Shown here piece by piece: positions 1 through 37,348 of a DNA stretch of 37,348 bases; the stretch's first letter is position 1, and each line of letters opens with the position of its first letter. Below the pieces are notes generated by a model. It had not been told where the DNA came from. It searched no databases and was given only the letters and a program-made list of their open reading frames with translations. Source of the stretch: Pseudomonadota bacterium (GTDB lineage Bacteria; Pseudomonadota; Gammaproteobacteria; GCA-001735895); assembly GCA_022566015.1 (NCBI GenBank), contig JADFJT010000017.1:1-37348 (forward strand), read 5' to 3'. The position numbers and the translations under genes were made by a program.

Positions 1-72
1 CTCGACCACGTATTTAGAGACTGAAACCCCGACGCCCATCGGCACTACGCAAACATCGACTAGTACGTTCAT
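1..72 (-). CDS. MTH1187/YqgV-family thiamine-binding protein, N-terminal fragment cut by the window edge
   Basis: The reverse strand reads 24 codons from an ATG at 72 down to base 1 with no stop. The peptide begins MNVLVDVCVVPMGVGVSVSK. The beta-strand start and the GVSVSKYV stretch are typical of the small (about 100 aa) DUF77/MTH1187 proteins, which bind thiamine or related ligands in the cytoplasm. Only the first quarter is visible, so ligand residues further on cannot be checked. It is absent from the ORF track because it is short and open-ended. It is transcribed away from the ABC transporter genes. Family recognition is from sequence pattern; the binding role is family knowledge. Confidence 0.75.
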   Translation of the reverse strand, partial: MNVLVDVCVVPMGVGVSVSKYVVE

Positions 73-370
73 TTTTATGCATCCGTTATGGTTGGTTCTG
101 GGAATTCATTGTATCGTAGAAATCGCATCGGTTGGAGTATTCGGCTTTCGCTTAGATTGTTATTCCGGGCCTCACCTGCACGGATGTAGGCGGTAGCGCA
201 ATTTCCGAGACCCGAAAACCATTCGAAAGAGACTCCTGGACATACGGTGGGCCCAGATCAATGGATTTTGGCTCGGGGCCGGAACGACGAGGTTTTTCTA
301 ATGCTGGGATAGCTCGGGTCCAGGTAGCCTGATGATTGCCTGCGCTTCTGAATGCGGCTAGGATCATGCC
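73..370. other. Intergenic region without a recognisable gene
   Basis: This region separates the divergent thiamine-binding-type gene and the ABC transporter ATPase, so it should hold both promoters. A 71-codon reverse ORF (152-367) lies here, but its translation resembles no family I know and it has no clear ribosome binding site, so I do not call it. I see no terminator, tRNA or clear repeat. Confidence 0.4.
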
Positions 371-1048
371 ATGCTCTCGATTCGAAAACTTACCCGCTCA
401 TTTGCCCAGGCCGAAGGCAGCCTTCGGGTGCTGGACCAGCTCGATTTTGATATGGGTATGGGGTCTTCGGTCGCGTTGCTGGGTGAAAGCGGTAGTGGTA
501 AAAGCACGCTACTGCACCTGATCGCAGGGCTCGATACACCGGATAGCGGCGATATTGAGATCCTGGGGCAAAATCTGACTGGCTTAAACGATTCGGCTCT
601 GGCGGATATGCGGCGTACACAGGTGAGCCTGGTATTTCAGCAATTTCATTTAATTCCGACCCTAAATGTAGCCGACAATATTCAATTTCAGGCGGCTTTA
701 TGCGGCCGTCTGGATGCTGCCTTTGAAACCAGGCTGGTCGGGCGACTCGGATTGCAATCACAATTGAAAAAATACCCGCATCAATTGTCGCGGGGCCAGC
801 AACAACGCGTCGCGATAGCACGTTCGTTACTGCACAAACCGCCATTGGTGCTGGCCGACGAGCCAACCGGAAATCTGGATGAGCAATCGAGCCTGGAGGT
901 GATGTCGCTGTTCAGTGAACTGGTGAAAAATGCCGGCAGTAGTTTGTTAATGGTGACCCACAGTCGAGAAATGGCGGCGTTTATGGATCGTTCGGTGTTG
1001 CTGCACAATGGCCGGCTAAGCGAAATCGACGATGTTGCAAAAGTATAG
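371..1048 (+). CDS. ABC transporter ATP-binding protein (LolD/MacB/AttE-type)
   Basis: A 225-aa cytoplasmic ATPase that would power the FtsX-type permease encoded directly downstream. All ABC motifs are present: Walker A GESGSGKST (about residues 38-46), Q-loop FQQF (89-92), signature LSRGQ (139-143), Walker B LVLADEP (159-165) and switch His in VTHS (197). The sequence and size match the LolD/YbbA/MacB branch, which works with long-loop FtsX permeases in lipoprotein or envelope-related transport instead of ordinary solute import. An AGGA sits about eight bases before the ATG. The 3' end overlaps the permease gene by 17 bases, so the two are translationally linked. The decayed attH-like gene behind them suggests an AttEFGH-type system. 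The substrate is unknown. Confidence 0.9.
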   Translation: MLSIRKLTRSFAQAEGSLRVLDQLDFDMGMGSSVALLGESGSGKSTLLHLIAGLDTPDSGDIEILGQNLTGLNDSALADMRRTQVSLVFQQFHLIPTLNVADNIQFQAALCGRLDAAFETRLVGRLGLQSQLKKYPHQLSRGQQQRVAIARSLLHKPPLVLADEPTGNLDEQSSLEVMSLFSELVKNAGSSLLMVTHSREMAAFMDRSVLLHNGRLSEIDDVAKV

Positions 1049-3557
1049 TTTCTACTGGGTAGCCAAAGCATTACTCAGCCATTATTGGCGCCATCCCTGG
1101 CAAACCTTGTTTTTACTGGTTGGGTTAAGCGCCGGTGTTGGTTTATGGTCGTCTGTTCAAATTATTAATCGCCATGCGCAGACCAGCTACTCGCAGGCCA
1201 ACACCCTGCTCGGCGCACAGGCCAATTACTGGATTCGTAGTCGTGCCCAACAGGGTATTGCACAGCAGACTTACATCGATTTGCGCCGCGCCGGATTTAG
1301 GCAGGTGTATCCGGTGGTCGAGACCGAGGTCAGCACCGGGCAGGGCGACCCGATCAGCATTATTGCGACCGACTTATTTGCATTACCGGTCGAACTTTTC
1401 GAAAACTATGGCAATGATTCGGCTCCCGGTTCGCCATCCGATTGGCTGGCATTCATTCAACCGCCCTATCGGAGCTGGGTGCCGCAGCAGCTCGCGAAAG
1501 AACTCGACCTGAAAGCGGGCGGCGCGTTATTACTGCGCGATGGACGAAAATTACCCCTGGCACTGATTCAAAGCCGACCTGGGCAAGGGCGACAGATTTT
1601 AATGGATATAGGCGCAGTGTTCGCGCTGACCAACGAGCCGCGTTTCAGTTATCTGGCCGTTGGCACAATTTCACCCGCCAAATTGCGTAGGCTAGAATCG
1701 TTTTTAGGCGATGATATGGAACTGGTCGAGAACCAGCAGCATCTGGATCTGGCTCAGTTGACCCAAAGCCTGCACACGCATCTCACTGCGATGAGCCTGT
1801 TATCCTTCGCGGTCGGTTTATTTATCGTCTTCAACGCGGTGCGTTTTTCACTCTGGTATCGCCGCGAAACGATATTAAACCTGCGGCTGATGGGCGTTGG
1901 CGTGCCGGTTTTATCGGCGGCTATTTTACTCGAGACCCTGTTGTGGAGTGTTATCGGTACCGCGCTCGGCTTACTGCTCGGGATTCAATTGGCGCAGTTT
2001 TTACTGCCGGGACTAAGCGCCAGTCTGCATAGCCTATTTAATGCCAGCCTGTCTGGCATCATCGAACTGGAAATTGACAGCGTAATCAAGGCCTGGCTAA
2101 TCACCCTGTTTGGCCTGGCCTGGGCACTGGCCTGGCCGCTTTACCAGCAGCTTAAAACCGATGTTTTGCCGGCTAGTTCCACTGGCGTTGCGATCGATTC
2201 CGAACGTCGCGCCCGACGGATTTTAACCCTGGGCGCTGCGATACTAGTGCTGGTAGCGGCATTTCTTTATCCCCGTATAGACAACGCGACAAACGGTTTT
2301 ATATTACTCGGCTTATTGTTATTCGCGGCGGCCTGGACATTACCGCTAATACTGGCAGGCAGCCTGCGCCTGATTGCGCTATTTTTGCCTGCGCACTCGT
2401 TATTCGGTCGCTGGCTGTTGAGCGACGGTTGGTCGCAAATGCCAGCATTGCGCACCGCGATCATGGCCTTGCTCCTGGCGATGACTGCCAACCTGGGCGT
2501 CGGCACGCTGATCGATAGCTTCCGCGGGGCGTTTATTGGTTGGTTAGAAATTCGCCAAAGCGCCGATATTTATATACGCGGAACCAACATCGATTTGCAG
2601 CAGTTGTTAAACAGCGAAGACTCGTCGGACTGGCTCGCCGACAGTCATTTGCGTATCGGCGTCACTAGCCGATGGCGCGATCGTCCAACGCTGATACGTG
2701 GCGCAGACACGCGCGCCCCAGATAGCCTGAGCTTTCCGCTCGCGCAATGGCTGGGTGACAGTTCGGCCGACGCACTGGCTTTGTGGCGAACCCAGCCCGG
2801 TAGCATACTCGCCAATGAGCAAACTCATTACCTGGCTGGTTTAATGCTCGGAGAAAACGTGCAGCTTGAAACCGACGATGGCCTGAGAGATTACCGTGTT
2901 GTCGGATTTTTCTACGACTATGGTAACCCCTATTTCCAGTTTTACCTGCCCTTTGATGAAGTCGCCAAACGGTGGAAATACGCCTACTCGCGAGGCCTCG
3001 CGTTATGGTTGAAACCACCCTCTAACGATGTAGACAATCCGATGCAGCGCGCCGAAGACGAAATTCGGAAATCGGGTGCACAGGCGGGTGACTGGATCAG
3101 GCAGGCCGAGATCAGGCAACTATCGGTGAAAATATTCGACCGTACCTTTGCAATAACCTCGGCGATGAACGGGCTCACCTTAATAGTCGCCGGAATCGCA
3201 TTGTTAGCCTCGCTGCTGGCAATTTTGCAGGAACGTTTACCGCAGTTTGCGCTGTGGCGCGCGCTCGGAGTGCGCTACGACGAACAACTACTGGTCATGG
3301 CCTGCCCGCTGTTCATATTTGTCAGCGTGGCCTGGCTTCTGGCAATACCACTGGGCGCGCTACTGAGCTGGATTTTGATCCACAAACTGAATATCGTCAG
3401 TTTCGGCTGGAGCATGCCGATGCGCTGGCAAATGGCACCTGCCTGGGAACTGGGCATGCTGGTAATCGCAGTGGTGATTTTCACCTTATTGCTCACCGTG
3501 ATACAGCTACGGCGTCGATTACCCGAGGCACTGGCGAGACTGGGAACGCTGACATGA
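1032..3557 (+). CDS. FtsX-family ABC transporter permease, large two-domain form
   Basis: An 841-aa inner-membrane protein with one N-terminal membrane segment (about residues 20-45), a periplasmic-type soluble region, a first cluster of hydrophobic helices (about 250-370), two further helices (about 395-450), a second soluble region (about 490-700) and three C-terminal helices including VAGIALLASLLAILQERLPQ. This is the layout of duplicated FtsX/MacB-like permeases such as YbbP or fused AttF/AttG. It partners with the preceding ATPase, whose gene it overlaps. Its stop overlaps the ATG of the decayed attH-like gene (ATGA), which indicates an ancestral three-gene operon. The frame is intact. 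Substrate is not deducible; by family it would be an envelope-related hydrophobic compound or lipoprotein. Confidence 0.87.
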   Translation: MLQKYSFYWVAKALLSHYWRHPWQTLFLLVGLSAGVGLWSSVQIINRHAQTSYSQANTLLGAQANYWIRSRAQQGIAQQTYIDLRRAGFRQVYPVVETEVSTGQGDPISIIATDLFALPVELFENYGNDSAPGSPSDWLAFIQPPYRSWVPQQLAKELDLKAGGALLLRDGRKLPLALIQSRPGQGRQILMDIGAVFALTNEPRFSYLAVGTISPAKLRRLESFLGDDMELVENQQHLDLAQLTQSLHTHLTAMSLLSFAVGLFIVFNAVRFSLWYRRETILNLRLMGVGVPVLSAAILLETLLWSVIGTALGLLLGIQLAQFLLPGLSASLHSLFNASLSGIIELEIDSVIKAWLITLFGLAWALAWPLYQQLKTDVLPASSTGVAIDSERRARRILTLGAAILVLVAAFLYPRIDNATNGFILLGLLLFAAAWTLPLILAGSLRLIALFLPAHSLFGRWLLSDGWSQMPALRTAIMALLLAMTANLGVGTLIDSFRGAFIGWLEIRQSADIYIRGTNIDLQQLLNSEDSSDWLADSHLRIGVTSRWRDRPTLIRGADTRAPDSLSFPLAQWLGDSSADALALWRTQPGSILANEQTHYLAGLMLGENVQLETDDGLRDYRVVGFFYDYGNPYFQFYLPFDEVAKRWKYAYSRGLALWLKPPSNDVDNPMQRAEDEIRKSGAQAGDWIRQAEIRQLSVKIFDRTFAITSAMNGLTLIVAGIALLASLLAILQERLPQFALWRALGVRYDEQLLVMACPLFIFVSVAWLLAIPLGALLSWILIHKLNIVSFGWSMPMRWQMAPAWELGMLVIAVVIFTLLLTVIQLRRRLPEALARLGTLT

Positions 3558-4024
3558 GTGCCTGATAGCTGCCATTATCGTAATACTGACAGCTAGCGCG
3601 GGTCGCACGCAGGAGGCTTGTCAGGTTCCGCGCATCGAGTGGTGGTATATCACCGCGAATTTAACCGACGATCCGGGCCGCCAATGGGGTTTGCAGTGGA
3701 CACTTTTCCACCAGACGTTGAATTCGAAATCTATAACCGAAGTCTGGGACAACAAGGATGGTATAAAAACGCATTTGAGCGGCGAACACATGGAAGTGAC
3801 ACCGACGGCGAAACGGTCGATCACTATCGACGAAAATCAGCAGGTAGCGATACCACTCGAATGAAACATAAATATTCCGCAACTCAACCGTGCATGGCGT
3901 GTAATACCACGTTTACGATGAACAATCGATCGGGATCCGGTTCGGCTATTGGGAAGGTGTCGTTTTAATCGAGTATTCCGGGGGTCGAGTACCGGGTGCT
4001 GGCTACATGGAATTGACCAGGTAA
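3554..4024 (+). pseudogene. Decayed AttH / CrtC-like (carotenoid 1,2-hydratase family) lipocalin-fold protein
   Basis: The ATG at 3554 overlaps the permease stop but runs into stops after three codons. Shifting by one base gives a secretion-signal-like stretch (LIAAIIVILTASAG) followed at 3634 by IEWWYITANLTDDPGRQWG, the N-terminal signature of the AttH/CrtC secreted lipocalin-like family. That frame stops at 3862-3864. Further on, 3941-4024 encodes FGYWEGVVLIEYSGG and GAGYMELTR, the family's C-terminal signature, ending in TAA. The family is normally about 330-370 aa, whereas only about 130 codons plus the tail remain, so most of the middle is deleted. At least one early frameshift, an internal stop and a deletion are visible. 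In AttEFGH systems this partner is exported and acts with the transporter, so the complete system is probably lost. Confidence 0.82.
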
Positions 4025-4143
4025 GACTGATAAGTGCTCGTCAACTAAGGGGTCCCACTCTAATGAGGCATGCTGACAGGGGGAGGAGAAACTAATTTAA
4101 TCCCGTTATAATGCAAGACAAACTGTAGCACCGAGAACTCTGT

Positions 4144-5295
4144 ATGACTGTCATCTGCGAAATTAAAGACCTGCAAAAGCTGGCCCGCGCTCGGGTGCCT
4201 AAAATGTTTTACGAATACGCCGACTCGGGGTCCTGGAGCGAATCGACTTATCGCGCAAACGAAAGCAGTTTTGCCGATATATTATTGCGTCAACGCGTGG
4301 CCGTGGATATTACAGATCGCTCGTTAGAAACTACGATGATCGGCCAACCCGTTACCATGCCAATTGCGCTGGCACCGGTCGGGCTCACTGGTATGCAACA
4401 CGCCGATGGGGAAATAAAGGCAGCCAAAGCGGCGGAGAAATTCGGCGTACCCTTTACCCTGTCGACCATGAGTATTTGCTCGATCGAGGATGTCGCGGCG
4501 CATACCAGTAAGCCATTTTGGTTCCAGTTGTATGTAATGCGCGATCGCGATTTTATCGAACGCTTGATCGACCGTGCAAAGGACGCTGGTTGCAGTGCGT
4601 TAATGCTGACACTAGATTTACAAATTCTCGGGCAACGCCATAAAGATATCCGTAACGGATTGAGTACACCGCCTAAATTTACACTCCACGCTATGATGCA
4701 AGTGCTCAGCCGTCCCCGCTGGTGTCTGAATATGCTCACTACACGCCGTCATAGTTTCGGCAATATCGTCGGGCACGCTAAAGGGGTCGGAGATCTATCG
4801 TCGTTGTCGTCCTGGACCGCGGAGCAGTTTGACCCTAAATTATCCTGGAGTGATATCAACTGGATCAGAGAGAGATGGGGGGGTAAATTGATCCTCAAGG
4901 GAATACTCGATGTAGAAGGTGCGAAGATGGCGAGCAAAACTGGAGCCGATGCGATTATTGTTTCGAATCATGGTGGGCGTCAGCTAGACGGTGCAGCTTC
5001 GTCTATTTCTGCATTGCCAGCAATAGTGGACGCGGTAGGGAAGGATATCGAGGTACATTTCGACGGTGGGATTCGTTCGGGTCAGGACGTCCTAAAAGCT
5101 ATTTGCCTCGGCGCAAAAAGCACTTACATCGGGCGTGCTTATATTTACGGTCTGGGAGCAAATGGTGAAGCCGGGGTGACCGAAGCACTTAGTATTCTGA
5201 GTACGGAACTCGATACAACCATGGCGCTCTGCGGAGAAAGACTATTGACTAACCTGGGATATCATAATTTGCTGGATCCACCGGGTGAAAAATAA
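4144..5295 (+). CDS. lldD: FMN-dependent alpha-hydroxy-acid dehydrogenase (L-lactate dehydrogenase type)
   Basis: A 383-aa enzyme of the LldD/glycolate oxidase/mandelate dehydrogenase family that oxidises L-2-hydroxy acids to 2-keto acids using FMN. The N-terminus has the family's MFYEYADSG stretch, and the FMN-binding LAPVGLTGM and LTLDLQILGQR stretches follow. The active-site motif SNHGGRQLDGA carries catalytic His276 and substrate-binding Arg279, and DGGIRSGQDVLKA plus GAKSTYIGRAY complete the TIM barrel. Length fits bacterial LldD (about 380-396 aa). The ATG is preceded by GAGAA at usable distance. It stands alone between the attH-like remnant and a convergent acyl-CoA synthetase, with no lactate permease or regulator next to it. 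L-lactate is the likeliest substrate, but related hydroxy acids cannot be excluded. Confidence 0.88.
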   Translation: MTVICEIKDLQKLARARVPKMFYEYADSGSWSESTYRANESSFADILLRQRVAVDITDRSLETTMIGQPVTMPIALAPVGLTGMQHADGEIKAAKAAEKFGVPFTLSTMSICSIEDVAAHTSKPFWFQLYVMRDRDFIERLIDRAKDAGCSALMLTLDLQILGQRHKDIRNGLSTPPKFTLHAMMQVLSRPRWCLNMLTTRRHSFGNIVGHAKGVGDLSSLSSWTAEQFDPKLSWSDINWIRERWGGKLILKGILDVEGAKMASKTGADAIIVSNHGGRQLDGAASSISALPAIVDAVGKDIEVHFDGGIRSGQDVLKAICLGAKSTYIGRAYIYGLGANGEAGVTEALSILSTELDTTMALCGERLLTNLGYHNLLDPPGEK

Positions 5296-5389
5296 CCATC
5301 ATCTGGATAGGTCTTCACCGTCATACCGATACGTCGGACCGCCACGAAAGCAGGAATCTTTCAAAGTGACTGCGCGTGTTCGTTAGGCA

Positions 5390-5409
5390 GGGGTCGTTCC
5401 GACGACCCC
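5390..5409. repeat. Perfect 8-bp hairpin between convergent genes, possible terminator or REP-like element
   Basis: GGGGTCGT (5390-5397), loop TCCG, then ACGACCCC (5402-5409) form a perfect GC-rich inverted repeat. It lies between the convergent lldD and acyl-CoA synthetase genes. There is no T-tract on either strand, so classic intrinsic termination is not well supported. Flanking sequence contains degenerate REP-like words such as GTCATTCCGG. Confidence 0.6.
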
Positions 5410-5444
5410 ATAGCATTTCCACCATCCCCGGCGGTCATTCCGGC

Positions 5445-7055
5445 TCAGGACTTATTTTCCTCTCGTTCACGCAATTCAATACGTCGAACCTTCCCGGTAG
5501 TGGTCATCGGCAACTCGGTCGTAAATTCAATTTCTCGCGGGTACTCGTGTGCCGAAAGCCTATTGCGAACCGACTGTTGAATATCCTTACTCAGCATATC
5601 GCTCGGCTCGTAACCCGCGCTTAGAACAATATAGGCTTTCACAATCTGACCGCGTAACTCGTCGGGCTTTCCGATCACAGCCGCCTGCAACACAGCAGGA
5701 TGCTTAATCAACGAGTCTTCTATTTCACCCGGTCCGATTCGATATCCAGCACTGGAAATGACATCATCATTGCGCCCCACGAACCAGAGAAACCCATCTT
5801 CATCGCGGTATCCTACATCGCCGGTGCGAAACCAGTTGCCACTGAACATGGCATCGGTAGCCGCCTGGTTATTCCAGTACCCAAGAAACCGTACCGGATC
5901 GTCACCCCATGCGGCAAGTTCTCCCTGTTCTCCTGTCGCAACTACCTGACCTTCATCATCGATGACATCAACATGGTGGCCTGGGTAAGGCTTTCCCATA
6001 GACCCTGGCCTCGGATCCATGATGGCTGAACAATTCCCGACCAAATAGTTAAATTCAGTCTGACCCCACATTTCGTTGATAGTGATGCCCAAAGCTTCGC
6101 GGCCCCAGTAGATTAATTCTGCGCCAACCTGCTCCCCGGCACTCATCACCGCACGGAGTTTTATTTTATAGCGCTGCTTAATATCTGGAATCGCACGCAA
6201 CATTTTTAACGCTGTGGGTGGAATGAACGCGTTGGTAACAGAATATTTACCGATCAGCGCACACATGCGTTCTGGGTCGAAGCGACCACCTTCGTAAGCG
6301 AGCACTGGCATGCCATAATTGAGGCTCGGCAATAGCGCGTCCCACAGGCCCCCAGTCCAGGCCCAGTCGGCCGGGGTCCAGAATACGTCGCCCGCCTGAG
6401 GAAAAAAGTTCTGCGACATTTCGAACCCGGTGAAATTGCCTATCACCGCCCGGTGCGCTACCAGCGCGCCTTTCGGGGGTCCTGTCGTTCCCGAGGTATA
6501 GATTAAACACGCGGGATCATCAGCACTGGTATCGACGATAAGAAATTTATCCGATGACTTGTCTAAAAGTTGCCAGAACTCGTTCGATTTATCACCGGTG
6601 TTACAACCGATCAATATTTTCAGGTCGGGCAACTCGGGCATTAAATCAATCAAGGTATCGTATCTACTTGCATCCGTTATTACGGCCCGGGCAGCACTAT
6701 CGCGCAGGCGATATTCGAGTGCCTCGGGGCCAAATAAAATCGCCAAAGGTAGCGCCACCGCGCCCAGTTTATAAATAGCGAGATGCGCAATTACCGTCTC
6801 GATGCGTTGCGACAGCACTATCGCGACTCGATCACTTCGCGATACACCAAGCGCTGTGAGTGAGTTTGCAAACTTATCCGACCAGGATTTCAATTGACCG
6901 AAGGTATAACTTGCAGTTACTCCTTCGGCATTTTCGTAAAAAACTGCTATGCGACCGGGGTCAGACTGGTGCCGTTCACAGACCTGGCAGGCAATATTCA
7001 GGCGCTTTGGAATCGACCATCGAAAATCAGACCGAATTGCATCAAAATCACTCAT
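5445..7055 (-). CDS. Acyl-CoA synthetase, AMP-forming (medium-chain/acetyl-CoA synthetase-like)
   Basis: A 536-aa member of the adenylate-forming superfamily that activates a carboxylic acid with ATP to acyl-AMP and then acyl-CoA. The ATP-binding P-loop motif YTSGTTGPPKGA, the MWGQTEFN adenine motif, the TGDVGYRDEDGFLWFVGRNDD stretch, the hinge/AGYRIGPGEIE motif and the catalytic C-terminal Lys in TTGKVRR are all present in order. The sequence resembles the MACS (medium-chain acyl-CoA synthetase) group more than long-chain FadD. The ORF track starts at 7157, but the extra 34 residues look non-coding. I place the start at ATG 7055 (MSDFDAIRSDF), which matches the family N-terminus. Convergent with lldD and divergent from the DUF6602-like gene. 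Exact acid substrate unknown. Confidence 0.87.
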   Translation of the reverse strand: MSDFDAIRSDFRWSIPKRLNIACQVCERHQSDPGRIAVFYENAEGVTASYTFGQLKSWSDKFANSLTALGVSRSDRVAIVLSQRIETVIAHLAIYKLGAVALPLAILFGPEALEYRLRDSAARAVITDASRYDTLIDLMPELPDLKILIGCNTGDKSNEFWQLLDKSSDKFLIVDTSADDPACLIYTSGTTGPPKGALVAHRAVIGNFTGFEMSQNFFPQAGDVFWTPADWAWTGGLWDALLPSLNYGMPVLAYEGGRFDPERMCALIGKYSVTNAFIPPTALKMLRAIPDIKQRYKIKLRAVMSAGEQVGAELIYWGREALGITINEMWGQTEFNYLVGNCSAIMDPRPGSMGKPYPGHHVDVIDDEGQVVATGEQGELAAWGDDPVRFLGYWNNQAATDAMFSGNWFRTGDVGYRDEDGFLWFVGRNDDVISSAGYRIGPGEIEDSLIKHPAVLQAAVIGKPDELRGQIVKAYIVLSAGYEPSDMLSKDIQQSVRNRLSAHEYPREIEFTTELPMTTTGKVRRIELREREENKS

Positions 7056-7177
7056 AGCAGGATCAATTAGTCGCACCCTGGCTCCATTATTTATTTTTGA
7101 TCGCCTATCATAACGTATCGCGATATAAAGAAAATATAGACGCCTGGCTGGCAACATTAGTTGATATACCAGCGAAA

Positions 7178-7296
7178 TTAATGTACTAATTGCACTGTAT
7201 TACGTAAGCCTATGATTAGAGTGATATTTCTAACTATTTCTCATTTTAGGCTAGACTAACACTTATAGTGTAAACTCTAAGTTAATGTACTTAATT
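7178..7296. promoter_or_regulatory. AT-rich divergent promoter region with a repeated TTAATGTAC-TTAATT-type word
   Basis: The words TTAATGTACTAATT (7178-7191) and TTAATGTACTTAATT (7282-7296) occur about 104 bases apart in the AT-rich region between the divergent acyl-CoA synthetase and DUF6602-like genes. The near-duplicate words could be binding sites for a shared regulator. This is a sequence observation only; no known regulator consensus is claimed. Confidence 0.3.
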
Positions 7297-7343
7297 TGTT
7301 ACCTGAAAATAGCGCTGAATCGTATCAGCTGCGGACAGGAGAA

Positions 7344-7412
7344 ATGACGATGGACACCAAAAACAGCGTTTCCAGAAGAGGTCGTCTTCACTCTAGTAGG
7401 TCAGCATCATGA
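7344..7412 (+). CDS. Possible 22-aa leader peptide upstream of the DUF6602-like gene
   Basis: ATG at 7344 is preceded by an AGGAGA at good spacing, better than anything in front of the large downstream ORF. It encodes a 22-residue basic, Ser/Arg-rich peptide starting MTMDTKNSVSRRGR. Its TGA overlaps the downstream ATG as ATGA (7409-7412). That arrangement suggests translational coupling: ribosomes load at the strong site and re-start on the large gene. It could instead be an accidental short ORF. No family is recognisable and the peptide is too short for other tests. Confidence 0.4.
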   Translation: MTMDTKNSVSRRGRLHSSRSAS

Positions 7413-8962
7413 ACAGAATAGACGAGTGGACTCAATTTATATCGAAGTGTCTGAAATCAGAAACCGAGCTGCTCGGGATACAGTCCAGACATGATATTTA
7501 CCAGGACGCGGCAAGAGCATCATTTATTCGCGTAGTACTCGATCAGTTTTTACCGAGTAGTTTTGCGGTTGGTTCCGGGCGCGTAATAGATGCGTCGGGT
7601 AACAGTTCCAACGAACTGGATATTGTTATCTACCGCAGAGATTTTCCACAACTCAATTTACCCGGCAGCACCAATGTTTTCCTGTTTGAAAGCGTATTGG
7701 CTACTGTCGAAGTGAAAACCAAGGTAGTACGGAAAACATTTTTCGAAGCACTCGATAACTGCGCCTCCATGGGTGATTTGAACCCGGCGATCAACCCTGT
7801 TGCATTACGAAAACTCGCCTTAAGAAATAAAATGATTTTGAACGAACAGGGCGAATTTGTACACGAAGACCCGCTAATATCCGCGCGATTTAATCTAATC
7901 GGACGCCCCCCTACTTTCGTCTATGCTTTTAGCGGATATCAAACAAGTCTAAAGCAGCTCAAGGAAAACATCGATTTATGGATAGGACATAGGCGTAAAA
8001 AACTATTGAACTATGAAATGAAATCATTTCCGTCGGTGATTGCTACACAGGGTTGTTTTGCCTGGCGAAACGCCGCACCTTTGTCGGTCAAAAAGAATTT
8101 TATGCTCGGCCTCGGCAATGATGACACCCCGATTCGGCTAATCATATTGCAATTAATGAATGCACTGAATCGACGCTTACGTGGCACCAACGATAGATCC
8201 GGGATGGAAATTAACCTGGACGCCTACATCAATAATATTGATCCACCAGCGTTCTCGTCCAGTTGCGGCAAAGTGATCAATCCTGCTGCGAAAACAACGA
8301 CCACAGCAGCTATAAAGGAAGCACCAAAAGAAAAAATTTCACCCCCAACAGCGAAGCAATCCGATCCAGCACCGGTTGAGAAGAAATTCGTATCGGCACC
8401 GCCAGAAAAGAAAGCTACTCCTGTTACGTCAGCCAGGAAACCGGCTTCGCCCACGACAGTTGAAAAAGTCGACCCAGCATCAGTAGACGAATCAGTAATT
8501 TCGGCTCCTGCCGCAGAAAAAACCAGCCCGGCCGCTGTAGAAAAGAAAGCTGAGCCGACCCCAGCACTGAGGGAACCAGCCCCAGTAGCGGAGGAAACAA
8601 CGGATGATAATTCCAAATTGGAAACCTATTCTGTTTTCAAACCTTCGGAAACGGATGAAAAGAAACCCGATCAGGCGGCAATCCCAGAGCCCAGAGCCAC
8701 AAACGGATTAAACTCGGCTATTGACTCAATGTCTAAGCAGGAACCCGAAATTGTTGAAGCGGAGCTGGCGCAACCCGAATTCATCGAACCTGATATTATC
8801 GAACCAGAGCCAGAGACAGAGCTAAAACCAGAGCTAAAACCAGAGTCAAAACCAGAACTAAAACCAGAGCTAAAACCCGCAATAGACTTCGCCACAAACC
8901 CGGAACCGGTGCAGATGCAGATGCAGATGCAGATGCAGATGCTTATGAATCTACCGCAGTGA
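7409..8962 (+). CDS. DUF6602-like protein with predicted PD-(D/E)xK nuclease-type core and long disordered tail
   Basis: The first about 285 residues look folded and resemble DUF6602. After a helical start comes GSGRVIDASGNSSNELDIVIY with Asp71, then a strand with EVK (Glu101, Lys103). This Asp...Glu-x-Lys spacing is typical of the PD-(D/E)xK nuclease fold, but activity is not shown. From about residue 286 to 517 the sequence is rich in Pro, Ala, Lys and Glu, with repeats such as LKPELKPE, so it is probably disordered. It ends in a hexanucleotide tract read as QMQMQM and a TGA. In the neighbouring frame the same tract reads ADADAD and continues into a similar repeat tail, suggesting a frameshift near the 3' end. 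Function unknown; such domains occur in defence-related and other accessory loci. Confidence 0.65.
   Translation: MNRIDEWTQFISKCLKSETELLGIQSRHDIYQDAARASFIRVVLDQFLPSSFAVGSGRVIDASGNSSNELDIVIYRRDFPQLNLPGSTNVFLFESVLATVEVKTKVVRKTFFEALDNCASMGDLNPAINPVALRKLALRNKMILNEQGEFVHEDPLISARFNLIGRPPTFVYAFSGYQTSLKQLKENIDLWIGHRRKKLLNYEMKSFPSVIATQGCFAWRNAAPLSVKKNFMLGLGNDDTPIRLIILQLMNALNRRLRGTNDRSGMEINLDAYINNIDPPAFSSSCGKVINPAAKTTTTAAIKEAPKEKISPPTAKQSDPAPVEKKFVSAPPEKKATPVTSARKPASPTTVEKVDPASVDESVISAPAAEKTSPAAVEKKAEPTPALREPAPVAEETTDDNSKLETYSVFKPSETDEKKPDQAAIPEPRATNGLNSAIDSMSKQEPEIVEAELAQPEFIEPDIIEPEPETELKPELKPESKPELKPELKPAIDFATNPEPVQMQMQMQMQMLMNLPQ
8910..8943 (+). repeat. Hexanucleotide tandem repeat (GCAGAT)n at the 3' end of the DUF6602-like gene
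   Basis: About five consecutive GCAGAT units lie immediately before the gene's stop codon. Hexamer gain or loss preserves frame, but such tracts are prone to slippage and mark the point where the reading frame appears to change between the two tail ORFs. Confidence 0.75.
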
Positions 8963-9369
8963 TGTCCCCGATTGATGCAAAATCAATTACTAAATCGGCC
9001 GTTAAATCGGAACCCAAACCCGAGTTGGAAGACAAACCTGAACCCGAAACAGATGAGTTTTCAGAAACGATCCAGATGCCGACTCACGAACTGGAAAAAA
9101 TATCATCGCGAAAATCGGCCGTTAAATCGGAACCCAAACCCGAGTTGGAAGACAAACCCAAACCCGAGTTGGAAGACAAACCTGAACCCGAAACAGATGA
9201 GTTTGCAGAAACGATCCGAATGCCGAGTCACGAGCTGGAAAAAACATTATCACCAAAATCGAATGCCGGATCGACACCAGCCAAGGATTCGAATCCAATG
9301 GCTAAAAATGGCCAAGGGCGTGTGAGTGAATCTGACCCTGACCCCTTTGGTAGGACAATACCACAATAA
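8959..9369 (+). CDS. Frame-shifted continuation of the DUF6602-like protein's repetitive tail
   Basis: This 136-codon ORF overlaps the end of the previous gene by four bases, starting at GTG 8959 or ATG 8962. It has no globular character: it is Glu, Pro, Lys and Ser rich and built from two imperfect copies containing KSEPKPELEDKP and then ETIxMPxHELEK. The same frame is open upstream through the hexamer tract, reading ADADADAYESTAV, which looks like ordinary coding sequence. Most likely it is the original C-terminus of the DUF6602-like protein, separated by a frameshift. Alternatively it is a separately translated, coupled small gene. No function can be given. Confidence 0.5.
   Translation: MMSPIDAKSITKSAVKSEPKPELEDKPEPETDEFSETIQMPTHELEKISSRKSAVKSEPKPELEDKPKPELEDKPEPETDEFAETIRMPSHELEKTLSPKSNAGSTPAKDSNPMAKNGQGRVSESDPDPFGRTIPQ
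8992..9245 (+). repeat. Tandem duplication of about 120 bp within the tail ORF
   Basis: The block starting AAATCGGCCGTTAAATCGGA at 8992 recurs at 9112, a period of 120 bases. The second copy carries an extra 18-bp internal repetition (AAACCCGAGTTGGAAGAC) and a few substitutions toward its end. High identity points to recent duplication in a repeat-expanding gene. Confidence 0.85.
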
Positions 9370-9400
9370 GTCGTTTACCCCATTTTAGTACCGCCATCGG

Positions 9401-10216
9401 CTAGTCGGGATTCTGCCGTTTCAACAATGTTTGCTGAAATTTGCGCAATTTAATTGCATGATCAGAAAATACCCAGGTTACATCACGATTTAATTCGCGA
9501 TAAAAACAGTGGCGTGATCGCACGAAACCAGTACCAATTTTCTGGCCGACTTGCCTGTGTCTCTGTACCAGTTCATTGTTAAGCAACAGGTACTGCCCAA
9601 GCACTCCGGCATAATTTTCGCGTATCGCTATATCACTCATTTTCCTGACTTTATAAACTGCGACCGGGAGTAATGTTTTTTCTGGAACAAAATCTAGCAA
9701 CTGGAAAATATCGAGATTCAATGCCAGCAAGTGAAAGTCTTTTTCAGGCGTGAGCGAGGCAAACAATTTCTGCAGGCAATCTCGCTGGTACTGAATATCA
9801 AGAAATGATTCTTGCTTGAATTCTGCCATCAGGTGAATTTTTCCTCCGTAGCCTTCAATTACCTGTGCTAGGGTAGGAATTTGGGGAACTCGAGATTGTA
9901 GCTCGTTTAGAGCAACCTGACTGATTATTAAACGCACGCCAAACACGCGCTCGCAGTCGAAGTCGTGGATGACTACCGGTTGCATGTCATTAGTCCATCG
10001 AATATCAAATTCAATACCCCAAATGCCATGCTGCAATACTCGATCAAACGCGGCTAGCGTGTTTTCCTTTACGTCGTTATAGCCATGTTCTCCCCGGTGC
10101 GAAACAATTTTACAATTTCTCAGTGTTTCCAGATCCGGTTCTGCCTGGGGTATCATCGCGAAAATACAATCAGTTAAAAATTGTAAAAATTTTTCGATTT
10201 GATCCCTGAGAATCAC
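9401..10216 (-). CDS. Glycerophosphodiester phosphodiesterase family protein
   Basis: A 271-aa TIM-barrel enzyme of the GDPD family, which hydrolyses glycerophosphodiesters to glycerol-3-phosphate and an alcohol. The catalytic motif is clear: VSHRGEHG with the first His, KENTLAAF, GIEFDIRWTND with the metal-binding Glu/Asp, and PVVIHDFD with the second His; a further Glu follows in MAEFK. I keep the GTG start at 10216 because AGGA lies eight bases upstream. No signal peptide is evident, so it is probably cytoplasmic. It lies 24 bases behind the VOC gene on the same strand and probably shares its transcript. It is slightly divergent from UgpQ, so the physiological substrate is uncertain. Confidence 0.83.
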   Translation of the reverse strand: MILRDQIEKFLQFLTDCIFAMIPQAEPDLETLRNCKIVSHRGEHGYNDVKENTLAAFDRVLQHGIWGIEFDIRWTNDMQPVVIHDFDCERVFGVRLIISQVALNELQSRVPQIPTLAQVIEGYGGKIHLMAEFKQESFLDIQYQRDCLQKLFASLTPEKDFHLLALNLDIFQLLDFVPEKTLLPVAVYKVRKMSDIAIRENYAGVLGQYLLLNNELVQRHRQVGQKIGTGFVRSRHCFYRELNRDVTWVFSDHAIKLRKFQQTLLKRQNPD

Positions 10217-10240
10217 AACGCTGATCCTTAGATTTCTCAG

Positions 10241-10903
10241 CTAGGTTTTATTGGGGTCGGTATCACTCGATAGCAATGAATTCTGAAAGTCCCGCGATAC
10301 ACCACTACTAAAGCGGGCAAGACCTTGTGCCAGGAAATGCTGTCGCATGGGATGGCCGTTGCCACTTTCGGCGCACATGTCTGATTCGGCTGTAGGATTT
10401 TTTACCGCAGGCCAATGACCTGGTTGCGCATCACAACCTTCGTTCACTATATCTAGCGGATCGTCTTCGCTCATAGCCGGGTACTTCAGAACATCCATAA
10501 ACTGCCAGGTGGCCTCTAGCGGAATATTATTCGGGTCATAAAAATAAATTGACCAGAATAAACCATGATCGACCGCACCTTCCACTTCAAGTCCCGCAAC
10601 TTCGAGCCGATCCCTGAGCCCGAATAAATCCTCCCTCGAATCTACCGAGAACGAAACATGATCAAATCCTAATGGTAATGAAGTGCGATCGCCAGGAAAT
10701 TTCCTGTTCATTACACTGGCGCCGTCGTACTCGAAAAAGGCCACATGTGTGACACCATCGGGAAACTGAAAAAAGTAGTGTCTATACCCTTCGTGTCCAA
10801 TACCTGTACTTAGCTTCAAACCTAGCAAATCACGATAAAATCGAATGGTTTTAACCATATCATCGGTGATAAACGCCAGGTGATTAATGCCCTGTAAATT
10901 CAT
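10241..10903 (-). CDS. VOC-family (glyoxalase/bleomycin resistance/dioxygenase) protein
   Basis: A 220-aa protein with one vicinal-oxygen-chelate module. Paired beta-alpha-beta-beta-beta units contain likely metal ligands: His in INHLAF near residue 8, His in FDHVSFSV, and Glu in IPLEATW. The core ends near residue 140, followed by an 80-residue extension rich in polar residues that I do not recognise. VOC proteins include glyoxalases, ring-cleaving dioxygenases and resistance proteins, and the sequence alone does not separate these. It precedes the GDPD gene by 24 bases on the same strand. The first 18 bases of its coding sequence recur exactly near 17913, downstream of the amidase remnant. 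Confidence 0.8.
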   Translation of the reverse strand: MNLQGINHLAFITDDMVKTIRFYRDLLGLKLSTGIGHEGYRHYFFQFPDGVTHVAFFEYDGASVMNRKFPGDRTSLPLGFDHVSFSVDSREDLFGLRDRLEVAGLEVEGAVDHGLFWSIYFYDPNNIPLEATWQFMDVLKYPAMSEDDPLDIVNEGCDAQPGHWPAVKNPTAESDMCAESGNGHPMRQHFLAQGLARFSSGVSRDFQNSLLSSDTDPNKT

Positions 10904-10984
10904 CGCTAATACCCAGTTTGGTTTAAGAAATAGCCACCATTCTAGTTTGCATGGATGAAAACCACAAATAGCCGGCGTTGCGTT

Positions 10985-12811
10985 TCAGAAATTGGATCGA
11001 CTTCTTTTTGGATATTCTTTGTGTTCAGAGTAAAATTCTGCAAACTCCTCGGAAACCAGGGGCTTACTGAATAAATATCCCTGGAATATCCTGCAACCCT
11101 GTATAGCCAGGTGTTTTAGTTGAGCTTCTGTTTCAACCCCCTCGGCGATAACATTCATTTTAAGGTGCTGGGCCATCGAAATAATTGTTTTAACGATCAC
11201 TGAGTTATTTTTATCACAAGTAATATCCCTGACGAACGACTGATCGATTTTCAATACGTCAATGGGCAATTTTATCAGGTAAGCCAGCGAGGAGTAGCCG
11301 GTGCCAAAGTCATCGATTGAGATGCTAATCCCAAGGGATTTTAAAGCATGCATTTTTCTAATCGTATCGTCGACATCAGCAATCACGACGCCTTCCGTCA
11401 ACTCTATTTCCAGGCGACAGGGGTCAAGTTGAAATTCTTCGAGAGTTTTTTTAACCTGCGAAACGAAGCTGGATTGTCGAAACTGTTTGGGGCTGACATT
11501 GATTGCGATCCGGGGTAAGAAAAACCCTCCGTTCTCCGGGCCGCCCGTCTCCCAATTTTTTAATGTTTTGCAGGCCTCTCTAAGCACCCACTCACCCAAG
11601 GGTAAAATCATACCCGTTTCTTCGGCGACCGGTATAAATTCTGCGGGCGATATATTGCCTTTTTTGGGGTGCTCCCAGCGTAATAATGCCTCGGCACTTA
11701 TGATTTCATTTTTATCGTCAAAAATCGGCTGGAAATTAAGCGAAAACTCCTTTTTTTCCAATGCCTTTCGGAGTAACTTTTCTAAATGCACTTGTTCGTC
11801 TACCCGATTTTGCATCTCGGGGCTGAAAAATCGAATTTGATTTCTACCGTCATTTTTGGCGCGGTACATTGCAGTGTCAGCAAAACGCAGTAGGTCGTCG
11901 GCGCTTACATTATCCTGCGAGGAAAAAGTGACAATGCCAATACTGGGCGTCGAATTAATCTCTTTGCCATTCAGGTAATGCTTTTCGCCCAGAGAATTGC
12001 GAATCTTCTCAGCCACTCTCAGCGCATTTTGGGTTGCCGGTTCAAGTTCTTTGCCAATATCCGATAAGATAACAACAAATTCATCACCGCCTATCCTTGC
12101 GGCAGTATCTTCCTGGCGTAAACAGCCTAGCAGTAATATGGCGACATGCTGGAGCAAGAGATCACCCGTATCGTGGCCAAGTATATCGTTTATCTGCTTA
12201 AATCGATCAAGATCGATAAAAAACAAGTCCCCCATATAGGATCGTCTTCTGGCTCTAACCAGTTCGCGTTTGAGCCGATCAAGAAACAGGCGCCGATTCG
12301 GCAAGCCAGTCAATTCATCAAAAAAAGCATGCCGCTCGATTTTTTCCTGAAATTGTTTACGCTCGGTAATGTCGAGCAGATAGCCAAGATATTTAGTTAT
12401 CTGCCCATTTTTATCACGATGAATAGTAGTGAAATTATAAATCCAGCGGTATTCACCCTGTGAATTTTCTAGGCGGAATTCCTGTTCGAAAAAAGAATTA
12501 TTACTACCGCTATTGACTTCGATTATTTCCAGCAAATGATCGATATCGTCGGGATGGGCTAAACCTGGAAAGTAAATCTCCTGGTCCAGAAAGCAACTGT
12601 CCTTGTATCCGATTTGCTGGAGAATATTGGGCGATATATAGTCGACTTTCCACTCAGGCTGCATGGTCCAGGTTAGCACCACGGTGGGACCAGAAATAAA
12701 TAAAGCGCGCTCCTGCGATAATTTCTGTTCCACCAGTTTCCTGTCCCTTACCTGTAGCTCAAGTGCTTTTTCTCGCCTGTATGCAGCAGATACATCATTG
12801 ATCTGAATCAT
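10985..12811 (-). CDS. PAS-GGDEF-EAL cyclic-di-GMP signalling protein, C-terminal portion after an in-frame stop
   Basis: As read, 608 aa: the tail end of one PAS unit and a coiled linker (about 1-40), a PAS/PAC domain (about 40-155, ending YLGYLLDITERK), GGDEF domain (about 160-325) and EAL domain (about 340-590). The cyclase motif GGDEF (241-245) is intact, and RQED five residues before it matches the product-inhibition I-site. The EAL domain keeps EALLRW (374-379), DDFGTGYSS and EGVET, so both synthesis and hydrolysis of c-di-GMP are possible. Its ATG follows directly after the TGA of the upstream ORF in the same frame, so it was almost certainly the main body of one longer protein. Membrane helices are absent, indicating a soluble cytoplasmic protein. 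Confidence 0.85.
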   Translation of the reverse strand: MIQINDVSAAYRREKALELQVRDRKLVEQKLSQERALFISGPTVVLTWTMQPEWKVDYISPNILQQIGYKDSCFLDQEIYFPGLAHPDDIDHLLEIIEVNSGSNNSFFEQEFRLENSQGEYRWIYNFTTIHRDKNGQITKYLGYLLDITERKQFQEKIERHAFFDELTGLPNRRLFLDRLKRELVRARRRSYMGDLFFIDLDRFKQINDILGHDTGDLLLQHVAILLLGCLRQEDTAARIGGDEFVVILSDIGKELEPATQNALRVAEKIRNSLGEKHYLNGKEINSTPSIGIVTFSSQDNVSADDLLRFADTAMYRAKNDGRNQIRFFSPEMQNRVDEQVHLEKLLRKALEKKEFSLNFQPIFDDKNEIISAEALLRWEHPKKGNISPAEFIPVAEETGMILPLGEWVLREACKTLKNWETGGPENGGFFLPRIAINVSPKQFRQSSFVSQVKKTLEEFQLDPCRLEIELTEGVVIADVDDTIRKMHALKSLGISISIDDFGTGYSSLAYLIKLPIDVLKIDQSFVRDITCDKNNSVIVKTIISMAQHLKMNVIAEGVETEAQLKHLAIQGCRIFQGYLFSKPLVSEEFAEFYSEHKEYPKRSRSNF

Positions 12812-13204
12812 TCAGTAATCCGCATGGTTGTATACAGACAGGGGTATGATTCTTATCGCCTGTTGTATTCTATCTTCCTCAGAAACATCTGCGCAAGATA
12901 ATGGCGATTGGTTGTTGGTGGTTCTCGAGTACAAATTAAAAGGAGTCCGATTAAGGACATTCGAAATTACTGCGGGTTGGCCGGTTTCGAGCGTATTGAC
13001 TATGGCCTCATAAACCCTTGACTGAGCTAATTCGGGAAAAACCTGGAGCAAGGGTTGGTTGATAGTATCTGTCAATAAATTTCTGGAATGATCACTCATC
13101 CAGTCATTACACAGCACGATATTTAACTGGCTGTCGAGAGCCAGCATCCCCTGATCAGTTTCGTTGACTATTTGCAGAAGCAGTTCGTGGGCGGGTATTT
13201 TCAT
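12812..13204 (-). pseudogene. N-terminal PAS domain of the GGDEF-EAL protein, cut off by an in-frame TGA
   Basis: This 130-codon ORF begins MKIPAHELLLQIVNETDQGM and carries a PAS fold (ALDSQLNIVLCNDWM) that lies before the DISC-type linker. It stops at TGA (12814-12812). The next codon in the same frame is the ATG of the 608-aa GGDEF-EAL ORF. Together they make a 739-codon PAS-PAS-GGDEF-EAL reading frame. The residues around the stop, DY-stop-MIQINDVSAAYRRE, match the usual end of such PAS domains (CLIQIxDVTAAxxRE), so a Cys codon (TGC/TGT) or Trp codon (TGG) mutated to TGA is the simple explanation. Restart at the adjacent ATG could still yield the enzymatic part. It starts 19 bases after the cheC-like gene. 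Confidence 0.7.
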
Positions 13205-13223
13205 AGGAGATTAAAGCCAGGCG

Positions 13224-13842
13224 TTACCCACTGACCTTTTCGATCATAATTTTCAGACTATTTTGCAGGTTTTTCTGCGAAGTAGGTCCGAGTATGAAGG
13301 CAAGATACCCTTTGATCTCACACTCACTTAAATCCATTCGAATTCTGATCAATAATACGCCGCTACCATCCGATAATTCTGATGGCATCAACAGGTCCAT
13401 CGGGCTACCCCCGTTCGAAGATTGGCAATTCAACGTCAAACTTTTTTTCGAGGGCCGTAGCGATAGCCCCGATGCAGGCATTTAATATAATATTACCGAT
13501 TTCATTGAGCGCTTCTTCCTCCATTTCAGCGATCAACTCATCTGACAGGTGGCTACCCATTAGTTGACGCACTACTTCCATGCCATTTTTTTCAGGAAAT
13601 AACAACATGGTTTTCGCATTGAATGATCCGGTCATTTTCTGGCTAACGCTACAAATAATGGTGTCCCCGCCAAGAAATTCAGCCATCTTCTCGACCGAAC
13701 AAAATTCTACTGACGGTACCGATAGATGGGCTTCCTGATTAACCATCCTGCTCAACGAATCAGCCGCTCTACCGACGCCGATGTTGAATAGTTCTACCAA
13801 TAAATCCGTCTCAAGCTCGCTAAGCTCAAAACTTTCAGGCAT
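13224..13842 (-). pseudogene. cheC: CheC-like chemotaxis phosphatase, frameshifted at a C5/G5 run
   Basis: The first ORF (from ATG 13842, MPESFELSELETD) contains both CheC-type ExxN motifs: ELFN in VELFNIGVGRAADS, and EIGN in EEALNEIGNIILNACIGA. It ends early at FDVELPIFERG-stop. A second frame continues the family C-terminus (SPMDLLMPSELSDG ... GYLAFILGP) to 13224. The break lies at five consecutive C on the plus strand (13408-13412). Removing one base restores PIFERGSPMDLL and a protein of about 205 aa, the normal CheC length. CheC dephosphorylates CheY-P. The start overlaps the receiver gene by eight bases, so both are coupled. This could be a true mutation, phase variation or an indel error. 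Confidence 0.75.
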
Positions 13843-14203
13843 GGAAATACTCCAGCATTTTATCGATGCTTTCCTCAGTAACGGGTTTATGCACACAGGC
13901 GGCTCCTAGATCTGCTGCCTGCTTAAGCACATTGCTTTGAATGTTCGCTGTCATCAATACAATCCGAGATAATGGCTGCCTGCTTTTTATCTGCCTAATC
14001 ACTTCATAGCCGTCCATACCCGGCATGCTGAGATCAACTGAAAAGTAGTCTATGTCCAGCTCATCGGCTTTTTTCAGCGCTTCTTCACCGTTTGCAGCCT
14101 CGATCAGCTTCCAGTCCGGCTCCCGTATCTTTACCAGCTTGCTTATCATCATTCTGGAAATCCTGCTGTCATCTACAATAAGAAGCGTAGCATTCTCTGC
14201 CAT
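13835..14203 (-). CDS. CheY-like single-domain response regulator
   Basis: A 122-aa receiver domain with no output domain. It has the acidic pair in LLIVDDSRIS, phosphoacceptor Asp57 in YFSVDLSMPGMDG, the switch Thr in LMTAN and the conserved Lys in VHKP. I use ATG 14203 (MAENATLLIVDD) in place of the upstream TTG, because GGGTGA precedes it. It is the first gene of a minus-strand operon with the cheC-like gene (8-base overlap) and the PAS-GGDEF-EAL gene. The CheC partner suggests that its phosphorylated form is removed by that phosphatase. No histidine kinase, receptor or flagellar gene is in the window, so the input must come from elsewhere. It may act on motility or on the c-di-GMP enzyme. 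Confidence 0.88.
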   Translation of the reverse strand: MAENATLLIVDDSRISRMMISKLVKIREPDWKLIEAANGEEALKKADELDIDYFSVDLSMPGMDGYEVIRQIKSRQPLSRIVLMTANIQSNVLKQAADLGAACVHKPVTEESIDKMLEYFHA

Positions 14204-14461
14204 GAAGTCACCCAATCTAGTGTGGTATTGAATTAAAAAAGTTCTATCTAACTAGACCGTCTGGCAGATATTGCATGGAAATTACGCTATATCTAACCTG
14301 GTTTTTCCGGACTAGCAGCAGCACTGCAAGCAAAATTACTCCGTGGTTATAAACTAACCATGTGTAAGCCATTGGCTACAAGATTTTCCGCGCTGGTCTA
14401 TATCGCACCACCGATAGATCAGGCATAGTTGTATCCTGGAACTCTGCAGCAGGAATACCCG

Positions 14462-15580
14462 ATGAAACTACGCGCATTGATATTCTGTAGCCTCCTGCTT
14501 GGATGCTCATTTATGGCATCGGCAAGCGAGTCTGATCCCTGGACCTTTGCCTATATTCCACTCGCTGACTCTGGCGTGCTGATCAGCGACAAGCTGGAAA
14601 ACATGATCCGGACCGTCATAGACGAAGTTAATTCGCAGCAAATTGCTAGCAAGCAGCGGCTAGAGGATACGGCACTGGAATTCGCTTTTTTTTCCCAGTT
14701 CAGATCGGGTTACATTCGTGACGTTGCCTGGGGTGTGTTCGAACGCTGTATCGGTACCAACAACTGCCAGGGATGGCCCGAATTTGAGCGTATTCAAATG
14801 TACCCTGAGGAAAGCGTCTACCATGCCGTTAACTGGCGGTACATACCGTCCCGATTTCATCTGGCTTCAATAGTTGAAGTCTGCGATGTGCGCATGGGGG
14901 CTGACAAGCTCACTCACTTTTTTGACGACGGTTTCCACTTTTTCAATGCGTTTCGCAGCATACGCAAGAATCTGGACTGGGAAGATTTATATAAGCTCTC
15001 GATGGCGTTCGAGAATAGCTACATGGGTACACGCCTCACCGGCATAGTCAGCCGCGCTGACATCGAAGCAAATCTTGCAGGCGTTCGTTTTTATCGGGAT
15101 TTTTTTGGCGGACTGTCTCCGATGATCGGTCGCGACACCGATGGGCGCCTGGTCATGCTGCGTAGTCCCGATATCTGCGATTATGTATCGGAACAATACG
15201 ATGAACGCGTTCTGCCTAACGAATACTCCTATAGCCTGACGAAAACACCTCGTGCCGTACGCCGATCTCTAGATCTGATGGCTGTCATCAACGAACGAGG
15301 TGATCGTTCCGCAAGGCTAGCCCGAGAGCTCAGTAAAAAGGACCTGGCCCTGGAGACGAAGACTATTCTAGCTCGACGCATACCTATGACCCAGTGGCAA
15401 AAGGACTTCCCAAAGTATCGCCTGGTCGGACATGCTACTGGCGTTTTGACCCAGATAATGTTTGACTCGGACTTTCGCCTCGCTTTGAAAATTTTTGGAT
15501 TTAATCCCCTCACGCCACGAAAGCTACGCGATCGCAAACCGGTCGAAATTCAGCTCGCAGGCAGTCTTGATCACAATTGA
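14462..15580 (+). CDS. Unknown secreted protein or lipoprotein with DKLTHFF motif
   Basis: I do not recognise this family. From ATG 14462 (CAGGAA seven bases upstream) it encodes 372 aa, beginning with Lys/Arg and a hydrophobic stretch ending in LLLGC, a plausible lipobox, so it may be an outer- or inner-membrane lipoprotein. An ordinary signal peptidase I site after ASA is the alternative. The mature part is rich in aromatic and charged residues. MGADKLTHFFDDGFHFFNAF near the middle resembles the DKxxHF motif of some small YfiM/DUF2279-like envelope proteins, but I see no overall match. Four Cys residues (FERCIGTNNC, VEVCDVR, DICDY) could form disulphides. It overlaps or abuts the AlkB-type gene, with which it is probably cotranscribed. 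Confidence 0.7.
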   Translation: MKLRALIFCSLLLGCSFMASASESDPWTFAYIPLADSGVLISDKLENMIRTVIDEVNSQQIASKQRLEDTALEFAFFSQFRSGYIRDVAWGVFERCIGTNNCQGWPEFERIQMYPEESVYHAVNWRYIPSRFHLASIVEVCDVRMGADKLTHFFDDGFHFFNAFRSIRKNLDWEDLYKLSMAFENSYMGTRLTGIVSRADIEANLAGVRFYRDFFGGLSPMIGRDTDGRLVMLRSPDICDYVSEQYDERVLPNEYSYSLTKTPRAVRRSLDLMAVINERGDRSARLARELSKKDLALETKTILARRIPMTQWQKDFPKYRLVGHATGVLTQIMFDSDFRLALKIFGFNPLTPRKLRDRKPVEIQLAGSLDHN

Positions 15581-16208
15581 CCAACCAAATAACAGCCTTC
15601 TGTTTGAAGCATCGATATTGGAACAACTTCCAATAGCCGATGCCGATATCTCGCTATACCGACAGCTTGACCTCGGCCAGCCGTACGACGAGATATTACA
15701 GGAATTGATCGACGGAACTGCCTGGTGCCAACAGGAAGTGACAATATATGGTAAACGCCATCTGCAACCAAGGCTTAGCGCGTGGTATGGCAGTAAAGAT
15801 TTAAACTATTCATACTCGGGTATAACGGTGACCCCTCTCCGCTGGAACCAGACGTTATTGAGGCTGAAATCACGAATCGAATCGCTGGTCAGCCACAGCT
15901 TTAACAGCGTATTGCTGAATTACTATCGCGATCAGCGGGATGGCATGGGCATGCACAGCGACGATGAATCCGATCTCGGTCAGCAACCCGTGATTGCATC
16001 GCTGAGCCTGGGGGAAGAGCGCATTTTTCTACTCAGACACAGGCACCGAAAAGAGTTAAACACCATTAAGCTACCATTACCATCGGGTAGTTTACTGTTA
16101 ATGAAGGGCAATACACAAAGTTTCTGGAAGCACGGAATTGCTAAAGAAAAACATCCTTGTGGCCCGCGCATAAATCTGACTTTTAGATCTATTATTATCA
16201 ATCAATAG
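15567..16208 (+). CDS. AlkB-family 2-oxoglutarate/Fe(II)-dependent dioxygenase
   Basis: An approximately 213-aa enzyme similar to ALKBH2/3-type bacterial AlkB proteins, which oxidatively remove alkyl groups from DNA or RNA bases. Visible motifs are PRLSAWYG (substrate/2-oxoglutarate lid), NYYRDQRDGMGMHSDDE with the HxD iron ligands, ASLSLGEERIFLLRHR, the distal His in FWKHGI and the 2-oxoglutarate Arg in PRINLTFR. The start is uncertain: the track uses TTG 15495 deep inside the previous gene; TTG 15567 gives the usual family length and a short overlap with the upstream stop, so I prefer it. Its closeness to the unknown lipoprotein suggests a shared transcript but no obvious common function. 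Confidence 0.85.
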   Translation: MITIDQPNNSLLFEASILEQLPIADADISLYRQLDLGQPYDEILQELIDGTAWCQQEVTIYGKRHLQPRLSAWYGSKDLNYSYSGITVTPLRWNQTLLRLKSRIESLVSHSFNSVLLNYYRDQRDGMGMHSDDESDLGQQPVIASLSLGEERIFLLRHRHRKELNTIKLPLPSGSLLLMKGNTQSFWKHGIAKEKHPCGPRINLTFRSIIINQ

Positions 16209-16301
16209 TGCGTAATAAAATACCCTTATCCTGGAAAGCTCGAAGAACTCGTCCGGAATCTATTCGAATGAAATCCCAGGAATTTCAGCCAATCCTGTAC
16301 C

Positions 16302-17135
16302 TCAGGCAGGCACTTCGCCAAGCGCTTCGACAATTGCTTGAAGTACCGGCCCACAATCCAGTTCTACCTTCAACGACAATAATTCATCCGCTCGCGTTAC
16401 TCCGCGATTAATCGCGACGACCGGAATCCCGATTTCGTGCGCATGGCGCGCAAATCGGTAACCCGAATAAACCATTAGCGAAGAACCGACAATGAGCATC
16501 GCGTCGGCTTTGTCTACCGCATCAAAACAGGCTTCGACTCGCTCTGAGGGAACGCTTTCGCCGTAAAAAACCACGTCAGCCTTCAATATTCCGCCGCACC
16601 GATCACACTGTGGAATTTTTATTTGTGAAAAATCGATCTGCTCCAATTGCGCATCGCCATCGGGTGCCAGGACCGAAGTTAGATTCTCAAGTAACGGATT
16701 ATGTTGCATCAGAAATTGCTGAAACTCTTCACGTGCAACCCTTCGCGCACAGTCGAGGCATACTACCTGATCGATCGACCCATGCAAATCGACCACCCGA
16801 CGGCTCCCGGCCCGCTGATGTAATTGGTCAACATTCTGAGTAATTAAAAGAGATACTTTGCCCAGAGCTTCAAGACGTGCCAGAGCGGTATGCGCCTTAT
16901 TAGGCGAGGCCGCCTTAAATCGTACCCGGGCGATCGCTGAACGAGCCCAATACCGGCGTCTCGAATACTCACTGCCGACGAAGTCCCGATATTCCATGGG
17001 TCGACTATGCTTCCAGGCTCCGCTTTCATCGCGGTAGTCAGGAATTCCGGACGCGGTGCTCACACCGGCGCCCGTCAACACTACAATCTGGTTATGACTT
17101 TCGAAAAAACTATGTAATGAGGGGTACATTATCAT
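16302..17135 (-). CDS. Sirtuin, NAD-dependent protein deacylase (SIR2 family)
   Basis: A 277-aa protein with the full SIR2 pattern: NAD-binding GAGVSTASGIPDYR, TQNVDQLHQRAG, the catalytic His in DLHGS, a zinc ribbon of CLDC and CDRC, then VVFYGESVP and VGSSLMVYSGYRF. It removes acyl groups from lysines using NAD, yielding nicotinamide and O-acyl-ADP-ribose. The ORF track extends to 17237, but the homologous part begins at MIMYPSLHSFF, so ATG 17135 (or 17129) is preferred. It lacks the Ala-Tyr-Arg desuccinylase pattern as far as I can see, and length and zinc ribbon suggest a plant SIRT4-like/class II bacterial type. Convergent with the AlkB gene and divergent from the amidase remnant. Confidence 0.88.
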   Translation of the reverse strand: MIMYPSLHSFFESHNQIVVLTGAGVSTASGIPDYRDESGAWKHSRPMEYRDFVGSEYSRRRYWARSAIARVRFKAASPNKAHTALARLEALGKVSLLITQNVDQLHQRAGSRRVVDLHGSIDQVVCLDCARRVAREEFQQFLMQHNPLLENLTSVLAPDGDAQLEQIDFSQIKIPQCDRCGGILKADVVFYGESVPSERVEACFDAVDKADAMLIVGSSLMVYSGYRFARHAHEIGIPVVAINRGVTRADELLSLKVELDCGPVLQAIVEALGEVPA

Positions 17136-17219
17136 TGTCGTGCAATTGTACTGACCAATTGACAGGATTCTACCCAATAGCCTTTGCTCAATACTTCTAA
17201 TCTGGATAAGATTCTCACA

Positions 17220-17900
17220 GTGAGCGATCTCTATCAACTATCTGCTCGCGAGACGGTAAGGCGGCTAAAGTCTGGCAACATATCGGTGCACGACGCGCTC
17301 GATAGTCTGGAGCAACGTATTCAGCTAACCGACTCGCTTATCAATGCTTTACCGACTCTTTGTTTCGATCGCGCGAGAGCGCAGGCAGATAAAATTCAAT
17401 CACTGGCGGTGGATCAACGTGGGATACTTTGCGGTTTCTGGTGACCATTAAAGATTTGATGCCGGTGGCGGGCGTACGCTCTAGCTCTGGGTCACGCATT
17501 TTTGAAAACTACATACCGGAATATTCTGATCGGCTTGTTCGCCAGATCGAAAACTGCGGTGGTGTGGTTTATGCCAAATCCAATACGCCAGAATTTGGGA
17601 CCGGCGGTATCACATTTAACGATGTCTTTGGTATAACACGGACTCCACACAATACACACTTTGCCTCGGGCGGCACTTCCGGCGGCGCAGCAGCCTCCGC
17701 TCGCGACCGGTAGCGCCTGGCTTTCTCATGGCTCTGATATGGCCGGATCCCTGCGTACGCCCGCGAGTTTTTGTGGAGTTACCAGTTTAAGGCCATCGCC
17801 AGGCAAGATTTGTTCCGACTCGGATTTTCAACCTTTCGATCTATTGGGTGCTCAGGGACCGATGGCTCGAAACATCGAAGATTTAGCGCTCTGCAGATAA
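17220..17900 (+). pseudogene. Amidase-signature-family gene with two frameshifts and a lost C-terminus
   Basis: Three frames together give the first half of an amidase. From GTG 17220 (SDLYQLSARETVRRL) frame one runs to ILCGFW-stop. Frame two picks up VTIKDLMPVAG with the catalytic Lys and runs to GGTSGGAAAS, containing the cis-Ser. Frame three continues with HGSDMAGSLRTPASFCG, containing the nucleophile Ser, to GPMARNIEDLAL, then stops. Single-base shifts near 17440 and 17701 would repair the order. About 225 codons remain of a family usually 450-500 aa long, and I find no C-terminal half before the rpsT terminator. It is therefore a true pseudogene instead of a simple read error. The original substrate (an amide) cannot be inferred. 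Confidence 0.85.
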
Positions 17901-18065
17901 AGAACATTGCTTATGAATTTACAGGGCATTCAATCGAGATTGATTCTATCGTTCTATTTTTGGCAATGGAGATCAAGCAAATGTGCCAGGGAGTCTCTGA
18001 TTAAGTCTGGGTGATTAGTGCTTGCTCTGACTCACTACTTTTACCGGCAGTTTCTGTACAGGCAC
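17901..18065. other. Post-amidase spacer without a recognisable gene
   Basis: I see no convincing gene here. The missing second half of the amidase is not present. At 17913-17930 the sequence ATGAATTTACAGGGCATT is identical to the first 18 coding bases of the VOC gene (10903-10886, minus), and the match ends there. The region ends at the bidirectional terminator. Confidence 0.45.
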
Positions 18066-18094
18066 AAAAAAGGCCGATCAAATCAGCCTTTTTT
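18066..18094. terminator. Bidirectional intrinsic terminator downstream of rpsT
   Basis: AAAAAAGGC and GCCTTTTTT flank a short GAT...ATC inner stem with single mismatched bases. Read on the minus strand it ends in a T6 run just after the rpsT stop, as expected for a terminator. The opposite strand also ends in T6, so it can work in both directions. Confidence 0.85.
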
Positions 18095-18114
18095 ATCTAG
18101 ATTCAGGATGCTAG

Positions 18115-18375
18115 CTAGAGCGTCTTAATCTGCGCATTCATGCGGCTCTTATGTCGTGCCGCCTTGTTTTTAGTGATAATGCCGTAGCCGGCAGCACTAT
18201 CGAGTATCGGTACTACTTTTTTGAAAGCTGCCTCAGCGGCGGTTTTATCGGAAGATGCGATTGCAGCCACGGTAGCCTTGAGATAGGTACGCATCATCGA
18301 ACGACGACTAGCATTACGCTGACGGCGCTGTTCGGCCTGGTTAGCACGTTTTTTAGCTGAAGGTGTATTCGCCAA
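18115..18375 (-). CDS. rpsT: 30S ribosomal protein S20, TTG start
   Basis: An 86-aa basic protein starting (M)[20 protein letters not shown] and ending in [17 protein letters not shown], which is the S20 sequence pattern throughout. S20 binds 16S rRNA in 30S assembly. The track extends the ORF to 18441, but the conserved N-terminus begins at TTG 18375, and GGAG lies six bases before it. E. coli rpsT also uses UUG, and that rare start is part of its autogenous translational control (established knowledge); the same control is plausible here. Divergent from murJ, an arrangement found in many gammaproteobacteria, and followed by a clear terminator. Confidence 0.95.
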
Positions 18376-18471
18376 GGTTAACTCCCGAGTGGGGTTCGAA
18401 AAACAGGCGCGCATTATCTTCACTGGGCCAGGCGCTGTCAACCCGAAATAGCTGATAAATCCATAACTTAA

Positions 18472-20067
18472 ATGCTAAAATCCAGCGCTTTTAATACGAA
18501 TAAACCTACCCCGCTCTTGGCCTCATTAATCAAATCAACGCTTTCTGTCGGATCTATGACCTTCCTGTCACGTGTGGTTGGACTCGCGCGTGATATCGTG
18601 ATCGCGCGATTTTTTGACGCTGGTGATTCCACTGACGCATTTTTCGTCGCCTTCAAGATCCCCAACTTTCTCCGCCGTTTATTTGCCGAGGGCGCATTTT
18701 CACTCGCTTTCGTACCAGTACTCACCGAATACCGTAGCCAGCATAGCGCCGCTCAGGTAAAAGATTTGATCGATCGTGTGGCTGGAACGCTAGGCGTGAT
18801 ACTGCTGATTTTAAGTCTATTTGGCGTGCTTGCATCGCCCGTGATAGTCACCATTGTTGCCGCCGGCTTCATCGATCAACCCGAAAAATTTAACCTGACA
18901 GCCGATATGTTACGTATCACCTTTCCGTATATTTTACTGATTTCGATGACCGCGATGGCCGGTGGAATACTGAACACCTGGAAGCATTTTGCAGTCCCGG
19001 CATTCACGCCGGTGCTGCTAAACCTGAGCATGATCGGCTGTGCATTCTGGCTAAGCCCGCACCTGGATTTACCCATTACCGCTTTAGCCTGGGGCGTATT
19101 ACTGGCCGGCGTCGTACAGTTATTATTCCAGCTGCCATTTCTGTATGCCGAAGGCCTGCTACCCAAACCTGCCTGGGGATGGCGTCACGAGGGCGTGCAG
19201 AAAATAATCAAGTTAATGATTCCTGCCCTGTTCGGTTCATCGGTGGCGCAGATTAATTTATTGTTCGATACCTTTATAGCCTCGTTTCTGATTTCAGGCA
19301 GCGTCACCTGGTTGTACTTCTCAGACCGGCTGCTCGAATTTCCGCTCGGTGTTTTTGGCATCGCGCTGGCTACAGTGGTGTTGCCCAACCTGTCAGAGGC
19401 GCATTATAAAAAAGGCTCGAAGCACTTTAATCATACTCTGCAATGGGCGGTAATGCTTTCTTTGTTAATCGCTACTCCGGCCACTATCGGTCTATTTCTG
19501 CTGTCACAACCCATTCTTGTGACCTTGTTTGAATACGGTGCATTTCAAAACAACGACTCGATGATGGCGGCTTACAGCCTGATGGCATACAGCCTTGGAC
19601 TGCCGGCTATGATATTGATCAAAATTCTGGCCAGTGGATTTTATGCGCGCCAGGATACCAGGACTCCTGTACGCATTGGCATTCAGGCCATGTGTCTAAA
19701 TATGGTGTTGAACATCGTGTTTGTCTTGTCGATGTTGAAATACGATTTCATCGCGCCGCATGTCGGTCTCGCTCTGGCCACCACCGCATCGGCCTACTTC
19801 AATGCAGCAATGCTTGCTTTGGCCCTTAAAAAGAAATCTATTATCGAAGGCTTCGCAGTATTTGCTCTGCCCGTGTTAAAAATACTAATCGCCTGTTGCG
19901 CGATGTCACTGGTCATATTGTGGTTATCGCCAGCGGCCGAAGCCTGGAACCAATGGCAATGGTTTGAGCGGGCTTATCAACTTGGCTGGCTCATTTCCTC
20001 TGCTATCTTATGCTACGCACTTATGCTTCGGATAATGGGAATTCGGCGCCGCCATTTCGCGCTCTGA
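18472..20067 (+). CDS. murJ: Lipid II flippase MurJ (MviN)
   Basis: A 531-aa polytopic inner-membrane protein of the MOP exporter superfamily that flips lipid II across the membrane for peptidoglycan synthesis. The N-terminal signature is clear: [22 protein letters not shown], then [23 protein letters not shown], with the Arg residues needed in Mur[21 protein letters not shown] in the middle is another family hallmark. Hydrophobic segments throughout fit 14 helices and the length matches (E. coli 511 aa). It is divergent from rpsT and 22 bases upstream of ribF, so it probably leads the ribF-ileS-lspA-ispH transcript or is read with it. Confidence 0.95.
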
Positions 20068-20089
20068 AAAACAAATAACGCTTACTTTC

Positions 20090-21019
20090 ATGCAGCTTAT
20101 CCGCGGACTACATAATCTGACTCGACCCTTACCCGCCAGTGCGGTAACAATCGGCAATTTCGATGGTATCCACCTCGGCCATCAACAGGTTTTAAAACAA
20201 CTTAAATCGGTAGCCGCTGAATATCGCATCCCTGCTGTCGTGATGATTTTTGAGCCGCAGCCGATCGAATATTTTGCTGGCGATAAGGCACCGAAGCGGC
20301 TATCGAGATTTCGAGAAAAACTGGCTTACCTGAAGTCCCAGCAAATCGATTACCTGCTGTGTCTGAAGTTTAACCAGCATATGGCCCAGCTCTCGGCCGA
20401 AGACTTTATTCAACAGATACTGGTCGCGCGGCTCAACGTTCGCCATCTGGTCATCGGCGACGATTTCCGTTTCGGCAAAAATCGCACTGGTAATTTCGAG
20501 CTGTTGCAGGTTTTTGGCCGACGAAACAATTTTGTCGTGGAGAATACCGACACCCTGTTGATCGATGGCGCACGGGTAAGTAGCACGCGAATTCGCGAAA
20601 GTATTCAAATTGATGATTTTGAAAAAGCAGCACAGCTTTTAGGGCGGCCCTACTCTTTGGGCGGCAAGATTGCACACGGAAAAAAGCTGGGGCGCGAACT
20701 TGGTTATCCTACGATTAATATTAAAATGGGCGACAATACTCTGATCGTTAAAGGAATATTTGCGGTAATTGTAAAAGGCATAGATAATCGCGTGCTACAG
20801 GGTGTGGCCAGCATTGGCACGCGCCCGACGGTAGACGGCGTCGATACTATCCTCGAAGTTTTTATTCTCGATTTCGACCAGGATGTGTACGGCCAAAGCG
20901 TCGAAGTCGAATTTTTGTACAAAATACGCGATGAACAGAAATTCGAATCACTACATGAACTGGGTATCAACATCGAAACCGACGTGATTCTGGCCAAACG
21001 ATACTTTAGCAAGATCTGA
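20090..21019 (+). CDS. ribF: Bifunctional riboflavin kinase/FAD synthetase
   Basis: A 309-aa enzyme that phosphorylates riboflavin to FMN and adenylates FMN to FAD. The N-terminal nucleotidyltransferase half shows IGNFDGIHLGHQQ, GDDFRFGKNRTG and the SSTRIRESI motif. The C-terminal flavokinase half (from about residue 185) shows GKIAHGKKLGRELGYPTINI and GTRPTVDG. Length is normal. It opens the conserved ribF-ileS-lspA-ispH run; the gap to ileS is 51 bases. The product FMN would serve the LldD-type enzyme elsewhere in the window, though no regulatory link is visible. Confidence 0.95.
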   Translation: MQLIRGLHNLTRPLPASAVTIGNFDGIHLGHQQVLKQLKSVAAEYRIPAVVMIFEPQPIEYFAGDKAPKRLSRFREKLAYLKSQQIDYLLCLKFNQHMAQLSAEDFIQQILVARLNVRHLVIGDDFRFGKNRTGNFELLQVFGRRNNFVVENTDTLLIDGARVSSTRIRESIQIDDFEKAAQLLGRPYSLGGKIAHGKKLGRELGYPTINIKMGDNTLIVKGIFAVIVKGIDNRVLQGVASIGTRPTVDGVDTILEVFILDFDQDVYGQSVEVEFLYKIRDEQKFESLHELGINIETDVILAKRYFSKI

Positions 21020-21070
21020 ATTATTCAGAAGATATTTCAACACATTACTAGACAGGCATGTAAAACCCTT

Positions 21071-23920
21071 GTGACCGATTACAAATCAACCTTAAACCTA
21101 CCCAACACCGACTTCCCGATGCGTGGCAATCTTGCCAACAAGGAGCCCGAGCGCCTGAAGAAATGGCAGGATCAAAAGCTGTACCAGAAAATTCGTGCGG
21201 CTCGTTCCGGAAAAAAACGCTACATACTCCACGATGGCCCACCCTATGCAAACGGTGATATTCATATCGGTCATGCGGTGAATAAGATTTTGAAGGATAT
21301 GATTGTCAAAGCCAGGACGCTCAATGGTGAAGACGCCCCTTACGTGCCAGGCTGGGATTGTCACGGATTACCGATCGAACACCAGGTAGAGAAAAAAATG
21401 GGCAAGGCAGGCGTCAAGGTTGGCGCTGACGAATTCCGTCAGGCCTGTCGCGATTACGCCCTCAAACAAATCGAAAGGCAAAAAATAGATTTTATCCGCC
21501 TCGGTGTACTCGGTGACTGGGATGATCCCTACCTGACGATGAAATTCGAAACCGAGGCCAATATTGTCCGCTCTCTTGGAATAATCGTCGCCAATGGCCA
21601 TCTACTCCGAGGCGACAAGCCGGTGCACTGGTGTACCGATTGCGGGTCGGCGCTGGCCGAAGCCGAGGTCGATTATAAGGATAAAAACTCCCCGGCCATC
21701 GACGTAAAATTCCCCGTTATCGACGAAGAATCTTTCATCAATGCCTTACACATTGCGCCCGGCCATCCCGGTGAGGGGCCGTTATCAGTACTGATCTGGA
21801 CCACGACGCCCTGGACCATTCCGGCCAACATGGCGGTCTCGCTCAACCCCAACTACGAATACGTTGTCGCCCAAATCGATGGACCAAACGGCAAAGAACG
21901 TCTCCTGCTGGCCGAAGATTTGATGAAGGATTCGATGGCGCGTTACGGCATCGAGGAATATGCGGTGATTGCTTACGGCAAGGGCGAACTGCTCGAAAAT
22001 CAACGATTGAAGCATCCGATTTACGAGCGCGAGTCACTAATGGTAATAGGAGATCACGTCACGCTCGAAGCGGGTACCGGGGCAGTTCATACCGCACCCG
22101 GTCACGGCCTGGATGACTTTACCATCGGCAAGAAGTACGGACTCGATATCTATAATCCGGTCGGTGACAATGGTTGCTTTCTGGAGAACACCGAGTATTT
22201 CGCTGGCGAACACGTTTTTAACGCCAACGACCATATCATCGAGGTTTTAAAGCAAAAAGGCACGCTACAGCACGAAGAAAAGTTGCTGCACAGCTACCCG
22301 CACTGCTGGCGGCATAAAACACCGATCATATTTCGCGCCACGCCACAATGGTTCATCAGCATGGAACAGGCTGACCTGCGCGAACTGGCTTTGCGGGAAA
22401 TTAAAAAAGTGCATTGGGTGCCCTCCTGGGGACAGGCGCGTATCGAAAGTATGATCGAGAAACGACCCGACTGGTGTATCTCGCGCCAGCGTTTTTGGGG
22501 GGTGCCAATTACGCTTTTCGTAAATAAGGAATCACAGGAATTACACCCCAAAACTGCCGAATTATTCGAACAGGTCGCACAACGTATCGAGCGCGAGGGG
22601 ATTCAGGCCTGGTTTTCGATGACCGCAGAAGACTTACTCGGCGATGATGCTCAGTATTATACCAAGGTTACCGATACGCTAGACGTCTGGTTCGATTCGG
22701 GCACGACCCATTACAGTGTTTTGCAAAATGACGACCGATTTGATTTTCCTGCCGATATGTATCTGGAAGGCTCCGATCAACACCGTGGCTGGTTCCATTC
22801 ATCGCTACTAGCCTCTTGCGCGATGCACGGCAAGGCACCCTACCGCCAGGTATTGACCCATGGATTTACGGTTGATTCGAAAGGTATGAAAATGTCTAAA
22901 TCGGTCGGAAATGTGATCGCGCCGATCAAGATCACTAACACCCTGGGGGCCGATATTTTGCGCCTTTGGGTGGCGTCTACCGATTATTCCGGTGAAATGT
23001 CTATATCGGACGAAATTTTGAAGCGAACCACCGATTTGTATCGACGAATTCGTAATACGCTGCGCTTCCTGCTAGCCAATATAAATGGCTTCGACCCGCA
23101 GCAGGATTTAGTTGGAGCATCCGAGCTACTCGCGCTCGACCGTTGGATTATCGCGCAAACTCTATCCCTGCAAATAGAAATACAGGGACTTTATGACACT
23201 TACCAATTTCACATAGCGGTACAGAAAATACACAATTTTTGTTCAGAAACACTGGGCGGATACTACCTCGATGTGATCAAGGACAGGCAATATACCACAC
23301 AGGCCAACTCGTTAGCACGCCGGTCATGCCAGAGCGCGATGTACCATGTAACCGAAGCGATGACGCGCTGGATCGTGCCGATATTAAGTTTTAGTGCCGA
23401 TGAAGTGTGGGAAAATATGCCCGGCGAGCGGGACGACCTGGGCGTTTTCACCGCCGAGTGGTACGACGGCCTGTTCGCTTACGAAAGCGATCAAATAAAA
23501 CCTGAAGTCTGGGATCTGCTGGATCAGATTCGCGCAGAAGTAACGAAAAAGCTCGAAGGTTTACGCCAGGCTGGTCAGATCGGTTCGGGCCTCGATGCTG
23601 AGGTGACGATATATGCAAACCAGTCATTGATAGACCAATTACAGGTTATCGAGGATGAATTGCGTTTTGTGCTGATTACCTCCGAAGCCCGGTTGTCGCT
23701 GATTAGTAATTTAAAAAATGATGATTTACAAAACGCCGAACCCATACGGCTCGAAGGCGATCACCAATTTGTCGTCGATGCGATCGCAAGCAAACATACC
23801 AAATGCGTACGTTGCTGGCATCACCGCGAAGAAGTGGGTAGTCACACTGTCCATCCAGAATTGTGTGGGCGTTGCATCGAGAACGTCGATGGTGCAGGTG
23901 AAATCAGACGATATGCCTAA
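21071..23920 (+). CDS. ileS: Isoleucyl-tRNA synthetase
   Basis: A 949-aa class I synthetase charging tRNA-Ile. The HIGH motif is in [13 protein letters not shown] (His65-His68), KMSKS is at 607-611, the editing domain lies between them ([27 protein letters not shown] with the editing Asp region), and the C-terminal zinc-binding Cys pairs CVRC (912-915) and CGRC near 932-935 are present. This is the bacterial IleS1 type by motif and size (E. coli 938 aa). It starts at GTG 21071, with no better ATG nearby; the [20 protein letters not shown]-terminus fits the family. Its end overlaps lspA by eight bases. Confidence 0.96.
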
Positions 23921-24392
23921 GCTACTATGGATTAGCCTACTGGTGGTAGCCCTGGATCAATTGTCTAAATTTGTTGCCGAGTCATTGCTATCCCCACACC
24001 AGGCGGTCAACGTGCTGCCCTTTTTTGACTGGTATTTGACCTATAATAGCGGTGCAGCATTTAGTTTTCTCGCAGGTGCCGGTGGTTGGCAACGCTGGTT
24101 TTTTACCGCGACGACCGTGGTGATCAGTATTGTGTTATATTTCTGGATCAGGAAGCTACCACGAACTGACAGAGTAACCGGTATTTCTCTGAGTTTGATA
24201 CTCGGAGGGGCAATCGGCAACCTGATCGACCGTATCTACCTGGGTTATGTGATCGATTACATCCAGGTTTGGCTCGGCTCTTACCCGTGGCCAGCGTTCA
24301 ATGTCGCCGACGCAGCTATTAGTGTCGGTGCGGTAATACTGATTGTAGGTAGTTTTATGAAACCGACAAAATCGGCAAAACCAGGAAATTAA
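23913..24392 (+). CDS. lspA: Lipoprotein signal peptidase (signal peptidase II)
   Basis: A 159-aa inner-membrane aspartic protease that cleaves prolipoprotein signal peptides after lipidation. Four hydrophobic segments are visible, with the family signatures [23 protein letters not shown] (first catalytic Asp) and [11 protein letters not shown] (second catalytic Asp). The track begins at 23718, inside ileS in another frame. I use ATG 23913 ([16 protein letters not shown]), overlapping the ileS stop as ATGCCTAA. ATG 23889 (MVQVKSDD) is an alternative that would add eight residues. Followed within four bases by ispH, so coupling is likely. It would process lipoproteins such as the candidate encoded at 14462. 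Confidence 0.95.
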
Positions 24393-24395
24393 CTA

Positions 24396-25325
24396 ATGGA
24401 AGTTCTGCTCGCCAACCCACGCGGTTTTTGCGCAGGCGTCGATCGCGCTATCGAAATAGTCGAACGCGCTATCCAGTTATTTGGTGCGCCCATCTATGTA
24501 CGCCACGAAGTGGTGCATAACCGATACGTGGTTAACGACCTGAATCAGAAAGGTGCGATCTTCGTCGACGAACTCGACCAGGTACCCGATAACGGCACGG
24601 TTATTTTTAGCGCGCACGGGGTTTCCAAAGCAGTACAGAATGAAGCCAAACGACGCGGATTAAAAGTTTTCGATGCCACCTGCCCGCTGGTCACCAAGGT
24701 ACACATGGAGGTTAGTCGATACAGTCGTAAAGGCATAGAAACGATCCTGATCGGCCACAAAGGTCATCCAGAAGTCGAAGGTACGATGGGCCAATACGAC
24801 AAATCCCACGGTGGTGACATCTATCTGGTGGAGTCATCCGAAGATGTGGGTAATTTAAACATTAGAAATCCAGAAGAATTGCGATATGTCACGCAAACGA
24901 CACTGTCCAAAGACGACACTTCGGTGGTTATCGATACCCTGTACCGATATTTTCCCAGGATCCAGGGGCCTAAGAAAGATGATATTTGCTACGCCACGCA
25001 AAATCGCCAGGACGCCACCAAACTACTGGCCGAACATTGCGACCTGATCCTGGTAGTGGGTTCCAAAAACAGCTCCAACTCCAACCGCCTACGAGAAATA
25101 GCCGAAAACAGCAATATCGATGGCTACCTGATCGATAGTGCCGAAGATATACAACTCGACTGGTTCAAAAATAAAAGCCGAATTGGCCTAACCGCAGGCG
25201 CTTCAGCACCCGAGCTACTGGTGCAAAACGTAATCGAATTCCTCACCGACAATGGCGTAAGCTCGGTTTCGTCACTGGGCTTTGGCGAAGATATGGTATT
25301 TTCACTACCCAAGGCATTGCGCTAG
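24396..25325 (+). CDS. ispH: 4-hydroxy-3-methylbut-2-enyl diphosphate reductase
   Basis: A 309-aa iron-sulphur enzyme for the last step of the MEP pathway, making IPP and DMAPP. The three cluster Cys are in place: Cys12 ([12 protein letters not shown]), Cys96 (DATCPLV) and Cys198 ([11 protein letters not shown]). [20 protein letters not shown] and [10 protein letters not shown] supply substrate-binding residues, and the C-terminal ASAPE motif is present. Length equals that of E. coli IspH within a few residues. It begins three bases after the lspA stop. In many relatives fkpB lies between lspA and ispH; here it is absent, so the order is ribF-ileS-lspA-ispH. Confidence 0.96.
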
Positions 25326-25437
25326 CAAATCAAGGCCGTCCCAGTATAAAAAATATCCTAAAGAACAATAATTGCCAGTGACTAAGTACGGATAGCGTAA
25401 CGTCCTGTAAAAAATTCCGTCGGTTACATCTCGATAG

Positions 25438-25551
25438 GAAGGCTGCCTCGGGTGAATGACCACAAAACCGTATTTTTCAGGGATGAAAAATCCGAGCGCC
25501 CACGGATGGGTTTACAGCGTGTTTTTTGGGCTTTCACCCTAGGTAGTCTGC
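25438..25551. repeat. 114-bp structured element with terminal inverted repeats and internal hairpins (MITE/REPIN-like)
   Basis: The 19-bp ends (25438-25456 and 25533-25551) are imperfect inverted repeats matching at about 15 positions, around GGGTGAA/TTCACCC. Inside are a perfect 8-bp stem ATTTTTCA-GGGA-TGAAAAAT (25472-25491) and CCCA-CGGA-TGGG (25499-25510). It carries no ORF. Words such as CAAAACCGTATTTTTCA and GCCCAC..ATGGGTT recur upstream of the RAYT gene at 36838-36897, which suggests a mobilised repeat family. It sits between the convergent ispH and histidine kinase genes. Confidence 0.65.
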
Positions 25552-25609
25552 TACCCATAAAAAGAAGCGTATAAATACCAAAATTACAGTTATGGTTTAC
25601 GTTAAATAG

Positions 25610-25632
25610 ATTCCGGGTCTTACGCCCGGAAT
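25610..25632. repeat. REP-like hairpin, possible ispH terminator
   Basis: ATTCCGGG, a 7-base loop and CCCGGAAT form a perfect 8-bp stem, followed by GACGG, a common REP flank, and 11 bases later by T5. It lies downstream of ispH and before the end of the convergent kinase gene. It could help terminate ispH, but the T-run is too distant for a textbook terminator. The rest of 25326-25646 outside this and the 114-bp element shows nothing clear. Confidence 0.6.
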
Positions 25633-25646
25633 GACGGGGTTCCTTT

Positions 25647-27722
25647 TTATACCACCCGAAACTTAATTCGAAATTCAGCCCCCGGCTCGCAATTGACCAC
25701 ATCCACTTCACCATCCATACCCACGGTCAATTGATGCACCAGTGCGAGACCTATGCCCGTGCCAACGGTTTCGCGGGTGAGTTCATTTTCACTGCGGTAA
25801 AATAATCTGAAAATCTTCTTCATCTGGTCTTTGGCGATACCCGGGCCAAAGTCTCGAATACTGAATCGCACCCATCGCTGCTGTAGTAACTGAACACGAA
25901 ACTGCACTGTCTTAATCTTCGCATCGTTTGAAAACTTGATCGCATTATCGACCAGGTTAATGATGATCTGGGTCATCCAGTCCGGGTCTAGATTCAGTTT
26001 CAAAGTATTAACGGATTCGCCAATGTCCAGTTCAAGCGTAAACCCAGCCTGATCGAGTTGGGATTGGAGTTTGGGCAGCAATTCTTTCACCAATGCATCC
26101 AGGCTAATGAATTCGCGCGTTGGTCCCTGCTCGTTGCGCGATAATCGAGCTAGCTGTAGTACATTGTTGATCAACCGCGATAAGCGCTCACTCTCGTTGA
26201 AGATAAAGTCATAATAGGTCTGTTTACGCGCCTCGTCAGCCCAGCCTTCGCGCAGCATTTCCGCGTACATGCGAATCGAGGTCAGCGGGGTTTTCAATTC
26301 GTGACTGACGGCCGATACAAAGTCCTGCTGCTGCCGCCCGAGCGCAATTTGACGTGCACCGAGCCTGTACAATGAAATAAATCCACCCACCAGCACGAGC
26401 GCCAGGATCAGCGCGATCCAGACGATAACCTGGGCACCGGCGCCGACCTGTAATCGTGCGAGACTAAATATCAATTCGATGTCACTGAATGGATCCAGCA
26501 GTCGTGTCTGGTATAACAATTCATTGCCCCGATTTGATACTTCAGTGCTATCAGTATTAGCGCTCGAACCATATAGAGTCAGAATGCTACCCTGATAAGC
26601 CACGACCAGATCACTGGTCGAAGACAGTGCCGACTGGTGAAACGCAGGTTCAACTAATGGGTCGATAAACCGCTCGGGATCGAGCAACAGGCCCTGTACG
26701 TAGCGCTCCTGGTTACGCCATACGCTGCGAAACAAAACGAAGTGCCCACTATCGAGCAGGCTAAGCTCAAACGGGCCCACCTCGCTTTCAAAGGTACGAA
26801 TCCTGACCCCCGTTTGACCACCGCCAGGAAGCCGGGACTCCGCAATTACATCATCGGACAGGGTAAGTGCGTCCAGCTCATTGCCAAATCCTGATGCTGG
26901 CAGGCTTTCCGGTAATATGGCTATTTGCCTGCGTAACGTTTTCTCCGTTCGTACCCGTTCATTATCCAGCGATTTTTTGCGCAATGGCCGCGCGGCTATT
27001 TGATAGTTTTCTGCCAGATCCAAATCCTCTACCCGTCCCACCAGGCTGGACGACTCAAGCTTAAGACTATCCTTCCTTTTCCTGTTTTTTAACTGGTCGA
27101 ATGCCATTTGCCCCTGCACGCTCAATTCCATGCTTTCGGCAGGCGCGCTCATAAAACTAGCTGGAGACTCGGCGACGATTACTCTCTCTTCCTGCTCTAA
27201 CATTCCGATTTTTTGCGGTTGCAGGAGGGCTGCAGGCAATTCCTCACTCGCGTCGGCTTTCTTGACCAGTCGATTTTGACTCAGGATATCGCGAAGACTA
27301 ATGGCCTTATCCTCACGTTGGCGCAATTCACTGGATGAAATCCCATAACTTGACGCATTGGTTTTCGGTAGTATCGGAGTTTCAAGCTGACCCTGTGCAT
27401 CGACCTGAAAATATCCGATTAACCCGGGAATATCTGATTTGAGCGGAAATTCCGATAAGGGTGAACGTTGCAGGAAAGTCGATCCATCCCCCCCTGCTAC
27501 GTTGAGAAACTCATAATCAGCAAAGGACCGGTTTTCTTCGCGCTGCATCAACTCGGCAAATTGAGCCTGGATGCGTAGCGTCAATTCTCTGGCTAACTGC
27601 TGGTGTTGATAAAATACTTCCCACTTCAACTGCGCATAAGCCTGATAGACCAGAATCGCGCTCGGTAACGCGAGTGCAATAAATAAAATAAGCAGTAATA
27701 ATTTAAGGCGAGGAATACTCAT
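25647..27722 (-). CDS. Membrane sensor histidine kinase with large periplasmic domain
   Basis: A 691-aa kinase with an N-terminal membrane helix (about 6-27), a periplasmic region of roughly 400 residues, a second helix (about 430-451, VIVWIALILALVLVGGF), a HisKA domain with phosphoacceptor His474 in FVSAVSHELKTPL, and a HATPase domain (N box NLVDNAIKFS, G1 DFGPGI, G2 GTGIGLAL). The periplasmic part is unusually large and not a family I recognise; its middle (about 130-260) is charged and low in hydrophobic content. The gene overlaps the response-regulator gene by four bases (ATGA). The divergent pspA-like operon next door is the obvious candidate target. The signal is unknown; envelope stress is inferred from context. 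Confidence 0.9.
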   Translation of the reverse strand: MSIPRLKLLLLILFIALALPSAILVYQAYAQLKWEVFYQHQQLARELTLRIQAQFAELMQREENRSFADYEFLNVAGGDGSTFLQRSPLSEFPLKSDIPGLIGYFQVDAQGQLETPILPKTNASSYGISSSELRQREDKAISLRDILSQNRLVKKADASEELPAALLQPQKIGMLEQEERVIVAESPASFMSAPAESMELSVQGQMAFDQLKNRKRKDSLKLESSSLVGRVEDLDLAENYQIAARPLRKKSLDNERVRTEKTLRRQIAILPESLPASGFGNELDALTLSDDVIAESRLPGGGQTGVRIRTFESEVGPFELSLLDSGHFVLFRSVWRNQERYVQGLLLDPERFIDPLVEPAFHQSALSSTSDLVVAYQGSILTLYGSSANTDSTEVSNRGNELLYQTRLLDPFSDIELIFSLARLQVGAGAQVIVWIALILALVLVGGFISLYRLGARQIALGRQQQDFVSAVSHELKTPLTSIRMYAEMLREGWADEARKQTYYDFIFNESERLSRLINNVLQLARLSRNEQGPTREFISLDALVKELLPKLQSQLDQAGFTLELDIGESVNTLKLNLDPDWMTQIIINLVDNAIKFSNDAKIKTVQFRVQLLQQRWVRFSIRDFGPGIAKDQMKKIFRLFYRSENELTRETVGTGIGLALVHQLTVGMDGEVDVVNCEPGAEFRIKFRVV

Positions 27723-28420
27723 TCACTCATACTCACCATCAAACGGTATCCGGCTCCACGCACAGTAACGATCACCTCTGGATTAGAAGCATCCTGTTCA
27801 ATTTTACGGCGTAACTTCGCGATGTGAATATCGACAGTTCGGGTTTCAATTTCCATCTGACTGGCGTAACCCCACACCTTGACCAGCAATTCTTCTCGCG
27901 AAACCGGCCGCCCGGCCTGGCTGTTGAGATACTCCAGGACATCCATTTCTCTGCGCGTGAATACTACGTCGTCCCCGGCGCATAAATTTTGCGTATCGAT
28001 CAATAGGCCATTTTTAAGATGGATTTCTGCCTCCATCTCATCTCCAATCCGGGCTCGGCGCAGCACTGCCTGCACACGCAAAACCAATTGGGTGACGGAG
28101 AAAGGTTTAGAGACATAGTCGTCGGCCCCGAGCGTCAAGCCTTGCACGATGTCTTCGTCGCTAGTTCGGGCAGTGAGCATGATCACAGGCTGATAACGAT
28201 CCTGTTGGCGAATTCGCTCGCAAATTTCGAACCCATTGATACCCGGCAGCATCACGTCAAGCAAAATCAGGTCATACAGTCCGCTCAGGGCCTTGCGTAA
28301 ACCCTCTTCGCCATGTTCGGCAAAATCAACATCGTAACCGTGATAGACGAACACATCCACCAGACCGGTGCGAATCGCGACCTCGTCTTCGACTATTAAC
28401 AAATGCATTTTTTTTACCAT
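27719..28420 (-). CDS. OmpR/PhoB-family response regulator
   Basis: A 233-aa regulator with an N-terminal receiver (acidic pair in LLIVEDE, phosphoacceptor Asp in LILLDVMLPGINGFE, Thr in MLTART, Lys in VSKPFS) and a C-terminal winged-helix DNA-binding domain (FTRREMDVLEYL ... ELLVKVWGY ... TRTVDIHIAKLRRKIE ... VRGAGYRL). I use ATG 28420; the track's TTG 28426 adds only two residues, and ATG 28408 is also possible. It is cotranscribed with the kinase through a 4-base overlap. Regulators of this group bind tandem repeats spaced about one helical turn, and such a pair lies in the promoter region shared with the pspA-like operon. Confidence 0.93.
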   Translation of the reverse strand: MVKKMHLLIVEDEVAIRTGLVDVFVYHGYDVDFAEHGEEGLRKALSGLYDLILLDVMLPGINGFEICERIRQQDRYQPVIMLTARTSDEDIVQGLTLGADDYVSKPFSVTQLVLRVQAVLRRARIGDEMEAEIHLKNGLLIDTQNLCAGDDVVFTRREMDVLEYLNSQAGRPVSREELLVKVWGYASQMEIETRTVDIHIAKLRRKIEQDASNPEVIVTVRGAGYRLMVSMSE

Positions 28421-28453
28421 AGGCAAAGCCTAACATCCCCTGATTCTACGTTT

Positions 28454-28469
28454 GTAAATTTTTTGTAAA
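28454..28469. promoter_or_regulatory. Tandem GTAAA-N6-GTAAA site, candidate response-regulator box
   Basis: Two GTAAA words, within TTTGTAAA repeats, are spaced exactly 11 bases start to start in the region between the divergent response-regulator and pspA-like genes. OmpR-family regulators bind direct repeats at this period, and the CpxR consensus is GTAAA-N5-GTAAA, one base shorter. Position suggests control of both divergent operons. Binding is inferred. Confidence 0.5.
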
Positions 28470-28567
28470 ACCTGCCCCGTAGATTTTACCTGATCCTGTC
28501 TATCAGAATTCACGACGTCTTCCTAGAATCTCTACAAGTTTCTAACACCCCTTTGGAGGTAAACCAG

Positions 28568-29095
28568 ATGGCATTAATCACCCGCATATCCCGCCTGTTC
28601 CAGGCGGACTTTCACGCGGTACTGGACCGCATAGAAGAACCCGATATTCAACTTAAGCAGGCGATTCGGGAGATGCAGTTTGAACTGCTACAGGACGAGC
28701 AACGCCTGGCCTTAATGCAACACGAGGCTGAATCGCTCTCAGACCGGGCAGCGCAATCTAAACATCAGCTGAGCGAATTCGGCACCGAACTAGACATATG
28801 TTTCAGTGCTAAAAAAGAGGACCTCGCCCGCGACTTGATCAGGCGCAAGCTCGAAACTGAAAGGCAATTGAGTACTACGGCGCTGCAGAGTAAAGCGAAT
28901 CAAACCTCGCTCAAAAACCTGCAACAACGCCTCGATGAAAATCGCCAGTCGCTCGACAACATGAAACAAAAGCTGGACTTGCTCACCGATAACGCTGGCC
29001 GCCCGGTCGAGGATCTTAATTCGAATACAGTCATTCGTAGCGAAGAGATCGAAATAGCATTTCTACGCGAAAAACAGAAGCGGGCTGCGTCATGA
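28568..29095 (+). CDS. PspA/IM30-family protein
   Basis: A 175-aa protein almost wholly composed of heptad-rich helix, with the PspA pattern at the start: MALITRISRLFQADFHAVLDRIEEPD, then IQLKQAIREMQFEL and a long coiled coil up to about residue 145. PspA-type proteins peripherally bind and stabilise the inner membrane during envelope stress and are related to ESCRT-III. It is shorter than E. coli PspA (222 aa), missing the last helix. The start is ATG 28568 because GGAGG lies eight bases before it; the track's earlier start is not supported. It overlaps the next gene by ATGA. Adjacent PspF, PspB and PspC are absent; control is probably by the divergent two-component system. Confidence 0.85.
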   Translation: MALITRISRLFQADFHAVLDRIEEPDIQLKQAIREMQFELLQDEQRLALMQHEAESLSDRAAQSKHQLSEFGTELDICFSAKKEDLARDLIRRKLETERQLSTTALQSKANQTSLKNLQQRLDENRQSLDNMKQKLDLLTDNAGRPVEDLNSNTVIRSEEIEIAFLREKQKRAAS

Positions 29096-29658
29096 AGACA
29101 CCCGGCATTCTCGAAGGAACAAGTGTCGCGATTATTGCAAGCCTCGCTAGTGGCGTATTAGGTGCGCTGTTACCCATACTGGTTTCGAATGCAACAAGCG
29201 TACGAATCGTGATCGCGTCGCTGGCGCTCGCATACCTGTTATTCCTGTTAAAACGCAGTGCTGAACGCAGTGGGCGAGTCCTGATGATGGTCGCGTGGCT
29301 AATCGTAACGCTCGGCGCCTGGATACTCGACATTTCACTGCTCGGGTTTGTTCTGAGCCAGGCCACTACTATCTGGATCATTCGTTCGCTCTATTTTCAT
29401 TCGTCGATATTGCCTACCTTGCTTGATCTCGGACTGATTGCATTCGGCCTGACCGCGAGTGCATGGGCGATATTGCAAACCGGCAGCGTGGTGCTGGCGA
29501 TCTGGTGTTTCTTCTTAAGCCAGTCTTTATTCGGTCTGATACCCAGCTTCGGCGGTTCACGAGTCAGTTTCACCGACTTTAACACGGGGCATCACGATCG
29601 CTTTCAATCGGCCCATCGAGTAGCACTCGATGCGGTGCGGAAACTTTCAGCTCACTAA
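29092..29658 (+). CDS. Unknown multi-spanning membrane protein in the pspA-like operon
   Basis: A 188-aa protein with about five or six hydrophobic segments (for example VAIIASLASGVLGALLPILV, IVIASLALAYLLFLL, MVAWLIVTLGAWILDISLLGFVL, LLDLGLIAFGLTASAWAIL) and a short polar C-terminus containing HHDRFQSAHR. I do not recognise a named family. It overlaps the pspA-like gene by four bases, so it is certainly cotranslated with it, and the VWA gene begins 22 bases after its stop. The context suggests that it anchors or senses at the inner membrane for the PspA-like protein, by analogy with PspB/PspC, but that is inference. Confidence 0.8.
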   Translation: MKTPGILEGTSVAIIASLASGVLGALLPILVSNATSVRIVIASLALAYLLFLLKRSAERSGRVLMMVAWLIVTLGAWILDISLLGFVLSQATTIWIIRSLYFHSSILPTLLDLGLIAFGLTASAWAILQTGSVVLAIWCFFLSQSLFGLIPSFGGSRVSFTDFNTGHHDRFQSAHRVALDAVRKLSAH

Positions 29659-29680
29659 TCACAACCAAGAGGTAAAAATC

Positions 29681-30871
29681 ATGAAAACCAAGTTAATCTC
29701 ACTGGCATTATTCGCCACCACGGCTATCGGTATCGCGGTGTTTCCGTCGATCCAGCAGGCGCAGGCAATCGCGACGACCAATACTCTGATCGCACCTGCC
29801 CAGGACTACCGTATCGAAGTCGTGTTCGTGCTCGACACCACCAGCAGTATGAGCGGATTGATTCAGGCCGCTAAAGAGAAAATATGGTCGATTGCTACCA
29901 CGATGGCCTCGGCCCAGCAATCACCCGATATCAGCATGGGTCTGGTCGCTTTTCGTGACCGCGGCGACGCCTACGTCACTCGGGTATTCGATCTCTCCCA
30001 GGATCTCGATTCGATGTACGCGAGCCTGATGGATTTAAAGGCTAAAGGAGGTGGCGACGGGCCGGAAAGCGTCAACAAGGCGATGTTCGATGCGATCAAC
30101 CATATTGCCTGGAGTAAGGACAACAGCGTCTATAAGGTCGTCTTCCTGGTCGGAGATGCACCGCCACATATGGATTACGCAAACGATGTTAGCTATGCCA
30201 CCACGCTCGAAATGGCTCGCGACAAGGGCATCGTGGTGAATACTATCCAAAGCGGTCGGGATCAGGCTACCGCCCGATACTGGCAGGATATCGCACGAAT
30301 CGGGACCGGCGTGTACTTCCAGGTCGAAGATTCGGGTAATGCGGTGGCAATCGCAACCCCATTCGATAAAAAACTCTCCGAACTGGCGACCAGGCTCGAA
30401 CAAACACGCCTGTACTACGGCAACGAAGAAGAGAAAGCAGCCCAAAAGAGCAAGCTTGACGCAGGCAGCAAGCTACACCGTGAATTATCTGAAGCTGCAC
30501 TCGCTCGACGCGCTATCTTCAACGCGACTAATAGCGGTGAATCAAACTTCCTGGGCGAAGGTGAGCTGGTCGATGCGATAGTCAGTGGCCGGGTAGAACT
30601 CGATGATATAGACAGGGACCACCTGCCCTCGAGCTTGCAGGCAATGGCACCGAAAGAGGCGTTGACGCTTATATCTGAAAAGGCCAAACGGCGTGACTCA
30701 CTCAAAAAAGAGATCGCAAGCGTATCTGAATCGCGTAGCAGATATATCAGGCAAAAAATCGATGCACTGGGTGGAGTAGCCGGATCGCTCGATGAAATGA
30801 TCTTCGGCGTGATAAAAGACCAGGCTCGAGCCAAAGGTTTGATCTATGAAAATGAAAGTGCCAGTTATTGA
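29681..30871 (+). CDS. Secreted von Willebrand factor type A domain protein
   Basis: A 396-aa protein with an N-terminal signal peptide (MKTKLISLALFATTAIGI, likely cut after QAQA near residue 29) and a VWA domain (about 43-240). The MIDAS metal site is DTTSS (Asp52, Thr54, Ser56), with further likely ligand regions at FRDRGD and GGGDGPES. The remaining part is helical and charged and ends near KARGLIYE-like sequence. VWA domains mediate metal-dependent protein contacts, here in the periplasm or outside. I choose ATG 29681 because AAGAGG precedes it; the track start lies in the previous gene. It is the third gene of the PspA-like operon and is convergent with bioF, 13 bases away. Confidence 0.85.
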   Translation: MKTKLISLALFATTAIGIAVFPSIQQAQAIATTNTLIAPAQDYRIEVVFVLDTTSSMSGLIQAAKEKIWSIATTMASAQQSPDISMGLVAFRDRGDAYVTRVFDLSQDLDSMYASLMDLKAKGGGDGPESVNKAMFDAINHIAWSKDNSVYKVVFLVGDAPPHMDYANDVSYATTLEMARDKGIVVNTIQSGRDQATARYWQDIARIGTGVYFQVEDSGNAVAIATPFDKKLSELATRLEQTRLYYGNEEEKAAQKSKLDAGSKLHRELSEAALARRAIFNATNSGESNFLGEGELVDAIVSGRVELDDIDRDHLPSSLQAMAPKEALTLISEKAKRRDSLKKEIASVSESRSRYIRQKIDALGGVAGSLDEMIFGVIKDQARAKGLIYENESASY

Positions 30872-30884
30872 TATCAAGTAGACT

Positions 30885-32048
30885 CTATTGCTGGTCTGGG
30901 TAAAACCGGGCCAGCAGGTTAACCAGCTGATCTATATCCGATTTCTCGTGTGCGGCAGACAGGGTCACGCGCAATCGAGCACTACCTACGGGCACCGTCG
31001 GGGGTCGAATCGCCCCAACGTGAATACCCTCGCGCATCAGCTTATTGCTTAATTCAAGCGTACGATTGTTATCACCAGTTACAATCGGTTGAATAGCCGT
31101 ATTGGAGGGCATCAATTCCACATCGATTCCAGCCATACGTTCGCGAAAATAGGTGATTAATTCCTGCAGTTTTTCCCGGCGCCAGGCCTCCTGTTCAATG
31201 ATAGCCAGACTGCACATTGTCGCCGCAGCAATGGCCGGTGGCGAAGCAGTGGTATAAATATACGGGCGCGCCTGCTGGATCAGAGTTTCGATTAAATCGT
31301 CGCTGCCGGCAACAAATGCACCCGCGGTACCGACAGCCTTCCCCAGCGTTGCCATCAAAATCGGTACCTGCTGCTGAGATAATTCGAGTTGTTCGAGCAA
31401 TCCAGCACCGGTTTTTCCGAGAACGCCAAATCCATGTGCATCATCGACCATGCACCAGCTTTGATGTCGCGCGGATATGCGGCTAATCTCGGTCAAGTCG
31501 GCACAATCTCCGTCCATGCTGAAAACTCCGTCGGTCATCACCAGTTTTCGACTTTCGCTCTGGTTTTCCTGCAGCAATGCGGCCAATTGTTCGGTGTCAT
31601 TGTGTCGATAGCGAACGAGCCTGGCACCGCAGATTTTGGCCGCATCGATCAGCGAGGCATGATTCAGCTTGTCCTGGTAAGCAAAATCGTGCCGACCCAG
31701 TAATGCCGAAGTGATTGCCAGGTTGGCCATATAACCGGTAGAAAATAATAGCGCCTGGTCTCGACCGGTGAATTCAGCCAAATGCTGTTCACAATCGTGG
31801 TGTAGCTGGCTGTGGCCGTTAATTAAATGCGCCGAGCCGCTACCAACCCCGTAGCTTTCTACCGCCTGGATAAAAGCGCGCTTTATATCCGGGTGATTCG
31901 CAAGCCCGAGATAATCGTTACTGCAAAAAGACAGTACCTGCCTGCCATCGATGGTGGGGCGAACGCCCTGTGCGGAATTGTTGATTAAACGCTTGCGAAA
32001 GAGTCCCGCCCTGCGTTTATTTTCTAGCTCCGAATTAAGATCGAACAT
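30885..32048 (-). CDS. bioF: 8-amino-7-oxononanoate synthase
   Basis: A 387-aa PLP enzyme that condenses pimeloyl-ACP/CoA with alanine in biotin synthesis. Hallmarks are SFCSNDYLGLANHP, the GSGSAHLINGH loop, FSTGYMAN, DDAHGFGVLG with the cofactor Asp, and the PLP Lys237 in TLGKAVGTAGAF. Length matches E. coli BioF (384 aa). It follows bioB by 17 bases on the same strand, the usual bioBF order. bioH, bioC and bioD are not downstream; the window continues instead with the convergent VWA gene, so those steps must be encoded elsewhere. Confidence 0.96.
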   Translation of the reverse strand: MFDLNSELENKRRAGLFRKRLINNSAQGVRPTIDGRQVLSFCSNDYLGLANHPDIKRAFIQAVESYGVGSGSAHLINGHSQLHHDCEQHLAEFTGRDQALLFSTGYMANLAITSALLGRHDFAYQDKLNHASLIDAAKICGARLVRYRHNDTEQLAALLQENQSESRKLVMTDGVFSMDGDCADLTEISRISARHQSWCMVDDAHGFGVLGKTGAGLLEQLELSQQQVPILMATLGKAVGTAGAFVAGSDDLIETLIQQARPYIYTTASPPAIAAATMCSLAIIEQEAWRREKLQELITYFRERMAGIDVELMPSNTAIQPIVTGDNNRTLELSNKLMREGIHVGAIRPPTVPVGSARLRVTLSAAHEKSDIDQLVNLLARFYPDQQ

Positions 32049-32065
32049 TGCGGCCCAATAACAAA

Positions 32066-33061
32066 TCAGGCTGCTGCCGTCTCCTTCGAGTCTTGCCGAA
32101 GTTTTGCGCTGGCATTGATACCGAGTTTTTCGAATAAGGCCAGATCCTCATTTTCTTCAGGATTAGGTGTGGTCAACAGCTTGTCACCGTAAAAAATAGA
32201 ATTCGCGCCTGCCAGAAAACAAAGCGCCTGCATTTCTTCACTCATATCATTTCGCCCGGCCGACAGGCGCACAGTAGACTTGGGCATGATGATGCGGGCC
32301 ACCGCAATGGTGCGCGCAAATTCAATCGGGTCGAGCGTCTCGGTGCCGTACAAGGGCGTATTTTCGACCTGGACTAGCAAATTGATTGGCACGCTTTGCG
32401 GGTGCTCGGGTAAATTGGCCAGTTGTTGCAACAACGCTGCCCGGTCCAGATCAGTCTCACCCATGCCGATGATTCCGCCGCAACAAACGTTGATGTTTTC
32501 GGCGCGTACATTTTCCAGCGTATCGAGCCTGTCCTGATAGGTCCGAGTGGTAATAATTTCCTTGTAGTATTCGGGCGAGGTATCCAGGTTATGGTTATAG
32601 TAATCGAGTCCCGCTGCCTTCAGTTTTTTTGTCTGTGGCCGGGTCAGCATTCCCAGAGTGACACAGGTTTCCAGGTCCAGATCTTTTACCACGCCGATCA
32701 TCTCGATGACTTTATCGAGATTCTTATCGGTCGGGTTACGCCAGGCAGCGCCCATGCAAAAACGGCTGGCGCCGTTGTTTTTTGCATTCAATGCCGCCTG
32801 TCTGACGTCTTCGAGTGGCATCAGGCGTTCGCGTTCGAGACCGGTATCGTACTTCGCACTTTGCGGGCAATAGGAACAATCTTCGGGGCAGGCGCCGGTT
32901 TTAATGCTCAGCAATGAACTGATCTGCACCGCGTTCGGATCGAAGTAGCGGCGGTGCGTAGTCTGCGCCTGAAATAATAAATCGTTGAAAGATTTCGCGA
33001 AAAGCGCTTTAATTTCATCCAGCGTCCAATCGTGCCTGATCGGTTGTACTAAGTCGGTCAT
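32066..33061 (-). CDS. bioB: Biotin synthase
   Basis: A 331-aa radical-SAM enzyme inserting sulphur into dethiobiotin. The radical-SAM Cys triad is Cys58, Cys62 and Cys65 ([12 protein letters not shown]). The sequences [24 protein letters not shown] and the Arg in [11 protein letters not shown], which ligates the second cluster, are all present. The N-terminus [13 protein letters not shown] is typical for proteobacterial BioB, and length is normal. It heads the bioBF operon and is divergent from comF with 61 bases between starts. I did not find a clear BirA operator in that gap. Confidence 0.97.
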
Positions 33062-33122
33062 AATTTCAATAGTTTCGAAGTCGATTAGGACGCCAAGTCT
33101 ATTGCAACAAAGGGATTAGTCA

Positions 33123-33836
33123 ATGTCAGGAAGACAAATTCGAGCGACACTGCATGCTTTAATCACCCGCGTACTTGACCCAGGCTTATGCCTCGGCTGT
33201 TCGCACGCGTTGGATCCAGGGCAATATTTCTGTGATGCCTGTGGAAACACTCTGAAATGTGTTTCGACGCCCTGCTCCCTGTGTGGACTCGACAACCAGA
33301 GTAGCAATTCGATCTGTGCTCGCTGCCTGTACGACCCACCGCGCTGGCAGAAAATGATCGCGCCGCTCGTCTACCAGGGATTCGGTCGCGACCTATTGCT
33401 CCAGTTAAAGTTTTCCGATAGCCTGCATCTGGCTAATAGCCTCACGACTCACTTGATCAATCATTTTCGTAACAGCAAGCCAGCGCCAGAAGTATTGCTA
33501 CCGGTACCCCTGCACCGTAAACGCCTGCTCGAACGGGGATACAATCAGGCGTTCGAAATCGCCAGAATCCTGTCGCGACTGCTCGACATACCGGTCGATA
33601 CCCGCGCCTTACATCGAATTCGAAACACGGACAGCCAATCGGGTTTATCTGCTAATCAACGCGAGAAAAACATACTCAAGGCTTTCGCTTACGCGACTTC
33701 TTCGTCCTATTCCCATGTGGCTGTAGTCGATGACATCGTCACTACCGGATCTACAGTCAACGAAATCACCAAAACCCTGCACCGTGGAGGGGTGAAATAT
33801 GTCGAGGTTTGGGGAATAGCTCGAGCTTTTAAATAG
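33123..33836 (+). CDS. comF: ComF/GntX-family phosphoribosyltransferase-like protein
   Basis: A 237-aa protein with an N-terminal zinc-finger-like region (CLGCSHA, CDACGN, CSLCGL, CARC) followed by a PRTase-type domain with the PRPP-binding motif VAVVDDIVTTGSTVNE near the C-terminus and LLPVPLHRKRLLERGYNQAFEIA earlier. ComF proteins are needed for DNA uptake in naturally competent bacteria, while gammaproteobacterial homologues next to bio genes are named GntX/ComF and have no firm biochemical role. Divergent from bioB, a common gammaproteobacterial arrangement. Function in competence here is possible but not shown by other genes in the window. Confidence 0.88.
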   Translation: MSGRQIRATLHALITRVLDPGLCLGCSHALDPGQYFCDACGNTLKCVSTPCSLCGLDNQSSNSICARCLYDPPRWQKMIAPLVYQGFGRDLLLQLKFSDSLHLANSLTTHLINHFRNSKPAPEVLLPVPLHRKRLLERGYNQAFEIARILSRLLDIPVDTRALHRIRNTDSQSGLSANQREKNILKAFAYATSSSYSHVAVVDDIVTTGSTVNEITKTLHRGGVKYVEVWGIARAFK

Positions 33837-33897
33837 CACAGGCAGGCTTCAAACTGAAGTAGTTCGCATTCCACAAAACCTTCGAATCGTCTAGGCT

Positions 33898-35052
33898 TTA
33901 TGAACCCGGAATAAAATTTCGCAGGTGATCAAAAACCAGTCCATGTAATTGATGAACTGCATGTTCCGAGTAATAACTACGCGCGGGATCGACAAAAAAG
34001 CGTCCACGATGATAAGACGTCGAGTGTAGACCCTTCTGCACATTTTCGACCAGAGCTACGTCCTCTGGCCCAAGTACTTCGCTAAAATAACGATAGATCT
34101 CGCGACTTGTCTGATCCAGTTCTCCGTCGGGTGTGTAAACCGAAAAAACCTGGTGAGTAGATTCAGTAGCGGTTGCGCCAAATACGAAACTGGCAATGGC
34201 GCGGCTGCCTGGAAACAGGATAAATGCAACATCGGGCCAGACGTAAAACGTTACAAACTCACGCTCTGATTCGGTCAATCCTGCGGGCAGATTATACGCT
34301 GAATTTTCGGTACGGCAGATACCTCCCTGCCATGACCATATTCCGCTCGCTTCAACCGAATAAGTATCCATGTCGACCAGGTCTACAAAAGCCCTGTGCG
34401 CAGGCTGACAATGGTAACATTCGAGCAGGTTATCACCGACGTTTTTCCAGTTGGCGGCAATATCGAAGGTGACCGACTCTGCGAGATGAAAATTTTCAAG
34501 ATCGGGCAAACGCCGGGTCAGGCGTTCGACGCCAGGTGAAATTTGCGGGGCCAGTGGATCCGCATCCAGATTATGATTGACAAAAATAAATCCCATGATG
34601 CTTTCAACTTTCAGGGCGTCAAGCTGTATTGCTGATTTATCGAATCCACGAATTGATTCGCAATGTGGCGCCGAGTGCAACAACCCCGATCTGTCATAGG
34701 CCCAGGCATGGTAGGGACAAGTGATTAGTTTTGACTTAAGCCTGCCACGAGATTCTGTAAATAGTGGGTGTGCGCGATGCTTGCAAACGTTATGGAAGGC
34801 CCTGATGGAACCATCCTCGCAGCGTAAAACAAAAACCGGGTGATCCACAATCGAAACGGTGAGATAGTCGCCATCATCGGGTATGTCGTTGACATGCCCA
34901 ACACAACGCCAGCTTTGACGAAAAATATGTCTCTTTTCGAGTTCGAACCAGTGATGATCATAATAGGTTGTCGAGGGTAAGGTCGAGGCTGTTTCAGGGT
35001 TGGTGTCGAAGTCAATTTGAAGGATGTTTATATCGCGCCTCGATGACATCAT
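33898..35052 (-). CDS. Rieske non-haem iron oxygenase, alpha subunit (GbcA/CntA-like)
   Basis: A 384-aa oxygenase with a Rieske [2Fe-2S] domain (Cys90, His92 in CKHRAHP; Cys112, His115 in CPYHAW) and a catalytic domain with the mononuclear iron motif NWKNVGDNLLECYHCQPAH. The C-terminal VENVQKGLHSTSYHRGRFF and SEHAVHQLHGLVFDHL sequences resemble the quaternary-amine group of this family (glycine betaine, carnitine, stachydrine and choline monooxygenases) more than aromatic-ring dioxygenases. It needs a ferredoxin/reductase partner, and none is adjacent. It lies 82 bases behind fumarase on the same strand, with its own likely promoter. Exact substrate is not deducible; methylated amine oxidation is the best inference. 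Confidence 0.85.
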   Translation of the reverse strand: MMSSRRDINILQIDFDTNPETASTLPSTTYYDHHWFELEKRHIFRQSWRCVGHVNDIPDDGDYLTVSIVDHPVFVLRCEDGSIRAFHNVCKHRAHPLFTESRGRLKSKLITCPYHAWAYDRSGLLHSAPHCESIRGFDKSAIQLDALKVESIMGFIFVNHNLDADPLAPQISPGVERLTRRLPDLENFHLAESVTFDIAANWKNVGDNLLECYHCQPAHRAFVDLVDMDTYSVEASGIWSWQGGICRTENSAYNLPAGLTESEREFVTFYVWPDVAFILFPGSRAIASFVFGATATESTHQVFSVYTPDGELDQTSREIYRYFSEVLGPEDVALVENVQKGLHSTSYHRGRFFVDPARSYYSEHAVHQLHGLVFDHLRNFIPGS

Positions 35053-35134
35053 GACCCTCTCAATGTTTGAATAATATTGATAGTTATAAGACCTAAATTT
35101 ACCGCAATGCTAATAGTTGGCAAATTCCTTAACT

Positions 35135-36655
35135 TCAGGGATGAAACTCAACTTCCAATTGACTAATTTTCTGCGCCCATAGTGCGGGACCTGTCTGGTG
35201 TATCGACACACCCTTGTGATCCACAGCGACGGTAACCGGCATGTCTTCTAGCTCGAATTCATATATCGCTTCCATGCCTAGCTCGGGGAAGCCGACTACT
35301 TTGGCTGCCTTGATCGCCTGCGACACCAGATAAGCCGCACCGCCGACCGCCATCAGGTATACCGCCTCAAATTCCTTAATTGCCTCGATCGCTGTGGGCC
35401 CACGTTCGGCTTTACCGATCATGCCCAGCAAGCCAGTTTTTTCCAGCATCGTGTGGGTGAATTTATCCATTCGCGTCGCAGTCGTCGGCCCGGCTGGTCC
35501 GACCACTTCATCGCGCATCGGGTCGACTGGGCCCACGTAATAAATAAATCGACCCTTCAGGTCGACTGGCAATGGCTCGCCTTTTTCGAGCATTTCAACC
35601 ATTTTTTTATGTGCCACATCGCGGCCGGTGAACATTTTACCACTGAGTAACAAGGTATCTCCCGGCTTCCAGCTCCTGACTTCGTCGTGGGTAATATTAT
35701 CGAGATTGACCCGCTTTACATTATCACCGATTTCTCGCGTTACCTCGGGCCAGTCTTCCAGATTCGGTGCTTTAAACGTCGCCGCTCCGCTGCCATCGAG
35801 CACGAAGTGGGTATGTCGAGTCGCGGCACAGTTAGGAATAATTGCAACCGCCTTGTTCGCCGCATGCGCTGGGTAGTCTTTTACTTTTACATCCATTACG
35901 GTAGTCATGCCGCCTAATCCCTGTGCACCGATTCCGAGTCGGTTTACCTTATCGTATAACTCAATGCGTAATTCTTCCGCCCGATTATTGGCACCGCGTG
36001 CCTGCAGGTCCTGAATATCTATCGGTTCGAGTAAAGCCTGTTTAGCAAGAAGCATAGCTTTTTCTGCGGTACCCCCTATGCCTATGCCGAGCATGCCAGG
36101 TGGGCACCAGCCAGCACCCATGAGCGGCACCATGCTTAGCACCCAGTCCACTACCGAATCTGAAGGGTTAAGCATTGCGAATTTAGCCTTGGCTTCACTG
36201 CCACCACCTTTCGCGGAAACATGCACTTCAACAGTATCACCCATTACAATTTCATAATGAATCACGCCGGGGGTATTGTCGCCGGTATTTTTTCGTGCAC
36301 CGTCGGGGTCTTCCATAATTGATGCACGTAATTTATTATCAGGGTCGAGATAGGCTCGGCGAATACCTTCATTACACATGTCGGAAACCGACATATCAGC
36401 TTGCCACTGCACGTTCATACCCACATTCAGGAATACGTTAACGATACCGGTATCCTGACAAATCGGGCGATGCCCCAGTGCGCACATTCTGGAATTGATC
36501 AGTATCTGCGCGATCGCATCTTTCGCAGCCGGATTGAGTTCGCGTTGGTAGGCCTGGTCCATGGCGCGAATAAAATCAGTGGAATGATAATAAGAGATAA
36601 ACTGGAGTGCTCCTGCGATGCTTTCAATCAGATCCTGCTGTTTTATGATGGTCAT
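35135..36655 (-). CDS. fum: Class I fumarate hydratase, iron-sulphur type
   Basis: A 506-aa single-chain class I fumarase, interconverting fumarate and malate in the TCA cycle. The [4Fe-4S] Cys are Cys66 (PICQDTG), Cys184 (GWCPPG) and Cys276 (PNCAATR), matching the two-domain FumA/FumD architecture: an alpha part (about 1-290) and a beta part (about 300-506, with GKMFTGRDVAHKK, YVGPVDP and the GPTTATRMDKFT stretch). Tartrate dehydratase is the related alternative, but the fused single-chain length fits fumarase. The class I enzyme is oxygen sensitive; whether a class II fumC backs it up cannot be seen. No other TCA gene is adjacent. Confidence 0.94.
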   Translation of the reverse strand: MTIIKQQDLIESIAGALQFISYYHSTDFIRAMDQAYQRELNPAAKDAIAQILINSRMCALGHRPICQDTGIVNVFLNVGMNVQWQADMSVSDMCNEGIRRAYLDPDNKLRASIMEDPDGARKNTGDNTPGVIHYEIVMGDTVEVHVSAKGGGSEAKAKFAMLNPSDSVVDWVLSMVPLMGAGWCPPGMLGIGIGGTAEKAMLLAKQALLEPIDIQDLQARGANNRAEELRIELYDKVNRLGIGAQGLGGMTTVMDVKVKDYPAHAANKAVAIIPNCAATRHTHFVLDGSGAATFKAPNLEDWPEVTREIGDNVKRVNLDNITHDEVRSWKPGDTLLLSGKMFTGRDVAHKKMVEMLEKGEPLPVDLKGRFIYYVGPVDPMRDEVVGPAGPTTATRMDKFTHTMLEKTGLLGMIGKAERGPTAIEAIKEFEAVYLMAVGGAAYLVSQAIKAAKVVGFPELGMEAIYEFELEDMPVTVAVDHKGVSIHQTGPALWAQKISQLEVEFHP

Positions 36656-36788
36656 AGCTATACCCTCACTGGTAATTTGTTACTAGTGTGAACGATATTT
36701 TAGCCTGTTTGACAGGGTAATGTACCGACTACGCACAAGTTTCATTAGAAATATCTCACTCTCCCGAAGGCCTAGTACCGTTCGAAGC

Positions 36789-36909
36789 GTACCCGGCGGG
36801 TACTCTTCAAGAGTGAAGATACCTCGGTGAAAGGGATCAAAACCTTATTTTTCACAACAGATGCTCTTCAAGAGTGAAGATGTAGCCCACATGGGTTCAC
36901 CCACATGGG
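36789..36909. repeat. Cluster of REP-like hairpins and direct repeats upstream of the RAYT gene
   Basis: Contents in order: GTACCC-GGC-GGGTAC (36789-36803); TCTTCA-AGAG-TGAAGA hairpin (36804-36819); CCTCGGTGAA and CAAAACCTTATTTTTCA (36822-36854), the latter matching the 114-bp element near 25463 at 16 of 17 bases; the same TCTTCA-AGAG-TGAAGA hairpin again (36865-36880); and CCCACATGGG twice (36886-36895, 36900-36909). The repeats fill the 297-base gap between fumarase and the RAYT gene, as expected for REP sequences recognised by the adjacent transposase. The remainder, 36656-36788, shows nothing clear except the presumed fum promoter. Confidence 0.7.
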
Positions 36910-36952
36910 GTCAGGTCTTTCCAAATCACATCTGTCCTGTTAAACTCCACCA

Positions 36953-37348
36953 ATGGCAAGACCCCTGCGATTAGAATACCCTGGTGCAATTTATCATGTC
37001 ACCGCTCGAGGAGACAGAAGGGAATCGATCTATGAAGACGATAATGACCGATTACAGTGGTTAGATATATTGTCAAAGGCGTGTGAACGATATAACTGGC
37101 AAGTTCATGCTTATTGCCTGATGGATAATCACTACCATGTTTTGCTGGAAACCGCTGAGGGTAACTTATCGAAAGGTATGCGGCATTTAAACGGCGTCTA
37201 TACACAATATTTTAACCGCCAGCATAATCGTGTCGGTCATGTGTTTCAGGGGCGATTTAAAGCGATATTGGTTGAGAAGGAAGCCTACCTACTGGAATTA
37301 TCGCGATACGTAGTGCTCAACCCGATCAGAGCGCGGATGATTAAAGAT
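36953..37348 (+). CDS. REP-associated tyrosine transposase (RAYT, Y1_Tnp/IS200-like), 3' end beyond the window
   Basis: 132 codons from ATG 36953 are open to the window end: MARPLRLEYPGAIYHVTARG is the standard N-terminus of Transposase_17/RAYT proteins. The HUH-type motif is YHVLL in DNHYHVLLET, and the later GHVFQGRFKAILVEKEAYL and SRYVVLNPIRA stretches are family hallmarks. The probable catalytic Tyr and the end are not visible or not certain. RAYT proteins are usually single-copy and mobilise or shape REP/REPIN palindromes in the genome (established). The hairpin cluster immediately upstream is the likely substrate. It is missing from the ORF track because it is open-ended. Confidence 0.9.
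   Translation, partial: MARPLRLEYPGAIYHVTARGDRRESIYEDDNDRLQWLDILSKACERYNWQVHAYCLMDNHYHVLLETAEGNLSKGMRHLNGVYTQYFNRQHNRVGHVFQGRFKAILVEKEAYLLELSRYVVLNPIRARMIKD

Follow-up and report, generated by a model that had tools for sequence, protein, structure and literature searches.

The YPAL/RU-2 repeats, which the literature consulted reports from Yersinia and Erwinia and links to no transposase, offer the closest point of comparison for the element studied here. According to PMC2229807, YPAL/RU-2 copies measure about 168 bp and lie at or next to dyad symmetry, where they are accompanied by duplications of 3-26 bp, and YPAL is said to be co-transcribed with upstream genes, perhaps affecting RNA stability. 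RU-2 as printed in PMC2759123 includes the conserved head discussed below.

The element of the window (the whole stretch of 37,348 nucleotides that was analysed) shares with YPAL/RU-2 a two-hairpin head, whose 27-nt pattern is exact in Yersinia similis and Sodalis and is contained in the printed RU-2, as well as a long palindromic stem and intergenic copies. Insertion at dyad symmetry with variable duplications, observed for family members in Pantoea, Sodalis, an E. coli plasmid copy and, as regards the target, genome G370, may be a further likeness. It differs from them by other outer ends, by the arrangement of two inverted units with a linker hairpin and by modules found in the tips of many copies. 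REP/REPIN families and their RAYT transposases present a second likeness, that of palindromic intergenic repeats often arranged as inverted pairs with one foldable strand. However, REPs measure 20-40 bp whereas the units described here reach about 105 bp and bear two tip hairpins, and flank tests revealed no association with RAYT genes. Classical MITEs (RUP, Correia/NEMIS, ERIC) are likewise short, non-autonomous and intergenic, and terminal inverted repeats (TIRs) exist in some lineages of the present family, such as that of genome G370. Unlike these MITEs, the element possesses a conserved internal head on a drifting stem, its duplication in Pantoea is a whole target hairpin instead of a short fixed motif, and no matching insertion sequence was found. 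The BOX elements of Streptococcus pneumoniae are modular repeats with optional internal units, as is the window element, but they differ from it in sequence, structure and phylum.

The window carries a real, dispersed and structured mobile element of the YPAL/RU-2 superfamily, and its mobilisation by a RAYT, put forward as an inference in the initial annotation, is not supported. Taken as a whole, the structured stretch is probably unit B of a non-autonomous, MITE-like element of this superfamily, and a trans-acting enzyme other than a RAYT would move it by recognising its folded strand.

The window copy and its family

The fold first proposed for positions 25438-25551 was borne out, with an imperfect outer stem and the two hairpins TTTTTCA-GGGA-TGAAAAA and CCCA-CGGA-TGGG. 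The RNA fold of 25425-25565 has a z-score of -2.8, equal stability being reached in 1 of 200 shuffles. The same stretch had been described as free of ORFs: one ORF of at least 80 aa does overlap it (96 aa, minus strand), and it is without coding signs. Positions 25438-25551 are only the right-hand unit (B) of a longer element, for which the following parts were recognised.

25395..25427, plus strand: remnant of unit A, 3' arm (GCGTAACGTCCTGTAAAAAATTCCGTCGGTTAC), by comparison with intact A units of other copies
25429..25442, plus strand: linker hairpin joining A and B (TCTCGATAGGAAGG; family form CCTCGATAGTGAGG)
25429..25555, plus strand: linker and unit B, full match to model R2 (cmsearch, 129.4 bits, the window copy being among the sequences from which R2 was built; blastn against its own genome)
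25443..25546, minus strand: unit B as found by the unit-A model R1, whose alignment excludes the window copy (cmsearch, 44.1 bits, E = 8e-9)
25472..25491, plus strand: tip hairpin 1, ATTTTTCA-GGGA-TGAAAAAT
25498..25511, plus strand: tip hairpin 2, GCCCA-CGGA-TGGGT

Since the unit-A model matches the window's unit B on the opposite strand, units A and B are inverted relatives. The window copy has lost the 5' arm and head of unit A to deletion and retains the 3' arm alone; it is probably an old copy, with most of unit A gone. Immediately right of the element, at 25604-25640, stands a separate REP-like hairpin (ATTCCGGGTCTTACGCCCGGAAT). Elsewhere in the window, 8802-9261 holds 12-bp and approximately 144-bp tandem repeats within predicted reading frames.

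The two related copies first noticed understate the family. A blastn search of the window's genome (2.97 Mb, 197 contigs) with 25425-25565 gave 47 matches, and merging these with the matches of the unit-A model yielded about 38 elements on 32 contigs. Many contigs stop at a copy, as expected for repeats in a draft assembly. The many copies and the within-genome covariation that backs their stems confirm a repeat family with internal secondary structure, unlike single-hairpin REPs, as the initial annotation had suggested.

An intact copy runs from an inverted unit A (GTAACCACCGG...GGTTAC) through the linker hairpin (CCTCGATAGTGAGG) to unit B. When reversed, unit A has the layout of B, namely an outer stem, a hairpin with a GGGA loop and a hairpin whose loop reads TGGA or nearly so. 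In some copies, the tip hairpins contain extra short palindromes, among them GGTCCGGCGCCCCGGATC, CCGATGCGTCGGACCG and TACATCCATGTAG, at recurrent positions. Neighbouring units stand in plus-minus order in 18 of 28 pairs, and the outer boundaries of copies in this genome are not sharp. Same-orientation tandem arrays also occur, at locus L099 and at G563:C1:94417-95656, the latter with a period of about 228 bp. At L004 (G000:C15) and L014 (G000:C43), the same gene tail adjoins opposite element ends in opposite orientation, which may reflect an inversion, a strain mixture or a misassembly.

Kinship and distribution

The head CGCCGTRAAYMCATCCMTGKRGGCTCG and the second tip hairpin are exact in the copies from Yersinia and Sodalis, and also in L007 and others from the window's genome; unit B of the window is a diverged form of this head. 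The copies of Yersinia similis and Sodalis correspond to the Rfam family Ysr224 (RF02770). Model R1, built from the window's genome, finds the Yersinia copies with 36-38 bits (E = 3e-6 and 7e-6 for the set searched), values that are not independent of the head pattern because the loci had been chosen by it. Searched against Rfam, the window gave no match, and the gathering score of RF02770 was not reached. By reading, the outer ends of the copies in the window's genome differ from the TGACAAA...TTTGTCA type. Judged on its head, the window element belongs to a YPAL/RU-2 superfamily, outside Ysr224 sensu stricto. None of six 16-nt words of the head was found printed in the literature searched.

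The 27-nt head pattern occurs in at least 120 stretches of named genomes. Among the matches listed, titles refer to Gammaproteobacteria or unclassified proteobacterial MAGs, with two MAGs labelled Klebsiella, and the genera include Rheinheimera, Stenotrophomonas, Xanthomonas, Marinobacter, Halopseudomonas, Microbulbifer, Methylotuvimicrobium, Yersinia (Yersinia similis), Sodalis and others. With the unit-A model, copies were found in many genomes of the same genus and in other families of the class, and several near-complete genomes of the same genus had none. A model derived from 116 aligned matches was positive in 78 of 370 sampled genomes of the class; when the phylum was sampled, all 25 positive genomes (out of 299) belonged to the same class. 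Present in about one fifth of the sampled gammaproteobacterial genomes, the superfamily offers many natural experiments for finding the enzyme involved.

Searches of phages and plasmids returned matches in Pantoea megaplasmids only. In E. coli, 5 of 5426 genomes carry one copy, on a plasmid in four of these. The E. coli copies L284 and L285 adjoin genes for threonine ammonia-lyase and an iron-containing alcohol dehydrogenase together with transposase remnants, and probably represent a fragment captured from another enterobacterium. Within the genus of the window's genome, the element lies downstream of the same gene in four species (L065, L066, L067 and L078), and contig C14 of the window's genome and contig C460 of G013 have neighbour genes in common. 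Since the same gene adjoins elements in several species of the genus, some copies may be old and retained instead of recently mobile.

Foldable strand and target sites

In each unit a two-hairpin head of conserved sequence surmounts a long stem, which keeps its pairing while its sequence drifts. Over 115 named copies, left arms are only 30% identical from copy to copy, and arms nevertheless pair far better with their own partner than with the arms of other copies (score 20.2 vs 7.0), 106 of the 115 reaching at least the 95th percentile. In the alignment, 93.7% of cells are paired, a share that falls to about 42% when partners are shifted by one to three columns, double changes affect 24 of 25 stem pairs, and the covariation score is 0.853 compared with 0.185 after shuffling. 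The arm-pairing test is the cleaner one, since the covariation alignment was fitted to the structure of the model and the arm test was not.

The mismatches in these stems tell which strand folds. On the unit-A strand, A:C outnumbers G:T (167 vs 55) and pyrimidine-pyrimidine outnumbers purine-purine (169 vs 48), with sign tests over copies, treated as independent, of 2e-11 and 3e-13. Read on the opposite strand, these mismatches become G:T, G:A and G:G, which are best tolerated by a folded strand. In the window's genome the bias is 38 to 4 in unit A and, on its own strand, is reversed in unit B (25 to 4), as predicted from the inverted arrangement of the two units. The pattern implies that one strand, that of 25438-25551, is kept foldable, and folding of either RNA or single-stranded DNA would fit it.

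A structure kept mainly for an RNA role, as a 3'-UTR stability element or an sRNA, with movement being incidental, would account for the tolerance of G:U, G:A and G:G on one strand, although the same mismatches are tolerated by single-stranded DNA. The proposed transcription of YPAL with upstream genes and its possible effect on RNA stability (PMC2229807), and the identity of the Yersinia and Sodalis copies with Ysr224 point in the same direction. So does the apparent excess of intergenic copies at convergent gene pairs, accompanied by a deficit at divergent pairs, for which mechanical gene calls were used and gaps within the same loci served as the baseline. However, units often form inverted pairs, so that any one transcript contains a single foldable unit of the pair; orientation relative to co-directional genes is not significantly biased (21 vs 12); and occurrence is patchy within a genus. 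We consider a primarily RNA-based explanation unlikely.

The attC sites of integrons likewise have long variable stems, recognition of which depends on structure and strand, and the units resemble them in principle. The copies are nonetheless scattered among ordinary genes and no recurrent integrase appears among the neighbouring ORFs; with the core-site motif judged by eye only, an attC-like recombination site seems a highly improbable identity for the element.

Evidence of movement comes from plasmids of Pantoea agglomerans, where presence and absence of the element were found at otherwise near-identical sites. The word AAACTGCGCGGCTTCCACCGCGCAGTTT occurs once in the empty site and on both sides of the element in the filled site, the insertion having duplicated a whole 28-bp terminator hairpin. 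In a related Pantoea, the same element has extra hairpins nested in a tip and has lost one flank copy. Repeats of a hairpin at the two ends of the element occur in Sodalis too, and in one E. coli plasmid copy. The duplicated terminator hairpin of Pantoea provides a concrete and testable integration model.

In genome G370, GGTTCTTCGCGGAAAAGCGGGGAG and its inverse form the two ends of the full element, and 11 such TIR-bounded elements of 85-593 bp were found. With a terminator finder for which a positive control was available, 9 of these 11 adjoin a hairpin with an A/T run, compared with 0.9% of control positions; the same test gave 0 of 16 for copies in the window's genome. Targeting of terminator hairpins is thus observed in G370 and the enterobacteria and would apply to the window's genome by extension. 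Direct repeats on the two flanks, scanned for in general, hardly exceeded background: repeats of at least 11 bp were seen in 4 of 75 cases, one of them an array unit, where about 1.5 were expected. The search of the window's genus for empty sites by DNA comparison matched one neighbour, at about 70% identity, and the comparison within the genus of G370 covered three genomes.

How the element moves can be proposed from these observations. A trans-acting enzyme other than a RAYT would recognise the folded strand and cut a hairpin, or an extruded cruciform, at its base, and such a cut would turn the target palindrome into the target-site duplication. The element's own hairpins could serve as similar acceptors, which would explain the nested hairpin modules in the tips. 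Extended to a class-wide superfamily of mobile DNA, in which a putative enzyme recognises the head in its folded form, cleaves hairpins or cruciforms at their base, duplicates the target palindrome and uses the element's own hairpins as acceptors to generate mosaics, this scheme is a tentative possibility. No 1-3 kb TIR-bounded copy that could act as autonomous partner was found in G370, and such a partner is hard to test for in the window's genome as contigs break at repeats. Among recurrent neighbouring proteins, judged by reading their sequences, the search for a candidate enzyme gave common families only, for instance ABC transporters and dehydrogenases.

This lack of an enzyme beside the copies, together with nested modules, variable tips and the tandem arrays of L099 and G563, is what would be expected if palindromes grew and dispersed through template switching during replication and through recombination at hairpins, with no dedicated enzyme at all. 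The conservation of the head sequence across the class, the recurrence in G370 of full-length copies that share their ends and the clean filled and empty insertion sites suggest a directed process instead, and make spread by template switching rather improbable.

The RAYT gene of the window

The right end of the window, where the repeat had first been linked to a transposase, contains three features.

36798..36854, plus strand: truncated relic upstream of the RAYT gene, made up of the linker and the 5' half of unit B, by blastn with L011/L012
36882..36909, plus strand: separate GTAG-tagged palindrome (GTAG CCCACATGGG TTCA CCCACATGGG) outside the element, from its sequence
36953..37348, plus strand: RAYT/TIRYT gene, of which the contig end leaves the 5' part (PF01797 match, translation, flanks)

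The repeat does resemble the RAYT flank, and more extensively than first reported. The relic, missed by the covariance models, is 84% identical over 57 nt to copies L011/L012 (E = 8e-13 against the window) and stands about 100 bp upstream of the gene. The shared word GCCCAC..ATGGGTT has to be set aside, as it is part of the GTAG-tagged palindrome and probably not homologous. The layout of this palindrome is of the GTAG-REP type of PMC3733652. The relic is bracketed by two direct copies of an 18-bp palindromic word (CTCTTCAAGAGTGAAGAT, 36803-36820 and 36864-36881), which may correspond to two linker copies or to a duplicated target hairpin.

A REP/REPIN-type family moved by the RAYT would be in line with this relic, with the hairpins, inverted pairs and one-strand folding that REPINs also show, and with a weak association across genomes. 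At a threshold of E 1e-5, a Y1_Tnp match was obtained for 60 of the 78 genomes with the element and for 179 of the 292 others (odds ratio 2.1, p = 0.011, uncorrected for genome size or phylogeny). The expectation that the repeat occurs only in genomes with a RAYT is contradicted by the 18 element-bearing genomes without a Y1_Tnp match, 5 of them element-rich, although draft genomes may miss some genes. The window's genome has eight Y1/RAYT loci, and no unit lies within 1.5 kb of the seven others, the truncated relic at the window's RAYT being the only trace. Conversely, a search of 148 element loci (0.98 Mb) with four RAYT queries gave no match at E 1e-4, while the positive control worked. The RAYTs also have ends of another type: GGGGTCAG, at 36907-36914, precedes the RAYT/TIRYT gene of the window, and several RAYTs of this genome have their own ends of this type, described for TIRYTs (PMC3733652).

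HUH Y1 enzymes are not known to make long target-site duplications such as that in Pantoea. Flanks, neighbouring genes and phyletic profile lend no support to the RAYT as mobiliser, a role that we regard as quite improbable, and standing next to a RAYT evidently says little about how a repeat is mobilised. At L094 (G000:C140), a RAYT reading frame is apparently broken by another string of small hairpins.
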